Assembly: GCA_913058145.1 (NCBI GenBank)
Contig: CAJXQM010000010.1
Span: 1-64,000 of the forward strand
Length of the DNA stretch: 64,000 bases
Direction of reading: 5' to 3'
Origin: an uncultured Colwellia sp.
GTDB lineage: Bacteria; Pseudomonadota; Gammaproteobacteria; Enterobacterales; Alteromonadaceae
The notes below the pieces were generated by a model. It had not been told where the DNA came from and did not search any database. It worked only from the letters and a program-made list of their open reading frames with translations. The first letter of the stretch is position 1, and each line of letters starts with the position of its first letter. Positions 1 through 64,000 of the stretch are shown piece after piece. The position numbers were made by a program, and so were the translations under genes.

Positions 1-135
1 CGCATGACCGATATGCAAAAAACCATTCGGCTCAGGCGGAAAACGCGTTTGTATTGAGCTATGTTTACCACTAGCAAGATCTGCATCGATAATTTGACGA
101 ATAAAATTGGTTGGACGATTTTCAGCTTCCGACAT
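1..135 (-). CDS. glnS: Glutaminyl-tRNA synthetase, N-terminal part (runs off the window)
   Basis: This is the first 45 codons of a gene that continues beyond base 1. The translation starts [20 protein letters not shown] and reaches [14 protein letters not shown]. That segment contains the class I aminoacyl-tRNA synthetase HIGH motif in the form HIGH, inside the PPEPNGxLHIGHA context typical of GlnRS. The enzyme charges tRNA(Gln) with glutamine in the cytoplasm. The start is the ATG at 133-135 (minus strand), with an AGAGG-type ribosome binding site just upstream. The family is about 550 residues, so roughly 90% of the gene is outside. The identification rests on the N-terminal motif only, but that motif is very characteristic. 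Confidence 0.88.
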
Positions 136-269
136 CCACAAAACCTCTAAAAAATAATTAACGTAATTGTCAGTATTATATCAAGAGTTCTAAGCAGCGA
201 ATAGCAAAAAAGGCTCAACTGAGCCTTTATATTATATAGTTTAAGTGATCTACTCACCTGCTCAATATA

Positions 270-466
270 AACGGTTTTGTTTATTCCGTTTGTCCTGAGC
301 TTGTCGAAGGAAGCTTGTCGCCCTTCGACTGCTTCGCGCTCAGGATGAACGGTTTTGTTTATTCCGTTTGTCCTGAGCCTGTCGAAGGAAGCTTGTCGTC
401 CTTCGACTGCTTCGCGCTCAGGATGAACGGTATCATCGTTCCACTTGCCCTGAGCTTGTCGAAGGG
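270..466. repeat. Two tandem 78-bp units plus a third core of a dispersed palindromic repeat
   Basis: Bases 270-347 and 348-425 are two near-identical 78-bp direct repeats. Each contains the core TCCTGAGCTTGTCGAAGG (or the CTGTCGAAGG variant) and, in opposite orientation, CCTTCGACTGCTTCGCGCTC. Each unit can therefore fold on itself. A third core, CCCTGAGCTTGTCGAAGGG, lies at 448-466, four bases from the stop codon of the M1 peptidase gene. The same core recurs at 11782-11999. Short open frames through this block are a by-product of the repeat, not genes. Confidence 0.85.
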
Positions 467-470
467 TTTA

Positions 471-2336
471 TTACTTTTTCAATACGCCATCAATAGTGCC
501 TTGAGCTAACCCATGATAACCAGGACGAGCCTTTTGGTAGACTTTTAATGCCCATGCTTTACCTTCCTCAGTTTGACCCAGTTCTTTATACAAAGGCACA
601 ATAAGCTTACGACGGCCAATGGCAATTAAATACTCAGACATAACAGGATAAACAACATCATAACCCGCACGTACTGACAATAAGTACCACGCATGAGCAA
701 TTTCAGCATTTTTACTGTGTGTTAAGTCAAATGCATTATCCAGTGCAATCATAAGTTCGATGTTAATATCAAGTGGCAAATTATTAATGAAGTGTAGCCA
801 TTCATGCAATGTCCATTTCGATGTTGGCAATTGTGTTAATGATACGTCATCGCTTAACCATTGTGCTATTTCTTCGTCGATAATACTAAAAGCGGTTGAG
901 GTTGGTTTAGGCACATAACTCGGCAGACCTTGTTCATAAATCCATTCGTTAATTTCTTCATCACTAACAATATTTGGGTATTTATCAGTTAAATTCGCTT
1001 TTATATAGTTAACAAAATTAGCCGTACCTAAACTTTGAAAAGCATGGCTTTCAAAATACTCTAAAACAAAAGCATCAAAACGTTCACGACCAAATTTATT
1101 TTCTAAATACATTAAAAATAATTGGCCTTTGGTATAAGGCACGCTAGAAAAAGCATCATCGGGATCACGCCCTTTTAAATCAATGTATAACTGAGTGTCA
1201 CCTGGCGCTAATTCTGCAATTTCAGAGTTCAAACCTTGAGCAGAAAGAGCTTGCTCCATCACCGCTCTATCTTCACCAAATACGGCTTCCATAATGCGAT
1301 TTTCAACATAGCTAGTAAAACCTTCATTTAACCAAAGGTCACGCCAGCTTTCGTTAGTCACTAAATTACCAGACCATGAATGAGCAAGTTCATGAGCGAT
1401 TAAATTAACTAAACTTTTATCACCTGCAATAACGGTCGGTGTAATAAATGATAAACGTGGGTTTTCCATGCCGCCAAAAGGAAAGCTTGGTGGTAGTATC
1501 AATAAATCGTAACGTCCCCAACGATATTTTCCATACATTTCTTCTGCTTTATCAATCATCGCTTGGGTATCATCAAATTCAGCAACCGCTGCATCTAAAA
1601 TATTGCTTTCCGCGTAAATTCCTGTTTGATGACTCATACCCTTAAAGTGTAAATCACCCACACCAATAGCAATTAAGTAAGCAGGAATAGCTTGTGGCAT
1701 AGAGAAAAAATAATCACCATCGCGCATCGTATCTGGTTCGTTATTAGCACTCATTACGGCTAATAAATCTTTATCTGTCGTAATACGGGCGGTATAAGTA
1801 ACACGAACACTAGGCGTGTCTTGAATTGGGATCCAAGAACGTGCGTGAATGGCTTGGTTTTGACTAAACAAGAAAGGTTTTTCTTTACCTGCAGTTTGCT
1901 CTGGCGACAACCATTGTAAACCTGACGCCTTTGCTGTTGAATGATAATAAACACGCAATCTCTTAACTTGTTTTTTTGTATTAATTGTTAATTTAGAGCC
2001 TAATACGTGATCTCGTTTAGCAAGTGAAAAATTGACCTTTTGCCATGCACCTTGGCTATTTTGTGCTAAAACACGATGAATAACTAAATCTCGAGTATCT
2101 AAAATGATCTTGTTAGCATTTTCATTTAGCCATGTTAAGGATAACTCAGCAAAGCCTGATAATGACTTTTGTTCAAAATCAACATTTAAATCTAAGTAAA
2201 GGTGTGTTGCTACAACTTCATCATAATTAGCATAGGTGTATGCATCATTTAATATCGGTGACTTTGCCGATGCCGATAAAGATAATTGTGATATTGATAA
2301 AACAGCTAAGCATAATAGCCGAGTAAAATATTTCAT
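471..2336 (-). CDS. Secreted M1-family zinc aminopeptidase (leukotriene A4 hydrolase-like)
   Basis: A 621-residue zinc metallopeptidase that removes N-terminal residues from peptides, probably in the periplasm. A hydrophobic signal peptide covers about residues 5-24 (cleavage near SASA-KS). The exopeptidase motif GGMEN is at about 288-292. The zinc site is HELAH at about 315-319, with the third ligand Glu in NEGF near 338. The length and the helical C-terminal third fit the leukotriene A4 hydrolase/aminopeptidase B branch of M1 rather than the longer PepN. It is transcribed alone, away from rnt. Its 3' end abuts the palindromic repeats at 270-466, which may act as the transcript end. Substrate preference cannot be read from the sequence. 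Confidence 0.9.
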
Positions 2337-2799
2337 TTAAGCTTTCCGTAAGTATAAAAAAGAACAGGTGCGTAGATTACTGTGAATCGATAGGCCTGTT
2401 CAACAATTTATCAATTTGTATTGAATAAAAAGTGGAACATACCCGTTCCACTTGAATAACGACTCTCCCGTTTTACCACTATCAAAGGTAGTGCCATTAG
2501 AATCAATATGCCGTTTTAACAAAATAATCACGTATTGTTAATGCTCGGCACTCCGATAACTTCAAATTAATCCAACCACCATCACTATCTTAGTATGCAT
2601 CAACAAGTACGAATTAAAGGTTCAGGGCTAAACTTAAATACTCACGAATCATATTAATAGGCCTTTGCGAGACTTTAGTTAATTCACCGCTATTTGATTG
2701 ATAATTTAAAACCGTATAGGAGATATCATCCTCGTCTTTATTCTTTTTTTCTGAGATAATCAGTTCAAATTTTTAGCCACATCAACTATCTAAAATAGC
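2337..2799. other. Intergenic region between the divergent M1 peptidase and rnt genes
   Basis: No open frame of gene quality is seen. It should hold the promoters of both divergent genes. A short inverted repeat, GTGGAAC-ATACCC-GTTCCAC, lies at about 2432-2451. Its right arm belongs to a short motif (CGTTCCACTTGAA) that also occurs near 38119 and 57168. No clear ribosome binding site precedes the rnt start. Confidence 0.5.
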
Positions 2800-3480
2800 A
2801 TGCCAAAAAGTGAAGAAAAAACAGACCCTAATGAACAAAAAAAGCCTCTTTTAGCACAACGCTTTAGAGGCTATTTCCCTGTAGTTATTGACGTTGAAAC
2901 TGCGGGTTTTAATGCTCAGACAGATGCATTATTAGAGATTGCAGCGTCAGTATTATCTTTAGATGAGGTAACCGGTAAACTTTCTATAGATGAAACAATA
3001 CAATTTAATGTGCACCCTTTTGAGGGAGCCAACTTAGAGCCTAAAGCGTTAGAATTTACCGGCATAGATCCAACCAACCCCTTACGTGGCGCGGTTGATG
3101 AAGATTTTGCCCTAAAAACACTATTTAAATTAGTCAGAAAAAAAATGAAATTAGCGGGTTGCCAACGTGCTATTATTGTAGCTCATAATGCCGCATTTGA
3201 TTTGGGATTTTTAAACGCAGCAACGAGTCGATGCAACATAAAACGTAGCCCGTTTCATTCCTTTGTTAGTTTTGATACCACCACGCTAGCAGGGCTAGCA
3301 TTAGGTCAAACTGTACTAGCAAAAGCGTGTATCGCGGCAGAAATTGATTTTAATAATAGTGAAGCCCACTCAGCTTTATATGATACGGAAAAAACAGCAG
3401 AGCTTTTTTGCCATATTATTAATAAATGGCATGATCTAGGTGGCTGGCCCCTAGCTGCTCCTGTAGCGATTAGCGATTAG
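2800..3480 (+). CDS. rnt: Ribonuclease T
   Basis: A 226-residue DEDDh 3'-5' exoribonuclease that trims tRNA CCA ends and matures 5S and 23S rRNA. The exonuclease I motif DVETAGF starts at residue 31 (catalytic Asp31 and Glu33), directly after [10 protein letters not shown], which is almost identical to E. coli RNase T. The late catalytic block [12 protein letters not shown] supplies the general-base His and final Asp. The conserved end GGWPLAAP is present. The reading frame ends inside a run of seven TAGCGAT heptamers (3464-3512), so its last residues and its stop codon are made of repeat units. A change in copy number would change the C-terminus. A bidirectional terminator follows. Confidence 0.95.
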
Positions 3481-3512
3481 CGATTAGCGATTAGCGATTA
3501 GCGATTAGCGAT
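3464..3512 (+). repeat. Heptanucleotide tandem repeat (TAGCGAT x7) across the rnt stop codon
   Basis: Seven exact, uninterrupted copies of TAGCGAT. The rnt reading frame enters the array and stops at TAG 3478-3480, in the third copy. Because the unit is 7 bp, gain or loss of copies upstream of the stop would shift the frame, although every frame meets a TAG within a few units. Confidence 0.95.
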
Positions 3513-3530
3513 TTTATAAAAAACCAAAAG

Positions 3531-3565
3531 AAAAGGCTAGAGTATTTAAAACTCTAGCCTTTTTT
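3531..3565. terminator. Bidirectional Rho-independent terminator between rnt and the peroxiredoxin gene
   Basis: The stem AAGGCTAGAGT / ACTCTAGCCTT has a 7-base loop and is flanked by an A-run on the left and a T-run on the right. It can end transcripts from both convergent genes. Confidence 0.9.
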
Positions 3566-3624
3566 ATATTAATTTTCAGCGTAAACTAAGAACCCTTCGT
3601 GATAAATAACACGAGACGCTATTA

Positions 3625-4230
3625 TTATAGTTTATCGGCATTATCCGTAAGGTAAGCAGCAACACCATCTGGAGAAGCAGTCATCCCTTTATCGCCTTTA
3701 TTCCAACCAGCAGGACAAACTTCACCGTGGTCTTCGTGGAATTGTAATGCATCAACCATACGTAACATTTCATCGACATCACGGCCTAATGGTAAATCAT
3801 TCACTACTTGATGACGAACATTGCCTTCTCCATCAATTAAGAATGAACCACGAAACGCAACGCCAGCTTCAGGATGTTCAACATCATATGCTTTACAAAT
3901 TTCATGTTTAACATCAGCAACTAAAGTGTATTGTACTGGGCCAATACCACCATCATTAATTGCTGTGTTACGCCATGCATTATGAGAAAATTGTGAATCA
4001 ATAGAAACACCAATAACTTCAACGCCACGGCTTTTAAATTCATCCATACGGTGATCAAAAGCTAATAACTCAGACGGACATACAAAAGTAAAATCTAATG
4101 GGTAGAAAAAAACAACGGCTTTTTTACCTTTAATAGCTTCGCTTAACGTGAAACTATCAACAATCTCGCCACTACCTAGTACTGCTGCTGCAGTGAAGTC
4201 TGGTGCTGCACGACCAACTAATACACTCAT
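3625..4230 (-). CDS. Typical 2-Cys peroxiredoxin (AhpC/Prx1 type)
   Basis: A 201-residue thiol peroxidase that reduces hydrogen peroxide and organic peroxides in the cytoplasm, recycled by thioredoxin or AhpF. The peroxidatic Cys51 is in DFTFVCPSE, and the resolving Cys near 172 is in GEVCPAGW, the typical 2-Cys arrangement. The C-terminal YLTDNADKL-type tail is of the sensitive Prx1 kind. It lies 73 bp downstream of grxD on the same strand, next to sodB on the other strand, so three redox-defence genes are clustered. No ahpF is present here, so the reductant is unknown. The start is the first ATG of the frame. Confidence 0.93.
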   Translation of the reverse strand: MSVLVGRAAPDFTAAAVLGSGEIVDSFTLSEAIKGKKAVVFFYPLDFTFVCPSELLAFDHRMDEFKSRGVEVIGVSIDSQFSHNAWRNTAINDGGIGPVQYTLVADVKHEICKAYDVEHPEAGVAFRGSFLIDGEGNVRHQVVNDLPLGRDVDEMLRMVDALQFHEDHGEVCPAGWNKGDKGMTASPDGVAAYLTDNADKL

Positions 4231-4303
4231 CTTATACTCCGTTTTATATTAAAAAATTACTTTCCACAGTGTAATACTGTGCTTGTTTTAAAAATCTCAA
4301 AGC

Positions 4304-4648
4304 TTATTCAGCGTTGGTGTCTTCTGTACTGTTTTTAGCAACTGCTTCTGTAATTAACGTTTGCAGTTCACCTTGTTGAAACATTTCGATAATAATGTCA
4401 CAACCACCTACTAATTCGCCATCAACCCAAAGTTGTGGAAAAGTTGGCCATTCAGCATATTTTGGTAATTCAGATCTAATGTCCGGATTTTGCAAAATAT
4501 CTACATAAGCAAATTGTTCATTACAATTGATTAATGCTTGTGAAGCTTGTGAAGAAAAACCACAATTTGGTAACTTTGGTGAGCCTTTCATATACAGTAA
4601 TACTGTATTTTCACTAATTTGTTCTTTAATACGTTCAATAGTATCCAT
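4304..4648 (-). CDS. grxD: Monothiol glutaredoxin 4 (Grx4)
   Basis: A 114-residue monothiol glutaredoxin with the diagnostic CGFS active site at residues 29-32 (PNCGFSSQ). The family holds [2Fe-2S] clusters with glutathione and BolA proteins and delivers or senses Fe-S clusters in the cytoplasm. The glutathione-binding WPTFPQLWVDGELVGGCDI block is intact. The C-terminal tail is slightly extended and acidic (TEDTNAE). It lies upstream of the peroxiredoxin gene and divergent from sodB, an Fe and oxidative-stress neighbourhood. Confidence 0.95.
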   Translation of the reverse strand: MDTIERIKEQISENTVLLYMKGSPKLPNCGFSSQASQALINCNEQFAYVDILQNPDIRSELPKYAEWPTFPQLWVDGELVGGCDIIIEMFQQGELQTLITEAVAKNSTEDTNAE

Positions 4649-4837
4649 AATAACCTCTAAAAAATAATATTCATTATATTAAATTGAATTCTCTCGAATA
4701 CAATTTATGGAGTCAAAAACTCACTTTTCAATTCAATATAATAAATACTTCACATTAATTACTATTTTTAAGTAAAGTACTTGAAAAATAGGACAAGAAA
4801 ACTTATAAAGTGGTAGTCTATACAGTATCAACCTAAT

Positions 4838-4858
4838 ACTTGAGTATTTTACTCAAGT
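4838..4858. promoter_or_regulatory. Inverted repeat upstream of sodB
   Basis: Perfect arms ACTTGAGTA and TACTCAAGT with a 3-base loop, about 60 bp before the sodB start codon. It may be an operator or a hairpin in the leader. No regulator can be assigned from the sequence alone. Confidence 0.4.
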
Positions 4859-4919
4859 TTTCAGAAAAACACACTCTTTATTCGTTAAAACACATAAATA
4901 AAGAAAATTGGAGAGCACC

Positions 4920-5501
4920 ATGGCTATTGAATTACCTGCGTTACCTTATGAACAAAACGCGTTAGAACCACATATTTCTGCAGAAACATTATCATTTCAT
5001 TATGGCAAACATCACAATACTTACGTGGTAAAGCTTAATGGTTTGATTGAAGGAACTGAATTTGCAGATAAATCATTAGAAGAGATTGTGAAATCTTCTT
5101 CTGCTGGCATTTTTAATAATGCTGCACAAGTTTGGAATCATACCTTTTACTGGAACAGCTTAAGCCCAAATGGCGGTAATGAACCTACTGGTGCATTAGC
5201 TGATGCTATTAATGCAACGTTTGGTTCATTTGCAGAGTTTCAAGCAAAGTTTACTGACAGCGCCATTAATAACTTTGGTTCAAGTTGGACTTGGTTAGTT
5301 AAAAATGCCGATGGTAGTTTAGCAATAGTTAATACCTCTAATGCGGCAACGCCTATTACTGAAGACGGTGTAACACCATTAATCACGGTTGATCTATGGG
5401 AACATGCTTACTATATTGATTACCGTAATTTACGCCCTAAATATATGGAAGGATTTTGGGCATTAGCTAATTGGGATTTTGCCCAAGCTAACTTTAGCTA
5501 A
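4920..5501 (+). CDS. sodB: Superoxide dismutase [Fe]
   Basis: A 193-residue iron superoxide dismutase, the same length as E. coli SodB. It converts superoxide to oxygen and hydrogen peroxide. The N-terminus ELPALPYEQNALEPHIS and the metal ligands His27 (in SFHYGKHH), His in WNHTFYW, and Asp and His in VDLWEHAYY are all present. The residues around the metal (FGSSWTWLV, NTSNAATP) are of the Fe type. The frame is open four codons further upstream from a TTG at 4908, but the ATG at 4920 is preferred. It gives the family N-terminus and has GGAGA at 4910-4914 as its ribosome binding site. Confidence 0.95.
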   Translation: MAIELPALPYEQNALEPHISAETLSFHYGKHHNTYVVKLNGLIEGTEFADKSLEEIVKSSSAGIFNNAAQVWNHTFYWNSLSPNGGNEPTGALADAINATFGSFAEFQAKFTDSAINNFGSSWTWLVKNADGSLAIVNTSNAATPITEDGVTPLITVDLWEHAYYIDYRNLRPKYMEGFWALANWDFAQANFS

Positions 5502-5520
5502 TCCTAATACCTTGCACATA

Positions 5521-5550
5521 AAAAAGGCGACTAACAGTCGCCTTTTTTAT
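5521..5550 (+). terminator. Terminator after sodB
   Basis: Stem AAAAGGCGAC / GTCGCCTTTT with the 5-base loop TAACA, followed by T residues. The A-run on the left side makes it usable also for fadR from the other strand. Confidence 0.88.
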
Positions 5551-5572
5551 TTAAGTTACGCGTTGAAATAAA

Positions 5573-6286
5573 CTAATCTACAGTAAGCTCTTTTAACACA
5601 TCATCTTTCAAGTCAGCCCAAAGTTTACCTGATTCAACACCATATTTTCTGACTGCAAATATAGCATCATCACAACGATTTTCTTTAGCCAAATCAATCA
5701 ACTTTTGGTAATAAGTTCTAGAAATTTCACGACCCATCGGGTGAGCAAAATACAAACGACCAATACGTGAATATAAACCTCTAAAGCCATTTAAAATTAA
5801 TAAGTAAATTGAATTACCAGAGGCAGTCACTAGCGCTTTATTTAATTTATAATCAAACTCGGCAAAAGCCTCGCCAGTATCTTCAACATCGACATAAGCG
5901 CTTAATAATTCGATTGTTTTTTCTGGGTTATTTTTTATCGCACCACGAACATAAATAGCGCTAACATTAGTACGAGCCGACAATAGGTTATCGACTAAAT
6001 CAGGAATACCCTCTTGATCTAAATGAGCTAACGTTTCTAAAATATTTAAACTGGAAGTTTCCCAAAAATTATTAACTTTCGTTGGCTTACCATGTTTTAT
6101 TGTTAACCAACCATCTCTAGCTAGACGCTGAAGAACTTCTCTAAGCGTTGTTCGAGTGACACCAATCAGCTCAGATAATTCACGCTCCGCAGGTAAAATT
6201 GATCCTGGAGGGAATCCTCCATTCCAAATAGATTCGACAATATATTGCTCAGCGAATCCCGCAGGGCTTGTAGCTTTTATAACCAT
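5573..6286 (-). CDS. fadR: Fatty acid metabolism regulator FadR
   Basis: A 237-residue GntR-family regulator that senses long-chain acyl-CoA. It normally represses fatty acid degradation and activates unsaturated fatty acid synthesis. The N-terminal winged helix contains the GntR signature [30 protein letters not shown]. It is followed by KHGKPTKVN, the FadR wing, and then an all-helical acyl-CoA binding domain with no VanR-type metal-site pattern. The length matches E. coli FadR (239). A FadR-box-like sequence lies upstream of fabA at 11112-11128 in this window, a likely target. It is transcribed alone. Confidence 0.93.
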
Positions 6287-6756
6287 GTTGGCTTAATTAC
6301 CTATAAAAAAAAGTATAACTGATTCTACCAGAAGATTTTTTTGGTACAAGCGTAATCAAAACTGAAATATGTATCTATAGTCACTTAAGTTGAGAATATT
6401 CAATAAAACCCTAGTAGTATAAACGTTAGAAGTGATTATCTAGCCATAAAAAGGCCAAATATGATCATGAGTAAAGATATTCTTAGCCAAATTATTTAAA
6501 CAAGGATGATTACTTTTATTATTAGTTCAAAAAAGCATCGGGATATGTGTTTTTTGACTGGATGCTAAGGCATAAAAAAACCATGTTAATAAAACATAAT
6601 CACAGTATACAAGAGTATTAGCGTCAGTATTAATTACAGATAATTGTTAAATAAAGACTTAAGTGGATAGTGAATTAAATTCAAGTAGATGGAATCAATT
6701 GAGATGTTAATGATTAAAACTAACCAAAAAAATTCAGTAATGTACTTTATAAAATA
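6287..6756. other. Intergenic region upstream of fadR and downstream of the tRNA cluster
   Basis: No credible gene is seen. The end nearest the tRNAs carries an A-run at 6724-6732, which on the minus strand is the T-tract after tRNA-Leu. The rest is AT-rich and should hold the fadR promoter. Confidence 0.5.
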
Positions 6757-6841
6757 TGGTACCCGGAGCCGGACTTGAACCGGCACGCTTTTCGGCGAGG
6801 GATTTTAAATCCCTTGTGTCTACCAATTCCACCACCCGGGC
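6757..6841 (-). tRNA. leuZ: tRNA-Leu (anticodon TAA)
   Basis: An 85-nt class II tRNA read on the minus strand from GCCCGGGTGG to GGGTACCA, with the CCA encoded. The anticodon loop TTTAAAA sits between AGGGA and TCCCT and gives the anticodon UAA. A long variable arm (CTCGCCGAAAAGCG) is present, as expected for tRNA-Leu. It is last in the Gly-Cys-Leu cluster, as in E. coli glyW-cysT-leuZ. Confidence 0.96.
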
Positions 6842-6845
6842 AAAA

Positions 6846-6919
6846 TGGAGGCGGATACCAGAATCGAACTGGTGTACACGGATTTGCAATCCGCTGCATA
6901 ACCACTCTGCCAACCCGCC
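6846..6919 (-). tRNA. cysT: tRNA-Cys (anticodon GCA)
   Basis: A 74-nt tRNA on the minus strand. The acceptor stem GGCGGGT pairs near the encoded TCCA end, and the anticodon loop TTGCAAA between CGGAT-type arms gives GCA. The length is identical to E. coli tRNA-Cys. Its first 16 bases and the spacer are partly repeated immediately upstream (6921-6937). Confidence 0.96.
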
Positions 6920-7019
6920 ATTTTGCCAACCCGTCATTTTATCAACACGAGTTGAGTGATTTCATTTATGGTATTAATCTTACCACTGGAAAATCTTTTG
7001 TACTAACTACTAACTATAT

Positions 7020-7095
7020 TGGAGCGGCTAACGAGACTCGAACTCGTGACATTCACGTTGGCAACGTGATGCTCTACCAGCTGAGCTACAGCCGC
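7020..7095 (-). tRNA. glyW: tRNA-Gly (anticodon GCC)
   Basis: A 76-nt tRNA on the minus strand beginning GCGGCTGTAGCTCAG and ending in an encoded CCA. The anticodon loop TTGCCAA gives GCC. It is first in the tRNA cluster downstream of pgsA. Confidence 0.96.
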
Positions 7096-7237
7096 TTCAT
7101 ACATATTGTAGTTTTGAAACATCCAGTTAGATTACTCTTCCCAGTTGCTTCATTCGCTGACTCCCTGTCAACGAAAACGCATTCTACATCGTATTGCGTT
7201 ACAGTCAACTATTAAATCCTTTTTTTGTTTTGACTGC

Positions 7238-7268
7238 TCAAAAAGCAGCTTATTTGGTGCTTTTTTTT
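7238..7268 (-). terminator. Probable terminator after pgsA
   Basis: Arms AAAAAGCA and TGCTTTTT surround a 10-base loop, with a T-run on the minus strand. It would separate the uvrY-uvrC-pgsA transcript from the tRNA operon, although the stem is mostly AT. Confidence 0.5.
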
Positions 7269-7354
7269 ACTTTACGTCGTCATTGTTAGCACTTTTAAGT
7301 AAAGTTGATGCGTGCAATGAAAGTCTATTGGTTTTTTCTGGCTAACTTTACTGG

Positions 7355-7939
7355 CTATGTATTAGCTTTTAGTTCTGGCCATGCCGCTTTAAAATAATCA
7401 ATTAACGTTGAAAGTGTCAACACGGTCGCAATAAAATAAAACCCATAGGATAGATAATTTAAAATTACATGTGGGAAATAAAAGAAAATTAGCGGAATAT
7501 CGTAATCAGGTCGCCATATTAATCCCATAATCCCTAACATTTGCGCGGCAGTTTTATACTTACCCATATTAGAAACCGCAATAACATCGCGTTTACCACG
7601 AGAGGACATAAATTCTCTTAAGGCGCTAATGAATACTTCACGAGCAATCATAATAATAGCAGGAATAGCCACCCACCAGGTTTGATAATCTTGCACTATC
7701 ATGACTAGCGCAGCAACAACCATCAGTTTGTCTGCTACAGGGTCAATAAATGCACCAAACGCAGAAGATTGATTTAATTTTCTCGCTAGGTAACCATCTA
7801 AGGCATCACTAACAGCCGCCAACCAAAACACAGCAAACGCGCCAAAGTGACTCCATGATAACGGTAAATAGAAAATAATCAGAAAAATGGGGATCAATAT
7901 GATCCGAAATAAGGTTATTTGATTAGGTAATGTCCACAT
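7355..7939 (-). CDS. pgsA: CDP-diacylglycerol-glycerol-3-phosphate 3-phosphatidyltransferase
   Basis: A 194-residue inner-membrane enzyme that makes phosphatidylglycerol phosphate from CDP-diacylglycerol and glycerol 3-phosphate, the first committed step to phosphatidylglycerol and cardiolipin. The CDP-alcohol phosphatidyltransferase motif DG-x2-AR-x8-G-x3-D-x3-D is intact (from DGYLAR to GAFIDPVAD, about residues 48-70). Several hydrophobic segments are visible, including residues 8-25 and the C-terminal third. The start MWTLPNQITLFRI resembles the E. coli N-terminus. It is third in the uvrY-uvrC-pgsA order, 97 bp after uvrC. Confidence 0.95.
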   Translation of the reverse strand: MWTLPNQITLFRIILIPIFLIIFYLPLSWSHFGAFAVFWLAAVSDALDGYLARKLNQSSAFGAFIDPVADKLMVVAALVMIVQDYQTWWVAIPAIIMIAREVFISALREFMSSRGKRDVIAVSNMGKYKTAAQMLGIMGLIWRPDYDIPLIFFYFPHVILNYLSYGFYFIATVLTLSTLIDYFKAAWPELKANT

Positions 7940-7968
7940 AGTCTCTTACTTTTACAACAAGCTTGATA

Positions 7969-8007
7969 TTAAGCATTTGAATTTTATCTTAAGCATTTGA
8001 ATTTTAT
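7969..8007. repeat. Two direct copies of a 19-bp sequence between uvrC and pgsA
   Basis: TTAAGCATTTGAATTTTAT occurs at 7969-7987 and again at 7989-8007, separated by one base. It lies in the short spacer between uvrC and pgsA, so any expression effect would fall on pgsA translation or an internal promoter. Confidence 0.85.
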
Positions 8008-8035
8008 TCTACACAGGTTAAGTCACTAGATATAG

Positions 8036-9931
8036 CTACTTATCATGTAAAACATCATAAAGTTTTTTTGCTAGCACTTTACTAATACCAGGAACTTTTT
8101 CTAACTCAGTAATATCAGCATTTTTCACTTCTTGCATACCCCCTAAAAAAGTTAATAAGGCTTGACGCTTTTTAGCACCTATACCTTCGATATTTTCAAG
8201 TACTGATTTTTTACTGACTTTTTGTCTTTTAGCTCTATGGCCGGCTATAGCAAAACGGTGTGATTCATCACGAACATGTTGCACTAAATGTAGCGCAGGT
8301 GATGTCGCTGGTAGTGATATCAATTGGTGTGAGCCTCCTAAAATAAGTGTTTCCAACCCCGGTTTACGTGACTCCCCTTTAGCAACACCAACAAGTAAAG
8401 GGATCCTATCTAAATTTTGCTTAGCGGTTAACTCAGCAAAAAAATCTTCTGCTTTAGCTAATTGCCCTTTACCTCCATCAATAAACACAATGTCAGGTAG
8501 TTTTTTTAACGACTCCGTATCTTCTGCTTTAAGCTTGCCATAACGTTTATTTAAGGCAAAAGCCATTGCCGCATAATCATCGCCCGGTGTTATACCATGA
8601 ACATTATAACGACGATAATCCGACTTTACTGGTCCTTCTTGATTAAAAACCACGTTAGAAGCAATTGTTTGCTGCCCCATTGTGTGGCTAATATCGAAAC
8701 ACTCTATGCGATTAATGCCATTAGATAGCTCAAACACGTCATTTAAGGCAACAAAACGTGCTTGCATTGACTCTTTATGACTATTTCGAGTGACTAATGC
8801 TGTTTGCGCATTGGTTGTAGCAAGCTTTACATACTGTCTACGCTCTAAACGACTTTTAGTTGAAATTTTCACACTATGTTCAGCTTGCTTTGAAAGCAGC
8901 AAAGCCAGTTCCTTTATTTGCTCAAAATTATACTCTGTCACAATTTCCTTAGGGATATTGCCTTCGCTTATCCCTTCACCTAATGAACTTCCTAGATAAT
9001 GTTGACCAATAAAAGCTTGAATAATTTCTTTATCACTTGTTTCACTTGGCACCACAGGAAAGTAACTTTTACTGCCTAATATTTTATGATCACGAATCAT
9101 CAATAAATGAACACAGGCTTGAGCGTTAATTCGATATAAGCCAATAACATCCATTTCAGCCGCAATACCACTCACATATTGTTGCTGTTGAACTTTACGC
9201 AACGTGGTGATTTGGTCACGACATTTAGCCGCAAACTCAAAATCTAATTGATCACTAGCCAGCGCCATGCGCGTCACTAATTGCTCAATAACCATTGAGC
9301 TTTTACCTTTTAAAAATAATTTAGCTAAAGACACTTGCTGCGCGTAGTCTTTTATTGACACTTCATCTACACAAGGGGCTAAACAACGTCCTAATTGGTG
9401 TTGCAAGCAAGGACGTGACCTTGCCCTATAATAACTGTCTTCACATTGACGTATAGGGAAAATTTTTTGCAGTAAACGTAAACTTTCCCACACCGCGCCT
9501 ACGCTAGGATATGGACCAAAATAATCGCCTTTAATGCGTTTTCCGCCCCGGTGCAACCCTAGTTTAGGGTGTTTATGATCAGTAATTAATAAGTAAGGGT
9601 AGGATTTATCATCACGCAATAAAATATTGTATTTGGGCTGATATTTTTTAATGTAATTATTTTCAAGAATCAACGCCTCCCCTTCTGTATGGGTAACCGT
9701 TACATCAATAGCGCAAATTTGTTTAACCAGTGCTTGGGTTTTAACAGAGCCAACATCTTCGCGAAAATAACTGGCAAGGCGCTTTTTAAGTTGCTTTGCT
9801 TTACCCACATAAATAACCGTTTGTTCATGGTTATACATGCGATATACGCCCGATTGTTCAGTAACCGCATTTAAAAAGGCTTCATGATCAAAGTGTAAGG
9901 GTTGCTCTGTTGCATTCGTACTAGACAACAT
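8036..9931 (-). CDS. uvrC: Excinuclease ABC subunit C
   Basis: A 631-residue nuclease of the UvrABC nucleotide excision repair complex that makes both incisions around a DNA lesion. The N-terminal GIY-YIG domain (GVYRMYNHEQ to IYVGKAKQLKKRL, residues 28-50) makes the 3' cut. It is followed by a Cys-containing segment, a UVR domain that binds UvrB near residues 205-245 (DFEFAAKCRDQI), the RNase H-like endonuclease for the 5' cut, and a C-terminal double helix-hairpin-helix (LENIEGIGAKKRQALL and LEKVPGISKVLAKKL). The start codon overlaps the uvrY stop by one base, so the two are translationally coupled. Confidence 0.97.
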   Translation of the reverse strand: MLSSTNATEQPLHFDHEAFLNAVTEQSGVYRMYNHEQTVIYVGKAKQLKKRLASYFREDVGSVKTQALVKQICAIDVTVTHTEGEALILENNYIKKYQPKYNILLRDDKSYPYLLITDHKHPKLGLHRGGKRIKGDYFGPYPSVGAVWESLRLLQKIFPIRQCEDSYYRARSRPCLQHQLGRCLAPCVDEVSIKDYAQQVSLAKLFLKGKSSMVIEQLVTRMALASDQLDFEFAAKCRDQITTLRKVQQQQYVSGIAAEMDVIGLYRINAQACVHLLMIRDHKILGSKSYFPVVPSETSDKEIIQAFIGQHYLGSSLGEGISEGNIPKEIVTEYNFEQIKELALLLSKQAEHSVKISTKSRLERRQYVKLATTNAQTALVTRNSHKESMQARFVALNDVFELSNGINRIECFDISHTMGQQTIASNVVFNQEGPVKSDYRRYNVHGITPGDDYAAMAFALNKRYGKLKAEDTESLKKLPDIVFIDGGKGQLAKAEDFFAELTAKQNLDRIPLLVGVAKGESRKPGLETLILGGSHQLISLPATSPALHLVQHVRDESHRFAIAGHRAKRQKVSKKSVLENIEGIGAKKRQALLTFLGGMQEVKNADITELEKVPGISKVLAKKLYDVLHDK

Positions 9932-10575
9932 TATAACTTTTCTGTTTTTATCATACCGTGGCGAATAGCCAAATGAGTTAACTCAACATCATTACTAACG
10001 ACTAGCTTTTCAAACATACGATAACGATAACTATTAATCGTTTTAGTGCTTAGATGCAAATTCACTGATATATCAGGTACCTTTTCACCACGCGTGATCA
10101 TTAACATGATTTGAAGTTCACGATCCGACAAGCTAGTAAAAGGGTTTTCTTCGACTGATTTAAACTGACTTAGTGCCATTTGTTGGGCTATGTCCGCAGG
10201 CAAATAACGCTGACCACTATTAACCGCCCTTATCGCATTCACCATTTCATTTGGCGCTGTCCCCTTTGTTAAATAACCCGCAGCCCCTATTTGCATCACT
10301 TTGGTTGGGAATGGCTCTTCTGTATACACGGTAAGTACAATAATTTTTGCATCGGGGGTAAAACGTAATATCTTTTTAGTGGCTTCTAACCCCCCCATAC
10401 CAGGCATGTCCATATCCATTAAAATAATATCGGGTTCAGTGTGGCGACAAAACTTTATCGCTTCTTCGCCAGTTTCACATTCGTGAATAACGTTAAAGCC
10501 CTTTACTTCAGTCAATATTTTACTAATACCCGTTCGTACTAATACATGATCATCAACTAATAATATATTTATCAA
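9931..10575 (-). CDS. uvrY: Response regulator UvrY/GacA
   Basis: A 214-residue two-component response regulator. The receiver domain has the acidic pocket near residues 8-9 and the phospho-acceptor Asp54 in ILMDMDMPG. A LuxR-type helix-turn-helix covers about residues 148-200 (LSDRELQIMLMITRGEKVPDIS). Family knowledge: with the sensor BarA/GacS it activates CsrB/RsmZ-type small RNAs that sequester CsrA. A CsrB-like RNA gene with a perfect GacA-type box is present in this window at 56461-56845, a probable direct target. It is upstream of uvrC and overlaps its start by one base, as in other gammaproteobacteria. Confidence 0.95.
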   Translation of the reverse strand: MINILLVDDHVLVRTGISKILTEVKGFNVIHECETGEEAIKFCRHTEPDIILMDMDMPGMGGLEATKKILRFTPDAKIIVLTVYTEEPFPTKVMQIGAAGYLTKGTAPNEMVNAIRAVNSGQRYLPADIAQQMALSQFKSVEENPFTSLSDRELQIMLMITRGEKVPDISVNLHLSTKTINSYRYRMFEKLVVSNDVELTHLAIRHGMIKTEKL

Positions 10576-10706
10576 TCTAATTTACCTTAAATTTTCACAT
10601 GGCGCTTACACAAACCAAAATCCATAAAGATATGTATTTTCAATGAGTTAAGTTATATAAAAACGCTACCCTTGTCCACTACCTTTACCTAGAGCAACGC
10701 TAGTAC

Positions 10707-10973
10707 TTATAATTTATTATTTTTTAACCAGCTATTTAATAGCCCTATTTGACCATTTTTATACGCCGCATATGTTAAACGCACCGCATTACTTAAAATG
10801 ATACTGTCAGACCAATTTGTTTGTTCTGAAATTAATTGATAGCATACTTTAGCCTCTGGGGATAAATAACCACGCATTTCTTGTTTACCGCGCTCTTTTT
10901 GACGTTCACGATATTTTTTCTGCTTTTCGGCATTGGTCATTGCCTTTTTTTTATTCTTTACCTGTTCATCCAT
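10707..10973 (-). CDS. Small basic hypothetical protein with a ribbon-helix-helix-like layout
   Basis: 88 residues. The first 30 are strongly charged (KNKKKAMTNAEKQKKYRERQ), probably a long helix. A compact segment around MRGYLSPEAKVCYQLISEQ follows, then a helical C-terminus. The pattern of a basic helix followed by RGYL-PEA resembles small ribbon-helix-helix type DNA-binding proteins of bacteria and phages, but I do not recognise the exact family. It lies between uvrY and fabA and is transcribed away from fabA. A real gene is supported by good length and composition, and there is no overlap with another frame. Confidence 0.6.
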   Translation of the reverse strand: MDEQVKNKKKAMTNAEKQKKYRERQKERGKQEMRGYLSPEAKVCYQLISEQTNWSDSIILSNAVRLTYAAYKNGQIGLLNSWLKNNKL

Positions 10974-11111
10974 CTTATTCTCAATGCATCTAGTCTAGTG
11001 CCAACTTGCTATTAAAGGCTATGTTACTCTGCCCGTTTAATTTTGCAATACGCTATTTAGCGATACTTACAAAAGAAAAGTTGGTTTTTATCATTAAAAT
11101 GACCATTTTTT

Positions 11112-11128
11112 TACTGTTCGGAGTTGTT
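11112..11128 (+). promoter_or_regulatory. Putative FadR binding site upstream of fabA
   Basis: TACTGTTCGGAGTTGTT matches 13 of 17 bases of the E. coli FadR consensus AACTGGTCGGACCTGTT, including ACTG, TCGGA and TGTT. It is about 130 bp before the fabA start codon, a position where FadR activates fabA in E. coli. FadR itself is encoded at 5573-6286. The match was made by eye. Confidence 0.55.
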
Positions 11129-11255
11129 TAGTGTACAACTGTTCGCTAAAGTAGCGCGGTAGATATTTATCAGATGATTTTTATTAGCTCACTATTTATA
11201 GGTGATTTTTTAATAAAAAGTTTTATCCGCTTACTTTTTAATAGGCAATACAGTT

Positions 11256-11777
11256 ATGGCAATGGCACAACAGAATTCATATAGTAAAGAAGATTTAATC
11301 AAAGCAGGTACTGGCGAAATGTTTGGAGAAGGAAACTCTCAGCTTCCTTCAGACAATATGTTAATGATGGATCGTATACTAACGATAACCGAAGAAGGCG
11401 GCGAAAATGGTAAAGGTTGCATTATTGCTGAGTTAGATATAAATCCAGATTTATGGTTCTTTGATTGTCACTTTAAAGGTGACCCAGTCATGCCAGGTTG
11501 TTTAGGGCTAGATGCGATGTGGCAGTTAGTTGGCTTTTTCTTAGCATGGACAGGTGGTCCAGGTCGAGGCCGCGCGCTAGGTGTGGGTGAAGTTAAATTT
11601 ACCGGACAAATTTTACCTACCGCCAAAAAGGTTACTTTTAAGATAGACTTTAAACGCGTTATTAAGCGCAAACTATACATGGGCCTAGCCGATGGTAGCG
11701 TAAGTGTTGATGGTCGTGAAATATACACCGCAAAAGATTTAAAAGTAGGTTTATTTACTGACACGTCAAAGTTCTAG
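11256..11777 (+). CDS. fabA: 3-hydroxydecanoyl-ACP dehydratase/isomerase
   Basis: A 173-residue hot-dog-fold enzyme that dehydrates 3-hydroxydecanoyl-ACP and isomerises the product to cis-3-decenoyl-ACP, the entry to unsaturated fatty acids. The active-site pair is His72 (in [12 protein letters not shown]) and Asp86 (in GLDAMWQ), equivalent to E. coli His70 and Asp84. The length is the same as the family. It is preceded by a possible FadR site, fitting FadR activation of unsaturated fatty acid synthesis. The 3' flank is filled with palindromic repeats and then a terminator shared with the convergent DUF3466 gene. Confidence 0.96.
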
Positions 11778-11781
11778 TTAA

Positions 11782-11999
11782 CCCTTCCTTCGACAGGCTC
11801 AGGATGAACGGAAGGGAGCTTCCCCGTTTACCCTGAGCTTGTCGAAAGGAGCTTCCCCGTTTACCCTGAGCTTGTCGAAAGGAGCTTCCCTGTTTGCCCT
11901 GAGTCGCTTGCCCTGAGTCGCTTGCCCTGAGTCGCTTGCCCTGAGTCGCTTGCCCTGAGCCGCTTGCCCTGAGCCGCTTGCCCTGAGCTTGTCGAAGGG
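11782..11999. repeat. Cluster of palindromic repeats with an internal 14-bp tandem array
   Basis: Same repeat family as at 270-466. Cores read CCTTCGACAGGCTCAGG at about 11786-11802 and CCCTGAGCTTGTCGAAAGG twice (about 11831 and 11868), with a last CCCTGAGCTTGTCGAAGGG at 11981-11999. Between them, GCCCTGAGTCGCTT is repeated four times (11896-11951), followed by two copies with CCG in place of TCG (11952-11979). It is a degenerate expansion of the half-core. Confidence 0.9.
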
Positions 12000-12030
12000 T
12001 CGAGGCTTATATCTCCTATGGTTTCACGTC

Positions 12031-12054
12031 AACCACTTAACCACTTAACCACTT
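12031..12054. repeat. AACCACTT x3 tandem repeat
   Basis: Three exact 8-bp copies just after the palindromic repeat cluster, in non-coding DNA between fabA and the DUF3466 gene. Confidence 0.85.
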
Positions 12055-12082
12055 AACCATTGGATCAAAGACACGTAAAAAC

Positions 12083-12121
12083 TAAAAAAGCACCTTGAAT
12101 AGCTCAAAGGTGCTTTTTTAA
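12083..12121. terminator. Bidirectional terminator between fabA and the DUF3466 gene
   Basis: A-run, stem AAGCACCTTGA / TCAAAGGTGCTT with a 5-base loop, then a T-run. It serves both convergent genes. Confidence 0.9.
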
Positions 12122-12144
12122 TAATGAGACACTCAAGAAAAAGT

Positions 12145-13950
12145 TTACTTCATCAATTTTCGGCGTAAACCAAATAATGAGAGTAGAGCAAACAATGAGC
12201 CAAAACCAAAACCGGCTCCTTGACGTATAAGTTTACCGGCTTCTTCCGCTGTACATACTTCACCATCTTCAGGCATAAGTTCAAGGCTAATAGCACGAAC
12301 CACATCTTCTGTTAAAGGGTTACCGCTATTATCTAACATTAGCGCACCTTTGGCATCACGACGATCAACTTTTACAATCGCGGTGGCCGAAATCATACCC
12401 GCATCATTAATACCGCGCGCTTCAAGAATATCGTAGGTTAAGCGATCTGAACAGGGAATAAGGTCATTCAAACTACTAAAAATCTCACTATTCATATCAT
12501 AAACAAAAGCAGCCGTTCTACGTGGGTTTTGCGTACTTTCATTATGCGCTTCAATTTCCCCCTCACCCACCATCAAACCAGCATTATTTATCGAACGAAC
12601 CGTACTGTCTGAGCCAGAAAAGAAATCATCAGGGTATACCAGTGCTATGTCTTCTGTAGGTACCGTAGTATCCACATGAAAGAACTTCTGCACAATTTTA
12701 CCCTCAATCACGGTAGTAATATGCCCAACCGCAATACCGGCATCATTAATATCGTAAGCACGAGAGCCACCTTTATCAGCGTGATCACCCGTTAGGTCAA
12801 TCACTTCGCCGTTTTTATAAACAACCGCATACTCATAGTTACCAGCTTGAGTTACCGTTGGGCTCGTCACAGATTCATCATACCAACCACTAGCATAACC
12901 CACCACAACACCATTAGCATTAACGGCTAATGCATAACTTGAATGTGAACGTTCATCATCTACGTGAGGCTCAACTAACAACCCTAATGGCTCAACAACA
13001 GATTCACCATTTGGATCTAATACTGCTTTGAACGCCATGGTATGATAAACCGCAACGGAAGAGCTTAATCGGGCTTGAGCGACACAAGCATCAAAAGGTA
13101 AGTTTATTAATGTGTCAGGGTCTGCACAACCCCCTGTTTCATTTTCAATTAACTCTTTGTAACCTTGCGTTAATTTATAACTGCTAAAACCAACCGCTAC
13201 TCCCGCTTCATTAACATCTAAAACGGCAGAGGTACCGCCACCATACTCTGTTTCAATAGGGGTAATTTGATATACTTGTGTACCTTGGTCATAAGAGTAA
13301 AAACCTCTATTACCATATTCTCTCAACCAAAAAACATGCTCTACCTCATCTGAGCCGGTGAAAACATCTCCGGGTAAATAGGGTCCTGTCGCGGTTCCGT
13401 ATGAAATCCCGCCATCAGTAATACCACTAATAATATCAACGGTTGAACGAGTTAGGTCAGTATTAATACCATTTTCATCCTTAAAATAGGTATCCCACAA
13501 ATTATAATCATCGGTAACACCTCCCACATTAGTCATGGCAATAGTATCACCAACCTTTTGATATTCTATATCGCTCCCTTTAGTATTTTGTAACCAACGA
13601 ACGGCCCAAGCCAAATCATTTGCCGTAGGGTTTCCTGCTTTTAACGCATCAACATCTTCAATATCATTTAATGCATGCACACTTTGAAAGTTAGCCAAGG
13701 CATAAATTCGTATTTCATCAAAATCAGCATCACTTAAATAATCAAATTGAACAGGAAAGTTATAAACGCTAGTACCTGATATTGCCATATCACCAGAAGT
13801 ATTTTGCTGCTGAGCATAAGTGTACTTTGCATTACTCACTGCACCGGGATCAATTATTTGGTAAGTAGCAGCATTTACATTCTGAATAAAACTTATGATT
13901 AGTGCACTACTAGCACTTAAAGCTATTATATTTTTTACGATTTTTCTCAT
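12145..13950 (-). CDS. DUF3466 family exported protein with a GlyGly-CTERM-like tail
   Basis: 601 residues. An N-terminal signal peptide (about residues 1-27, ending VNAA) shows export. The body contains repeated segments of the type INDAGIAVGH, VNANGVVVGY and INNAGLMVGE, the short beta repeats expected of DUF3466 and HAF-type repeat proteins. The C-terminus is a glycine-rich stretch (GAGFGFGSL), then a hydrophobic helix (FALLSLFGL), then basic RRKLMK. That layout resembles GlyGly-CTERM sorting tails cleaved by rhombosortase. The function is unknown. It is upstream of no operon partner, and uup lies 70 bp beyond its start on the same strand. Confidence 0.8.
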   Translation of the reverse strand: MRKIVKNIIALSASSALIISFIQNVNAATYQIIDPGAVSNAKYTYAQQQNTSGDMAISGTSVYNFPVQFDYLSDADFDEIRIYALANFQSVHALNDIEDVDALKAGNPTANDLAWAVRWLQNTKGSDIEYQKVGDTIAMTNVGGVTDDYNLWDTYFKDENGINTDLTRSTVDIISGITDGGISYGTATGPYLPGDVFTGSDEVEHVFWLREYGNRGFYSYDQGTQVYQITPIETEYGGGTSAVLDVNEAGVAVGFSSYKLTQGYKELIENETGGCADPDTLINLPFDACVAQARLSSSVAVYHTMAFKAVLDPNGESVVEPLGLLVEPHVDDERSHSSYALAVNANGVVVGYASGWYDESVTSPTVTQAGNYEYAVVYKNGEVIDLTGDHADKGGSRAYDINDAGIAVGHITTVIEGKIVQKFFHVDTTVPTEDIALVYPDDFFSGSDSTVRSINNAGLMVGEGEIEAHNESTQNPRRTAAFVYDMNSEIFSSLNDLIPCSDRLTYDILEARGINDAGMISATAIVKVDRRDAKGALMLDNSGNPLTEDVVRAISLELMPEDGEVCTAEEAGKLIRQGAGFGFGSLFALLSLFGLRRKLMK

Positions 13951-14020
13951 GTTACTACTTAACTCTTTTTATTTATTATCGGATAAAATTATTGTCGGAT
14001 AAAATTCCAACTCACATTTA

Positions 14021-15937
14021 TTAAAGCTCATCGAGCTCTTGCCATCTTGTGTATACAAGGTCGAGTTTTGACTCGTTTTCGCCTAGCTCGTTCAATATAT
14101 TTTTAGTATATTGTTCATCTTTGCTAAAAAAATCATGTTGATTCACTTTTTCTTGTAACTCAGCAATGTTATTTTCTAGCGTATCTATTATTCCCGGTAG
14201 GTCAGCGAGTTCTTTAGTCTCTTTAAAAGAAAGCTTTTTTGCGGCAACCTTCACGACTTCTTTTTTCACCGACTCAGGTTTACTCTGCTGCGTTACTTTT
14301 TTATGTTCTGCAGACACTTGTTGCTGGCGCTGTTCTTCTTTTAACGCTAAATAGCTATCAACATCGTCATAACCACCCACTATCTGATTAATACGCCCCG
14401 TACCATCAAAATAAAGACAGGTATTGACACAGTTATTAACAAAATCTCGATCATGGCTGACTAAAATAACCGTTCCTGAGTAATTTGCAACTACTTCTTC
14501 AAGTAGCTCTAACGTTTCTATGTCTAAATCATTCGTTGGCTCATCGAGGATCAGTAAATTACTTGGGCGTAAAAATAATCGTGCTAATAACAAACGATTT
14601 TTTTCACCTCCGGATAAGGCTTTTACCGGTGTACGAGCGCGTTTAGGACTAAACAAAAAATCTTGTAAATAGCCTAACACATGACGTGACCTACCATTTA
14701 CCATCACTTCTTGTTTGCCTTCGCCCACAATTTCTTGCACGGTTAGGTTTAAATCTAAGGCTTCACGATGTTGATCAAAGTAAGCCACCTCTAAATTAAC
14801 CCCTGAACGCATTTCACCGCTAGTTTGCTTAAGCTTCTCCATAATAAGCTTAATCAAGGTTGATTTACCGGTACCGTTAGCGCCAATAAAGGCCAAGCGA
14901 TCATTACGCGTAATCAGTAAATTAAGTTTATCAATGATCACTTTATCATCAAATGCCACGGTAACATCATGTGCTTCAAATACTAATTTACCTGAACGAT
15001 CACCCTGAGTAATATTCATGGTACTTTGATTACGCACTTCACGGCGAGCAGTTCGCTCTAAGCGTAACTTTTCTAACGATCTTACCCTACCTTCATTACG
15101 GGTACGACGCGCTTTTACGCCTTGGCGTATCCATACTTCTTCTTCAGCAAGACGTTTATCAAATAAAGAATTTTGTTGCTCTTCAACTTGTAAGTCATGC
15201 TGTTTTTGTTCGATATACAAATCATAATCACCGGGGTAACTTTTCAGTTGACCACGGTCAAGATCTAAAATCCGCGTTGATAATCCGCGAATAAACGCCC
15301 TATCATGACTGATAAAAATAATGGTCCCAGCAAAATCTTTTAGAAATTTTTCTAACCATAAAACACTGGCAATATCTAAATGGTTAGTAGGCTCATCTAA
15401 TAATAAAATATCAGGATTAGTCACCAACGACTTGGCCAATGCCACTTTACGTAACCAACCACCAGATAAATCTGAAATTTTAGCGTCACCATCAAGCGAC
15501 AAGGTACTCATCACTTGTTCAATGCGCTGCTCGTCTTGCCACGCATTGGCTTGTTCTAATTCATCTTGCACATTGGCTAATTTGTTAAGGTTCCGCTCAC
15601 TAGGATCTTCACCAATGATGTGAATTAAACTGTGATAACGGCTAATAAGATCCGCATTTTCTTTTACCCCTTGAGCAACATAATCAAATACATTCACATC
15701 GGACGACTCAGGAGGATCTTGCTCTAGCATCGCCATTAACATAGTGCTAGATTTTAAAATTTGACCATCATCGAGGTTTTGAAAGCCCATCAACACTTTC
15801 ATCAAAGTCGACTTGCCCGCACCATTACGGCCCACTAAACAAATACGTTCACCTGTTTGAATACTTAAATCGGCTTTGTCTAAAATCTTGTCTGTTCCAA
15901 AGGCTAACTCGCCATTGGCTATACGTAATAATTCCAT
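14021..15937 (-). CDS. uup: ABC-F ATPase Uup
   Basis: A 638-residue soluble ABC-F protein with two fused ATPase domains and no membrane segments. Walker A motifs are GRNGAGKST (near residue 37) and GANGTGKST (near residue 353). The signatures are LSGGWLRKVALAKS and LSGGEKNRLLLARL, and the Walker B lines are LLLDEPTNHLD and LILDEPTNDLD. A charged coiled-coil C-terminal domain (about residues 540-638) is typical of Uup. ABC-F proteins act on the ribosome; Uup is linked to precise transposon excision and DNA/ribosome maintenance. Its stop-start spacing to the small thioredoxin-fold gene upstream is only 3 bp, so it is probably cotranscribed with that gene and rlmKL. Confidence 0.95.
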   Translation of the reverse strand: MELLRIANGELAFGTDKILDKADLSIQTGERICLVGRNGAGKSTLMKVLMGFQNLDDGQILKSSTMLMAMLEQDPPESSDVNVFDYVAQGVKENADLISRYHSLIHIIGEDPSERNLNKLANVQDELEQANAWQDEQRIEQVMSTLSLDGDAKISDLSGGWLRKVALAKSLVTNPDILLLDEPTNHLDIASVLWLEKFLKDFAGTIIFISHDRAFIRGLSTRILDLDRGQLKSYPGDYDLYIEQKQHDLQVEEQQNSLFDKRLAEEEVWIRQGVKARRTRNEGRVRSLEKLRLERTARREVRNQSTMNITQGDRSGKLVFEAHDVTVAFDDKVIIDKLNLLITRNDRLAFIGANGTGKSTLIKLIMEKLKQTSGEMRSGVNLEVAYFDQHREALDLNLTVQEIVGEGKQEVMVNGRSRHVLGYLQDFLFSPKRARTPVKALSGGEKNRLLLARLFLRPSNLLILDEPTNDLDIETLELLEEVVANYSGTVILVSHDRDFVNNCVNTCLYFDGTGRINQIVGGYDDVDSYLALKEEQRQQQVSAEHKKVTQQSKPESVKKEVVKVAAKKLSFKETKELADLPGIIDTLENNIAELQEKVNQHDFFSKDEQYTKNILNELGENESKLDLVYTRWQELDEL

Positions 15938-15940
15938 CGG

Positions 15941-16231
15941 TTATTTAAACTCGCTTTTATTGATTCTGGTTAACTGGACAACTTGCTCTGCTATAAAAGG
16001 CCAAAATAGCTTTTTGTTTTCACCAGGCATATTACCTAGTTTTTCTAATACGGGAATGTGCACACCATAGAGCTCAACTAAGCTTCTAGTCTCATGGGCA
16101 ACACTTGTCTGATCAACTATATCTATTTCAGTTAACTGTTCAGGTGTTAATACGGTTAAACAAATCGCTAATGCTTGCTCACACAAGTGACAACCGTCAC
16201 TGCCGTATAAAATATATTCTGTTGTTATCAT
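15941..16231 (-). CDS. Small glutaredoxin-like (DUF836-type) thioredoxin-fold protein
   Basis: 96 residues with a CHLC redox motif near residues 15-18 (YGSDGCHLCEQAL) and the cis-proline segment HIPVLEK. This is the layout of the glutaredoxin-like DUF836 family. A disulfide or thiol-transfer role is an inference. It sits between rlmKL (75 bp) and uup (3 bp) on the same strand, an arrangement I recall from other marine gammaproteobacteria. Confidence 0.82.
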   Translation of the reverse strand: MITTEYILYGSDGCHLCEQALAICLTVLTPEQLTEIDIVDQTSVAHETRSLVELYGVHIPVLEKLGNMPGENKKLFWPFIAEQVVQLTRINKSEFK

Positions 16232-16306
16232 ACTACTTGTTACCCTGCTAAAGATTCACTGTACTTTAATAACTGTACTTTAAGAGCTTTGCTTTGATAA
16301 ATCTGC

Positions 16307-18466
16307 TTATTTTCTCGAAATAGACCAGCTATTATGAATATGTTTGTTACGAGAAAAATCTTTATCTCGTGTCACATCTGACATCGCTTGTGCTTGTAAG
16401 CCAAGTACTTCCATGGCATCAAAGTCCATTTTGAAATTACGCTTGTTATTAGTGAAAAATATTTCACCGCCTTCGGCTAATGATGTCAAGGCATCTGTAA
16501 TTAACGCCACGTGATCACGTTCTACATCAAAACTGTCTTCCATACGTTTAGAATTAGAAAAGGTGGGTGGATCAATAAACACAATATCAAAGGTGGTCGT
16601 ATTCTTTTTCAGCCAATCTAAACAGTCCGCTTGAATAAATTGATATTTATGACCATTAAGTTTATTTAACGCAAAGTTGTCTTGTGCCCAATTAAGGTAA
16701 GTATTAGACATATCAACAGTCGTTATTGCGCTTGCGCCATGTAACGCTGCTTGCACTGATACCGAGCCGGTATAAGCGAATAAGTTTAATAAACTTTTAT
16801 TTTTGGACTTTTTAGCAACGATTTGTCTCGTTTTACGGTGATCTAAGAATAAACCCGTATCAAGGTAGTCCCATAAGTTAATTTTAAACAACGCACCATG
16901 TTCATTAACTGTGATCGATTGTTTAGATTTATCAACACGTTGGTATTGATTTTTACCCGTTTGCTTAGCTCGCGTTTTTAATATGACTTTGTCTGTTGGT
17001 ACGTGTAGCACTTTTGGCGCCCAATAAAGTACTTCTTGCAGACGTTTTTTCGCTTTTTGTTCATCAATCGTTTTTGGTGCGGCATATTCTTGAATAACCA
17101 AATAGTCACCATAAATATCAATCGCAACATTATATTCAGGAATATCAGCATCGTATAAACGATAACAATCGATTTGATTCGATTTAAGCCAGCCTTTTAA
17201 TGTTTTAGTGTTTTTCTTTAAGCGATTTGCAAAGTCGCTATCTTCCTCAGAAAATGAGGATTGTGGGTTAACCGCATCTTTGGCTAACTGTTTTTGATCA
17301 ACATTATATAGCGCAAATTGACAATCTAGCGGACCATTTTTAAATTTATAACGCTTAAAACTTGATAATTTAAGCATGGCAAGCAGTTCAACATTAGAGG
17401 TTAATATAGCCACGCGCCAATCGATAAATTGACTTTTAAGTTTTTGACCAAATAACACAAAATTTTCAACCAGCTCTGGCAACTCACCTATACGTTCTCC
17501 ATAAGGCGGGTTAAACAGAATAGTCCCTGAATGCCCGTAAGCATTTTTCATGTCATTGGTATTTTGACATTTAAACTCAATAAAGCGTTGTACGTTCGCA
17601 TTTCGAGTATTTTGCTGTGCCGTATTAATCACACGAGGATCTATATCAACACCAAAAACCTTCAAACTACTGTGTTGAGCATTATCTAACGCACTGGCTG
17701 AATCGTCTTTCGCTTTGTTTAATTGACCTTGCCATAAATCTTCATCGTGCTTTAACCACGATTCAAAGCCCCATGACGCGCGATAAATACTGGGCGCTTG
17801 CTTAGTCGCCATCGCAACCGCTTCAATTAAAATAGTACCTGAGCCACACATAGGATCAACTAAGGGCTTACTGGTATCGGCTAACCAGCCTGAACGTATA
17901 ATCAAGGCAGCAGCCAAATTTTCTTTCAATGGCGCCGCACCACTATGCTCACGATAGCCCCGTTGAAATAATCCTCGACCTGAAAAATCTAAATAAATAA
18001 AGACCTGATCCCTGAGTAAACGCGCTTGAAAACTTATTTGTGGTGACTTTTTATCAACATTAGGACGTTCATGGCCTTGATCTCTAAATTGATCAACAAT
18101 GGCATCTTTAATGGTTAAGCCACCAAATTGGCTGTTGCGAATTTCTTCACTGTAGCCAACAAAGTCAATAGCAAACGTGGTTTCACTAGTAAAGTGCTCA
18201 AGCCAATTGATACTACTCGCGGCTTTAAATAGCTGTTCTTTATTTAGTGCTTCGCCTTCACCAAGTTTTAACATCACTCGTGTTGCTAGACGTGTCCATA
18301 AACTAATTTTATAACCCAACTCGATTGACCCACTAAAATAAACCCCTTCTGGTTTTTGTACTACCTGTTCGCCGCCAAGGTTTTTTATTTCATCTGCGAG
18401 TAAAACCTCAATACCTGGAGAGGTCAAGGCCAAAAAAGATTGCATGTGTTCTTGCATTTCTTGCAT
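16307..18466 (-). CDS. rlmKL: Bifunctional 23S rRNA methyltransferase RlmKL
   Basis: 719 residues with two methyltransferases fused. The N-terminal half has a THUMP RNA-binding domain, then the RlmL domain with SAM motif DPMCGSGTILIEA and catalytic NPPYGER; it makes m2G2445 in 23S rRNA. The C-terminal half is RlmK with NLFAYTGSVSVQAALHGA and DPPTFSNSK; it makes m7G2069. The length matches the E. coli protein (702). The start at 18466 has AGGA eight bases upstream, but the family N-terminus suggests that the ATG seven codons in (MQSFLALTSPG) is an alternative. It is first in a probable rlmKL / thioredoxin-fold / uup operon. Confidence 0.95.
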   Translation of the reverse strand: MQEMQEHMQSFLALTSPGIEVLLADEIKNLGGEQVVQKPEGVYFSGSIELGYKISLWTRLATRVMLKLGEGEALNKEQLFKAASSINWLEHFTSETTFAIDFVGYSEEIRNSQFGGLTIKDAIVDQFRDQGHERPNVDKKSPQISFQARLLRDQVFIYLDFSGRGLFQRGYREHSGAAPLKENLAAALIIRSGWLADTSKPLVDPMCGSGTILIEAVAMATKQAPSIYRASWGFESWLKHDEDLWQGQLNKAKDDSASALDNAQHSSLKVFGVDIDPRVINTAQQNTRNANVQRFIEFKCQNTNDMKNAYGHSGTILFNPPYGERIGELPELVENFVLFGQKLKSQFIDWRVAILTSNVELLAMLKLSSFKRYKFKNGPLDCQFALYNVDQKQLAKDAVNPQSSFSEEDSDFANRLKKNTKTLKGWLKSNQIDCYRLYDADIPEYNVAIDIYGDYLVIQEYAAPKTIDEQKAKKRLQEVLYWAPKVLHVPTDKVILKTRAKQTGKNQYQRVDKSKQSITVNEHGALFKINLWDYLDTGLFLDHRKTRQIVAKKSKNKSLLNLFAYTGSVSVQAALHGASAITTVDMSNTYLNWAQDNFALNKLNGHKYQFIQADCLDWLKKNTTTFDIVFIDPPTFSNSKRMEDSFDVERDHVALITDALTSLAEGGEIFFTNNKRNFKMDFDAMEVLGLQAQAMSDVTRDKDFSRNKHIHNSWSISRK

Positions 18467-18758
18467 CGTTTAATCCTAAAAGTTGTTCCTAAGGAACAGA
18501 TGTCGGCAATTATAACCAAACTATAGCCACACATAAACAAAAGTTAAGCATTGTTGAAAGAACAGTCATTAAACCGCCTGTAATTTGGGCATAACGAATG
18601 ACATTTAGGCGAACAACTATATAATTAAAAAAAGCGCTTGCTTTATCTCGGTGCTATCCTTACTATACGCCTCGATTTCAAGGAGACACTCTTTGGTATT
18701 ATTCTTACAATCAGAATTAAAACAATTGTGACTAACCTGTTTAATTAGGTTATTCGGA

Positions 18759-18835
<77 letters not shown>

Positions 18836-19383
18836 ATTCTTTTAGAATATACCTCAAAATGTTAAAAAACGTACTCTACACCCTCAGTAGCCTACTCGCC
18901 TAACTCCACCCTAACTAACTCATCTGTTTTATCACTATTAACTCAATAAATCATCCGTATTGTATTCAATATTAACTATTAACCAAAAAATAGAATTCTT
19001 ATTAATTGTATTTCCGTTATCTATCAAGTAACTTACATTAACAGTGTATTCAAGTACGACTAAATCAGCACTATAGTGCTACCTAAATACTAGGGTTTTA
19101 TATCATTTAGTTACTTATTTAGAGTACTTATTTAGAATACTTATTTAGAATATTATAAGTATTCTAATATTCTTTAGTGACGCTAACAATGTAGAATATC
19201 CTTATATTAAAAGGTCTTGCGAGAAAAAGTACACACTAATAACATAGTAAGGTAACAAGGACAGTAATTAGCGCAGCGTATCCAATACTCCCGTTAATAA
19301 AAGAGTAAACCTCTTGATATCAAGGATGATTATCTAGTTCTAGTAAATCGTTGTATCACCATTGGTAATCATAAGGGGAATAT
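18836..19383. other. AT-rich intergenic region with a 13-bp tandem repeat
   Basis: No gene is seen. At 19112-19150 the unit TACTTATTTAGAG/A occurs three times in tandem. The last copy overlaps an inverted repeat, AGAATACTTAT then ATAAGTATTCT with a 10-base spacer (about 19134-19165). These lie 220-270 bp upstream of the winged-helix regulator gene and may be part of its control region. Confidence 0.6.
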
Positions 19384-19797
19384 ATGATGAATAAAACCAA
19401 TCAAGTAGTCGAACCGTGTAACGATTATTGCAGTAGATGTACAAAACGAGAGTCATTGTATTTTCATAAAAATTTATCACTGTCGTACAGTGATCAAACA
19501 ATTGAGATTAATAAACAAACAATAAAGTTAACCAACAGAGCCTTTAGAGTGCTTTGCGCATTACTACAGCACAAAAACAATCCTGTTAGTTTTACCTTTT
19601 TACAAGATTATGGCTGGCCCGATAATAAAGTCGTTAGGAATAATCTCACCGTCATCATCTCAGAAATAAGAACCACCGTTAGAATGACCGACATAGACAT
19701 AAAGAGTGTGAGAGGATTTGGATATATACTGAACATGCCAATAGATGAAGCTACCGTGTACAAAAACGAAAACGTTGAGCTAACTCAGCACGCCTAA
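19384..19797 (+). CDS. Stand-alone OmpR/ToxR-type winged-helix DNA-binding protein
   Basis: 137 residues. Residues about 35-120 match the transcriptional regulatory C-terminal (winged helix) fold of the OmpR/PhoB/ToxR group, with LTNRAFRVLCALLQHKNNPV, the recognition region NNLTVIISEIRTTV and the wing IKSVRGFGYIL. There is no receiver domain and no membrane segment. Instead the N-terminus carries a short cysteine cluster, CNDYCSRCTKRE (residues 12-23), which could bind metal or sense redox state; that is an inference. The ATG overlaps ATATGATG; the first ATG is used, with GGGGAA upstream. Its target is unknown. Confidence 0.72.
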   Translation: MMNKTNQVVEPCNDYCSRCTKRESLYFHKNLSLSYSDQTIEINKQTIKLTNRAFRVLCALLQHKNNPVSFTFLQDYGWPDNKVVRNNLTVIISEIRTTVRMTDIDIKSVRGFGYILNMPIDEATVYKNENVELTQHA

Positions 19798-19849
19798 TCA
19801 ACTTGTTAGCTGTAATTTTTCTGCCGACGTTTGGCTTCGATGAAGAGCG

Positions 19850-20056
19850 CTATTTTTTTTGTGCCATTGACAGCACAAAGTTTTCAAATTCAATGCCTGA
19901 GTAAGTCGTGTGATCACGGTCTATGATGTCTTTTACGTAGGTATAATTCCCTATTTCAGTTGCACTGCGATTCTTATAGATAAATCGAAACCAGAACCGA
20001 AGAAATTGATAGGCAATTTCATAACGAATAGTTTTGGAATTGACGCTTGCGCCCAT
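19850..20056 (-). pseudogene. Remnant of an AAA-type ATPase with a DUF234-like C-terminal domain
   Basis: The minus strand encodes 68 residues with IRYEIAYQFLRFWFRFIYKN, then ATEIGNYTYVKDIIDRD and TTYSGIEFENF. This is the C-terminal part of the prokaryotic ATP-binding proteins that end in a DUF234 domain. The whole N-terminal ATPase (P-loop, arginine finger) is missing upstream, and the domain stops early at AQKK. Full-length members are around 450-480 residues, so this is a decayed fragment. The family call is from memory of the motif. Confidence 0.55.
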
Positions 20057-20299
20057 CCAGTTGATTACGTTGATAATTTAAAAACTATCCGTGGGCTAAG
20101 CAAGAGGCATTTACAAAACTTAATGCCAGCGTATCATTGCTCAGCACTGAGGGTTCTTGGTAAGTAGCCTTGTTAGCAAAAAATATTACTGATGAAATAA
20201 CACTTGTTCAAGTGGTGGATATGCCTTAAATGAGTTGGTTATAAAAACCCTTAGCCTGTGACGCGATAAGGGTAAACAAGCGATAACAGGAGATAGGGG
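20057..20299. other. Non-coding stretch between the ATPase remnant and the DUF2750 gene
   Basis: Nothing recognisable on either strand. It may contain more decayed sequence of the ATPase remnant, but I could not align any part of it. Confidence 0.4.
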
Positions 20300-20662
20300 T
20301 TATTTCAACGACTCAATTGCGGTTAATGCTTGGGTGAAATCAGCCAGTTCCATTTCCACGTATTCATCATTACCTTGCCAATTTACTCCCACAATAACAC
20401 CGTCTTCGTTTAAGTCTTCAAGCCAAAACTCAAACCAGTCTGCTAATGAGATTTCACAAGGAATATAATTAGCCCATTCTTCGATGCAATGTTGTTGCGC
20501 TAATTCAGCACTTGACCACAGTGGCATCACGTCGGTGTTTTCGTAGGCAATAGAATCAAGCACTACCCAATCTTCACTGTCTTTGTCTTGTAATGCCCAT
20601 AACTTTTGGGTTGGTTTAACCTCAACCAAAAACGTGTTAAGTGTGCTGTTATTATCGTTCAT
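20300..20662 (-). CDS. DUF2750 family protein
   Basis: A 120-residue acidic cytoplasmic protein. The core KLWALQDKDSEDWVVL, MPLWSSAELAQ and CEISLADWFEFWLEDL is the characteristic pattern of DUF2750. No function is established for the family. It is a single gene, with no operon partner on its strand; its promoter region faces the cytochrome gene at 20825. Confidence 0.8.
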   Translation of the reverse strand: MNDNNSTLNTFLVEVKPTQKLWALQDKDSEDWVVLDSIAYENTDVMPLWSSAELAQQHCIEEWANYIPCEISLADWFEFWLEDLNEDGVIVGVNWQGNDEYVEMELADFTQALTAIESLK

Positions 20663-20824
20663 AATTTACTTTTCTTAGAATAATTGAATACAGGGATTAT
20701 ACCTTTGTTTACAAACAAAACACGACTGTAATTTTTTTCATTGTAATCTGTTACCATTTGGCCTATAGTTATATTAGTGTATTCTAATATAGATAGTAGT
20801 TGATTCGTTATTTTAAGGAACATT

Positions 20825-22567
20825 ATGCAAAAATATACCCCTGCGACGCCACTCAATTCAATAATACTATTATTATTTACTTTTTTTTTACATGGCTGTG
20901 GCGGTTCATCTGATAGTAAAGAGGAAGTCGTTGTTACGCCTCCAGTGATTACGCCGCCAGTAATTACACCCCCAGAAACGCCCCCATTTGATGTATCTGA
21001 TTTTGCACAAAATGCCTATAATGATAATTTTACCAGTGCACATTTCTCAGGTTCAAATAACTGTGCTACTTGCCATGATGGCATCCGTGATAGTGCAGGT
21101 AATGATTTATCACTTGTGAAAGATTGGTCAGCTTCAATGATGGCTAATGCAGCAAAAGATCCCTTATGGAAAGCAAAAGTTAACAGTGAAATAAATAGAA
21201 ACCCGCAACTAAGTGATGTAATTGCAGATAAATGTACGCGTTGCCATATGCCAATGGCGAATATTGAATCGCATTATGACGGTAAAACAGTGAAACTTTT
21301 TGATGATGGATTTTTAGATCCCACCCATGAACGCCATGATGAAGCAATGGATGGTGTAAGCTGTGCGCTTTGTCATCAAATAGCAGATAACGATACTTTT
21401 GGAACTGAAGAAGGAATGTCGGGTCATTTTGTGGTTGAAGAACAACGCTATATTTATGGTCAATACAGTGATGTGTTAACTAGACCCATGCAAAATAATG
21501 TTAATTATACGCCAACCTACAGTAAGCATGTATCAAGCGCTAAGTTGTGTGCGAGTTGTCATGACTTAAAAACCCCTTTTGTTGATGAAAGCGGCACCTT
21601 AGTCGCAGATAAAACCTTTCCGGAGCAAATGCCTTATAGTGAATGGCAAGCCAGTGATTTTGCTGATGAAGGGGCAACACCTTCTACGTGTCAACAATGT
21701 CATATGCCGCAGGTTAATAATGCCGGTGTCAGTATATCAACAGTGCCAAATAATTTAAGACAAAGAGATCAGTTTTCACAACATTTATTTTTAGGTGCTA
21801 ATACCTATATGTTAAGTATATTGAAAAATAATGCCGCTGAGCTAAATACTGAACAGGTCAGTTTTGACAATTTAATTAACCGCAATCGAGAATTTTTAAA
21901 AACCGCAGGTAGTGTTGATGTGATTCATTCAAGCCTAGTGAATGATGAATTGATTTTTGATCTTCAAGTCAATAATGCTATTGGTCATAAGTTACCTACG
22001 TCTTATCCCTCGCGTCGCGTTTATTTACATGTGGTGATTAAAAATGATGCCGGAGACATTGTGTTTGAGTCAGGTAAAACACAACATGATGGTTCAATTG
22101 ACGGAAATGATGCGGATATTGATAATACGAAATTTGAACCACATTACCAAGTAATCACGTCAGCAGATCAAGTTCAACTTTATGAAACTGTGATGGGTGA
22201 TGTTGCAGATAACGTAACTTACACCTTATTAGAAGCGGGTCAATATTTAAAAGATAATCGTATTCTTCCTAAAGGATTTAACAAAGAAACAGCCCCTGAG
22301 GATATTGCGGTGTATGGTTTAGCCAATACCGATGATACGTTTATACAAGGTAAAGATTTATTACGTTACCAAGTGGATGTCAGCCAATTTAGTGGTAACT
22401 ACTTTTGGGTAGAAATAGCACTAAACTATCAACCTGTCGCTTATTCTTTCTTACAAGATTTATTTGAGGATGACTCAATAGCAGTTGAACGATTTAAAAA
22501 ATATAATGAACGTGCTGTGGTGAAGTTTGAAACAATTGCTGAGCAGCGCATACAGATAACACGCTAA
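20825..22567 (+). CDS. Pentaheme c-type cytochrome, probable lipoprotein
   Basis: 580 residues. The N-terminal hydrophobic segment ends in the lipobox-like LHGC, with Cys25 as the likely lipidated residue. A low-complexity proline linker (TPPVITPPVITPPETPP, about residues 38-55) would hold the domain off the membrane. Five CXXCH heme sites follow: CATCH, CTRCH, CALCH, CASCH and CQQCH, with additional His residues for axial ligation. The second half, rich in beta strands, has no heme site. It resembles multiheme cytochromes of the c554 type found in marine gammaproteobacteria. The electron donor and acceptor are unknown. It is transcribed alone and ends near the convergent LysR gene. Confidence 0.82.
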   Translation: MQKYTPATPLNSIILLLFTFFLHGCGGSSDSKEEVVVTPPVITPPVITPPETPPFDVSDFAQNAYNDNFTSAHFSGSNNCATCHDGIRDSAGNDLSLVKDWSASMMANAAKDPLWKAKVNSEINRNPQLSDVIADKCTRCHMPMANIESHYDGKTVKLFDDGFLDPTHERHDEAMDGVSCALCHQIADNDTFGTEEGMSGHFVVEEQRYIYGQYSDVLTRPMQNNVNYTPTYSKHVSSAKLCASCHDLKTPFVDESGTLVADKTFPEQMPYSEWQASDFADEGATPSTCQQCHMPQVNNAGVSISTVPNNLRQRDQFSQHLFLGANTYMLSILKNNAAELNTEQVSFDNLINRNREFLKTAGSVDVIHSSLVNDELIFDLQVNNAIGHKLPTSYPSRRVYLHVVIKNDAGDIVFESGKTQHDGSIDGNDADIDNTKFEPHYQVITSADQVQLYETVMGDVADNVTYTLLEAGQYLKDNRILPKGFNKETAPEDIAVYGLANTDDTFIQGKDLLRYQVDVSQFSGNYFWVEIALNYQPVAYSFLQDLFEDDSIAVERFKKYNERAVVKFETIAEQRIQITR

Positions 22568-22623
22568 TATATAATAGGTTATCGTGGTTATGATAAACCT
22601 AATAGTGGCCCTAATGACAACTT

Positions 22624-23541
22624 TTATTGAATCATATGAGTAGAGTGCGTTTTTGTAATATTCACTAAAATAATGTTCACTAAGGCTTGAGCTGTGGTGG
22701 ATAATGGAATTCGCCTCTTTTTGACAATGCCAACCCGGCGGCTAACCAATGGCGATTTGAGTGGTCGACACAGGACTCCTTGTGATTGTAATTGGGGCTT
22801 ACATAACGATGGCATAATACTAATGCCAAGCTGCTCAGAAATCATTTTTCCGATTGTCGCTAATTGATGCGCTTCAAACGCGATAGTTAACTGTATATTG
22901 TTCGCTATGATGGTTTTGTCAATGAGCTCCCGAATACTCGAGGGTTTTTGTAAAGCGATAAAGGGATATTGAGCAATAGCCTGCCAAGAAATATTTTTAC
23001 AGCTTAATAAGGGATGATGTTCAGGAAGTGCGACGATAAATTTATCGCTAAATAAAGGATAAAAAGTGAGATCATCACACTCACCAGGATCAAACGTTAC
23101 CGCCAGTTCAACTCGTCCAGCCCTAACCATCGCAATGGTATCTTCGGCGATAACATCATGCACTTTGATATTAATGTTGGGGTGTTTGTCGCGAAAAAGG
23201 CGGATATAGCTTGGGAGTAAACTACTGCCAAATGACGGCATCGCGGCAACTTCTAATTTACCTCGTTTTAACGAAAATAAATCATTTAAGTCATTAAAGG
23301 CATTATCCCAATCATTTAGTAATAGTTTTGCTGTAGGGTAAAACTCTTTTCCTTCAGGGGTTAATACTGATGTTTTAGTTGAGCGAATCAATAACTTACC
23401 ACCAATACCTTGTTCTAGGTTTTTGATCGCAATACTTAAAGCGGGCTGTGATAGGTGCAATAACACGCACGCTTCTGCAAAGTTACCTGAATCGACAACC
23501 GTAACAAAGGCTCGCAATTGTTTTATTGTGGCATTATTCAT
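22624..23541 (-). CDS. LysR-family transcriptional regulator, divergent from scoAB
   Basis: 305 residues. The N-terminal helix-turn-helix spans about residues 1-60 (IKQLRAFVTVVDSGNFAEACVLLHLSQPALSIAIKNLE), followed by a linker helix and an effector-binding domain of the periplasmic-binding-protein type. It is divergently transcribed from scoA with a 127-bp gap, the usual layout for a LysR regulator of its neighbour. The effector is unknown; a CoA-transferase substrate such as acetoacetate is a guess. Confidence 0.9.
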   Translation of the reverse strand: MNNATIKQLRAFVTVVDSGNFAEACVLLHLSQPALSIAIKNLEQGIGGKLLIRSTKTSVLTPEGKEFYPTAKLLLNDWDNAFNDLNDLFSLKRGKLEVAAMPSFGSSLLPSYIRLFRDKHPNINIKVHDVIAEDTIAMVRAGRVELAVTFDPGECDDLTFYPLFSDKFIVALPEHHPLLSCKNISWQAIAQYPFIALQKPSSIRELIDKTIIANNIQLTIAFEAHQLATIGKMISEQLGISIMPSLCKPQLQSQGVLCRPLKSPLVSRRVGIVKKRRIPLSTTAQALVNIILVNITKTHSTHMIQ

Positions 23542-23668
23542 ATTTATTTCATCTTAAATATTTAAATTATTTATTAATGGTTCAAAAAAATTAACTTGAT
23601 AAATATTTCATCATAATTGATTATTACAGTCAATATTTTTACAGAATAAACCTCACAAGGATTAAAAC

Positions 23669-24370
23669 ATGTCTGGATTTGATAAAGTGGTGACAAGCTA
23701 TGAAGAAGCAATGGCGGGTCTTGAAGATAACATGACGGTTATTGCTGGTGGCTTTGGCTTATGTGGTATTCCTGAAGGGTTAATCGCCCAAATAGAAAAA
23801 ATGGGGACCAAAGGGCTTACCGTTGCGTCGAATAACTGTGGTGTTGATAATTTTGGCTTAGGTTTATTATTACCAAAGCGTCAAATAAAAAAGATTATTG
23901 CGTCATACGTGGGTGAAAATGCTGAATTTGAACGTCAAATGATGTCGGGTGAATTAGAAGTCCAATTGACCCCACAAGGTACGTTAGCAGAACAGATGCG
24001 TGCTGGAGGTGCGGGTATTCCTGCCTTTTTCACAGCAACTGGTGTGGGTACTCCGGTAGCAGAAGGGAAAGAAGAGCGTAATATCAATGGCAGAGATTAT
24101 ATTTTGGAAGAAGCTATTACCGGTGATTTTGCTATCGTGAAAGCATGGAAAGCAGATCGTTATGGTAATTTAGTGTTTCGCCATACGGCGCGTAACTTCA
24201 ACCCTATGGCGGCAACTGCCGGTAAAATCACGGTAGTAGAAGTGGAAGAAATTGTTGAACCTGGTGAGTTAGATCCTAATGAAATTCATACCCCCGGTAT
24301 TTATGTTAACCGTTTAATCAAAGGCAACTTTGAAAAACGCATAGAACAACGCACTGTGCGTTCAGTTTAA
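23669..24370 (+). CDS. scoA: Succinyl-CoA:3-oxoacid CoA-transferase, subunit A
   Basis: A 233-residue alpha subunit of the SCOT-type CoA-transferase, which moves CoA from succinyl-CoA to acetoacetate. The family start [22 protein letters not shown], the glycine-rich [13 protein letters not shown] (residues 27-39) and the block [11 protein letters not shown] are all present. It is followed ten bases later by scoB with its own GGAG site, so the two are an operon. The pathway joins ketone-body or acetoacetate utilisation (for example from branched-chain and aromatic amino acids) to acetyl-CoA. Confidence 0.95.
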
Positions 24371-24380
24371 GGAGAATAAT

Positions 24381-25037
24381 ATGGCATTAACTCGAGAACA
24401 ATTGGCTCAAAGAGTCGCACAAGAATTACAAGATGGCTATTATGTTAACCTAGGCATTGGTATTCCTACCTTGGTCGCAAACTATGTGCCAGAAGGCATG
24501 GAAGTCATGCTTCAATCTGAAAACGGTCTTTTAGGGATGGGGCAATTTCCCACCGAAGACGAGATAGATGCAGATTTGATCAATGCAGGTAAACAAACGG
24601 TCACCATGGCTACTGGGGCATCGTTATTTGATAGTGCCACTTCTTTTGCAATGATACGTGGTGGGCATGTAGATTTAACGGTACTGGGTGCCTTTGAAGT
24701 GGATGTTAATGGGAATATTGCTTCTTATATGATCCCAGGGAAGTTGATTAAAGGAATGGGCGGCGCGATGGATTTAGTTGCCGGTGCTGATAATATTATC
24801 GTCACGATGACGCACGCTTCTAAACATGGTGTATCAAAATTATTAAGTAACTGCACTTTGCCATTAACGGGTAAAGGATGTATCAAAAAAGTCATCACTG
24901 ATCTTGCCTACATAGAAATTAAAGAGGGTAAGTTTCACTTAATTGAAAGAGCACCTGGCGTCTCTATTGAAGAAATTATAGCGTTGACCGCTGGAGAACT
25001 TGTTATCCCTGACAACGTGCCTGAAATGAATGTTTAG
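24381..25037 (+). CDS. scoB: Succinyl-CoA:3-oxoacid CoA-transferase, subunit B
   Basis: A 218-residue beta subunit. The catalytic glutamate is Glu47 in LQSENGLLGMG, and the oxyanion glycines lie in NLGIGIPTLVANY. The late glycine-rich GKLIKGMGGAMDLV block is present. The length matches partner subunits of the family. GGAGAATAAT precedes its ATG. It forms the heteromeric enzyme with ScoA. Confidence 0.95.
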   Translation: MALTREQLAQRVAQELQDGYYVNLGIGIPTLVANYVPEGMEVMLQSENGLLGMGQFPTEDEIDADLINAGKQTVTMATGASLFDSATSFAMIRGGHVDLTVLGAFEVDVNGNIASYMIPGKLIKGMGGAMDLVAGADNIIVTMTHASKHGVSKLLSNCTLPLTGKGCIKKVITDLAYIEIKEGKFHLIERAPGVSIEEIIALTAGELVIPDNVPEMNV

Positions 25038-25344
25038 TAAGGTCAATAACATGAGTTATTAATGTTCCTTTAATCGTGTAAGCTGCTTTGAAATGGAGAA
25101 ATAATATGGCTAGAAGAGAAGTAATATGTTTAGGTATGTTTGTAGTGCTATTGCTGATTTTAGTCGTTATTTAACAAGGTTTTATTATACTGGTGATTTT
25201 TACTAGTGACTTTGTACTAGTAATTTTGTGTTGGGAATAAAGTGACATCACGATGATAAAATTAGGTTTAAGCCTTTGTAAGGTGTATTTATAGAATACC
25301 TTTATATTATACCTGACTAACAATGATTCTATGTAGAAGCAAAT
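25038..25344. other. Intergenic region after scoB containing a small hydrophobic open frame
   Basis: No other gene is seen. It holds the 22-residue candidate at 25106-25174 and a repetitive stretch with three TACTAGT-type words near 25190-25225. Confidence 0.5.
25106..25174 (+). CDS. Candidate 22-residue single-span membrane peptide
   Basis: An ATG preceded by GGAGAAATAAT at ideal spacing opens a 22-codon frame ending in TAA. The product starts MARREVICLG with basic residues at 3-4. It then has an unbroken hydrophobic stretch from about residue 7 to the end (FVVLLLILVVI), the layout of a tiny N-in inner-membrane peptide. It is 68 bp after scoB and could be on the same transcript. I do not recognise a family. 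Chance occurrence is possible in such a short frame, but the strong ribosome binding site and the composition argue for translation. Confidence 0.45.
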   Translation: MARREVICLGMFVVLLLILVVI

Positions 25345-26025
25345 TTGAAGTTTTTAAATAAAAGTAGTTTACTGTTTGATCTTGATGGTACGTTAGTTGA
25401 CAGTGCGCCTGACTTAGCTTTTGCGGTAAATCAGGCGTTAGTTGAACTAGGGTTAGCGCCTTTTAGTGAATCAGTGATTCGTGGCTGGGTTGGTAACGGA
25501 GCCAATATATTAATACAACGCGCTTTATCTGGTCATGCTGAAATTTCAACCGATTTAGATAAAACACTGATAGCTCGTGCATTACAACTATTTTATCGGG
25601 CGTATAAAGCCCATAATTGTATTGATACTCGACTCTACCCTGAGGTTCTAAACACATTAAAAACGCTCAAAAATAAGGGTTATCGCTTAGCGCTTATCAC
25701 TAATAAACCCGAACAATTTATTACACCAATCATTAATGGCTTAGCGTTAAATGGCCTATTTGAATTACTGATTGGTGGTGATACGCTGAAAAAGCGTAAA
25801 CCCGATCCCTTACCTTTACATTATGCCTGTCAGCAATTATCTGTGAATACTAAAGAGTGTGTGATGATAGGTGATTCTAAAAATGACATTCTGGCGGCAA
25901 AAGCCATAAAAATGCACAGTATTGCACTGACCTATGGCTATAACTATGGTGAAGATATCGCCCATTATCAGCCAGAATTAATAATAGACAATTTTGCTGA
26001 TTTACTTGATGCTCTAGTATTCTAA
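25345..26025 (+). CDS. gph: HAD-family phosphatase, phosphoglycolate phosphatase-like
   Basis: 226 residues. HAD motif I is DLDGTLVDSAPD (nucleophile Asp near residue 12 and acid Asp two later), motif II is LITNKP, motif III is the Lys in KKRKPDP, and motif IV is MIGDSKNDILAA. The cap insert after motif I is of the helical type seen in Gph. The E. coli enzyme removes phosphate from 2-phosphoglycolate formed in DNA repair. The reading frame has no upstream ATG, because a TAG precedes it, so a TTG at 25345 is the most likely start. Other HAD phosphatases of similar size remain possible. Confidence 0.8.
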   Translation: MKFLNKSSLLFDLDGTLVDSAPDLAFAVNQALVELGLAPFSESVIRGWVGNGANILIQRALSGHAEISTDLDKTLIARALQLFYRAYKAHNCIDTRLYPEVLNTLKTLKNKGYRLALITNKPEQFITPIINGLALNGLFELLIGGDTLKKRKPDPLPLHYACQQLSVNTKECVMIGDSKNDILAAKAIKMHSIALTYGYNYGEDIAHYQPELIIDNFADLLDALVF

Positions 26026-26340
26026 CGTGCTTGGCTGCTAACATACTTAGCTGCATTGGATGTAAAAGGAATCCCCCGCCTAGAATTTTTCTGCTTCGAC
26101 CTCATTTTTCCTGCTTAGGTCTACACGGGTGAGTTTTCAGTAGACCCCAATTAATTCCTATTCACTCAATGATTGGTATCTAACAAAAGTCATTAACAAA
26201 TTGACTATTTACCCAACGACTTATTTAATATCATAATTATCTAGCAAGATGTAGTATACTCACCGAAATATTACTTTTATAAAAGATTTATGTGATTAAA
26301 ATAGCATCAACCTTTTACATCGATAGGAATATGCTCAGCA
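26026..26340. other. Region upstream of the HpaR-like regulator
   Basis: No gene is seen. At 26222-26239 the sequence TATTTAATATCATAATTA agrees at 14 of 18 positions with the palindrome repeated across the island, a weak candidate autoregulatory site. Confidence 0.4.
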
Positions 26341-26757
26341 ATGCGTAAATTTGACGATTCTCTCCCATTAAAACTATTAAAAGCACGTGAAGCTGCCCTA
26401 AATCATTTCCGCCCTCTTTTAAAAGAAATATCATTAACAGAGCAACAATGGCGAATTATCCGTGCCTTAAATGAATATGGCGCTTTAGAATCAAAACAAT
26501 TAGCTGAATGTTGTTGTATTCTAAGCCCTAGCTTAACGGGTATTATTAAACGCTTAGAGCAGAAGAATTTTATTCAACGTCAGAAATCTAGTGAAGACCA
26601 ACGTCGTGTTTTACTAAGTTTAACTGATCATGCACAAAAAGTTTTCGATGATGTAAGCCCTCGTTTCGAAGAACGCTACGCTACAATAACAGAAAAATTT
26701 GGCGAAAACAAAATGCATGAATTCAAGGAGTTACTTGATTTTATGGCTGAAATATAA
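26341..26757 (+). CDS. MarR-family regulator, HpaR-like
   Basis: 138 residues. The start LPLKLLKAREAALNHFRPLLKE, the block LTEQQWRIIRALNEYG and the recognition region CCILSPSLTGIIKRLEQKN follow E. coli HpaR, the repressor of the homoprotocatechuate (4-hydroxyphenylacetate) meta-cleavage operon. The wing is KSSEDQRRVLLSLT. MarR proteins are dimers that bind AT-rich palindromes and release DNA when an aromatic acid binds. No hpa catabolic genes are present in this window. The gene opens the aromatic island, and I infer that it may control the repeated TTAATATATTAA-type palindromes. Confidence 0.82.
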   Translation: MRKFDDSLPLKLLKAREAALNHFRPLLKEISLTEQQWRIIRALNEYGALESKQLAECCCILSPSLTGIIKRLEQKNFIQRQKSSEDQRRVLLSLTDHAQKVFDDVSPRFEERYATITEKFGENKMHEFKELLDFMAEI

Positions 26758-27068
26758 CGTTATATGATAACGACTCACGATTAACTATTTTCTATTCACT
26801 ACTTTCTATTCACTGCACAATCCATTGTTTTTTCACTGAAAATACAGAGATTGACCATTATCCCTTGACAGTACTTAATATATTAAGTAAATTCATAAGG
26901 AATTTATTTATTTTCAATTGCCAAGCCTCAATTACACAGATAAATATACTTAACAAACGTATCACGGTAATCCTGTATTCGGTGATGCCATGGTGGAAAA
27001 AGCAACTCAAAAATTAACTGTTGTGTTTCCAGTTGACTGAGTCAACGCTAACTTACTGACGTCACTCT
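26758..27068. other. Region between the HpaR-like gene and the MFS gene
   Basis: It contains the palindrome at 26872-26889. At 26954-27040 there is a 28-codon open frame without a start codon (containing HGNPVFGDAMVEKATQKL). It looks like a possible gene end fragment, but I cannot assign it to a family. Confidence 0.4.
26872..26889. promoter_or_regulatory. Island palindrome, copy 1 (upstream of the MFS gene)
   Basis: TACTTAATATATTAAGTA, a perfect 18-bp palindrome 180 bp before the MFS start and 115 bp after the HpaR-like gene. It is taken as the reference for the other copies. Confidence 0.65.
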
Positions 27069-28262
27069 ATGACCATTCATACCCACAATAAGAAACCTTC
27101 ATTAATGTTGCTTATTGTTATTGCCATGACGAGCCCTTTAGCACTAAATTTATTCATTCCTGCAATGCCCTCTGCAGTAATTGCCTTACATACTGACATT
27201 GCAACAATGCAATTAACGTATAGTTGTTTTTTGTTAATGTTAGCTTTTGGTCAATTAATATCTGGCCCTTTAGCTGATTATTTTGGTCGTTATCCTGTTT
27301 TAGTGACGGGCTTAATTATTCATTTTTTTGGGTGTGTTTTTGCGGCCTTAGCAGATGATATTAATTTATTAATCGCAGCCCGAGTATTACAAGCATTAGG
27401 TGGTAGTGCATGCATGTCAATGGCACGAACGATGACTTTAGACCTCTATGGTCGTGAGAAATCAGCCAGTAAAATGAGTTATTTAGTGATGGCGATAGCG
27501 CTGTCTCAAACCCTTGCACCCACATTAGGCGGCTATGTTAATCTATATTTCAACTGGCAGGCTATTTTTATCATTTCGTCATCCATCGCTTTTGGCATTT
27601 GCTTGTTAGCCATGAAAAATTTAACAGAAACCTGCCCTCAAAAGACCACGAGTTTAAGCGTAACCCGAATTTTACATCAATATTCACAGGTATTAACATC
27701 AAATCAATATATCGGTTATGCCTTATCAAGTACCTTTATTGCTTGTGCTTTCTATCTTTTTATTGGCAGTGCTCCCTATATCGTTGTTGATCATTTAGGG
27801 GGGAATTCCGCTGATTTTGGAAATTGGTTTTTACTCGTTGCCTTGGCCTTTATGCTAGGTAGCCTTTGTTCTGGTACCTTAACAAAACGTATTTCCATCA
27901 ACACCATGATCTCGGTAGGCCACGTGATATCCTTGTTAGGTGCCACTTTTTTATTATTACTTAACGCTGTTGAGCAATTAAATTATTTCAGCGTGTTCAT
28001 CCCAATGGCACTCCTCACTTTTGGCCGCGGCCTAAGTCAACCAAGCGCTCAATCAGCTGCCATTGCTTGTGCTTTATCTCGCGCAGGAACTGCCTCTGGT
28101 TTGTTAGGATTTATACAGCTAATTATTGGTGCTTCTATTGCTCAATTAGTCCCTTTATTGATGGATTACAGCATAAATACTTTATTTTTTATTATTTTTT
28201 TAGCCCCTGCTTTTGCTTTAACAAGCCATTATTTTACCGTCAAAACTAAGTATAAAAAATGA
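27069..28262 (+). CDS. Bcr/CflA-type MFS transporter
   Basis: A 397-residue inner-membrane protein with 12 predicted membrane spans. Motif A of drug:H+ antiporters is GPLADYFGRYPVL after the second span, and the start LFIPAMPSAVIAL and VLQALGGSACMSMAR are characteristic of the Bcr/CflA branch. Members export drugs or metabolites in exchange for protons. It is downstream of the HpaR-like gene and of one island palindrome, so export or import of an aromatic compound is possible; that is an inference from position. Confidence 0.85.
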   Translation: MTIHTHNKKPSLMLLIVIAMTSPLALNLFIPAMPSAVIALHTDIATMQLTYSCFLLMLAFGQLISGPLADYFGRYPVLVTGLIIHFFGCVFAALADDINLLIAARVLQALGGSACMSMARTMTLDLYGREKSASKMSYLVMAIALSQTLAPTLGGYVNLYFNWQAIFIISSSIAFGICLLAMKNLTETCPQKTTSLSVTRILHQYSQVLTSNQYIGYALSSTFIACAFYLFIGSAPYIVVDHLGGNSADFGNWFLLVALAFMLGSLCSGTLTKRISINTMISVGHVISLLGATFLLLLNAVEQLNYFSVFIPMALLTFGRGLSQPSAQSAAIACALSRAGTASGLLGFIQLIIGASIAQLVPLLMDYSINTLFFIIFLAPAFALTSHYFTVKTKYKK

Positions 28263-28958
28263 TACAGCGCGTTTTAGCGACGGTAAAATAGCGTTAGTCT
28301 CGACTCGTTATTGTTCAACTACTTTCGATAAAATCCCGTGGTCTTTAGTTGCGAGCTAACTCACCTTGTAGGAGTCACTTGTTACCCCTAGCGAGAAACT
28401 AAAGCCGCCTTTCTACCTTATTTATCATATTAAGTAGTTGACAAGCAGCAATGCAAAATGCGACATTAGTTAATATATTAACTAATGTCGCATAATTATA
28501 AACCATCAGGCCAATTGAACGACAAATTATGATGAGTGTGCATTAGATATTGCACTATGACGAACTTTCCCAGACTTTGGGTGTTTTCTCTCTCATTGGT
28601 GCACTTGTACTACTCATTTTGTAGCAAGTACTAATAAAGTATCAATTTAAGAACCTATGAGTACTAGTACTAAAGTTGGTACCCTGTTCTCAAAACAACA
28701 CTGGTAAAAGGTTACGGGTTATATCAAAGTAGGCATTACATCAGATGAAGTATTGTTAATACCCTTTGAAATAACAAAATTAGTGCTCGTAAAATGAGAG
28801 TTCATACTTAGATTTAATACAAACAATTAACACCTATTATTTACTTAATCAACTGGAGGAAAAACTAGAATAACGATACAAGAAACACTAAACATCAAAT
28901 TATTACTATATAAAACAAACTATAAAAATATAAAACAATAAGTTCAGGAGAGAACACT
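28263..28958. other. Long control region between the MFS gene and the TRAP operon
   Basis: No gene is seen on either strand. It contains a 36-bp perfect palindrome at 28458-28493. A GGAGG-like sequence at 28856-28861 has no start codon at a usable distance. The dctP ribosome binding site CAGGAGAG is at its right end. The distance from the palindrome to dctP is nearly 470 bp. Confidence 0.55.
28458..28493. promoter_or_regulatory. 36-bp perfect palindrome containing island palindrome copy 2
   Basis: The left half is ATGCGACATTAGTTAATA and the right half is its exact reverse complement. The central 18 bp (28467-28484) read TAGTTAATATATTAACTA, differing from copy 1 only by the symmetric C/G exchange at positions 3 and 16. 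There is no T-run after it, so an operator is more likely than a terminator. Confidence 0.7.
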
Positions 28959-29975
28959 ATGAATAAAACATCATTAATGAAAGTCACTGCCGCATTAGGT
29001 TTATGTGTAGTACTGTCGGCATCAGCTGTAGCAGAAACGGTATTACGTGTTGCTACTTGGTTACCACCTGCACATATCATGAATGCAAAAGTTTGGCCTA
29101 CATGGGGAAAATGGGTAGAAGAAGCGACAGAAGGCAGAGTAAAAATAAAATTAGAATACGGCATGGGTCATCCTAAAAGCTTATTTGATCTAGTTGAAGA
29201 TGGTGTTGTAGATGCCAGTTGGAGCTACCACGGTTATGTTCCAGGTCGTTTTAAATTACCTCAGATTGTTGAGCAACCAGGATTAGCTGTAAATGCTGAA
29301 GCCGCTTCTGTTGCACTTTGGCGAGTACAGGACAAATATTTCAAAAAAGCTGGCGAATTTGAGGGTTTAACATTAGCGGGAATGTTTACACATGGTCCTG
29401 GTTATGTACATAGCATTAAGCCTATGAATAGCTTAGCTGAATTAAAAGGTAAAAAAATCCGTATTGGTGGTGGCATTCAAAGTGAAATAGGTAAGCGCTT
29501 AGAGATTACTCCTATTGCTGCTCCGGGTTCAAAAGTATATGAAATGTTACAACAAGGTGTGATTGATGGCGTATTTATGCCAATGGACTCTTTAAAGTCA
29601 TTACGCCTTTATGAAGTTGCTCCTAATGTATTAGCTGTTCCAGGTGGTATGTACTTAGGTAGTTTCTCAATGTTTATCAATCCAGAGTTTTTAGCTGGGT
29701 TAAGTAAGAAAGACAGAGCAGCGATAATGAACGTTTCTGGCGAAAAACTTTCAGCAATGGCTGGTAGTGTTTGGGATGGCGGTGATGCTGTAGCGTTAGA
29801 ATTTGCTAAAAGTAAAGGGATTAACATCGTTTCTAATGACAAATTAAGTCAAGAATTCAAAACATATACCAAAGGTATAGCTGAAGGCTGGGTTGATAGT
29901 GTTAAAGATCGTAATGTGAAGGCAGATGCCGCATTAAAAGAGTTACGAGAAATTGCTCAGAACTATGGTAAGTAG
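28959..29975 (+). CDS. TRAP transporter substrate-binding protein (DctP family)
   Basis: 338 residues with a signal peptide ending near SAVAET. The mature protein starts VLRVATWLPPAHIMN, and the DctP-type ligand-binding body includes the conserved block LKGKKIRIGGGIQSEIGKRL. In this family, the Arg of KIRIGG normally pairs with the carboxylate of an organic acid ligand. It is first in a three-gene TRAP operon followed by a stress-protein gene. Its position between aromatic genes suggests an aromatic acid as substrate, but the ligand cannot be read from the sequence. Confidence 0.92.
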   Translation: MNKTSLMKVTAALGLCVVLSASAVAETVLRVATWLPPAHIMNAKVWPTWGKWVEEATEGRVKIKLEYGMGHPKSLFDLVEDGVVDASWSYHGYVPGRFKLPQIVEQPGLAVNAEAASVALWRVQDKYFKKAGEFEGLTLAGMFTHGPGYVHSIKPMNSLAELKGKKIRIGGGIQSEIGKRLEITPIAAPGSKVYEMLQQGVIDGVFMPMDSLKSLRLYEVAPNVLAVPGGMYLGSFSMFINPEFLAGLSKKDRAAIMNVSGEKLSAMAGSVWDGGDAVALEFAKSKGINIVSNDKLSQEFKTYTKGIAEGWVDSVKDRNVKADAALKELREIAQNYGK

Positions 29976-29986
29976 AGGGTTGTTTT

Positions 29987-30553
29987 ATGAGCTTTAGTGC
30001 TTGGTTATCAACGCACTACGAAGAGAAAGGGCTAGTCAAATGGCTAGCCTTTTTTTTAGAAGTTATTGCGGCACTAACCTTATTAATATTAATGTTACTC
30101 ACGTGTACAGATGTGTTGGGAAGATATCTTTTTGATAACTCTCTTGATGCAGCTTCAGAGCTAACAGAAATCTGTATTGCTATTATTGTTTTTGCTGAAA
30201 TGCCAATTATTACTTGGCGAAGCGGCCATGTGGTTGTTGATATTTTGGATCGCTTCATGGGCAAAAAGATTATAAAAGTATTATCTTTGTTATCAATTTT
30301 TATCATGGCTAGTTCATTGTACTATGTTGCTCATCGTATATTTTTTATGGGGGCTCGTTCACTGCGACGCGGTGAAGAAAGCGAATATCTTGCTATCCCC
30401 ATGGGTCATGTCGTGCAATATATCGCGATTATGAGTTGGGTTACGGCTGGCGCTGTTATCACTTACGGTATTTACATTTTACTGTTCCCGAACAAACCAG
30501 AACAATATTCAGAGCCATCTGAATCTTTATCAAGCTCAAAGGAGGCGAAATAA
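29987..30553 (+). CDS. TRAP transporter small permease (DctQ family)
   Basis: 188 residues with four membrane spans, with conserved ELTEICIAIIVFAEMPIITWRSGHV in the middle, typical of DctQ. It pairs with the large permease in the inner membrane. It starts 11 bases after dctP and ends one base before the dctM start codon, so coupling is tight. The last 25 residues are a charged cytoplasmic tail. Confidence 0.92.
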   Translation: MSFSAWLSTHYEEKGLVKWLAFFLEVIAALTLLILMLLTCTDVLGRYLFDNSLDAASELTEICIAIIVFAEMPIITWRSGHVVVDILDRFMGKKIIKVLSLLSIFIMASSLYYVAHRIFFMGARSLRRGEESEYLAIPMGHVVQYIAIMSWVTAGAVITYGIYILLFPNKPEQYSEPSESLSSSKEAK

Positions 30554-30554
30554 T

Positions 30555-31883
30555 ATGACCGTTGCACTTATTGGTTTTGCTATCTTATTAGTACTTATTA
30601 TTATCGTACGTATTCCTATTGCTTTTTCTATGGGTATTGTTGGCTTTGGTGGTTTTGCTGTATTGCAAGGACTCACACTAGACAATATCGTCGATTTTCG
30701 TTGGACAGCAAGCCTGTCTATGGCATCAAAACGTATTATTGATACCGCACAAGAATATAGTTTATCTGTTATTCCATTATTTATTTTAATGGGTAATTTA
30801 GTCACAAAGTCAGGTTTATCACAAGAGCTTTATCGCGCTTCTTACGCATTTTTAGGCCATAAAAAAGGCGGTTTATCAATGGCGACCGTTGTTGCCTGTG
30901 GTGGGTTTTCTGCCATTTGTGGCTCAAGTTTAGCCACGTCGGCTACTATGGCTAAAGTGGCCATGCCGCCTATGCGTAAATATGGTTATGCCGATTCTTT
31001 AGCTACCGCGTCTATTGCTGCCGGTGGTACCCTAGGTATTTTGATCCCACCCAGTGTTATTTTAGTGCTATATGGATTAATGACGGAAACCAGTATTCGC
31101 GAATTATTTGCTGCCGGTTTTATTCCCGGTTTTATTGGTATTTTAATGTATCTTGGCGCCGTGAAATATACGGTATGGCGTGACCCTTCAAAAGGACCTT
31201 GTGGCGATAAAATGTCATGGCCTGAACGAATAGATGCCTTGAAAGGGGTTTGGGGTGTACTCACGTTATTTACGGTGGTGATGGGTGGTATTTATTTAGG
31301 CGTATTTACGCCAACAGAAGCCGCAGGCGTTGGCGCAGGTGGTGCCTTTATTATTGCACTCGCTAGAAAGTCACTTACCATTAGAACACTTTTTGAAACA
31401 CTTGCAGATACCGCTAGAACAACCACTATGTTGTTTACTGTACTGATTGGTGCGTTGATTTTTTCTGATTTCATTAACCGTGCGGGTTTACCAAGCGATT
31501 TATTCGCCTTAGTGAGTGGGCTAGATGTCTCTCCTATGTTAGTAATATTTGCTATTTTGGCAATATATATCGTACTGGGTATGGTGTTTGAAAGTTTATC
31601 TATGATGTTACTGACCGTTCCTATTTTCTACCCGCTTGTTCAAAGTATGGGCTTTGATTTGGTGTGGTTTGGTATTGTGGTTGTGGTGGTGACAGAGATT
31701 AGTTTAATCACGCCGCCCGTTGGGATGAATGTATTTGTCTTAAGTGCCGTGCTAAAAGATGTTAAAGCCAGCACTATATTTAAAGGTGTTACACCCTTTT
31801 GGTGTGCCGATATATTACGTTTATTATTAATCACTGTAGTGGCTCCTATCTCACTAGCCTTACCTATTTGGCTCTATCGATAA
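30555..31883 (+). CDS. TRAP transporter large permease (DctM family)
   Basis: A 442-residue ion-coupled permease with about 12 spans. Conserved DctM blocks are GGFSAICGSSLATSATMAKVAMPPM, the loop GGTLGILIPPSVILVLYG and the C-terminal TPPVGMNVFVLSAV. It imports the ligand delivered by the DctP protein with sodium ions. GGAGGCGAAATAAT precedes the ATG. A stem-loop terminator follows. Confidence 0.94.
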   Translation: MTVALIGFAILLVLIIIVRIPIAFSMGIVGFGGFAVLQGLTLDNIVDFRWTASLSMASKRIIDTAQEYSLSVIPLFILMGNLVTKSGLSQELYRASYAFLGHKKGGLSMATVVACGGFSAICGSSLATSATMAKVAMPPMRKYGYADSLATASIAAGGTLGILIPPSVILVLYGLMTETSIRELFAAGFIPGFIGILMYLGAVKYTVWRDPSKGPCGDKMSWPERIDALKGVWGVLTLFTVVMGGIYLGVFTPTEAAGVGAGGAFIIALARKSLTIRTLFETLADTARTTTMLFTVLIGALIFSDFINRAGLPSDLFALVSGLDVSPMLVIFAILAIYIVLGMVFESLSMMLLTVPIFYPLVQSMGFDLVWFGIVVVVVTEISLITPPVGMNVFVLSAVLKDVKASTIFKGVTPFWCADILRLLLITVVAPISLALPIWLYR

Positions 31884-31891
31884 TAAAAAAC

Positions 31892-31930
31892 CGACAGTAA
31901 CGTTAATTAACATTGTTACTGTCGATTTTT
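31892..31930 (+). terminator. Stem-loop after dctM
   Basis: Arms CGACAGTAAC and GTTACTGTCG around a 13-base loop, then ATTTTT. It ends the TRAP transcript, or attenuates it before the stress-protein gene. Confidence 0.8.
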
Positions 31931-31970
31931 AGCCCTTTGTATTGGATACGATTTATTTGAAAGGAATATT

Positions 31971-32483
31971 ATGACAACTAACGCTAACACCACAGCTAAA
32001 AGCAAAATTAATAAAATTCTTTATGCCTCTGATATAGAAAAAGGATCAAGACCCGCTTTTCGTGCAGCAATGAGCTTATGTGGCAAGTATGAATCTGAAA
32101 TCACTTACTTACATATATTAGAGCCGTTATCTAGTTCGGCACAAAACCTTATTAAAAGCCTCGTTGATACTAAAGATGTTGAAGGCATCTATCAACAAAG
32201 TTTGGTTAATTTAAAAGCTAAAATTGAAGAGCGCATTGGTCATTTTTTTGAACAAGAAATTGAATTTCATAACAGCCTTGATATCAGTAAAATAAAGTCG
32301 CGTATTGAAGAAGGTGTTGCCTGGGAAACTATCATTAAAGTAGCGAATGAAATCGACGCTGATGTGATTGTGATGGGTACACGTACTCACTCAGCTGTAG
32401 GACAGTTTTTCTCTGGCTCAACCGCTAACAAAGTCATGTTAAATACCAAAATACCACTGTTAATTATTCCATTAGGCAAGTAG
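31971..32483 (+). CDS. Universal stress protein (UspA family) downstream of the TRAP operon
   Basis: A 170-residue alpha/beta protein of the UspA fold. The start ILYASDIEKGSRPAFRAAM is canonical. The C-terminal nucleotide-binding pattern G-x2-x-H-x-...-G-S-T is present (VMGTRTHSAVGQFFSGSTANK), so it probably binds ATP. Usp proteins often accompany TRAP transporters (TeaD is the known example) and are thought to tune transport. It is 88 bp after dctM, beyond a stem-loop. Confidence 0.9.
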   Translation: MTTNANTTAKSKINKILYASDIEKGSRPAFRAAMSLCGKYESEITYLHILEPLSSSAQNLIKSLVDTKDVEGIYQQSLVNLKAKIEERIGHFFEQEIEFHNSLDISKIKSRIEEGVAWETIIKVANEIDADVIVMGTRTHSAVGQFFSGSTANKVMLNTKIPLLIIPLGK

Positions 32484-32519
32484 ATAGTATTTATATCCAC
32501 CTGCCTACACTCCATATAA

Positions 32520-33113
32520 TTATTTGCTAGCTGCTTGCTGACTATAATACTCAGCAACGGCTTCTATCTGCTTATCTGTTAACTCTTGTGCAATAACCTG
32601 CATTATTGGCGATTTCCTTTCACCACTTTTAAAGGTATGTAATTGTTTTTGTAAATACATTGCCTGCTGTCCTGCTAAATTAGGCCATAACTCAGTCACA
32701 GTAATCCCTGTCATACCATGGCAAGAAATACAACGAGCCCGCACATTTTCTCCTTTTTTATTATATGTTTTACTCGCTTTAGTACCATTTTTCTGCTGTG
32801 AAAAATAATGAGCTAATACGGTAATATCATCATCACTGAGCGTTTTAACATAAGGTGTCATTTGTGGATTATCACGTTTACCCTCACGAAAAGCGGTAAT
32901 TTCTTTATTAAGATAGCCTTGCTTTTGTCCTGCTAGATTAGGGTAATTTGTGTTGGTAGAAATACCCTTTTGACCATGACATGTTGTACACGATTTGACT
33001 AAATTATTAACATTACCTTGCTCGTTGGCAATGGCTGGTTGATTCATAAAAAAACAGCTCAAAAAAGCAATCGGTGCTATTTTATTAAATTTATTTTTGG
33101 TCACTAGTTTCAT
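32520..33113 (-). CDS. Diheme cytochrome c, c4-like
   Basis: 197 residues with a signal peptide (about 1-29, ending AIANE). Two similar domains each have a heme site, CTTCH and CISCH, with partner Met ligands in the QMTPYVKTLS and IMQVIAQELT segments. This is the layout of cytochrome c4, a soluble or loosely membrane-bound electron carrier to oxidases. It is last in the minus-strand operon that begins with the aldehyde dehydrogenase. It is a candidate electron acceptor for the amine dehydrogenase. Confidence 0.88.
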   Translation of the reverse strand: MKLVTKNKFNKIAPIAFLSCFFMNQPAIANEQGNVNNLVKSCTTCHGQKGISTNTNYPNLAGQKQGYLNKEITAFREGKRDNPQMTPYVKTLSDDDITVLAHYFSQQKNGTKASKTYNKKGENVRARCISCHGMTGITVTELWPNLAGQQAMYLQKQLHTFKSGERKSPIMQVIAQELTDKQIEAVAEYYSQQAASK

Positions 33114-33164
33114 CGATTGTCCTATTGATTAAGGTAAACTGATTAAGGTAAATTAAACTGAAAG

Positions 33165-33611
33165 CTATTTAACTGATAATTGCTTTATTAACATCTTTCT
33201 ATATTCAACTACTTCAAATAATGGCTGCTGTCGCAACGTAGCCACTTCATTAGTAGTAAAATATTGCATATTTTTTGGCACACTCTCACCGCCAAATTCA
33301 ATAATCATCCAGTTAAGCACTTCGGCCAACTGTGCATCATTTAACGACGAGTTAGCCGATCCCGGCACTTTAACTAAATACTCCCTAGCTATTTCTTTTT
33401 GTAGAAAATAACCTATAAAGTCTTTAATTTTAGGTACTGATTTACCACCCGTACCGTCAGGCGTATGACAACCTTGACAAAGCATTTGATAATTAAACTT
33501 AGCTCTGTCGGGATTAATTTTCAGCAGGTTATCAGCAGCAATCGTTTGAAAACTACCTAAAATAAATAGTCCCCAAACAATGCATTTTGTGAACCGACTT
33601 AACGTAATCAC
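33165..33611 (-). CDS. Monoheme cytochrome c of the aromatic amine dehydrogenase operon
   Basis: 148 residues with a signal peptide (residues 1-26, ending IAAD). One heme site, CQGCH, is followed by TPDGTGGKSVPKIKDFIG; the Met ligand candidate is in the C-terminal half. Its ATG overlaps the stop of the light-chain gene by four bases (33608-33611), so translation is coupled. Amine dehydrogenases need a periplasmic acceptor (azurin, amicyanin or a cytochrome), and no blue copper gene is visible here. This small protein is therefore a good candidate for that role. Confidence 0.85.
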   Translation of the reverse strand: MITLSRFTKCIVWGLFILGSFQTIAADNLLKINPDRAKFNYQMLCQGCHTPDGTGGKSVPKIKDFIGYFLQKEIAREYLVKVPGSANSSLNDAQLAEVLNWMIIEFGGESVPKNMQYFTTNEVATLRQQPLFEVVEYRKMLIKQLSVK

Positions 33612-34132
33612 TTACTACTACTTTCATCAAAAGCAATACCCACAACAATTGCAGTAGAACAATGATAAACAGAGCTAGTTGCGCCTAAACACCAATTAAC
33701 ATCGTTAGATTTATCTGAGCGATATAAAGGCCTATCACCCTCATCTCGTTGACATAAACAGGTGCCACATTGCGTTTTACCACAACAGTCATTATATGAA
33801 ATAACATAATTACGACCGTCAATGGGGTTACGACATGTGCCTATCCACGTGATGGGTGACATTTCAGTCCCTGGGGGGCAAGTATTGTAACTACCACCAC
33901 AACAATCACATAAAAAACCATCAATGGCGCAATAACGCCAATAATCACAACTGGATGGATCGCCTGCTTCTTGTGGAAGTACAGGCGCATCAGCTGCTCT
34001 TGCAACCGGTAATAAAGGAATAGTAGAGGCACCCACTAAACTTGCAGCAATCCCTTTAATGAAACCTCTGCGATTGCTCAGTTGGGCAACATTACGTGCT
34101 TTTTTTTCAAAAAATTTATCAATAAAATTCAT
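33608..34132 (-). CDS. aauA: Aromatic amine dehydrogenase, light (TTQ) chain
   Basis: 174 residues from the chosen start. Its two key tryptophans, in CDYWRYC and NDVNWC, should be cross-linked into tryptophan tryptophylquinone, the cofactor that oxidises the amine. About fourteen cysteines form the dense disulfide pattern of the family (GFLCDCCGGS, DCCGKTQCGTCLC). GFLCxCCGG and WIGTCxNPxDG are closer to aromatic amine dehydrogenase than to methylamine dehydrogenase. A twin-arginine signal (NRRGFIKG) indicates folded export by Tat. The frame is open to 34216. The ATG at 34132 is preferred because it begins 13 bases after the mauD-type stop and gives a normal Tat leader. Confidence 0.9.
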   Translation of the reverse strand: MNFIDKFFEKKARNVAQLSNRRGFIKGIAASLVGASTIPLLPVARAADAPVLPQEAGDPSSCDYWRYCAIDGFLCDCCGGSYNTCPPGTEMSPITWIGTCRNPIDGRNYVISYNDCCGKTQCGTCLCQRDEGDRPLYRSDKSNDVNWCLGATSSVYHCSTAIVVGIAFDESSSK

Positions 34133-34145
34133 CTGTAAATTTCCA

Positions 34146-34751
34146 TTATTTAGCGGGGTAGGCTTGTTTAGACATAAACTCTTGTATAGAAGCGACGTTA
34201 TGCTCTTTTGCTTCAAATAGACTATCTATATGCTCTCTTGAGTTAATAATGCCCATTGAGGCAATAACACCGTGTTGATTAATCAATACAGCATAAGGCA
34301 GTTTGGCAATGCCAAAACTTTTACCCAGTACTTCTGAAACAATATAAGGAAAGTTTGCTAAGCCCTGCTTGTCAATCAAGCCTTGGTGATCATCATTTTT
34401 TCCATCACTAGCAAACACCACATCGACCCAATCAGCTTCAGCTTTAGCAGCAGATTTTATTGCGGGTAATAATGTTTTACACACTGGGCAAGTGGGCGAA
34501 ATAAAAAACAACAGTTGTGAGTGACTATTCTCACGCTTACCACCCACATTAACTAGCGTTGAGCCCATTGTTTGTAAGGTTAGCTCGGGCGCTACTTGAC
34601 CGGCTTCAAGCTTTTGGTTAATCGCTAGCGCGCCAGCAGGGGCAACTCGCTCATAAAGTACGCCTATTTGACGAGTTAGCGCATAAATAATTACGGCAAA
34701 AGCTACCACTATGATCCAAAGAACTATGTTTGATATAACTAATAAATCCAT
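34146..34751 (-). CDS. aauD: MauD/AauD-type disulfide maturation protein
   Basis: 201 residues. An N-terminal membrane anchor (about residues 5-25) is followed by a periplasmic thioredoxin fold with the active site CPVC in SPTCPVCKTLLP (near residues 93-96). MauD proteins are needed to form the six disulfides of the quinone-bearing light chain. It follows the mauE-type gene by 17 bases and precedes the light chain. Confidence 0.88.
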   Translation of the reverse strand: MDLLVISNIVLWIIVVAFAVIIYALTRQIGVLYERVAPAGALAINQKLEAGQVAPELTLQTMGSTLVNVGGKRENSHSQLLFFISPTCPVCKTLLPAIKSAAKAEADWVDVVFASDGKNDDHQGLIDKQGLANFPYIVSEVLGKSFGIAKLPYAVLINQHGVIASMGIINSREHIDSLFEAKEHNVASIQEFMSKQAYPAK

Positions 34752-34768
34752 CTTTACATCCTCAATTT

Positions 34769-35329
34769 TTAGTGGCTAAGCACTTTTAGGCGTTGAGCAT
34801 TAACAATAAGCTGCTCAAACGTTAAATTTAATAAGATCATCACCAAAGAGATAATTATCGTCATCACCATTGCACTGGTAAAAAAGCTGTTTCCGGGTGT
34901 TAAACACAAGCAAGCAAAAACAGTAAAAATAGCATTACGTAATAATAAACTGCCACTAATATTTGTCTGCCCTGCTGGCCCCATGCAACCACAATCTAAA
35001 TTTTTCTTACCCTGAACTATTTGAAACAACATCAGTAACAGATAAAACATTAATAGTACGATGGCTAACACTGCTGCAACAGCTCTACTATTGGGAATAA
35101 CAAGGGCTAAAGCGACTGTTACCTCGATTATGCCAATACCTTTAGCAAGTATTTTAAGCTGTGATTTAGCTTGAATATTATGATCTGTATACGCCTCTAA
35201 ATTTAAATATTGTGCGATCAAATTCGCATAATATAAACCGTTAGCCGACTTCACCTTATGCAAGCCTGCCTGCGCAAACACCCACATTAAAAACAACGCA
35301 CTAGCATCAGAAAACACATAACTCATCAT
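34769..35329 (-). CDS. aauE: MauE/AauE-type membrane protein
   Basis: 186 residues with four to five membrane spans (DoxX/MauE fold). It contains the conserved Cys pair near GKKNLDCGCMGP, as in MauE, which passes electrons to MauD during light-chain disulfide formation. The first base of its start codon (minus strand) is shared with the end of the heavy-chain stop codon (35329), so it is coupled to the heavy chain. Confidence 0.87.
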   Translation of the reverse strand: MMSYVFSDASALFLMWVFAQAGLHKVKSANGLYYANLIAQYLNLEAYTDHNIQAKSQLKILAKGIGIIEVTVALALVIPNSRAVAAVLAIVLLMFYLLLMLFQIVQGKKNLDCGCMGPAGQTNISGSLLLRNAIFTVFACLCLTPGNSFFTSAMVMTIIISLVMILLNLTFEQLIVNAQRLKVLSH

Positions 35330-36549
35330 TAATACGCCTTATGGACAAGTAGTGGTGTATGGTTACCAAAATCACTGATCGTTTGTATCAATTTTCCTGT
35401 TCTCGGATTATAGACATCAAGCTGTAGCTCACCATTAGTAATAACCATCAACGGTTTTTCACCTCTTGTTACACCGATAGAAACTGCCCAACTAGGGATA
35501 TCAATTACTTTAAGACGTTGCTTAGTTTGCATATCAAAAAGCCAAACTTGGCTGCCACCATGCGTTTGTGAACCGTCATAGCCATCGGGATGCATAATTT
35601 GGTACATAATCCCTTGTTCGTCAGTGTCATTTAGCACTAAACCACCTGGTCGCCAGTTTTTCTTCTTTTCATCTTCGCTAACTAAGCTCCAATGTTCAAG
35701 ATACTTAGCGACCTCACCTGAAAAATCAAATACATGCACTTCGCCAGTAAAGCTTGGAAAATAGGCAATCTCATTAATGATTACAGGCCGTTCAAAAATA
35801 GGTGTTTTATCGGTATCAAAAAAGGCTTTGATTCTATGTTGAGATTTAAGCTTACCCGACTCATTTAATACGGTCGTTAACATACCGCCATTACTGCACA
35901 ATGAAGAAACGCTTCGATTACCGGTAGCAAAGGTTAAGACACAACCGGGAGTCCCTATGGTTGCGGTAATTTCTTTGGTATCTAAATCAACCACGGTAAT
36001 TGAGGCTGCAGGGCTAAAGTTTGCAACAAATAAAAACTTTTCATCCGGAGTCAATGCCATTGCATGACGCCTAGGTAAAGACTGTAAACGCGTGTCTGGC
36101 CAAATAATTTCTTTAGACGTCGCCATAGTCGTTTTGTTATAAATAGTTAGCACATCTGTTTTAGGCCCTCTTGCTCCCCTAGAATGAAACGACTCCATAA
36201 TATAAAATTCAGGCCTGATTTTCGCCTGAATAAAATTACCGAGCAAGTTTTTATCTGCTGTGCCTTTTATCCGATCAGCATGTTTACTTTCAGCCACATC
36301 AAGTAAAATCATTTTGCCGCCAAACATACTCATAAAGCTTGATTCATCGACAAACATCCACGTTTCTGGAAATTCACTCGGCAAAACGCTTACGTTACCT
36401 GTTTTTTCAATGGGTAATGGTGGCAAATCCGTCCTTGGTGCCACATCATCAACCGTTTTTTGGTTTGCCTGTGCAGCCATAAAAACGGTCATTGAAAAAA
36501 AGAGGCAACACACTAAAAATATTTTCTTAAAGTGTGTATAAACTTTCAT
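35329..36549 (-). CDS. aauB: Aromatic amine dehydrogenase, heavy chain
   Basis: 406 residues with a signal peptide (residues 9-29, ending AQAN). The mature protein is a seven-bladed beta-propeller of the amine dehydrogenase heavy-chain family, with motifs such as DVAESKHADRIKGT, RRHAMALTPDEKFLFVANFSPAASITVVDL and FATGNRSVSSLCSNG. The heavy chain holds the TTQ light chain in an alpha2-beta2 periplasmic enzyme. It is second in the operon, 53 bases after the aldehyde dehydrogenase. It releases an aldehyde and ammonia from primary amines. Confidence 0.9.
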   Translation of the reverse strand: MKVYTHFKKIFLVCCLFFSMTVFMAAQANQKTVDDVAPRTDLPPLPIEKTGNVSVLPSEFPETWMFVDESSFMSMFGGKMILLDVAESKHADRIKGTADKNLLGNFIQAKIRPEFYIMESFHSRGARGPKTDVLTIYNKTTMATSKEIIWPDTRLQSLPRRHAMALTPDEKFLFVANFSPAASITVVDLDTKEITATIGTPGCVLTFATGNRSVSSLCSNGGMLTTVLNESGKLKSQHRIKAFFDTDKTPIFERPVIINEIAYFPSFTGEVHVFDFSGEVAKYLEHWSLVSEDEKKKNWRPGGLVLNDTDEQGIMYQIMHPDGYDGSQTHGGSQVWLFDMQTKQRLKVIDIPSWAVSIGVTRGEKPLMVITNGELQLDVYNPRTGKLIQTISDFGNHTPLLVHKAY

Positions 36550-36602
36550 ATTGTTTTCCTTGAATTAAGGGTTTAGTAGCTATTTAGGAATTAATTAAGT
36601 AA

Positions 36603-38024
36603 CTACTTAGGAATTCTCAATGTCTGTATTGAAGTATATTCTTCTAAACCATAAAGACCAAATTCTACCCCAAAGCCTGACTGCTTAATGCCACCAAAAG
36701 GAGCATTAGGCTGAATAGCACCATGGGTATTGATCCACACAGAACCACATTCCATTCGCTTAGCTAATTCGGTTGCTTTAACTACATCGGCTGACCATAT
36801 TGAGCCCCCTAAGCCGGCATCATTTTCATTCGCTTTTGCAATAACAGCATCCACATCAGAAAATTTAATAATAGGCACAATAGGACCAAAAGGTTCTTCA
36901 TCAACCAAACGACAACCATCGGTTAAATCGGCAACAATAGTCGGTTCAAAAAAATAACCTTCACCGGCAATTTTATTACCACCCGCTAAGAAACGGCCAC
37001 CACAAGCTTTGGCATCTGCAGCCAAATCAACTACAATTTGTAATTGCTTCGCATTTTGAATAGGCCCTAATTCAACGCCTTCGTCTAAGCCATTACCCAC
37101 ACTAACTTGCTTAGCCAATTGAGCCATTTCTTGACAAACTTCTTCATAAATAGACGCGTGAACATAAAGCCTTTTTAGTGCAGCACAGGTTTGGCCATTA
37201 TTATGAAAACACGCAGCAAATAACTGTTTAGCTGTTGCTTTAACGTCTACGTCGGGCAGTACAATACCGGCATCATTTCCGCCTAACTCTAACGTTAGTC
37301 GCTTAAGGTTACAGGATGATGCACTCATGATATTTTTACCGGTTTGCGTTGAACCAGTAAAAATAATCTTGCTCACATCTTTATGAGTTGTTAATGCATG
37401 GCCAACATCGCCCTCACCTGTTACAACATTTAATACACCTGCGGGTAAAATTTCATTCGCTAGTTCAACAAATCGTAAGGTGGATAATGGCGTTAGCTCT
37501 GACGGTTTTATTACCACCGTATTACCTGTTCTTAACGCGGGAATAATATGCCATATGGCGATCATTAATGGCCAATTCCACGGTGTTATCGAACCCACCA
37601 CACCTAACGGTTTACGATGCACCTCAATACGTGCATCTTTATTGTCTTGCACAACATCTACCGCTAATTCCAGTTCAGCGGTCATTTGTGTCCAAGCAAT
37701 TGAGCCACCCACTTCCATGCCTGAACCAACATTATTCAGGCCGCCCATCGGCTTCCCTGTTTCTTGGGTAACTAAGGCCATCAATTCAGGCATATTCGCT
37801 TCTAATGCAGCCGCCAGTGCTAACATTTTCGCTTTTCTTTCTGCAGAGCTAGTTTGACTCCACGCGTTAAAAGCACTTTTTGCTGACGCGACTGCTTGAT
37901 TTAAATCATCAACATTTCCCTGCTGACATTGTGCAAAAGCTTGCCCTGTTGCTGGATTAATAACATCAACATACTGCGTAGATTGGCTTTGCTGACCATT
38001 TATGGTCATTGTAAACTTGTTCAT
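36603..38024 (-). CDS. NAD(P)-dependent aldehyde dehydrogenase, probably for phenylacetaldehyde
   Basis: A 473-residue ALDH-superfamily enzyme. The catalytic Cys is in NNGQTCAALKRLY and the general-base Glu in LTLELGGNDAG. The cofactor segment GSTQTGKNIM and the PWNWPL motif are intact. It has no signal peptide, so it acts in the cytoplasm. It heads the amine dehydrogenase operon. The aldehyde from phenylethylamine would enter the cytoplasm and be oxidised to phenylacetate, the substrate of the paa genes 4 kb away. The substrate is inferred from position, and feaB/padA-like roles are not proven. Confidence 0.85.
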   Translation of the reverse strand: MNKFTMTINGQQSQSTQYVDVINPATGQAFAQCQQGNVDDLNQAVASAKSAFNAWSQTSSAERKAKMLALAAALEANMPELMALVTQETGKPMGGLNNVGSGMEVGGSIAWTQMTAELELAVDVVQDNKDARIEVHRKPLGVVGSITPWNWPLMIAIWHIIPALRTGNTVVIKPSELTPLSTLRFVELANEILPAGVLNVVTGEGDVGHALTTHKDVSKIIFTGSTQTGKNIMSASSCNLKRLTLELGGNDAGIVLPDVDVKATAKQLFAACFHNNGQTCAALKRLYVHASIYEEVCQEMAQLAKQVSVGNGLDEGVELGPIQNAKQLQIVVDLAADAKACGGRFLAGGNKIAGEGYFFEPTIVADLTDGCRLVDEEPFGPIVPIIKFSDVDAVIAKANENDAGLGGSIWSADVVKATELAKRMECGSVWINTHGAIQPNAPFGGIKQSGFGVEFGLYGLEEYTSIQTLRIPK

Positions 38025-38143
38025 AACACACCTATTAAATTTTAATATTTACCAAAATGTTGTTCTTACCTACCTAAACTACTTGAACATCTATCATTCA
38101 GGCAATTTAGGTATAAACCCGTTCCACTTGAAGAGTAACATCA

Positions 38144-40435
38144 CTATTCGAATGTATAATTTACGGTTACGCCTATCCAACGGGGTGCAGCATAAAAGTT
38201 TTGGTTGTAACCAGCAGCACCAGTAAAGTCAAAGCTGTATACGCGATATTCTTCATTTGTTAGATTTTTAACAAACGCTGAAACAGATAAGTTCTCATTG
38301 ATGTCATAACCAATTCGGGCATTAAAAATGGTATAAGCACTCTCGTTTGATACTTCACTGTTGGTAATATCAAAGAACTGTTCGTCTTGGTGATTAAAAT
38401 CAACCTGTACTGATAACTCTTCTGTTGCTTGATAACGCACTAAACCATTAAGGCTATAGCGTGGTGCTAACACCATTTCATTATTATTAAATTTCTCTCC
38501 AAGTACAGTAATTTCTTTTACGTCTGAATTAATAATACTGGCGCCTAAATTGATGTCCCAATTTTCTCCCGGTAACCAAATAAGCTCTAAATCAGCGCCA
38601 TTAATTGTCGCGTCAGAATTATCAATAAACTGACTTAAACCAGAAAACGTTAGTGCTTGATAGTTTTTATAATCATAATAAAAAGCCGTCGCATTAAAAC
38701 GAACATCACCATCTGCTAGGGTTGATTTAAAACCAATTTCATAACTGAGTAATTCTTCCGGTTTAAATGGCACATCTTCAACGGTTACACCGTCAGTAAA
38801 ATCTAAAAAGCCGCCATTAAAACCGCCACTTTTAAAACCTGTTGCAACATTAGCGAACACTAACAAGTCTGCAGTTGGCGTGTAATCTAGGCTAATACGA
38901 CCAGAGATATTATCATCATCAATTTTACCTAAGCTACCAAGTTCTGAGTTACTACTCGTAAAATTAAGGTAGTTATCTGTACCTGGAAAGTCTGACCCAA
39001 AACCAAAGTCACAAACATCTCCTTCAGGAATTATACAAGAATTAACAACGGCGTCTGGATTGCCCGTTGCTTTGTTTTGATAAACCATGGTCCGTTCTTC
39101 TGTCGTATATCTAAGCCCAACAGTTAAGTTAAATTGTTCATTTAGTGGAATTTCAACTTGACCAAAAATTGCTGACGATTCACTTTCTTGAATATAATCT
39201 ACGTCATAGTCAACAAAGTTCACCATGTCTGGTCCAAAAGATCCTTCTGGTGCGCCAGTAATAGCATCAACTAAAGGGCCAGGAAAATTCAGTGCTAAGT
39301 CTAATGCGCCAGTCACTTCGTTTTCAAAATAATACGCACCAAACATCCAATCCATTTTACCAGTAGAGAAAGCAACTCTAAACTCTTGGCTGAACTGTTT
39401 ATTCTCTGAAGCAAACTGTGGAGTAATACCATCAAAAGGCCCAACATCAGTATCTTCTTGATGAATTTTTTCAACCTCTTCAACTGCTGTTATTGATGTT
39501 AAGGTGTAATCGCCGCCATCATAATCAAGGTGAATAGATGCCCCTTTTGAATCAATTTTTAATAATCCTTCACGGTCATATTCACCTGCCCAGACATCGC
39601 CGTCAGTGTCTTTATAACCATAAAAATCACTTACGCCAGCCGTACCTGAGCCATCATCTGTTGCTTGATGTTGATATTGTGGCGCAATCGTATCTGATTT
39701 AGCGCCATGAACATTAACCAACGCGGTAACGTTATCCGCTAAATCAACATTAACTTGCAAACGATAAGCTTGATTATCCGCTTCATTGGCATCTTTACCC
39801 ATGCGGTTAGTGACGTAACCATCATGATTATTTGTCGCTAATGATAAGCGAGCCTGAATAGCGTCAGTTAAACCACCCGAAATTGCCGCTTCTGTTTTAA
39901 TCTGGTTATATTCAGCAAAAGTAACACTAGCAAAACCTTCAAGTTCATCTGTTGGTTTTTTAGAAATAAAATGTACTAAGCCACCCGTTGCATTTCGGCC
40001 ATAAAGGGTACCTTGTGGCCCTCTAAGTACTTCAACACGCTCTAAATCAAATAATTGAAACGTTAAACCAGGCATGGCTGATTGATACACTTCATCACGA
40101 TAAACCGCAATTGGCCCTTCGTTATTGTCATTAAAATCATTAAGACCAACACCACGTAAACTAATTGAAGGGTTATTCCCTTCACCAACAGGTGTACCAA
40201 TATTCAAACCGGGTGTTTGACTGGCAATATCAGTACTGTCGGTTAAATTTAGCTCACGTAACATATCACCAGAAAAGGCCGTTACCGCAACATTACTAGT
40301 TTGTATAGATTGTTGCTTTTTTGACGCAGTTATCATTATTTTTTCTATAACATTTTCGGCTTGCACTGCAGCAGAACCACAAATTGTTAATGCTGCACTG
40401 ATAGCCATGGCTAATTTAGCTTTATTCATTCTCAT
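38144..40435 (-). CDS. TonB-dependent outer-membrane receptor
   Basis: 763 residues with a signal peptide ending VQAEN. A plug domain of the usual type follows (AVTAFSGDMLRELNLTDSTDIASQTPGLNI), then RVEVLRGPQGTLYGRNATGG and a 22-strand barrel. The last residues are VTVNYTFE, with a terminal Glu after the usual aromatic Phe. Receptors of this group import siderophores, but many in marine bacteria take up organic ligands. It lies between the amine operon and the FeaR-like gene with two island palindromes in front, so an aromatic ligand is possible. That role is an inference. Confidence 0.9.
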   Translation of the reverse strand: MRMNKAKLAMAISAALTICGSAAVQAENVIEKIMITASKKQQSIQTSNVAVTAFSGDMLRELNLTDSTDIASQTPGLNIGTPVGEGNNPSISLRGVGLNDFNDNNEGPIAVYRDEVYQSAMPGLTFQLFDLERVEVLRGPQGTLYGRNATGGLVHFISKKPTDELEGFASVTFAEYNQIKTEAAISGGLTDAIQARLSLATNNHDGYVTNRMGKDANEADNQAYRLQVNVDLADNVTALVNVHGAKSDTIAPQYQHQATDDGSGTAGVSDFYGYKDTDGDVWAGEYDREGLLKIDSKGASIHLDYDGGDYTLTSITAVEEVEKIHQEDTDVGPFDGITPQFASENKQFSQEFRVAFSTGKMDWMFGAYYFENEVTGALDLALNFPGPLVDAITGAPEGSFGPDMVNFVDYDVDYIQESESSAIFGQVEIPLNEQFNLTVGLRYTTEERTMVYQNKATGNPDAVVNSCIIPEGDVCDFGFGSDFPGTDNYLNFTSSNSELGSLGKIDDDNISGRISLDYTPTADLLVFANVATGFKSGGFNGGFLDFTDGVTVEDVPFKPEELLSYEIGFKSTLADGDVRFNATAFYYDYKNYQALTFSGLSQFIDNSDATINGADLELIWLPGENWDINLGASIINSDVKEITVLGEKFNNNEMVLAPRYSLNGLVRYQATEELSVQVDFNHQDEQFFDITNSEVSNESAYTIFNARIGYDINENLSVSAFVKNLTNEEYRVYSFDFTGAAGYNQNFYAAPRWIGVTVNYTFE

Positions 40436-40463
40436 TTCATTCCCCGTATATTCAAGTGATATA

Positions 40464-40498
40464 TTAGTTATTAGTTATTAGTTATTAGTTATTAGTTA
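40464..40498. repeat. Heptanucleotide tandem repeat (TTAGTTA x5) in front of the TonB receptor gene
   Basis: Five exact copies of TTAGTTA, 29 bp upstream of the receptor start codon. It falls in the leader or core promoter. Copy-number change could alter promoter spacing. Confidence 0.9.
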
Positions 40499-40516
40499 TT
40501 TTTATCTCTAACTTTT

Positions 40517-40534
40517 TACTTAACATATTAACGA
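40517..40534. promoter_or_regulatory. Island palindrome, copy 3 (between the TonB receptor and AraC genes)
   Basis: TACTTAACATATTAACGA, 15 of 18 bases in common with the reference at 26872. It is about 80 bp upstream of the receptor gene. Confidence 0.55.
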
Positions 40535-40587
40535 GCTATTTACTAAAAATGATAAAAACAGCTTTGATTTATCATTAAGATATAATA

Positions 40588-40605
40588 CTGTTAACGTGTT
40601 AACAA
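40588..40605. promoter_or_regulatory. Island palindrome, copy 4 (weaker)
   Basis: CTGTTAACGTGTTAACAA, with the inverted words GTTAAC, centred between the divergent receptor and AraC genes. It shares the TTAA-n4-TTAA core with the reference. Confidence 0.4.
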
Positions 40606-40760
40606 TATTATTAAAACAAACTGACTACTTAATATCTTGGTCTAAAGAGAACAATAATATTGACTGTAAGTGCAACGAATAAAAATAAAAGTACGATTGA
40701 GACTTGTTTACAAAACCATAACAACCTGTTTTATAAGTAAATACATTAAGGATTTGATAA

Positions 40761-41696
40761 ATGGCAACATTAATTACTAGTTTAGATTCATTCAACCATG
40801 AAATATCAAATAGTTTCTGTCCTATGAGTTGCAGTTCGTTATCGCCACTGAAAACAAACAAATTTAATGCCTTAATAAGCAGCAAGCGGTTAAATAATTT
40901 TAGCCTTGCCCAAGTATCAAGTAACCCTATTATTGCGCAAAGATCAAAGCTTGATATTGCTAAGGTTACGAATGCCTATTACTTAATTAAATTTCAATTA
41001 ACAGGAAACTGCAGTACCAAACACTACGGTAGAGAAGCAAGATTATCACCTGGTGATTTTGTAATTTGCAGCTCCTGTGAACCCTATCAACTAGAATTTA
41101 AAACAAATTATCAACAAGCCGTCTTTGCAATGCCACAATTAGCTTTACAAGAAATGTTTCAAACACCCGATGACTATTTAGGCTTAAGAATGGGTAATGA
41201 AGAACCAACCAACGGCATGTTGGCGCAATTTGTTTATTCGTTGTCGCAACGTATGAATCAACTTAATCCAGAGGCATTACAAAGTATGGAAGCGAATCTG
41301 CTTGATCTACTTATAACGTCACTTAAAAATCAAAAAAACAATCATAAAAAAATTATAGAAAGCTCACCTGAACAACATTTACAAAGAATTAAACGTATGA
41401 TCAATATGCATATTAAAGACTTTAGACTTGGTGTAGATTTTATCGCTCAAACTGAAAGCATTAGTAAGCGCTACTTGCATATGCTATTTAAGACCCAAAA
41501 TATTTCTGTTTCTAAGTATATTCAACAATTACGATTGGACGGGTGCTACAAAGATTTAACTAATAGTGAATTTAATAATATCTCTATCAGTAATATAGCT
41601 TTAGCGTGGGGGTTTGGCGATCTGTCACATTTTAACCGTTGCTTTAAAGCGCAATATTCACATACCCCTAGACAAATTCGTCTACGGGGTGTGTGA
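40761..41696 (+). CDS. AraC-family regulator, FeaR-like
   Basis: 311 residues. The N-terminal part is of the AraC-binding-2 type seen in FeaR (AYYLIKFQLTGNCSTKHYGREARLSPGDFVICSS). A C-terminal double helix-turn-helix covers about residues 205-305 (ISKRYLHMLFKTQNISVSKYIQQLRLDGCYKDL and IALAWGFGDLSHFNRCFKAQYSHTPRQIR). In E. coli, FeaR activates the 2-phenylethylamine oxidase and phenylacetaldehyde dehydrogenase genes. Its place between the amine operon and paaK makes it the likely activator of the amine branch. The start ATG is preceded by ATTAAGGATTTGATAA. Confidence 0.85.
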   Translation: MATLITSLDSFNHEISNSFCPMSCSSLSPLKTNKFNALISSKRLNNFSLAQVSSNPIIAQRSKLDIAKVTNAYYLIKFQLTGNCSTKHYGREARLSPGDFVICSSCEPYQLEFKTNYQQAVFAMPQLALQEMFQTPDDYLGLRMGNEEPTNGMLAQFVYSLSQRMNQLNPEALQSMEANLLDLLITSLKNQKNNHKKIIESSPEQHLQRIKRMINMHIKDFRLGVDFIAQTESISKRYLHMLFKTQNISVSKYIQQLRLDGCYKDLTNSEFNNISISNIALAWGFGDLSHFNRCFKAQYSHTPRQIRLRGV

Positions 41697-41707
41697 ATAT
41701 CATTCTT

Positions 41708-41731
41708 TAATCGATTTTAGAGTATCGATTA
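41708..41731. terminator. Short stem-loop between the AraC gene and paaK
   Basis: AATCGAT and ATCGATT arms with an 8-base spacer, between convergent gene ends. It has only a weak T-run, so termination is not certain. Confidence 0.4.
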
Positions 41732-43021
41732 TTTACGATTGTCGATAACTCGCTGGGCTTTACCTTCTGAACGAGGTAATTCATGAGGCTGTTTCAATTC
41801 AATAGCGCATGATATACCAATGAACGTTTTAATTTTATGATTCAGTTTTCTAACCAGATCATCATAGTCTTCATTCAAAGCTTCAGGTGCAAGTTCAACT
41901 TGCACTTTAATGGTGTCCATATTACCTTTTTTACCTACTTCAATTTGATAATGAGGCGTTAATCCTTGAATCGCACAGATTTGTGTTTCAATTTGCGTTG
42001 GAAAAACATTCACACCGCGAATAATTAACATGTCATCACTACGACCCGTTATTTTATCCATACGACGCATCGTTCTCGCAGAGCCTGGTAATAAACGTGT
42101 TAAATCACGAGTACGATAACGAATCATTGGCATTGCTTCTTTGGTTAAACTAGTGAACACTAACTCACCTTCTTCGCCATCAGCGACAACCTCACCGGTT
42201 TCAGGATTAATTATTTCAGGATAAAAATGATCTTCCCAAATTGTTGGTCCGTCCATAGTATCAACACATTCTTGTGCAACACCAGGGCCCATCATTTCAG
42301 ATAAGCCATAGATGTCGACAGCATTCATTGACATGCGTGATTGTAAATCTTGACGTAAACCATCAGTCCATGGCTCTGCACCAAAAATACCTGTACGTAG
42401 CGCCATTTTTTCAGGATCAATGCCTTGACGAATAATTTCATCGGCAATATTGAGCATATAAGAAGGCGTAACCATGATGATATCGGGATCAAAATCTTGT
42501 AGTAGCTGTACTTGCTTTTCAGTTTGACCACCGCCCATAGGTATAACCGTACAACCTAAACGTTCAGCACCATAATGGGCACCAAAACCACCCGTAAATA
42601 AACCATAGCCATAAGCAACGTGTACTTTATCTTTGGGTCTACCACCTGCAGCATAAATAGAACGAGCAACAACGTTAGCCCATGTATCAATATCATTTTG
42701 ACTATAACCCACTACCGTTGGCTTACCTGTTGTACCACTTGACGCATGTACACGAACGATTTTTTCCATAGGTAAAGCAAACATACCAAAAGGATAGTTA
42801 TCACGCATATCTGCCTTAGTAGTAAAAGGAAATTTACTTAAATCTTCAAGACAAGTTAAGTCATCAGGATGAACACCATGATCGTCAAATTTCTTTGTAT
42901 ATACCGGTGAATTATTGTACGCATTTATCAGTGTCTTTTTGAGACGACTAAACTGTAAACCCCGTAATTCATCCACACTTGCTGTTTCGATTGCTTCATA
43001 ACCAAGCTGTTTCGATGACAT
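41729..43021 (-). CDS. paaK: Phenylacetate-CoA ligase
   Basis: A 430-residue AMP-forming ligase that makes phenylacetyl-CoA, the first step of the paa pathway. The P-loop HASSGTTGKPTVVGY and the block DIYGLSEMMGPGVAQEC are present. The TGRSDDMLIIRGVNVFPTQIE hinge is typical of the PaaK family and sets it apart from other adenylating enzymes. The length matches the family (about 435). It is divergent from paaZ, with an island palindrome 19 bp in front of its start codon. Confidence 0.96.
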   Translation of the reverse strand: MSSKQLGYEAIETASVDELRGLQFSRLKKTLINAYNNSPVYTKKFDDHGVHPDDLTCLEDLSKFPFTTKADMRDNYPFGMFALPMEKIVRVHASSGTTGKPTVVGYSQNDIDTWANVVARSIYAAGGRPKDKVHVAYGYGLFTGGFGAHYGAERLGCTVIPMGGGQTEKQVQLLQDFDPDIIMVTPSYMLNIADEIIRQGIDPEKMALRTGIFGAEPWTDGLRQDLQSRMSMNAVDIYGLSEMMGPGVAQECVDTMDGPTIWEDHFYPEIINPETGEVVADGEEGELVFTSLTKEAMPMIRYRTRDLTRLLPGSARTMRRMDKITGRSDDMLIIRGVNVFPTQIETQICAIQGLTPHYQIEVGKKGNMDTIKVQVELAPEALNEDYDDLVRKLNHKIKTFIGISCAIELKQPHELPRSEGKAQRVIDNRK

Positions 43022-43039
43022 TTTATTCTCCTAAAAAAA

Positions 43040-43057
43040 TACTTTCGATATTAAGTA
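43040..43057. promoter_or_regulatory. Island palindrome, copy 5 (paaK/paaZ intergenic)
   Basis: TACTTTCGATATTAAGTA, 15 of 18 bases shared with the reference. The right half ATATTAAGTA is exact, and the left half is degenerate. Confidence 0.5.
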
Positions 43058-43193
43058 ATTGCTGATAATATAAAACACTTCTTTGATATAAATCAATATA
43101 AATGTATCACTTTTTAAATTTAGCTTTAATGATTTTTTAATAAAAAGCAGCTAAACAAACAAAAACCAACAAACGGTTAACGAGGATTAGTCA

Positions 43194-45242
43194 ATGATAT
43201 CAAAAAGTTATTGTTATGGGGCTTGGTTTGAAGGCCAAGGGCCAGGGGTTAAGGTTTACGACGCACTTAATGCCAGTGAAGTCTGTGAAGTTAGTAGTAA
43301 TGGTGTAGATTTTAATCGAATGCTAGAGCATGGCCGTAACGTTGGTGGTAAAGCACTACGCGAAATGACTATTCACGACCGCGCTAATGCCATTAAAAAT
43401 GTTGCTAAGCATTTAATGTCAAAGAAAGAGCAATTGTATGCTGTATCAGCTAGAACTGGTGCCACTAAAGTGGATAGCTGGGTTGATATTGAAGGTGGTT
43501 TAGCCACAATGTTTAGCTACTCAGGGATCGCACGTAGAGAATTTGCTAATGAAAAATTTATTGTTGAAGGTGCACCAGAAGTTCTTTCCGCAAAAGGCAC
43601 CTTTGTCGCTCGTCATATTTTAACATCAAAGCCCGGTGTTGCCGTACATATAAATGCCTTTAACTTTCCCTGTTGGGGAATGCTAGAAAAAATAGCCCCT
43701 AGTTTGATTGCTGGTATGCCCGTTATTGTTAAACCAGGCACGGCTTCCGCTTATTTAACCCAATCCATGGTAGAAGAAATTATTGCTTGTGGCCTCTTGC
43801 CAGAAGGGTCTATCCAATTAATTTGTGGTGGTGTTGGTGATTTACTTGCCCGATTAAATGAGCAAGATGTTGTTACTTTTACTGGCTCTGCAAGTACAGG
43901 TCAAAAATTACGTTGCCACGAAAACATCGTTGCCAATAGCATTCCCTTTACCATGGAAGCTGATTCATTAAACAGCTGTATTTTAGGTGAAAGCGTTGAA
44001 GTAGAAGATGAAGAGTTTACATTATTCATCAAAGAAGTCACCAATGAAATGACCGTGAAAGCAGGACAAAAATGTACTGCTATTCGCCGTATTATTGTGC
44101 CACAAAGTAAAGTGTCAGCAGTACAAGAAGCCTTAATTGCTCGTTTGAGCAAAGTGACCTTAGGTGACCCAAGTATTAAAGGTGTTCGCATGGGACCTTT
44201 AGTGGGTAAAAGCCAACGGTTGGATGTTGAAAATAAAGTGGCGCAACTTAGTGAGTTTTGCGACGTAGTTTACGGTGGTGATTTAAGCAAACTTGAACTC
44301 ACTGGCGATAATCTTAAGACTGATGCGTTTTATCCACCAACATTACTCTATTGTGCCAAGCCACTAGAAACTGACGCGCCTCATAGCATAGAAGCGTTTG
44401 GTCCAGTCAGTACGCTTATGCCTTATAACTCTATCGATGAAGCCATTGAAATTGCACGTTTAGGCAGAGGTAGCTTAGTTGCTTCACTAGTCACTTATGA
44501 TAATGAAGAAGCCGCTAAAATAGTACTTTCTGCTGCTGCTTATCATGGCCGTATGTTAGTACTAAACAGAGATTGTGCTAAAGAATCAACAGGTCATGGT
44601 TCGCCATTACCAACACTTGTTCACGGTGGACCTGGTCGTGCGGGTGGCGGCGAAGAACTAGGTGGCTCACGCGCAGTTAAACATTACATGCAACGTACTG
44701 CCATTCAAGGCTCACCAACCACGTTAATGGCGATCACTAAAGAATATATAGCGGGTGCTGCTACGACGGGTAATGATAAACATCCGTTTAGAAAATATTT
44801 TGAAGAATTACAAGTCGGTGAAAGCTTAACAACGCACAGACGTACCGTGACTGAAGCAGACATTGTTAACTTTGGCGCCGTATCTGGTGATCATTTTTAT
44901 GCTCACTTTGACGACATAGCGGCTAAAGATTCTATGTTCGGCCAGCGTGTTGCACACGGATATTTTGTTATTTCTGCCGCCGCCGGTATGTTCGTTGATC
45001 CTGCTCCTGGGCCGGTATTAGCAAACTACGGTTTAGAAAATTTACGTTTTGTTGAACCCGTTCCTATTGGCGATACCATTCAAGTAAAAATAACCGTTAA
45101 AAAGAAAATCAAAAAAGACAAGCGTCCTGAAGAAGAAAGAGCTACAGGTGTTGTGGTATGGGATGTTCAAGTGACTAATCAAGATCAAGTGATTGTCGCT
45201 TTATACGACATTATGACGTTAGTAGAAAGACATGAACCTTAA
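43194..45242 (+). CDS. paaZ: Bifunctional oxepin-CoA hydrolase / semialdehyde dehydrogenase
   Basis: 682 residues, the length of full PaaZ. The N-terminal aldehyde dehydrogenase domain (about 1-525) has the catalytic Cys in [11 protein letters not shown] and the Glu in TMEADSLN. The C-terminal MaoC-like hydratase domain (about 545-682) has [12 protein letters not shown] and [10 protein letters not shown]. The hydratase opens oxepin-CoA and the dehydrogenase oxidises the resulting aldehyde to 3-oxo-5,6-dehydrosuberyl-CoA. Both sites look intact, so no separate dehydrogenase is needed. It is divergent from paaK and ends in a terminator shared with paaY. Confidence 0.96.
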
Positions 45243-45278
45243 ATTAGCTACAGGTTAGTAATAGATTAGCTATGGATA

Positions 45279-45310
45279 ACATCCTCATTTACTGAGGATG
45301 TTTATTTTAT
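45279..45310. terminator. Terminator between paaZ and paaY
   Basis: Arms ACATCCTCA and TGAGGATGT with a 5-base loop, then a T-rich stretch (TTATTTTATT). It lies between convergent genes. Confidence 0.8.
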
Positions 45311-45317
45311 TGATTTA

Positions 45318-45911
45318 TTAGCCTTCGTGTTTTGGTTTATAGACACTGTCGGTAAAGCGTGGTCGATTACTTTGAACTTCAGTTAACGGTTCAACTTGAT
45401 GCAAACTTTTTAGACAACGCTCAGTTAAGTCGTGATATTGCTTGGTACCACCGGTTTTCCAAGCAACTTCTTTATCACTCAACGAGCGTTTAATTGTTGC
45501 AGGGCTGCCCGCTAGTAAACTTCTTGGTGGGCATTCAAAAGCAGATTTAACAAAAGCTGTTGCCGCAACTAACGATTCAGCACCGATAACAGCATCGTCC
45601 ATAATTACTGCGTTCATGCCGACTAGAGCATTTTCGCCAATGTGACAACCATGAAGAATTGCACCATGACCTATATGGCCATTTTCTTCAATTATACAGT
45701 CTTTCCCAGGAAAGCTATGAATAACGCAAGTGTCTTGTACGTTTGCGCCTTGTTTAACGATAATACGGCCAAAATCGCCACGTAGTACTGCGTTAGGGCC
45801 AATATAACAATGTTTATCAATAATAACGTCACCAATTAATACGGCCGTTGGATGAACATAAGCAAGTGGATTAACAACTGGCACAAGGTTTTCAATAGCA
45901 TAACTTGGCAT
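45318..45911 (-). CDS. paaY: Phenylacetate pathway thioesterase PaaY
   Basis: A 197-residue left-handed beta-helix protein of the gamma-carbonic-anhydrase fold. Hexapeptide repeats run from VLIGDVIIDKHCYIGPNAVLRGDFGRI to GAILHGCHIGENALVGMNAVIMDDAVIG, with three metal-binding His residues expected. PaaY hydrolyses dead-end CoA esters such as 2-hydroxycyclohepta-1,4,6-triene-1-formyl-CoA, protecting the pathway. It is divergent from paaG. An island palindrome lies 35 bp upstream of its start. Confidence 0.92.
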   Translation of the reverse strand: MPSYAIENLVPVVNPLAYVHPTAVLIGDVIIDKHCYIGPNAVLRGDFGRIIVKQGANVQDTCVIHSFPGKDCIIEENGHIGHGAILHGCHIGENALVGMNAVIMDDAVIGAESLVAATAFVKSAFECPPRSLLAGSPATIKRSLSDKEVAWKTGGTKQYHDLTERCLKSLHQVEPLTEVQSNRPRFTDSVYKPKHEG

Positions 45912-45945
45912 AAAAGGTTCCTTAAAGAATTACGGAATAAAAAGA

Positions 45946-45963
45946 TACTTAATAGATTAAGTA
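45946..45963. promoter_or_regulatory. Island palindrome, copy 6 (paaY/paaG intergenic)
   Basis: TACTTAATAGATTAAGTA, 17 of 18 bases identical to the reference at 26872, with perfect TACTTAAT / ATTAAGTA arms. It is the best agreement among the copies in the paa half. Confidence 0.65.
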
Positions 45964-46079
45964 GTGTTACTGATCTATAACACAGTGTCTACTGAAATAA
46001 GGCTAAGCAGCCACAAAATAATATCTATATAAAAGAACAACTACATAAAATAACAACGACATAAAAAGCGGAGAGTAAA

Positions 46080-46871
46080 ATGAGTTTTTCTACCATCACA
46101 TATCAACTAGATCAAGGTGTAGCTGTTTTAATCTTGAACCGCCCGGCTTCACTCAATAGTTTTAATAGCCTCATGCATGACGAAGTACGCGAAGCAATGA
46201 AAGATGCTCGCGACAACAGTAATGTTCGTTGCTTAGTTATCACTGGCACAGGCCGTGGTTTTTGTGCGGGACAAGATCTAAGCGACCGCTCAGTAAAAGT
46301 TTCCGATGAAGCGCCTGATTTAGGTGAGTCGGTTGAAAAAAATTACAATCCACTTATTCGTAATATTATGACCATGGAAAAACCCGTGTTATGTGCAGTT
46401 AATGGTGTTGCCGCTGGTGCAGGTGCTAGTATTGCATTAGCTTGTGATATTGTTTTAGCCGCTAAAAGTGCTAAATTCATTCAAGCGTTTTGTAAAATAG
46501 GTTTAGTACCTGATTCAGGTGGAACGTTTAATTTAGTACGTGCATTAGGCTTACCAAGAGCCAAAGCGTTAGCATTATTAGGCGATAAACTCTCTGCTGA
46601 ACAAGCACAGAATTGGGGCATGATCTGGCAATGTGTTGACGATGAGAATTTAATGGATGAGACCATGACATTAGCGCTTCATTTAGCAACACAGCCAACT
46701 AAAGGCTTAGCGAAGATAAAGGAACTCATGAACAATTCTTTTTCTACTCCTATGCACCAACAATTAGAATTAGAAAAGTATGCAATGCGTGAGCTAGGTC
46801 GCACAAGTGATTACCGTGAAGGCGTTAGTGCATTCATGGAAAAACGTCAACCAACGTTCACCGGAGAATAA
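46080..46871 (+). CDS. paaG: 1,2-epoxyphenylacetyl-CoA isomerase
   Basis: A 263-residue crotonase-fold isomerase that turns ring-1,2-epoxyphenylacetyl-CoA into oxepin-CoA. The start ITYQLDQGVAVLILNRPASLNSFNS is typical of PaaG, and RGFCAGQDLSDR holds the oxyanion hole and catalytic region. The pattern GQDLxDR is specific to this branch, compared with other enoyl-CoA hydratases. It starts the paaGIJ group; paaI begins two bases after its stop. Confidence 0.94.
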   Translation: MSFSTITYQLDQGVAVLILNRPASLNSFNSLMHDEVREAMKDARDNSNVRCLVITGTGRGFCAGQDLSDRSVKVSDEAPDLGESVEKNYNPLIRNIMTMEKPVLCAVNGVAAGAGASIALACDIVLAAKSAKFIQAFCKIGLVPDSGGTFNLVRALGLPRAKALALLGDKLSAEQAQNWGMIWQCVDDENLMDETMTLALHLATQPTKGLAKIKELMNNSFSTPMHQQLELEKYAMRELGRTSDYREGVSAFMEKRQPTFTGE

Positions 46872-46873
46872 CT

Positions 46874-47347
46874 GTGACAGATAGTAGCCTAAACATCAGT
46901 GAAGCCGATCAACTAGCTCAAGAATGTGCAAAACACATGTATGAAAATGATGCTGCCGCTCAGGCGCTAGGTATTAAGTTAGTACAAGTACTCTGTGGCA
47001 GTTCAATTCTTGTCATGACTGTAAAGGGCTTCATGCTTAATGGCCATAAAACATGTCATGGAGGGAAAATTTTTAGCTTGGCTGATACTGCTTTTGCTTA
47101 TGCCTGTAATTCCCAGAATCAAGCAGCAGTAGCCTTAAGCTGCACCATTGATTTTGTCAACCCAGCTTTTGAGGGCGATACACTTACTGCAACCGCTGAA
47201 GAATTACATCAAGGTGGGCGTAGTGGTGTTTATCAAATAAAAGTCACTAATCAGAAGCAACAACTTATTGCCATTTTTAAAGGTAATTCTGCGCGTATAA
47301 AACGCAGTGTATTACCTGAAGAAAATGTGTTAATTAAAGAAAAGTAG
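46874..47347 (+). CDS. paaI: Hydroxyphenylacetyl-CoA thioesterase PaaI
   Basis: A 157-residue hot-dog-fold thioesterase. The catalytic region NGHKTCHGGKIFSLADTAFAYACNS (His, Gly-Gly, Asp) is as in E. coli PaaI. It clears CoA esters that cannot be processed, mainly hydroxyphenylacetyl-CoA. Its start is a GTG, the only in-frame start near the paaG stop, with GGAGAATAACT before it. Confidence 0.92.
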   Translation: MTDSSLNISEADQLAQECAKHMYENDAAAQALGIKLVQVLCGSSILVMTVKGFMLNGHKTCHGGKIFSLADTAFAYACNSQNQAAVALSCTIDFVNPAFEGDTLTATAEELHQGGRSGVYQIKVTNQKQQLIAIFKGNSARIKRSVLPEENVLIKEK

Positions 47348-47361
47348 CCAAGGAAATCATT

Positions 47362-48564
47362 ATGAACAATACATACATCTGCGATGCAATCAGAACGCCA
47401 TTTGGCCGCTACGGTGGCGCACTATCTTCGGTAAGAGCCGATGATTTAGGTGCTATTCCGATTAGAGAATTAATCAAACGTAATCCACAAGTCGACTGGG
47501 CTAGTGTTGATGATGTTTTCTACGGTTGTGCTAACCAAGCCGGTGAAGATAACCGTAATGTTGCTCGCATGAGTGGCTTACTGGCCGGCCTACCTATTGA
47601 TGTACCTGGCGTAACGCTAAATCGTTTATGTGGCTCAGGTATTGACGCAATAGGTACTGGCTCACGCGCTATTGCCAGTGGTGAAACTGATTTAATTATT
47701 GCGGGTGGCGTTGAATCTATGTCAAGAGCCCCTTTTGTTATGCCTAAAGCCACCAGTGCTTTTAGCCGTCAAGCTGAAGTTTTTGATACCACGATAGGCT
47801 GGCGTTTTGTTAACAAATTAATGGCAAAAGAATACGGTGTAGATTCTATGCCTGAAACGGCAGAAAATGTTGCAGAGCAATTTAACATCAGTCGTGAAGA
47901 TCAAGATATTTTTGCATTTAATAGCCAAACAAAAGCATTAGCTGCACAAAAAGCGGGTCTTTTTAGCCATGAAATTGTGCCTGTTCATATTAAACAACGT
48001 AAAGGTGACGATATTGTTGTCGCTGATGACGAACATTTACGTCTAAGCCCTATGGCAACGCTAGCCAAATTAGCCACGCCTTTTAAAGAGAATGGCTCAG
48101 TTACCGCCGGTAATGCTTCTGGCGTGAATGACGGCGCTTGTGCTCTATTACTTGCCTCAGAAGAAGCAATTAAAGCCAATGGTTTAACACCAAGAGCACG
48201 CATAGTTGCAATGGCAACGGCTGGTTTAGCACCCCGCATAATGGGTTATGGACCGCTTGCTGCGACTAATAAAGTATTAGTTAAAGCGGGTTTAACCTTA
48301 GATCAAATGGACGTAATAGAATTAAACGAAGCCTTTGCCGCACAGGGGTTAGCTGTACTACGTGGATTAGGCTTACCTGATGATGCTGCACACGTAAATC
48401 CAAATGGTGGTGCTATTGCTTTAGGCCATCCTTTAGGGGCCAGTGGCGCGAGATTAGTTATTACTGCCATGCATCAACTTGAGCGCACACAAGGTCGTTA
48501 TGCGTTATGTACTATGTGTATTGGCGTTGGTCAAGGCATTGCTATCATCATTGAAAGGGTTTAA
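47362..48564 (+). CDS. paaJ: 3-oxoadipyl-CoA / 3-oxo-5,6-dehydrosuberyl-CoA thiolase
   Basis: A 400-residue thiolase of the PaaJ/PcaF group. The acyl-enzyme Cys is in [13 protein letters not shown], the His in [17 protein letters not shown] and the second Cys in [10 protein letters not shown]. The start [17 protein letters not shown] is characteristic. It cuts the ring-opened CoA ester twice during the pathway to give acetyl-CoA and succinyl-CoA. It is 14 bases after paaI. Confidence 0.95.
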
Positions 48565-48662
48565 TCACCACGTAACCAACTGAAATTTTTGGTGATTTAA
48601 AATAATACAATTAAATACGATACATAGTGTTGACATACTCGTTAATAATCGTATCATTAAAG

Positions 48663-48680
48663 TAGTTAATATATTAACGA
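48663..48680. promoter_or_regulatory. Island palindrome, copy 7 (directly before paaA)
   Basis: TAGTTAATATATTAACGA, with a perfect GTTAATATATTAAC centre, 12 bp from the paaA start codon and just before its ribosome binding site GGAGA. At this place a bound repressor would block transcription or translation start of paaABCDE. Confidence 0.6.
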
Positions 48681-48691
48681 CAGGAGAAGAT

Positions 48692-49660
48692 ATGACTAAA
48701 TATAATAAAAGCGAAGCAGAGCTAGAAGCGAGTTTCCAACAAAGAGTAGATAGCGAGCAAAAAATCGAACCAAAAGATTGGATGCCAGAAGCTTATCGTA
48801 AAAATTTAATCCGTCAAATGTCACAACATGCCCATTCAGAAATAATAGGCATGCAACCAGAAGGCAATTGGATAACCCGTGCACCTTCTTTACGCCGTAA
48901 AACAGTATTATTGTCTAAAGTTCAGGATGAAGCTGGCCACGGTTTATATTTATATAGTGCAACTGAAACGTTAGGCATTGAGCGCAGTGAATTAATTGCC
49001 GCCTTACAAAGTGGCAAAGCAAAATATGCTTCTATTTTCAATTACCCTGCACAAACATGGGGTGATATGGGTGCTATTGGTTGGTTAGTTGATGGCGCTG
49101 CTATCGTCAATCAGGTATCACTACAACGTACCTCGTATGGTCCTTATGCACGTGGCATGATCCGCATTTGTAAGGAAGAAAGTTTTCATCAACGTCAAGG
49201 TTACGTGATCATGATGGAACTTGCTAAAGGCACACCAGCACAAAAACAAATGGCGCAAGATTCGCTAAATCGTTTTTACTGGCCTTCATTAATGATGTTT
49301 GGACCACATGATTCTGAATCAGCGCATAGCGCTAAGTCAATGAAGTGGAAAATAAAACGCGAAACTAATGATGATTTACGTCAAAAGTTCATCGATCAAA
49401 CAGTACCTCAAATAGCTTATTTAGGTTTAGAACACCCTGATAAAGACTTAGTTTGGAATGAAGAAAAAGGTCAACATGACAGCGGTGAAATCGATTGGGA
49501 CGAATTCTACGCGGTAATTAATGGCAACGGCCATAGTAACCGTCAACGAATTCAGCATCATGTTAAAGCCCATGAAGAAGGTGCTTGGGTTCGTGATGCA
49601 ATGTCAGCATACCAACAGAAAAAAACACAACGAAAAGTTAACGCTGAAACAGCCGCCTAA
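48692..49660 (+). CDS. paaA: Phenylacetyl-CoA 1,2-epoxidase, catalytic subunit A
   Basis: A 322-residue di-iron oxygenase subunit. The two ExxH blocks around [16 protein letters not shown] and [12 protein letters not shown], with the other carboxylates, should hold the iron pair. The segment [26 protein letters not shown] is conserved. It epoxidises phenylacetyl-CoA together with PaaC. It opens the paaABCDE operon and follows an island palindrome. Confidence 0.96.
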
Positions 49661-49726
49661 CAACTAACATTGTACAGTTAACACTTTACAGCTTGTTATT
49701 AAAAACAAGTATTGAGGAGAAAGAAG

Positions 49727-50014
49727 ATGAGCTTAGAAAAATTAGAATTATTTGAAGTATTCCTTCGTTCAAAACGCGGATTAGATCATAGACATGCCGG
49801 CAGCTTACATGCTGAAGATAAAGAACAAGCCTTAGAATATGCGCGCGATGTTTATACTCGCCGTAGTGAAGGCGTTAGTATTTGGGTTGTAAAATCAAAT
49901 GACATTTGTGCATCTCAAGAAGATGATAGTGAAAGCTTTTTTGATCCATCTGATGATAAACCTTATCGTCATGCAACTTACTATGATATCCCCAAAGAAG
50001 TTGGCGCAATGTAA
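49727..50014 (+). CDS. paaB: Phenylacetyl-CoA epoxidase subunit B
   Basis: A 95-residue structural subunit, the same length as E. coli PaaB. The start SLEKLELFEVFLRSKRGLDHRHAGSLHA is highly conserved. The frame is open from a TTG at 49712, but the ATG at 49727, preceded by GAGGAGAAAG, gives the family N-terminus. It bridges the PaaAC units. Confidence 0.95.
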   Translation: MSLEKLELFEVFLRSKRGLDHRHAGSLHAEDKEQALEYARDVYTRRSEGVSIWVVKSNDICASQEDDSESFFDPSDDKPYRHATYYDIPKEVGAM

Positions 50015-50027
50015 TCAGGAGTAAAAA

Positions 50028-50819
50028 ATGACTAGTTCTACAGAAACAGTGAACAAACAAGATATTATTGATTACGCTGCGCGTTTGGGTGACGATGCGA
50101 TTGTTATCGGTCACCGACTTTCAGAATGGGTATCAAGAGCTCCTTTTGTTGAAGAAGATGTTGCTTTAGGTAATGTTGCACTCGACTTCCTTGGTCATGC
50201 ACGCATGTATTACACCCATGCTGCAGAGCTTAGTAATGAACAAAATGGCACGACTGATATAACAGAAGATAACTTTGCTTATTTGCGCGATGAAAGACAG
50301 TTTCAAAACCATTTATTACATGAGTTACACAAAGGTGATTTTGCTTATACAACAGCACGCCAATTATTAATTGATGTTTTTAACAAGCACTTTCTTGAGC
50401 AATTGAAAAAATCGAACGATAAAACACTTGCCGCTATTGCTGTAAAAGCAGCAAAAGAGGCAAAGTATCATTGTCGACGTTCACAAGACTGGACCTTACG
50501 TTTAGGCGATGGTACCAGCGAAAGCCACGAAAGAATGCAACTTGCCTTAAATGATATATGGGGTTATAGCCATGAATTATTTGAAGTTGATGCGTTAGAA
50601 CAACGTCTTGTTGATGCGGGAATTGCTGTTGATTGTACCCTGTTAAAAGCTGATTGGCTAAAAGAAGTCACGGCTATTATTGAAGAAGCAACATTAATGG
50701 TACCCGATCAAGATTGGGCTGTTAGCGGTGGTCGACAAGGTTATCACACAGAACACTTAGGGCATTTATTAACTGAAATGCAATTTGTTCACCGGTCATT
50801 TCCTGGCGCCAAATGGTAG
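50028..50819 (+). CDS. paaC: Phenylacetyl-CoA epoxidase subunit C
   Basis: A 263-residue partner subunit of PaaA with a ferritin-like fold. The segments RLSEWVSRAPFVEEDVALGNVALDFLGHARMYY and KEAKYHCRRSQDWTLRLGDGT are the family marks. It stabilises PaaA and is needed for substrate binding. It starts 13 bases after paaB, with AGGAG just ahead. Confidence 0.95.
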   Translation: MTSSTETVNKQDIIDYAARLGDDAIVIGHRLSEWVSRAPFVEEDVALGNVALDFLGHARMYYTHAAELSNEQNGTTDITEDNFAYLRDERQFQNHLLHELHKGDFAYTTARQLLIDVFNKHFLEQLKKSNDKTLAAIAVKAAKEAKYHCRRSQDWTLRLGDGTSESHERMQLALNDIWGYSHELFEVDALEQRLVDAGIAVDCTLLKADWLKEVTAIIEEATLMVPDQDWAVSGGRQGYHTEHLGHLLTEMQFVHRSFPGAKW

Positions 50820-50835
50820 TTTTATGGAGACTATG

Positions 50836-51378
50836 ATGCAAGTTATCCCGACCAAATCCCCAATACAATTTGAACGCGAACAATTTCGTCGTAACTCAGC
50901 GTTTCCTGAGTTATGGCAATGTTTAGATCAGGTTAAAGATCCAGAAATCCCTGCGTTATCTTTGTGGGATATCGGTATTTTAAAAGATATCAAACGTCAG
51001 GGTAATCAGGCATCAGTAACCATTACTCCTACTTACTCAGGCTGTCCTGCTATGGACGCTATTGCTGAAGATATAGCAATAGCGTTTAAAGAACATGGCA
51101 TTGAGAAAACGGTGATAATCAAAGAATTATCACCTGCTTGGACAACTGACTGGATGACAGACAAAGGTCGAAATCAGTTAAGAGACTATGGTATTGCTCC
51201 GCCTAATGATGTGATAGGTGGTCATGAACAACCCCTTAATAGTGACAGCCAAGTACTTTGCCCACAATGTGGAAGTGGTGACACTAAGTTACTCAGCGAA
51301 TATGGTTCAACTGCATGTAAAGCCTTGTTTCAATGCAATAGCTGCCATGAACCATTCGATCTTTTTAAACATATTTAA
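50836..51378 (+). CDS. paaD: PaaD, maturation factor of the phenylacetyl-CoA epoxidase
   Basis: 180 residues from the chosen start. The first part is a MIP18/DUF59-type domain (DPEIPALSLWDIGILKDIK, TPTYSGCPAMDAIAEDI), and the C-terminus carries four Cys in CPQCG and CNSC that suggest a metal or Fe-S role. The frame extends to 50785 inside paaC, but three ATGs stand at 50824, 50833 and 50836. The last is six bases from GGAG and is preferred. PaaD is thought to assist Fe-S insertion into PaaE. Confidence 0.88.
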   Translation: MQVIPTKSPIQFEREQFRRNSAFPELWQCLDQVKDPEIPALSLWDIGILKDIKRQGNQASVTITPTYSGCPAMDAIAEDIAIAFKEHGIEKTVIIKELSPAWTTDWMTDKGRNQLRDYGIAPPNDVIGGHEQPLNSDSQVLCPQCGSGDTKLLSEYGSTACKALFQCNSCHEPFDLFKHI

Positions 51379-51404
51379 TCGCAATAATACCAAGAAGGTG
51401 CGAC

Positions 51405-52511
51405 ATGACAAAATTTTATTCTCTTACTATCGCTAATATTAGACCAGAAACCGACTCGGCAATTTGCTTGAGTTTAAACATTCCAGACGAGTTAAAGCAA
51501 AAGTTCACCTTTACTCCTGGACAATTTTTAACATTACAAGCGTCTATTGACGGAGAAGTCATTCGTCGTTGTTACTCTATTTGTTCAGGTGTTGATGAAG
51601 CACAATTATCAATCGCGATAAAACGCGTTGATAAAGGTGTATTCTCTAACTTCGCTAATGATAATTTCAACGTAGGCGATAGTATTGAAGTCATGCCACC
51701 TCAAGGTGATTTTACGTTAAATTTAAATGATGATGCCTCAAGTAAACAGCTTGGTAAAAACTACATGTTACTAGCTGCCGGTAGTGGTATCACCCCGATT
51801 TTATCGTTAATAAAATCAATTTTTAGCCGTGAGCTAAATTCAAAAATCACCTTAGTTTATGGTAACCAAAAAACCCATACTATGATGTTCAAAGAAGAAC
51901 TGAGCTTTATTAAAAATCGTTATTTAACGCGTTTTAATTGGGTCAACATCATGAGTCAAGAAGACCAAGGCGCTGATTTACTTAATGGTAGAATTGATAA
52001 CAAAAAAGGTTATCAACTACAAAAACAAAAACTTATCGATATAAATACTACTGATGAAGCGTTCATTTGTGGACCCGAATCAATGATTTCTGAAGTGTCT
52101 CGTGGTTTTAGAATTGAGGGGTTAACTGAAGATCAAATTCATTATGAATTATTTGCTAGCTCGTCTGAAGATGCACAACTCGTGTTAGACAAAGCTAAAA
52201 GTCGTGTTAATGAATATGGCGAAAACCGTACTAGTAAAGTAACCGTCGTTGCCGATGGTCGCAGTCATAATTTTGACCTAGCGACAGTAGGCGCCAATAT
52301 TTTAGATGCGGGTATGGCTAATGGTGTAGAACTACCTTACTCTTGTAAAGCCGGAGTATGCTCAACTTGTAAAGCTAAGTTGATCAAAGGGAAAGTTGAC
52401 ATGGATATTAATCATGGCCTTGAGCAACACGAAATTGATGCCGGTTACATTCTTACTTGTCAATCTCACCCTATTACAGACGAAGTTGTTGTCAGCTTTG
52501 ATGATAGATAA
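51405..52511 (+). CDS. paaE: Phenylacetyl-CoA epoxidase reductase PaaE
   Basis: A 368-residue flavin- and iron-sulfur-dependent reductase that feeds electrons from NADPH to PaaA. The FAD domain has RRCYSICSG, the NAD(P) domain has LLAAGSGITPILSLIKS and FICGPESMI, and the C-terminal plant-type [2Fe-2S] ferredoxin has CKAGVCSTCKAKL with the fourth Cys in ILTCQSHP. All ligands are present. It is last in paaABCDE, with no stop before paaX for 137 bases. Confidence 0.95.
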   Translation: MTKFYSLTIANIRPETDSAICLSLNIPDELKQKFTFTPGQFLTLQASIDGEVIRRCYSICSGVDEAQLSIAIKRVDKGVFSNFANDNFNVGDSIEVMPPQGDFTLNLNDDASSKQLGKNYMLLAAGSGITPILSLIKSIFSRELNSKITLVYGNQKTHTMMFKEELSFIKNRYLTRFNWVNIMSQEDQGADLLNGRIDNKKGYQLQKQKLIDINTTDEAFICGPESMISEVSRGFRIEGLTEDQIHYELFASSSEDAQLVLDKAKSRVNEYGENRTSKVTVVADGRSHNFDLATVGANILDAGMANGVELPYSCKAGVCSTCKAKLIKGKVDMDINHGLEQHEIDAGYILTCQSHPITDEVVVSFDDR

Positions 52512-52588
52512 GTCTTTGTTATAACATTGCCTTATTAGGCCGCTGCCTTGCTAATTTTTTTGTTTTAGTGTTATTTCTTACTTGCGAG

Positions 52589-52622
52589 ACGCTTAGTGAA
52601 TTGACTACAATTTACTAAGCGT
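52589..52622. promoter_or_regulatory. Inverted repeat upstream of paaX
   Basis: ACGCTTAGT-GAATT, a 6-base spacer, then AATT-TACTAAGCGT: arms of 14 bp with one mismatch, about 30 bp before the paaX start. It is different from the island palindrome and has no T-run. It may be the autoregulatory site of PaaX or a weak transcript end of paaE. Confidence 0.5.
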
Positions 52623-52648
52623 AAATACTAATAAAAATAGGAAAAAGT

Positions 52649-53578
52649 ATGACGAATACCAGTAAACTTAGTCTTACTGTTAAGCAGCATATAAAACAAA
52701 ATCGTATTAGCTGTACCTCAATGGTAGTCACTATTTTTGGTGATATAGTTTCTCAACATGGTAGTTGGCTTTGGCTTTCAAGTTTAATAAAAACACTTGA
52801 GCCTTTCGGTTTTAATGATCGTCAAGTACGAACGTCAGTCTATCGTTTAGTACAAAGTAACTGGTTACAAGGCAATAAAGTTGGGCGGTGTAGCTATTAC
52901 TGCTTTACTGATTTTGCCATGGCGCATTACGAAAAAGCCGCAAGAAGAATTTATGCCTCCGACCAAGCTGACGGGAATAAAAATTGGATTTTAGTATTAC
53001 CAATATCCGTGCCAGACGATAAAAAAGAAGAGTTTAGAAAAAGTTTACTTTGGCAAGGATTTAATACCTTAGTATCAGGACTTTATGCACACCCTTCTTG
53101 TGATACCTCTTCATTGGATGAAGCTATTCACGAACTAGGCTTAGCAGGCAATGTTATTATACTCAACGGTAGTGTTGCTGATTTAAATTCACAGAGCGTT
53201 ATAAAAACACTGATCAAAGATCGTTGGCAATTATCAGAGTTAGAAACAAGTTATCGTGATTTTCTTAATTTTTATCGACCTCTTTGCCAACAAATTTTAA
53301 ACAAACATGATAAGTCTGAACAACTCAGTACGACGGAGTGTTTTTTACTTAGGGCCATATTAATTCACGATTATCGCCGCATTTTATTACGTGACCCAGA
53401 CTTCCCCCAAGCTATGTTATCACTGGGCTGGGTAGGATATGAGGCACATGATTTAGTAAAGAAAATGTATAAAGTGCTCGGTGAACCTTCCACTACTTAT
53501 ATAGAAGAAAATATGAATAATGCTCAGGGAAAATTACCTGAAGCAAGTAATAAATTTCACCAGCGATTTGTGTCTTAA
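52649..53578 (+). CDS. paaX: Phenylacetic acid degradation repressor PaaX
   Basis: A 309-residue GntR-like winged-helix repressor. The start SCTSMVVTIFGDIVSQHGSWLWLSSLIKTLEPFGFNDRQVRTSVYRLVQ contains the DNA-binding part, and the C-terminal PaaX_C domain ends HDYRRILLRDPDFPQAML. Phenylacetyl-CoA normally relieves repression. It is downstream of paaE with an inverted repeat in its leader. Confidence 0.94.
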   Translation: MTNTSKLSLTVKQHIKQNRISCTSMVVTIFGDIVSQHGSWLWLSSLIKTLEPFGFNDRQVRTSVYRLVQSNWLQGNKVGRCSYYCFTDFAMAHYEKAARRIYASDQADGNKNWILVLPISVPDDKKEEFRKSLLWQGFNTLVSGLYAHPSCDTSSLDEAIHELGLAGNVIILNGSVADLNSQSVIKTLIKDRWQLSELETSYRDFLNFYRPLCQQILNKHDKSEQLSTTECFLLRAILIHDYRRILLRDPDFPQAMLSLGWVGYEAHDLVKKMYKVLGEPSTTYIEENMNNAQGKLPEASNKFHQRFVS

Positions 53579-53753
53579 ACTTAGCTAAGATACTGTTTTA
53601 TTAATAATAAAGATGCTTCACCTTATTCACAGAAGTGAGTCATTGTGTCAATTTCATATACACGGTTTTGATATCAACCCTAATATTCTCACTGTAGATA
53701 CCATGAGGATGCAATTAGGTAAATACATACAATAAAATTAGGAAATAAACCAT

Positions 53754-55889
53754 ATGACAGCCCCTGTCTTACTTATACCAACAGCGCCACATGCTGATAA
53801 CATTGCTATCATCAATATTGATAATCCACCCGTGAATGCACTATCACATGCAGTTCGCCAAGGAGTAGTCGAAGCTATTACTGAAGCAGAACAGAATAAA
53901 AATATCGAGGCGATTGTAATATATTGCCAAGGTAAAACTTTTATTGCCGGGGCTGATATTAAAGAATTTGGTAAAACGCCAAAAGAGCCTCATTTACCTG
54001 ATGTTTTACAACGTATCAACCAATGTAATAAACCTATTATTGCCGCACTGTTTGGTTCAGTGCTAGGTGGTGGTTTTGAATTAGCACTTGCCTGTCATTA
54101 TCGTGTTGCCGTTCGAGGCACAAAACTTGGCTTGCCAGAAGTAACTTTAGGGTTAATACCTGGTGCTGGCGGCACACAACTATTACCAAGAATTGCCGGC
54201 GTTAAATTGGCATTAACGATGATCACATCAGGAAAGCCTCAAAAAGTTGAGCAACTAGAGGACTATGGCATTATTGATTTTCTCATTAGTGCTAATAATA
54301 GTAACAAAGATCATTTACTGACTGAAACCATTTTATTTACCAAACAACTGCTTGAAAAAAATCAAACAAGTAAAATAATATCTCAACAACCAATGGCTCT
54401 TAATGATGAAAAAAAGCAAGCTGCACAAGTATTATGTCAGCAGTTTAGAGATAAATCAGCCAAAAAATCACGCGGTCAACAAGCACCACAAAGCGCAATA
54501 AACTCAATAGAAAATTCATTTACTTTACCTTTAAATGAAGCGATGGAAAAAGAACGCGAATACTTTGTAGCCTGTAGAGGTTCAGCTCAATCTCGCGCTA
54601 TGCGCCACGCATTTTTTGCTGAAAAAACGGCTGCTAAATTAATTCATTCTGGCGAGATAAAGTCTACGCCAACAGAAATTGAATCAGTTGCTGTTATTGG
54701 TGCTGGCACTATGGGAGGCGGTATTGCCATGTGTTTTGCTAATGCAGGCATTAATGTCACACTGTTAGAAATGAGTCAAAACAACTTAACCAAAGGCATT
54801 AATGCCATTGCCAAACGTTATCAGCAAGCAGAAAAACGTGGCATTATCAACAATCAGCAAGTTAATCAATGTATGGCGTTGATTACCGGCACTTGTGATT
54901 ATCAAGATTTAGATCAAGTTGATCTAGTCGTGGAAGCTGCCTTTGAAACCATGGCTGTTAAACAACAAATATTTTCTCAACTCGATAAAATGTGTAAACC
55001 TGAAGCAATTTTAGCGAGTAATACCTCTTACTTAGATATTGATGAAATAGCCAAAGCAACCAGACGACCAGAAAAAATCGTCGGCATGCACTTTTTTAGT
55101 CCTGCTAATATCATGAAATTATTGGAAGTAGTCGCCACTAAATATACAGATACCCAGACACTTACTACGGCTATGACCTTAGGTAAAAAGATGGGTAAAA
55201 TAAGTGTAGCAGTAAAAGTTTGCTATGGTTTTGTCGGCAATCGCATGTATGCTTGTTATGGTCGAGAAGCCAATATGTTATTATTAGAAGGTGCAACGCC
55301 ACAGCAAATAGACAACGCCATGGTGCAATGGGGGATGGCCATGGGGCCATTGGCGGTTAATGATATGTCCGGCATAGACATAGGTTATCAAGCACGAAAA
55401 GAAAACACCGCACGACCAGACGACCCTTGCTACTTCGCTGCCGCTGATATACTAGTAGAGCATGGCCGATTAGGACAAAAAACTAATGTTGGTTTTTATC
55501 AATATGATGAACAAACCAACAAACGTAGTCCAGACGATGCGGCCATTAAGCTAATTAGAACCCATGCGGCTAAATTAGAGATTAAACAACGTAGTGATAT
55601 CAGTGATGAAGAAATTCAACAACGACTGATTTTTGCGTTGATCAATGAAGGGGCGTATATACTTGAGGAAAACATTGCTAGCCGCGCTAGTGATATTGAT
55701 GCAATTTGGCTTAACGGTTATGGATTTCCACGCTATTTAGGTGGACCTATGTGTTATGCAGATGAAATTGGTTTGGAGAAGGTAGTTGCTACGATTAAAA
55801 AGTTTCAACGCCAAGCGGGAAATACTTATTGGCAAGTAGCGCCATTATTAGAAAAGTTACTAGCACAAGACAAAAAATTAACCCAATAA
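53754..55889 (+). CDS. Fused enoyl-CoA hydratase / 3-hydroxyacyl-CoA dehydrogenase (FadB/FadJ type)
   Basis: 711 residues in two parts. The N-terminal hydratase (about 1-190) has GADIKEFG and GGGFELALACHYR, with GLPEVTLGLIPGAGGTQLLPR. The central and C-terminal dehydrogenase has the NAD fold VIGAGTMGGGIAMCF (near residue 315), GMHFFSPANIMKLLEVV and KVCYGFVGNRM. It sits at the end of the paa cluster, where other bacteria have separate paaF (hydratase) and paaH (3-hydroxyadipyl-CoA dehydrogenase). Neither of those is found here, so I infer that this fusion does both steps. A general beta-oxidation role is the alternative. Confidence 0.9.
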   Translation: MTAPVLLIPTAPHADNIAIINIDNPPVNALSHAVRQGVVEAITEAEQNKNIEAIVIYCQGKTFIAGADIKEFGKTPKEPHLPDVLQRINQCNKPIIAALFGSVLGGGFELALACHYRVAVRGTKLGLPEVTLGLIPGAGGTQLLPRIAGVKLALTMITSGKPQKVEQLEDYGIIDFLISANNSNKDHLLTETILFTKQLLEKNQTSKIISQQPMALNDEKKQAAQVLCQQFRDKSAKKSRGQQAPQSAINSIENSFTLPLNEAMEKEREYFVACRGSAQSRAMRHAFFAEKTAAKLIHSGEIKSTPTEIESVAVIGAGTMGGGIAMCFANAGINVTLLEMSQNNLTKGINAIAKRYQQAEKRGIINNQQVNQCMALITGTCDYQDLDQVDLVVEAAFETMAVKQQIFSQLDKMCKPEAILASNTSYLDIDEIAKATRRPEKIVGMHFFSPANIMKLLEVVATKYTDTQTLTTAMTLGKKMGKISVAVKVCYGFVGNRMYACYGREANMLLLEGATPQQIDNAMVQWGMAMGPLAVNDMSGIDIGYQARKENTARPDDPCYFAAADILVEHGRLGQKTNVGFYQYDEQTNKRSPDDAAIKLIRTHAAKLEIKQRSDISDEEIQQRLIFALINEGAYILEENIASRASDIDAIWLNGYGFPRYLGGPMCYADEIGLEKVVATIKKFQRQAGNTYWQVAPLLEKLLAQDKKLTQ

Positions 55890-55911
55890 CCTACCTCTGT
55901 TTACATTAAAT

Positions 55912-55948
55912 CAAAAAGCGACTTTGTTTAACAATGTCGCTTTTTTTA
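55912..55948 (+). terminator. Terminator at the end of the paa cluster
   Basis: AAAAAGCGAC / GTCGCTTTTTTT with a paired inner loop (TTGTT / AACAA), a strong Rho-independent structure. Confidence 0.9.
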
Positions 55949-55979
55949 ATACTACTGTAAAGCAAGGTGGTTAAGTACA

Positions 55980-56232
55980 GTGCCATAATTGGGGCGAGAT
56001 TCATGGCAATGACTCTCGCTATCGTATCGTGTACCAGAATACCATTTTAATAACCGCGATATTGCTGTAACCATTCGAGCTTATTTTTGCCAAAATCTTC
56101 TATTTACTCCCAACCTTCTGCACCCGCTATGACTGCAGCGACACAAAGAAAAAGGATATCAGCTAAACTGTGTTCAACTTTCCATGCTTGTCTTCGATCT
56201 TTAATTATTGAAAGATGGTCAAACAATGTAAA
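55980..56232 (-). pseudogene. ISAs1-family transposase remnant (N-terminal domain only)
   Basis: The minus-strand frame reads [20 protein letters not shown], then [34 protein letters not shown] and, after another stop, NGILVHDTIARVIAMN. This is the start of ISAs1 transposases. Both in-frame stops are TAA where the family has Glu codons (GAA), a single G-to-T change each. There is no start codon in frame, and the catalytic DDE part is missing. It is a dead fragment next to the paa terminator. Confidence 0.78.
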
Positions 56233-56235
56233 TTC

Positions 56236-56274
56236 ATTTTATACTTATCTTAGACGTAAAGATAAGTATAAAAT
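56236..56274. repeat. Inverted repeat flanking the ISAs1 remnant
   Basis: Exact 16-bp arms (ATTTTATACTTATCTT and its complement) with a 7-base loop. It lies just upstream of the transposase remnant and may be a remnant of the element end or a hairpin of its own. Confidence 0.6.
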
Positions 56275-56460
56275 CACATCTAAATACGATCTTCAAATCG
56301 ATCTGTTTTTATTTTAAAATTAGATTGAATTTCATATTATAAATTCCTTTGAGGGTCTATTAAGTAAGGCTACTTCATTATCTTTCCATGGGGGAGGAAT
56401 GATTTCATCGCTAGCAGGCTGACTGCTAGATATAGCGTAAATTAGCTTAATATAAGCCAT
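56275..56460. other. Spacer between the ISAs1 remnant and the sRNA terminator
   Basis: No gene is seen. It contains an inverted word around 56411-56430 (CTAGCAG / CTGCTAG). Confidence 0.4.
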
Positions 56461-56490
56461 AAAAAAGTGCAGCCCTAAGAGCTGCACTTT
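56461..56490 (-). terminator. Rho-independent terminator of the CsrB-like sRNA
   Basis: Read on the minus strand, AAAGTGCAGC, a 7-base loop and GCTGCACTTT are followed by a T-run. It ends the RNA gene described next. Confidence 0.9.
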
Positions 56491-56845
56491 ATAACTAGCT
56501 TATGTGCATCCTGCACTTTTATTTAGTGTTCTCATTTCGTCCATGAATACTTTCCTTAGTATATCCTTTAAATAATATTTACTTATTCTCCTTTAGCATT
56601 ACCTTGCATTGCCTTTTTCTTACTCTCATCCCTAAAAATCCTTTATATAAATTCCTTTTACAACACAAGCTGTCTCCTAGACATTGTCTTCCTGACGTCA
56701 AAATCCCTATTGACCCACATCCCTGTTCATTTCATCCTTTAGCAATATCCTAATTACTCGACTTAATCCTTAAGCCTCCTTCAAATACCTTAGTATTCCA
56801 TACTCTAGTATATTAAAGAGCTTCCTGCTCTGTGTCTTCCTGACA
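56461..56845 (-). ncRNA. CsrB/RsmZ-type sRNA (CsrA antagonist)
   Basis: The transcript is about 385 nt; E. coli CsrB is 369 nt. On the minus strand it contains 19 GGA trinucleotides, mostly as AGGA or AAGGA, and no protein-coding frame. Several GGA sit in hairpin loops: TGTC-AGGAA-GACA (56833-56845), GAGC-AGGAA-GCTC (56818-56830), AGTAT-GGA-ATACT and TGTCT-AGG-AGACA. This is the known CsrA-binding layout. The likely -10 is TAATAT (56852-56857). A strong terminator ends the RNA, and a perfect GacA/UvrY box lies about 175 bp upstream. By family, it binds and removes many copies of the translational regulator CsrA. It is inferred that UvrY, encoded at 9931-10575, activates it. Confidence 0.88.
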
Positions 56846-56851
56846 TTGTTA

Positions 56852-56857
56852 ATATTA
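56852..56857 (-). promoter_or_regulatory. Probable -10 element of the CsrB-like sRNA
   Basis: TAATAT on the minus strand, 6-7 bases before the first hairpin of the RNA, with TTTGAA or TTGAAA about 15-16 bp upstream as a possible -35. Confidence 0.5.
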
Positions 56858-57011
56858 CACTTAAAACTAAAATTTCAAATGATGCAAATCAAATATTTTA
56901 TTTATAAATAATACTTAACGAAACGAATTTTATTAATTTAAATATAATACAAGTACTTAAAAACAAAAATACAAAATCAGCTATCATTAAACGCAACATA
57001 TCTCACACTTA

Positions 57012-57029
57012 TGTAAGACATGTCTTACA
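57012..57029. promoter_or_regulatory. GacA/UvrY upstream activating box
   Basis: TGTAAGACATGTCTTACA is a perfect 18-bp palindrome that fits the published GacA consensus TGTAAG-N6-CTTACA exactly. It stands about 175 bp upstream of the sRNA start. Activating sites of csrB and rsm genes lie at similar distances. Confidence 0.85.
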
Positions 57030-57443
57030 AAAATAAAGGCACATGGCTACCTATTTGATTTACAAGGATGAGGGGTTATCTTTATTCCTGTCATTTTAAT
57101 GCGCTTCTGGCATAGATAAGCAATTTAATCTTAATAAATAATGACTTGAAAGACCAGGAAACTATTTCCGTTCCACTTGAAGAGGCCTGATTCAGTTGGA
57201 ATTAGAAACGCCTTTAGGTAAGACATTTATTGATGTGAATGGATATTTGTATAATCAACAGAGTAACGAGGGTATGGGAAATATAAAAAGACTTTTAATC
57301 GTATAAAGTTTATAAAAAACGTTAAGTGAACTACTCGGCAATAAAGTACCGAGATTGCGACAAATATTGTTCAATCGTGTTTTTAAGATACCACAGGTGT
57401 GTCAATGATGATTTACGTCTTAAACCGTAAAGTATTTCATATG
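57030..57443. other. Spacer between the GacA box and the GNAT gene
   Basis: It holds a copy of the short word CCGTTCCACTTGAAGA (about 57168). A 40-codon open frame without a start codon (ELETPLGKTFIDVNGYLYNQ, about 57190-57306) is an unassigned fragment. A small CTCGG / CCGAG hairpin lies near 57336-57355. No gene is claimed. Confidence 0.4.
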
Positions 57444-58085
57444 TTATTTGTTACGATAATGTACCATCAAGGCACCTGATACCTTACCAACACTTACATC
57501 TTGAATAAACTCATAGTTAGCATCTTCAAAGAAAGCTCTAAACTTTCCTGAGGTAGCATAAACAGCAACACCTTCACTATCACCATGTTCTTTTAATACT
57601 GTATCAACAGCAGCCATTAAGTAATGACCTAAACCATGGTGTTGATGTAAAGGGTGTATAGCAATAAAAGACAGCATATGGAATTTCTTTAAGGGTACAG
57701 CCGCCATCACTTTTTGCTCTTTTTCTATCATCTGCTTAGTGCTAAAATATCCAGCGGTAAGTAACATTTTAAGACGCCAGTGCCAAAACCTCTCACTACC
57801 AACACTATCATCGGGGCTATTTAAACACGCAACTCCGACTAAAGTGTCAGCAAGAAATACTCCAACCATTGGTTGTTTAGCTTGCCAAAAAGCACTTAAC
57901 TCTTCTCTAATAGAGGCTCTTATCCTTTGCTCGTAACCTTCTTTTTCACTATTAAAAATATCTAAAAAAACAGGATCATCATGATAAGACTGAAATAGTA
58001 AAGAGGCCGCAAGTTTTACTTCTTCAGCACTCAAATATGTGGCCCTAATATCAAGGTTACTCTCTACGGATACAGCATCTGTCAT
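57444..58085 (-). CDS. GNAT-family N-acetyltransferase
   Basis: A 213-residue acyl-CoA-dependent acetyltransferase. The acetyl-CoA binding part is in the C-terminal half: LSFIAIHPLHQHHGLGHYLMAAVDTVLKEHG, with the Q/RxxGxG/A motif as HHGLGHYL. The acceptor is unknown. It is transcribed alone, with a long inverted repeat (58128-58175) upstream and topA further up on the same strand. Confidence 0.85.
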   Translation of the reverse strand: MTDAVSVESNLDIRATYLSAEEVKLAASLLFQSYHDDPVFLDIFNSEKEGYEQRIRASIREELSAFWQAKQPMVGVFLADTLVGVACLNSPDDSVGSERFWHWRLKMLLTAGYFSTKQMIEKEQKVMAAVPLKKFHMLSFIAIHPLHQHHGLGHYLMAAVDTVLKEHGDSEGVAVYATSGKFRAFFEDANYEFIQDVSVGKVSGALMVHYRNK

Positions 58086-58127
58086 AGTTATTCTCCCAAA
58101 ATTTTTACTTTTTAGACTAGTACTACA

Positions 58128-58175
58128 TTGATTAATTAGCTGGACTAATTTTTTCCTGGCTAGCTAATTAATCAA
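58128..58175. promoter_or_regulatory. Inverted repeat upstream of the GNAT gene
   Basis: Exact 14-bp arms TTGATTAATTAGCT and AGCTAATTAATCAA around a 20-base spacer. Position and structure suggest an operator or leader hairpin of the GNAT gene. Confidence 0.45.
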
Positions 58176-58235
58176 CTTAATATAAGGGAATACCATAACA
58201 GCTTTTTTTTGAAAAAGGTTAAATAGATCTAGTCG

Positions 58236-58284
58236 TAAATAAAAACTAACCTAGTTCAGTGTGAATTACTGAACTAGGTTAGTT
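58236..58284 (-). terminator. Terminator of topA
   Basis: On the minus strand: AACTAACCTAGTTCAG, a 9-base loop, the exact 16-bp complement and then TTTTTATT. A strong Rho-independent structure about 90 bp after the topA stop. Confidence 0.88.
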
Positions 58285-58375
58285 AGGGCATGCTATTACA
58301 TCTTTATTAGCAACGTTCATCCTATTGAATACCTAGGATTAATACGCTCATAGCGCAGGATGAATAATTGCAATA

Positions 58376-61063
58376 TTACTCTGTTTTATCGATGGTTTTT
58401 TTAGTAGTCGATTTCTTTTTAGCCACTTTTTTCTTAGGTTTAGGAATATCCTCGACCCAGTTATTATCAATATATTTTGCTGTCCAGCCAGTTGCTTTAC
58501 CTTCAACCTCAGTCATCACATATTGTTCTTTAGTCTTTCTACTATAACGAATAACGGCTGAATTTCCCTTGTTATCTTGCTCTGGCGCATCAGCTAAATA
58601 ATAAAACTTAGAGGAAATCCTGTCTCTAAAGCGTTTGAGTTCAGCAACTTTTGGCGCTCTAGTTTCACGTGAACGTGGAAAGGTGTTAGCCGCTAAAAAT
58701 ATACCTGCGGCGCCATCACGTAATACAAAGTGTGCATCTGACTTTTCACATTCTAATTCAGGTAATTGCACCGGATCTTCTTTTGGTGGCGCAGCTTCTC
58801 CGCTAGCAAGTAGCTTACGGGTATTTTTACATTCACTGTTAGTGCAATCAAAATACTTACCAAAACGACCTGACTTTAACTCCATATCAGCTTCACAGCG
58901 GTCACATTCTAAAACAGGGCCATCATAGCCTTTAATTTTAAACGTGCCCTCTTCTACTTCAATACCATCACACACAGGATTGTTACCACAAACATGCAAT
59001 TTGCGGCTTTCGTCAATCAAATAGCTGTCCATCGCAGTATTACATTTTTTACAACGGTGCATCGCACGTAAAGCTTCAGTTTCTTGATCTTCAGCTAAAA
59101 CACTTACGGCTTCTTCTCCCGCGGTTAAATTCATTGTAGTAGTACAACGCTCTTTTGGCGGTAATGCATATCCTGAACAACCTAAAAACACGCCAGTTGA
59201 GGCAGTTCTAATGCCCATTTTTCTACCACACGTTGGGCAATCAATATCAGTTAATACCGGTGCATTGTTTCGCATACCACCATCATCAACGTCTTTATTA
59301 GCGAGTGCTAGCTTTTTACTGAAATTTTTGTAGAAATCATCTAATACCGCTTTCCAATCTAAGCTGCCGCCTGCAATCGCATCAAGCTCTTGCTCCATAT
59401 TAGCGGTAAAGTCATAACTCATCAGTTTATCAAAACTCATTGATAAGCTGTCTGTGACTATTTCGCCCATTTTCTCAGCATAAAAACGCTTTTTATCTAA
59501 ACGTGCATAGCCTCTATCTTGGATAGTAGAAATAATTGATGCATAAGTTGATGGACGGCCAATAGTACGTTTCTCTAATTCTTTCACTAAAGACGCTTCA
59601 CCAAAACGTGCTGGCGGTTTAGTAAAGTGTTGACTTGCATCGACACTATCTAAAGCTAACATTTCACCAACCGCTAAATCAGGTAAATGTTTATCATCAC
59701 CTTTTGATAATTGCGGATGCACTTTAGTCCAACCATCAAATTGCAAAACGCGGCCTTTCGCTTTTAAATCAAACTCAGCTGCGCTAATCGTTAAAGTGCT
59801 TACTGTGTAGCGAGCAGCCGTCATTTGACAAGCAACAAATTGACGCCAAATTAAATCATAAAGTTTTTTAGCATCCGCATCGATACCTTCCATAAAGGCA
59901 GATTCAACTTTTACATTTGATGGACGAATCGCTTCATGCGCCTCTTGAGCACCTGCTTTTGAGCCGTAAACTTTTGGATTTTCAGGCAAATAGTTTTCAC
60001 CAAAATTATCGCTAATATATTTACGACACATTTCAACCGCATCTTTACTTAAATTAGTTGAGTCAGTACGCATATAAGTAATGTGCCCCGCTTCATATAA
60101 ACGTTGAGCTAAACCCATAGTGCGTTTAACGCCATAGCCTAATTTAGTACTTGCTGCTTGTTGTAATGTAGAGGTAATAAAAGGTGCTGACGCTGTACTT
60201 TTCGACGGCCTATCTTCACGTTTGCTTACTGCATAATCTGCTGAGTTCAATACTGCTAAGGCTTGATCAGCATCGGTTTTATTCGTCGGTTTAAACGCTT
60301 TACCATTTTGGTGAGTCACATCAAGTGCTAACGCGGCTCCTTTACTTTCAGGAGACGTTGCATGTGTGTCAGCGCTTATTTCCCAAAACTCTTTTGGATC
60401 AAACGCTTTTATTTCACGTTCTTTTTCAACGACTAACTTAACCGCAACGGACTGTACGCGTCCTGCGGACAAACCACGAGCTACTTTCTTCCACAATAGT
60501 GGGCTAACCATAAAGCCAACCACTCTATCGAGAAAACGTCGGGCTTGTTGGGCATTAACGCCCGGCATACTTAATTCACCTGGTGTAGCAAAAGCCTGTT
60601 GAATTGAACTTTCAGTTATTTCATTAAAAACGACGCGGCGAAATTTATCATCATCGCCACCAATAAGTTCTTTTAAATGCCAAGCAATCGCTTCTCCCTC
60701 GCGATCCAAATCGGTTGCGAGATAGATAATATCAGCTTTCTCTGCAAGCTTTTGAAGTTCAGTAACAACTTTCTCTTTTCCCGGAAGTATTTGATAATTA
60801 GCCGCCCAGTTTTTATCTGGATCTATTCCCATACGATTAACAAGTGTTTGCTTATCGCGCTTCGCTTTATATTTAGCCTTTGCTTCAGGTGCCATTTTTC
60901 GCACTTCAGCGGGTGATTTAGTTGGTACTTTTTTACCTGTACTGCTATGAGGTAAATCGCGAACATGACCAACGCTAGACTTTACAATGAAGTCTTTACC
61001 TAAATATTTGTTAATGGTTTTCGCTTTGGCTGGCGACTCGACAATAACTAGTGATTTTGCCAT
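58376..61063 (-). CDS. topA: DNA topoisomerase I
   Basis: An 895-residue type IA topoisomerase that relaxes negative supercoils. The Toprim start is [22 protein letters not shown], with [15 protein letters not shown] supplying the acidic metal triad. The active-site Tyr is in [12 protein letters not shown]. Three zinc-finger segments ([16 protein letters not shown] with [15 protein letters not shown] with CTNSEC) lie near residues 600-770, followed by a domain that ends in a Lys-rich tail ([16 protein letters not shown]). The length is typical of gammaproteobacterial TopA (E. coli 865). Confidence 0.97.
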
Positions 61064-61472
61064 AAAAATTTATAATCCTGATAATTCGACAATCAATCTA
61101 TACGAAAAGATAAATTTATTTTTTGTCTTTTTATTCATTCAATATTTGCGAGAAAAAGTGCAAATATGCTCTTTAATCTCACTCAAATAACGTTAAAAAC
61201 TGTTTTACTTAAAAAATGCAATTGCATACCTATTTATAGATATATCTATAAATATGCAAATTGACAAGCATTAATTTTTTCAATCAATTTGAGATATATA
61301 ACTACTTAATGCTTTTGGCTATAATACTTAGCTATAGTGATGACTTAAAAAAAAACACTCATTTCTGCGCAATCATAATCGACTTTGTCAGAAAAAATAA
61401 GAGCTAAACCCTAAAAAAATTAAAATTGATGTTAGCGCTTACCATTATTAAAACTGTTTATAGAGATCAAAA
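61064..61472. other. Intergenic region between topA and the arginase-family gene
   Basis: No gene is seen. It contains a 24-bp perfect palindrome at 61231-61254 and should hold both divergent promoters. Confidence 0.5.
61231..61254. promoter_or_regulatory. 24-bp AT-rich perfect palindrome between topA and the arginase-family gene
   Basis: The left half is TATTTATAGATA and the right half is its exact complement. TTGCA and TGCAA words flank it (the right word adjoins the palindrome, the left is four bases away). Its place between two divergent promoters suggests an operator; an AT-rich context raises the chance level. Confidence 0.45.
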
Positions 61473-62579
61473 ATGCCAAAATTAACAGCACAATTAAAAG
61501 AAAAGTTAACACAATGCTTATGCCCGCCCGGCAATGGTGTTTTTACCGTTAATACCGCCAAAGAGCGTAAAGAGCAGTTACATCAAACAATTTTTGGTCA
61601 GACTACCGATATTGATTATTTATGGAAAAACTCTCTAGATAGGCTACCAGAGGCCTCTCGTGCTGTTATTTTAGGTGTGGCATCAGATTGTGGCGGCGGA
61701 ATTTTACGTGGCGCTAATTGGGGGCCATTATTTATTCGCACAACATTGCTAGAGCAACACCCAAAATTGAATGTATTTGACTTAGGTGATATTCGGGTAA
61801 TCCCTCATTTACTTTCAGATAAATATTTGAATGAAGCAACGTTGGCAAATTGTCGAAAAGCACTTTATCAAGATGAGCAAAGTAACTATTGCGTTAGCCC
61901 ATTAAGTATTACTGAAGATGTTTTACATGATTTTTATGCGCAATTTCCTGATAAAGGTATTTTTGGCTTAGGTGGCGATCATAGTGTTAGTTACCCACTC
62001 ACTAAAGCTTATTTACAAGCGAAAAAGAAACAAGGAAAGCGTACCACTATTATTCATTTTGATGCGCATACCGATTTGCTTGTCGAACGATTAGGTATCG
62101 ATTTATGTTTTGGATCTTGGTGTACACATATTTTAGATGATTTACCTGCACCCGATCACTTAATTCAAATAGGTATTCGTTCAACAGGAAGACCTAAGCA
62201 ACATTGGGAAAATACCTTTGGAGTAAGACAACACTGGGCTAAAGAAATTAAAGAATTAGGCATCGAAAAGGTGATCGAAAATATCTTAGCGCAATTAGCA
62301 AGCCAGAACATTGATGAGCTATACGTCAGCTTTGATATTGATGCTATTGATGACAGCCATGCCAGTTCAACAGGTACGCCTGAACCCGATGGGTTAATGC
62401 CGGAAGAGGCGATGCAAATATTACAGGCGATTGCCGCTGAATATCCTATTACCGGCGGTGATATGATGGAAATAGCGCCATTTACTGATAGTTCAGGGCT
62501 TGGCCTTGAAAGTAGAGAAAAAACATTAAAGGTTGCGGGTGATATTTCTGCTTTTTTGATTGGTGAAATGAGTAAATAA
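61473..62579 (+). CDS. Arginase/agmatinase/formiminoglutamase-family hydrolase
   Basis: A 368-residue ureohydrolase-fold enzyme. The dimanganese site is formed by GGDHS (near residue 170), FDAHTD (near 195-200) and SFDIDAIDDSHASST (near 290). All three are intact. The N-terminal part (about 1-80) is longer than in arginase and includes LGVASDCGGGILRGANWGPLFIR. The exact substrate (agmatine, formiminoglutamate, guanidino compounds or arginine) cannot be set from the sequence. It is a single gene, followed by a hairpin. Confidence 0.85.
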   Translation: MPKLTAQLKEKLTQCLCPPGNGVFTVNTAKERKEQLHQTIFGQTTDIDYLWKNSLDRLPEASRAVILGVASDCGGGILRGANWGPLFIRTTLLEQHPKLNVFDLGDIRVIPHLLSDKYLNEATLANCRKALYQDEQSNYCVSPLSITEDVLHDFYAQFPDKGIFGLGGDHSVSYPLTKAYLQAKKKQGKRTTIIHFDAHTDLLVERLGIDLCFGSWCTHILDDLPAPDHLIQIGIRSTGRPKQHWENTFGVRQHWAKEIKELGIEKVIENILAQLASQNIDELYVSFDIDAIDDSHASSTGTPEPDGLMPEEAMQILQAIAAEYPITGGDMMEIAPFTDSSGLGLESREKTLKVAGDISAFLIGEMSK

Positions 62580-62582
62580 ATA

Positions 62583-62608
62583 ATATCATCAGGTAAATCT
62601 GATGATAT
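62583..62608 (+). terminator. Hairpin after the arginase-family gene
   Basis: ATATCATCAG / CTGATGATAT with a 6-base loop, three bases after the stop codon. There is no immediate T-run (CTTTTTA begins about 8 bases later), so it is a weak terminator candidate. Confidence 0.5.
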
Positions 62609-62654
62609 GCCACAACTTTTTACAAGTCTGGGGAATTTCTATTTAAAATAATGA

Positions 62655-64000
62655 TTAAGGTATAATAAAAACGTTCATAAATGTAATAGATTCTTTAGTA
62701 CCATCAGGAAGCTCAACAATTACAGATAATGTTCCTGAATCTGTTTCTTCGCCTGCTTTAATAATAGCCGAAAAAATTCCCCCCCCATTGTGATTAGTTC
62801 CCCAATCAGTAGGGTCTGAAGTAATAGTACCTACTGACGATTTAAAACTTACTATTGAACCTGAGGGCATTGGTTGATTGTGAAGATCTGACATAATAAT
62901 AGCAACAGTAGTAGAAGATTTATAATTCAAAATTAATTTATCATCATAATCAGGATTTTGCCTATCTACATTGCCATCACCATTATGATCAAAGGGCATA
63001 TTTTCACAAAAAGCACGAATAGGAGCTGTACTCAAGTTTGTAAAATATTTATCCTTAACTGTCGATGTACCTTCAGCAGGGATATCCGCAGAATCAAATG
63101 CTTGATTTATACAGATATAAGGCGTATCCCCAGACATTACAATGGTAATATCGCCTCTTATATCAATTGATTTTTGAGATGAACAACCATCATGTTCCGG
63201 AATTGCACACAAAAAGCCATTGTATTTTCCATCTCTCCCGTCATATAGACCATTCTTATTAAAATCAACAGGCTCCTCTCTTTCTCCACCATACTCTTCT
63301 ACTAACGGAAGTGTCGCTTCATAACTGGGGTTAAAATGTCCATCTTCGTTATGATCAACAAATGCTTCTGGCTGGTCATAAGGTCGACCACTCGTATCAT
63401 TTCCTGAATAAACAATATCTTCACCATCCTGATTAAAACTACCATCAGCATTACAAGGTTTACCTACTCCACCAAGAAATGCAGACACTTCACAGACATC
63501 AAAGCGGCCATTGTTATTTAAGTCAGGGAAAGACTCTTCCCCTGTCGATGTTGCAAGAATAGTAACTCTTCCTCCGTAATTTTGTCCCATGGTATTAATT
63601 AATTCAGGTACATGAGTTACATTATTTACATCACCTAGTTCATTGCCCTCTGGACGTGGAAATTGACTTCGCCAAGTTACAGTACAAGAACCATCATCTC
63701 CTGTAATACAGCTAGCTTCAAGATTTTCTATAGATCCCCCTTCTGTTGTAAAATAGACGGCTGTTGGTGGTGGCGGATTATTAGAAGCATCACCTAATCG
63801 AGCAGTAAGCTGAACTTCAACGCCATCATGATTCCACGCTTGTGGGGCTAAATTACTTGTCGCAATACTCATGCTGTCTTGATCTGCTAACCCAGTAGAT
63901 ATTTTAAGTTGTTTAGATAGTGTTTGAATAACTGAATTACCAACATCAATACTTGCAATAACATTAACAACTCTTGGGACTGTACCTGAGTTCACAACTG
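62655..64000 (-). CDS. C-terminal part of a large Ig-like, calcium-loop surface protein (runs off the window)
   Basis: At least 446 residues. The reading frame stays open to the last base, so the true N-terminus lies outside and the GTG at 63993-63995 is probably not the start. Bacterial Ig-like (Big_1/invasin type) segments are visible: VEVQLTARLGDASNNPPPPTAVYF with GDDGSCTVTW, and a last one with TVAIIMSDLHNQPMPSGSIV. Between them are several EF-hand-like Asp loops, such as DLNNNGRFDVCE, DHNEDGHFNPS, DFNKNGLYDGRD and DHNGDGNVDRQN. An exported or cell-surface role is inferred. No anchor or sorting tail is seen at the end. Confidence 0.75.
   Translation of the reverse strand, partial: VVNSGTVPRVVNVIASIDVGNSVIQTLSKQLKISTGLADQDSMSIATSNLAPQAWNHDGVEVQLTARLGDASNNPPPPTAVYFTTEGGSIENLEASCITGDDGSCTVTWRSQFPRPEGNELGDVNNVTHVPELINTMGQNYGGRVTILATSTGEESFPDLNNNGRFDVCEVSAFLGGVGKPCNADGSFNQDGEDIVYSGNDTSGRPYDQPEAFVDHNEDGHFNPSYEATLPLVEEYGGEREEPVDFNKNGLYDGRDGKYNGFLCAIPEHDGCSSQKSIDIRGDITIVMSGDTPYICINQAFDSADIPAEGTSTVKDKYFTNLSTAPIRAFCENMPFDHNGDGNVDRQNPDYDDKLILNYKSSTTVAIIMSDLHNQPMPSGSIVSFKSSVGTITSDPTDWGTNHNGGGIFSAIIKAGEETDSGTLSVIVELPDGTKESITFMNVFIIP

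Follow-up and report, generated by a model that had tools for sequence, protein, structure and literature searches.

The minus strand at positions 56461–56846 of the window, the 64,000-nucleotide stretch of DNA analysed here, very probably (about 0.93) holds the gene of a CsrB-type CsrA-sponge RNA of Colwellia. The initial annotation had placed a CsrB-type sRNA gene with a GacA/UvrY box here, and conservation, covariation and a covariance model built only from relatives agree with it, strongly supporting a predicted CsrA-sequestering RNA with a UvrY box. The features referred to below are the following:

9931..10575, minus strand: uvrY, encoding a UvrY/SirA/GacA response regulator (NCBIfam NF007018, 378 bits, cut-off 280), with a TTG start
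56107–56226, minus strand: ISAs1-type remnant (PF13808, 3.7e-12)
56461..56846, minus strand: csrB-type sRNA gene, about 386 nt with 19 GGA; start inferred, end at the T-run of the terminator
56461..56490, minus strand: intrinsic terminator, stem 56490–56464, T-run to 56461
56462..56569, minus strand: conserved 3' module, the match of the relatives-only model R1
56504..56516, minus strand: GTGCAGGATGCAC hairpin, holding the last GGA
56852..56857, minus strand: putative -10 element TAATAT, read from the sequence, within a conserved block of alignment A2
56998..57007, minus strand: third half-site TGTGAGATAT, 4 bp downstream of the palindrome
57012..57029, minus strand: predicted UvrY/GacA box TGTAAGACATGTCTTACA, an exact palindrome TGTAAG-N6-CTTACA
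57444–58085, minus strand: GNAT gene (PF00583)

As first described, the RNA gene lies between the ISAs1 remnant and the GNAT gene, a position with which the PF13808 and PF00583 matches agree, and is rich in GGA. The 19 motifs originally noted in about 385 nt were recovered in the 388 nt at 56461–56848 of the minus strand, where the mean over all 388-nt windows of that strand is 2.6; the runner-up minus-strand stretch has 12 and the plus-strand maximum is 11. When these 388 nt are shuffled with dinucleotides preserved, the mean is 10.9 GGA and none of 2000 shuffles reaches 19, while mononucleotide shuffles have a mean of 9.9 and a highest count of 19 (n = 2000). These means show that the stretch is also G/A-rich; the excess of GGA over its own composition is about 1.7-fold.

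The fold of the minus strand has a z-score of −4.0, with equal stability in none of 100 shuffles. Counting unpaired motifs in the folded transcript, a check proposed with the initial annotation, shows that in the global fold each base of 18 of the 19 GGA is unpaired with a predicted probability above 0.5; the exception is at 56641, with 0.16 at its A, and the last GGA, in the GTGCAGGATGCAC hairpin, is borderline at 0.56–0.57. Local folds likewise give a mean GG unpaired probability above 0.5 for 18 of the 19. The four counted stem pairs of the GTGCAGGATGCAC hairpin are invariant in 10 orthologues and so carry no covariation evidence. The Rho-independent terminator is where it was first placed, and its stem cells are 95.8% paired in the same 10 orthologues. 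The stretch was also correctly said to have no protein gene: the longest ORFs overlapping it (of at least 40 aa) are 40, 49 and 51 aa. Features expected of the CsrB class are numerous GGA motifs that predicted folds leave largely unpaired or place in hairpin loops, a Rho-independent terminator without a protein gene and a UvrY/GacA palindrome far upstream; all of these are present here.

The palindrome TGTAAGACATGTCTTACA occurs exactly once in the window, and the 3.0-Mb assembly has no other exact copy. Near-matches to the box alone mean little, because the pattern with one mismatch occurs at four places in the assembly and a reversed control pattern at three. The inferred start, near 56846, is about 174 bp downstream of the centre of the palindrome, in line with the distance of about 175 bp given earlier. 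The third half-site follows a consensus, YGTRRGAYAT, which is found without mismatch in 47 of 50 units of the genus and with one mismatch in the other three, on the same alignment from which it was derived; at random places it occurs without mismatch in 0 of 3000. It is a shared feature rather than a new one, since E. coli csrB has a similar, partially conserved element, TGTAGGAGA, 5 bp downstream of its repeat (PMC4682653).

The search for conserved copies suggested at the outset finds a DNA match in all 39 genomes of the genus, this one included, with a best E per genome of at most 2e-7; the weakest of these matches cover short segments, the box region for example. When GGA clusters were collected from the fetched genus loci with the box not required, 54 were obtained, of which 27 have an exact box, 44 have one with at most one mismatch and 50 one with at most two; a box within one mismatch is also present in 78 of 2000 intervals drawn at random from these loci. 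Two of the four clusters without a box are weak (8 GGA) and two are on contig-edge pieces. The 50 box-plus-GGA units come from 37 of the 39 genomes, 24 with one unit and 13 with two; in the remaining two genomes, G001 and G052, the matching pieces are at contig ends. A 5' motif was found in 46 of the 50 units, and the distance from the start of the box to the inferred RNA start is 181–186 nt in 42 of these 46 and 175, 175, 199 and 202 nt in the other four, among units chosen by requiring a box with at most two mismatches.

Alignment A3, of 10 orthologues, gives a structure of 58 pairs in 11 helices with 97.9% of cells paired, compared with 31–42% for slid versions of it. Since A3 also served to predict the structure, this count, before which 10 of 68 predicted pairs (a long-range helix and one weak helix) were left out, is biased in its favour. 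Both partners are changed in 12 pairs (mean of shuffles 6.4, with 1 of 500 as high), and the covariation score is 0.227 against 0.152, with 0 of 500 shuffles as high. Of the GGA columns, 20 are retained in seven or more of the ten orthologues.

Searching the whole window with Rfam at gathering cut-offs returns four tRNAs and nothing else. On the stretch itself, with relaxed settings, the CsrB model RF00018 scores 18.5 bits (E 0.0072), below its gathering cut-off of 71 bits. Under stricter filters, which lose weak matches, the model is above cut-off in none of 25 Colwellia genomes, this one among them, and has a match at E 0.001 in three of the 25, while passing the cut-off in 5 of 16 genomes from other families of the order. 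The miss therefore looks like a limit of the model, and Csr regulation may be missing from annotations of the genus as a consequence. Seven named sister loci have no Rfam match at gathering cut-offs, and relaxed settings on three of them yield a single RF00018 match of 18.2 bits (E 0.45). Other sub-threshold Rfam matches (Atu_C9, L20_leader and others) fall mostly on the terminator hairpin and were judged to be chance.

A covariance model of the 3' module, R1, was trained on 31 of the other 45 complete units, with this genome excluded; it has only 14 pairs and is thus mostly a sequence profile. It matches the window at 56462–56569 of the minus strand with 117 bits (E 2.8e-23), the runner-up in the window being a match that overlaps the same terminator on the opposite strand (28.7 bits). 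The covariance search originally called for is thus negative at the Rfam cut-off and positive with the relatives-only model, and this match to a model built without the genome in question identifies a Colwellia-type csrB with the shared 3' module. Among 46 further loci, of which at least L108 and L110 are on contigs of training genomes, strong R1 matches occur in records named Colwellia, Cognaticolwellia and Thalassotalea. At E 0.01, R1 finds only a 28.4-bit match (in L097) in 16 loci of other families (L005–L011 and L093–L101), and it does not detect the box-plus-GGA units of Aliiglaciecola/Paraglaciecola (L156–L158).

Shine-Dalgarno-like GGA can be common ahead of genes, and on that ground the stretch might be a small-protein gene or an mRNA leader instead of a sponge RNA. 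We regard this as very unlikely: its ORFs of at least 40 aa reach no more than 51 aa, complete orthologous units vary from 312 to 1186 nt with alignment gaps that are not multiples of three, the stretch has its own terminator, and the ORF list has only the IS remnant and short ORFs in the 2 kb that follow on the strand. That the locus is a GGA-rich spacer arisen by chance is a negligible prospect; the G/A-rich composition and the mononucleotide shuffles that peak at 19 speak for it, but the dinucleotide shuffles never reach that count, and chance would not be expected to leave a conserved box at a conserved spacing, covariation and a match to the relatives-only model. A CsrB-type sponge RNA remains our reading of the locus.

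The RNA belongs to a known kind, to which a genus-wide Colwellia CsrB group is added. It resembles E. coli CsrB (of the RF00018 family) in its repeated GGA, far-upstream UvrY palindrome, extra half-site and terminator. E. coli CsrB has 22 GGA (PMC11882849), and the centre of its UvrY palindrome is at −183/−182 (PMC4682653), compared with about −174 here. The sequence, however, lies far below the cut-off of that CsrB/RsmB family (18.5 against 71 bits). CsrB1 and CsrB2 of Shewanella oneidensis are also similar, being about 420 nt long with AGGA motifs and a TGTAAGN6CTTACA box, and are UvrY-dependent there; unlike here, where no barA was found, BarA is present in that organism (PMC3171408). Of the Csr sRNAs described in related marine bacteria, the closest found are Pf1, Pf2 and Pf3 of Pseudoalteromonas fuliginea (PMC11882849, PMC9927453), which have 25, 21 and 9 GGA, are intergenic and have terminators. 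According to the same sources, Pf1 acts on glycogen in E. coli and Pf3 has a database match in Thalassotalea sp. LPB0316; the word Colwellia is absent from the main texts of both. The Colwellia units share their 3' module, and are set beside the Pf sRNAs by description. A description of a Colwellia csrB was not found in the part of the open-licence literature that was examined. A study that reportedly predicted CsrB genes from GGA motifs and a GacA box may have listed Colwellia.

The UvrY gene said to lie about 46 kb away in the window is indeed there, at 9931–10575 of the minus strand; its TTG start is common to three aligned relatives. Its translation has D54, T82 and K104, the latter two of which we take to be conserved receiver residues. 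D54 is the phosphorylation site (PMC4682653). Decay of the protein was considered and is unsupported: of 133 positions that do not vary in 29 other orthologues, it differs at one (H84Y), and the other UvrYs of the 30 have 0 to 3 such changes each. At E 1e-60, UvrY was not found in relative G022, and only 132 residues were matched in G009. One CsrA is encoded in the genome (equivalog match), so that both uvrY and csrA are present. The N-terminal domain of CsrD, PF17157, is found in none of the 39 genus genomes; its absence here therefore says nothing special, and turnover of CsrB in the genus may differ from that in E. coli, or the domain may have diverged.

BarA was sought by its Pfam sensor domain, by the NCBIfam BarA model and by the neighbourhood of its gene. 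The sensor domain PF09984 is present in 37 of the 39 genus genomes (seven named genomes with the same result are seven of those 37) and absent only here and in the fragmented G001. In relative G017, the gene order is relA-rlmD-barA-...-pdxJ-recO, with a barA of 1177 bits. In the present genome (L183, contig C47), rlmD and pdxJ are on one contig with a junction of about 300 bp between them at 4551–4854 and no barA; the flanks, C47:4854–10630 and C47:602–4551, are collinear with G017, which has 3.2 kb with barA in between. The junction contains a 30-codon stretch weakly like the start of a transposase (HTH_Tnp_1, E 0.038, below cut-off; MerR 0.17). Elsewhere in the genome, the best stretch found with the BarA model scores 246.5 bits (whole protein 310.6, best family TorS), as opposed to 1177 for G017. 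The best kinase match (L170) fits TorS best, though below TorS's cut-off, and the ORF of the second (L171) looks by eye like a TPR-type hybrid kinase. The BarA-UvrY-CsrB-CsrA circuit put forward in the initial annotation is thus not supported: uvrY and csrA are present, but in this draft assembly (68 contigs, 97.0% complete) the contig that carries both of the usual flanking genes has no barA between them.

The rlmD-pdxJ junction most likely marks a real deletion, and barA has probably been truly lost from this genome. The gap could instead be an assembly error, or barA could be in the missing part of the genome, leaving the full circuit intact, as the draft state of the assembly and the presence of the sensor domain in 37 of 39 genomes of the genus would allow. 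This appears improbable given that both collinear flanks are on a single contig with about 300 bp between them instead of 3.2 kb, that the junction holds the weak transposase-like stretch, and that the best other BarA-model stretch falls so far short of the G017 score. If barA is lost, its apparent natural deletion beside an intact uvrY-csrB-csrA set offers a test, outside the laboratory, of whether UvrY can act independently of its kinase.

By analogy with the known family, phosphorylated UvrY would bind the far-upstream palindrome and half-site, transcription of csrB would run to its terminator, and the RNA, with its roughly 20 GGA sites, would bind CsrA and remove it from its mRNAs. With barA apparently lost, UvrY would need another phosphate donor (a non-cognate kinase or acetyl phosphate); otherwise csrB would be expressed at a low basal level. 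In E. coli, barA disruption abolished UvrY binding in vivo (PMC4682653), and in Shewanella csrB is down more than 100-fold without barA (PMC3171408), so that csrB may be nearly silent here. In vitro, acetyl phosphate did not phosphorylate Shewanella UvrY (PMC3171408). In one E. coli study, csrB of cells lacking barA is switched on by acetate via acetyl phosphate (PMC8639471). We tentatively consider a rewired Csr switch, in which barA was lost (perhaps linked to an IS), UvrY and csrB were kept and are driven by acetyl phosphate, and the sponge reads acetyl-CoA/acetate flow, for example, as part of the same tentative proposal, from the phenylacetate breakdown encoded next door. The locus might alternatively be decaying, csrB no longer being switched on after loss of the kinase and drifting, as its dependence on barA in E. 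coli (PMC4682653) and Shewanella (PMC3171408) would suggest. Branch comparison of this genome with its sister G041, with G017 as outgroup (p values uncorrected, numbers small), lends some weight to this: the promoter region has 27 changes here and 11 in the sister (p 0.014; 13 unassignable), and UvrY has some excess of amino-acid changes (6 against 1, 4 unassignable, for 24 against 22 nt; 6 nonsynonymous and 12 synonymous codon changes against 1 and 19, p 0.038). The faster promoter region and UvrY protein could reflect relaxed constraint; the GNAT control, however, also changes faster on this branch (34 nt here and 20 in the sister, 10 and 6 amino acids; 8 nonsynonymous and 16 synonymous codon changes compared with 3 and 14, p 0.31). 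Decay is nevertheless unlikely, as the transcript itself is no faster than that of the sister (25 against 22 changes, p 0.77), the box is exact, the half-site and terminator are intact and the 19 GGA are kept, although the loss may be too recent to tell.

The initial annotation had also placed the RNA next to a large catabolic island. As a position this holds, in that on the side of csrB opposite to GNAT there are phenylacetate-type genes (PaaA/PaaC, PaaX, Aldedh-MaoC, thiolase and AMP-ligase), with a FadJ-like gene between them and csrB; the sRNA, however, is found across the genus, and nothing observed here ties it to the island. A location next to GNAT is widespread. Among 59 named loci fetched via GNAT, at least seven of which are genus genomes already counted, judging by identical places, 33 have a box-plus-GGA unit, which in 25 of them starts at most 1 kb downstream of GNAT. 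The 26 loci without a unit at the threshold used include some truncated ones and that of Ca. Colwellia aromaticivorans (L102), whose csrB is on another contig. A record titled Endozoicomonas sp. G2_1 (L123) has a Colwelliaceae-like GNAT and csrB unit, and its title may be wrong. Comparison with a plasmid collection gave no match.

The 46 complete units of the genus have RNAs of 312–1186 nt with 15–68 GGA, placing the window's RNA (386 nt, 19 GGA) at the small end of the range. The largest are those of G002 (1029 nt, 53 GGA; L083 4665–5693) and G019 (1186 nt, 68 GGA; L088 4551–5736), in which a 147-nt internal tandem repeat is present in 3.3 and 4.4 copies, respectively. The range of 15–68 GGA among relatives offers a natural series on how sponge capacity evolves. 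In the genomes with two units (13 of 39; e.g., L066, L072 and L073), both are in one fetched stretch in 8 of the 13, and paired units are often of about 530 and 650 nt.
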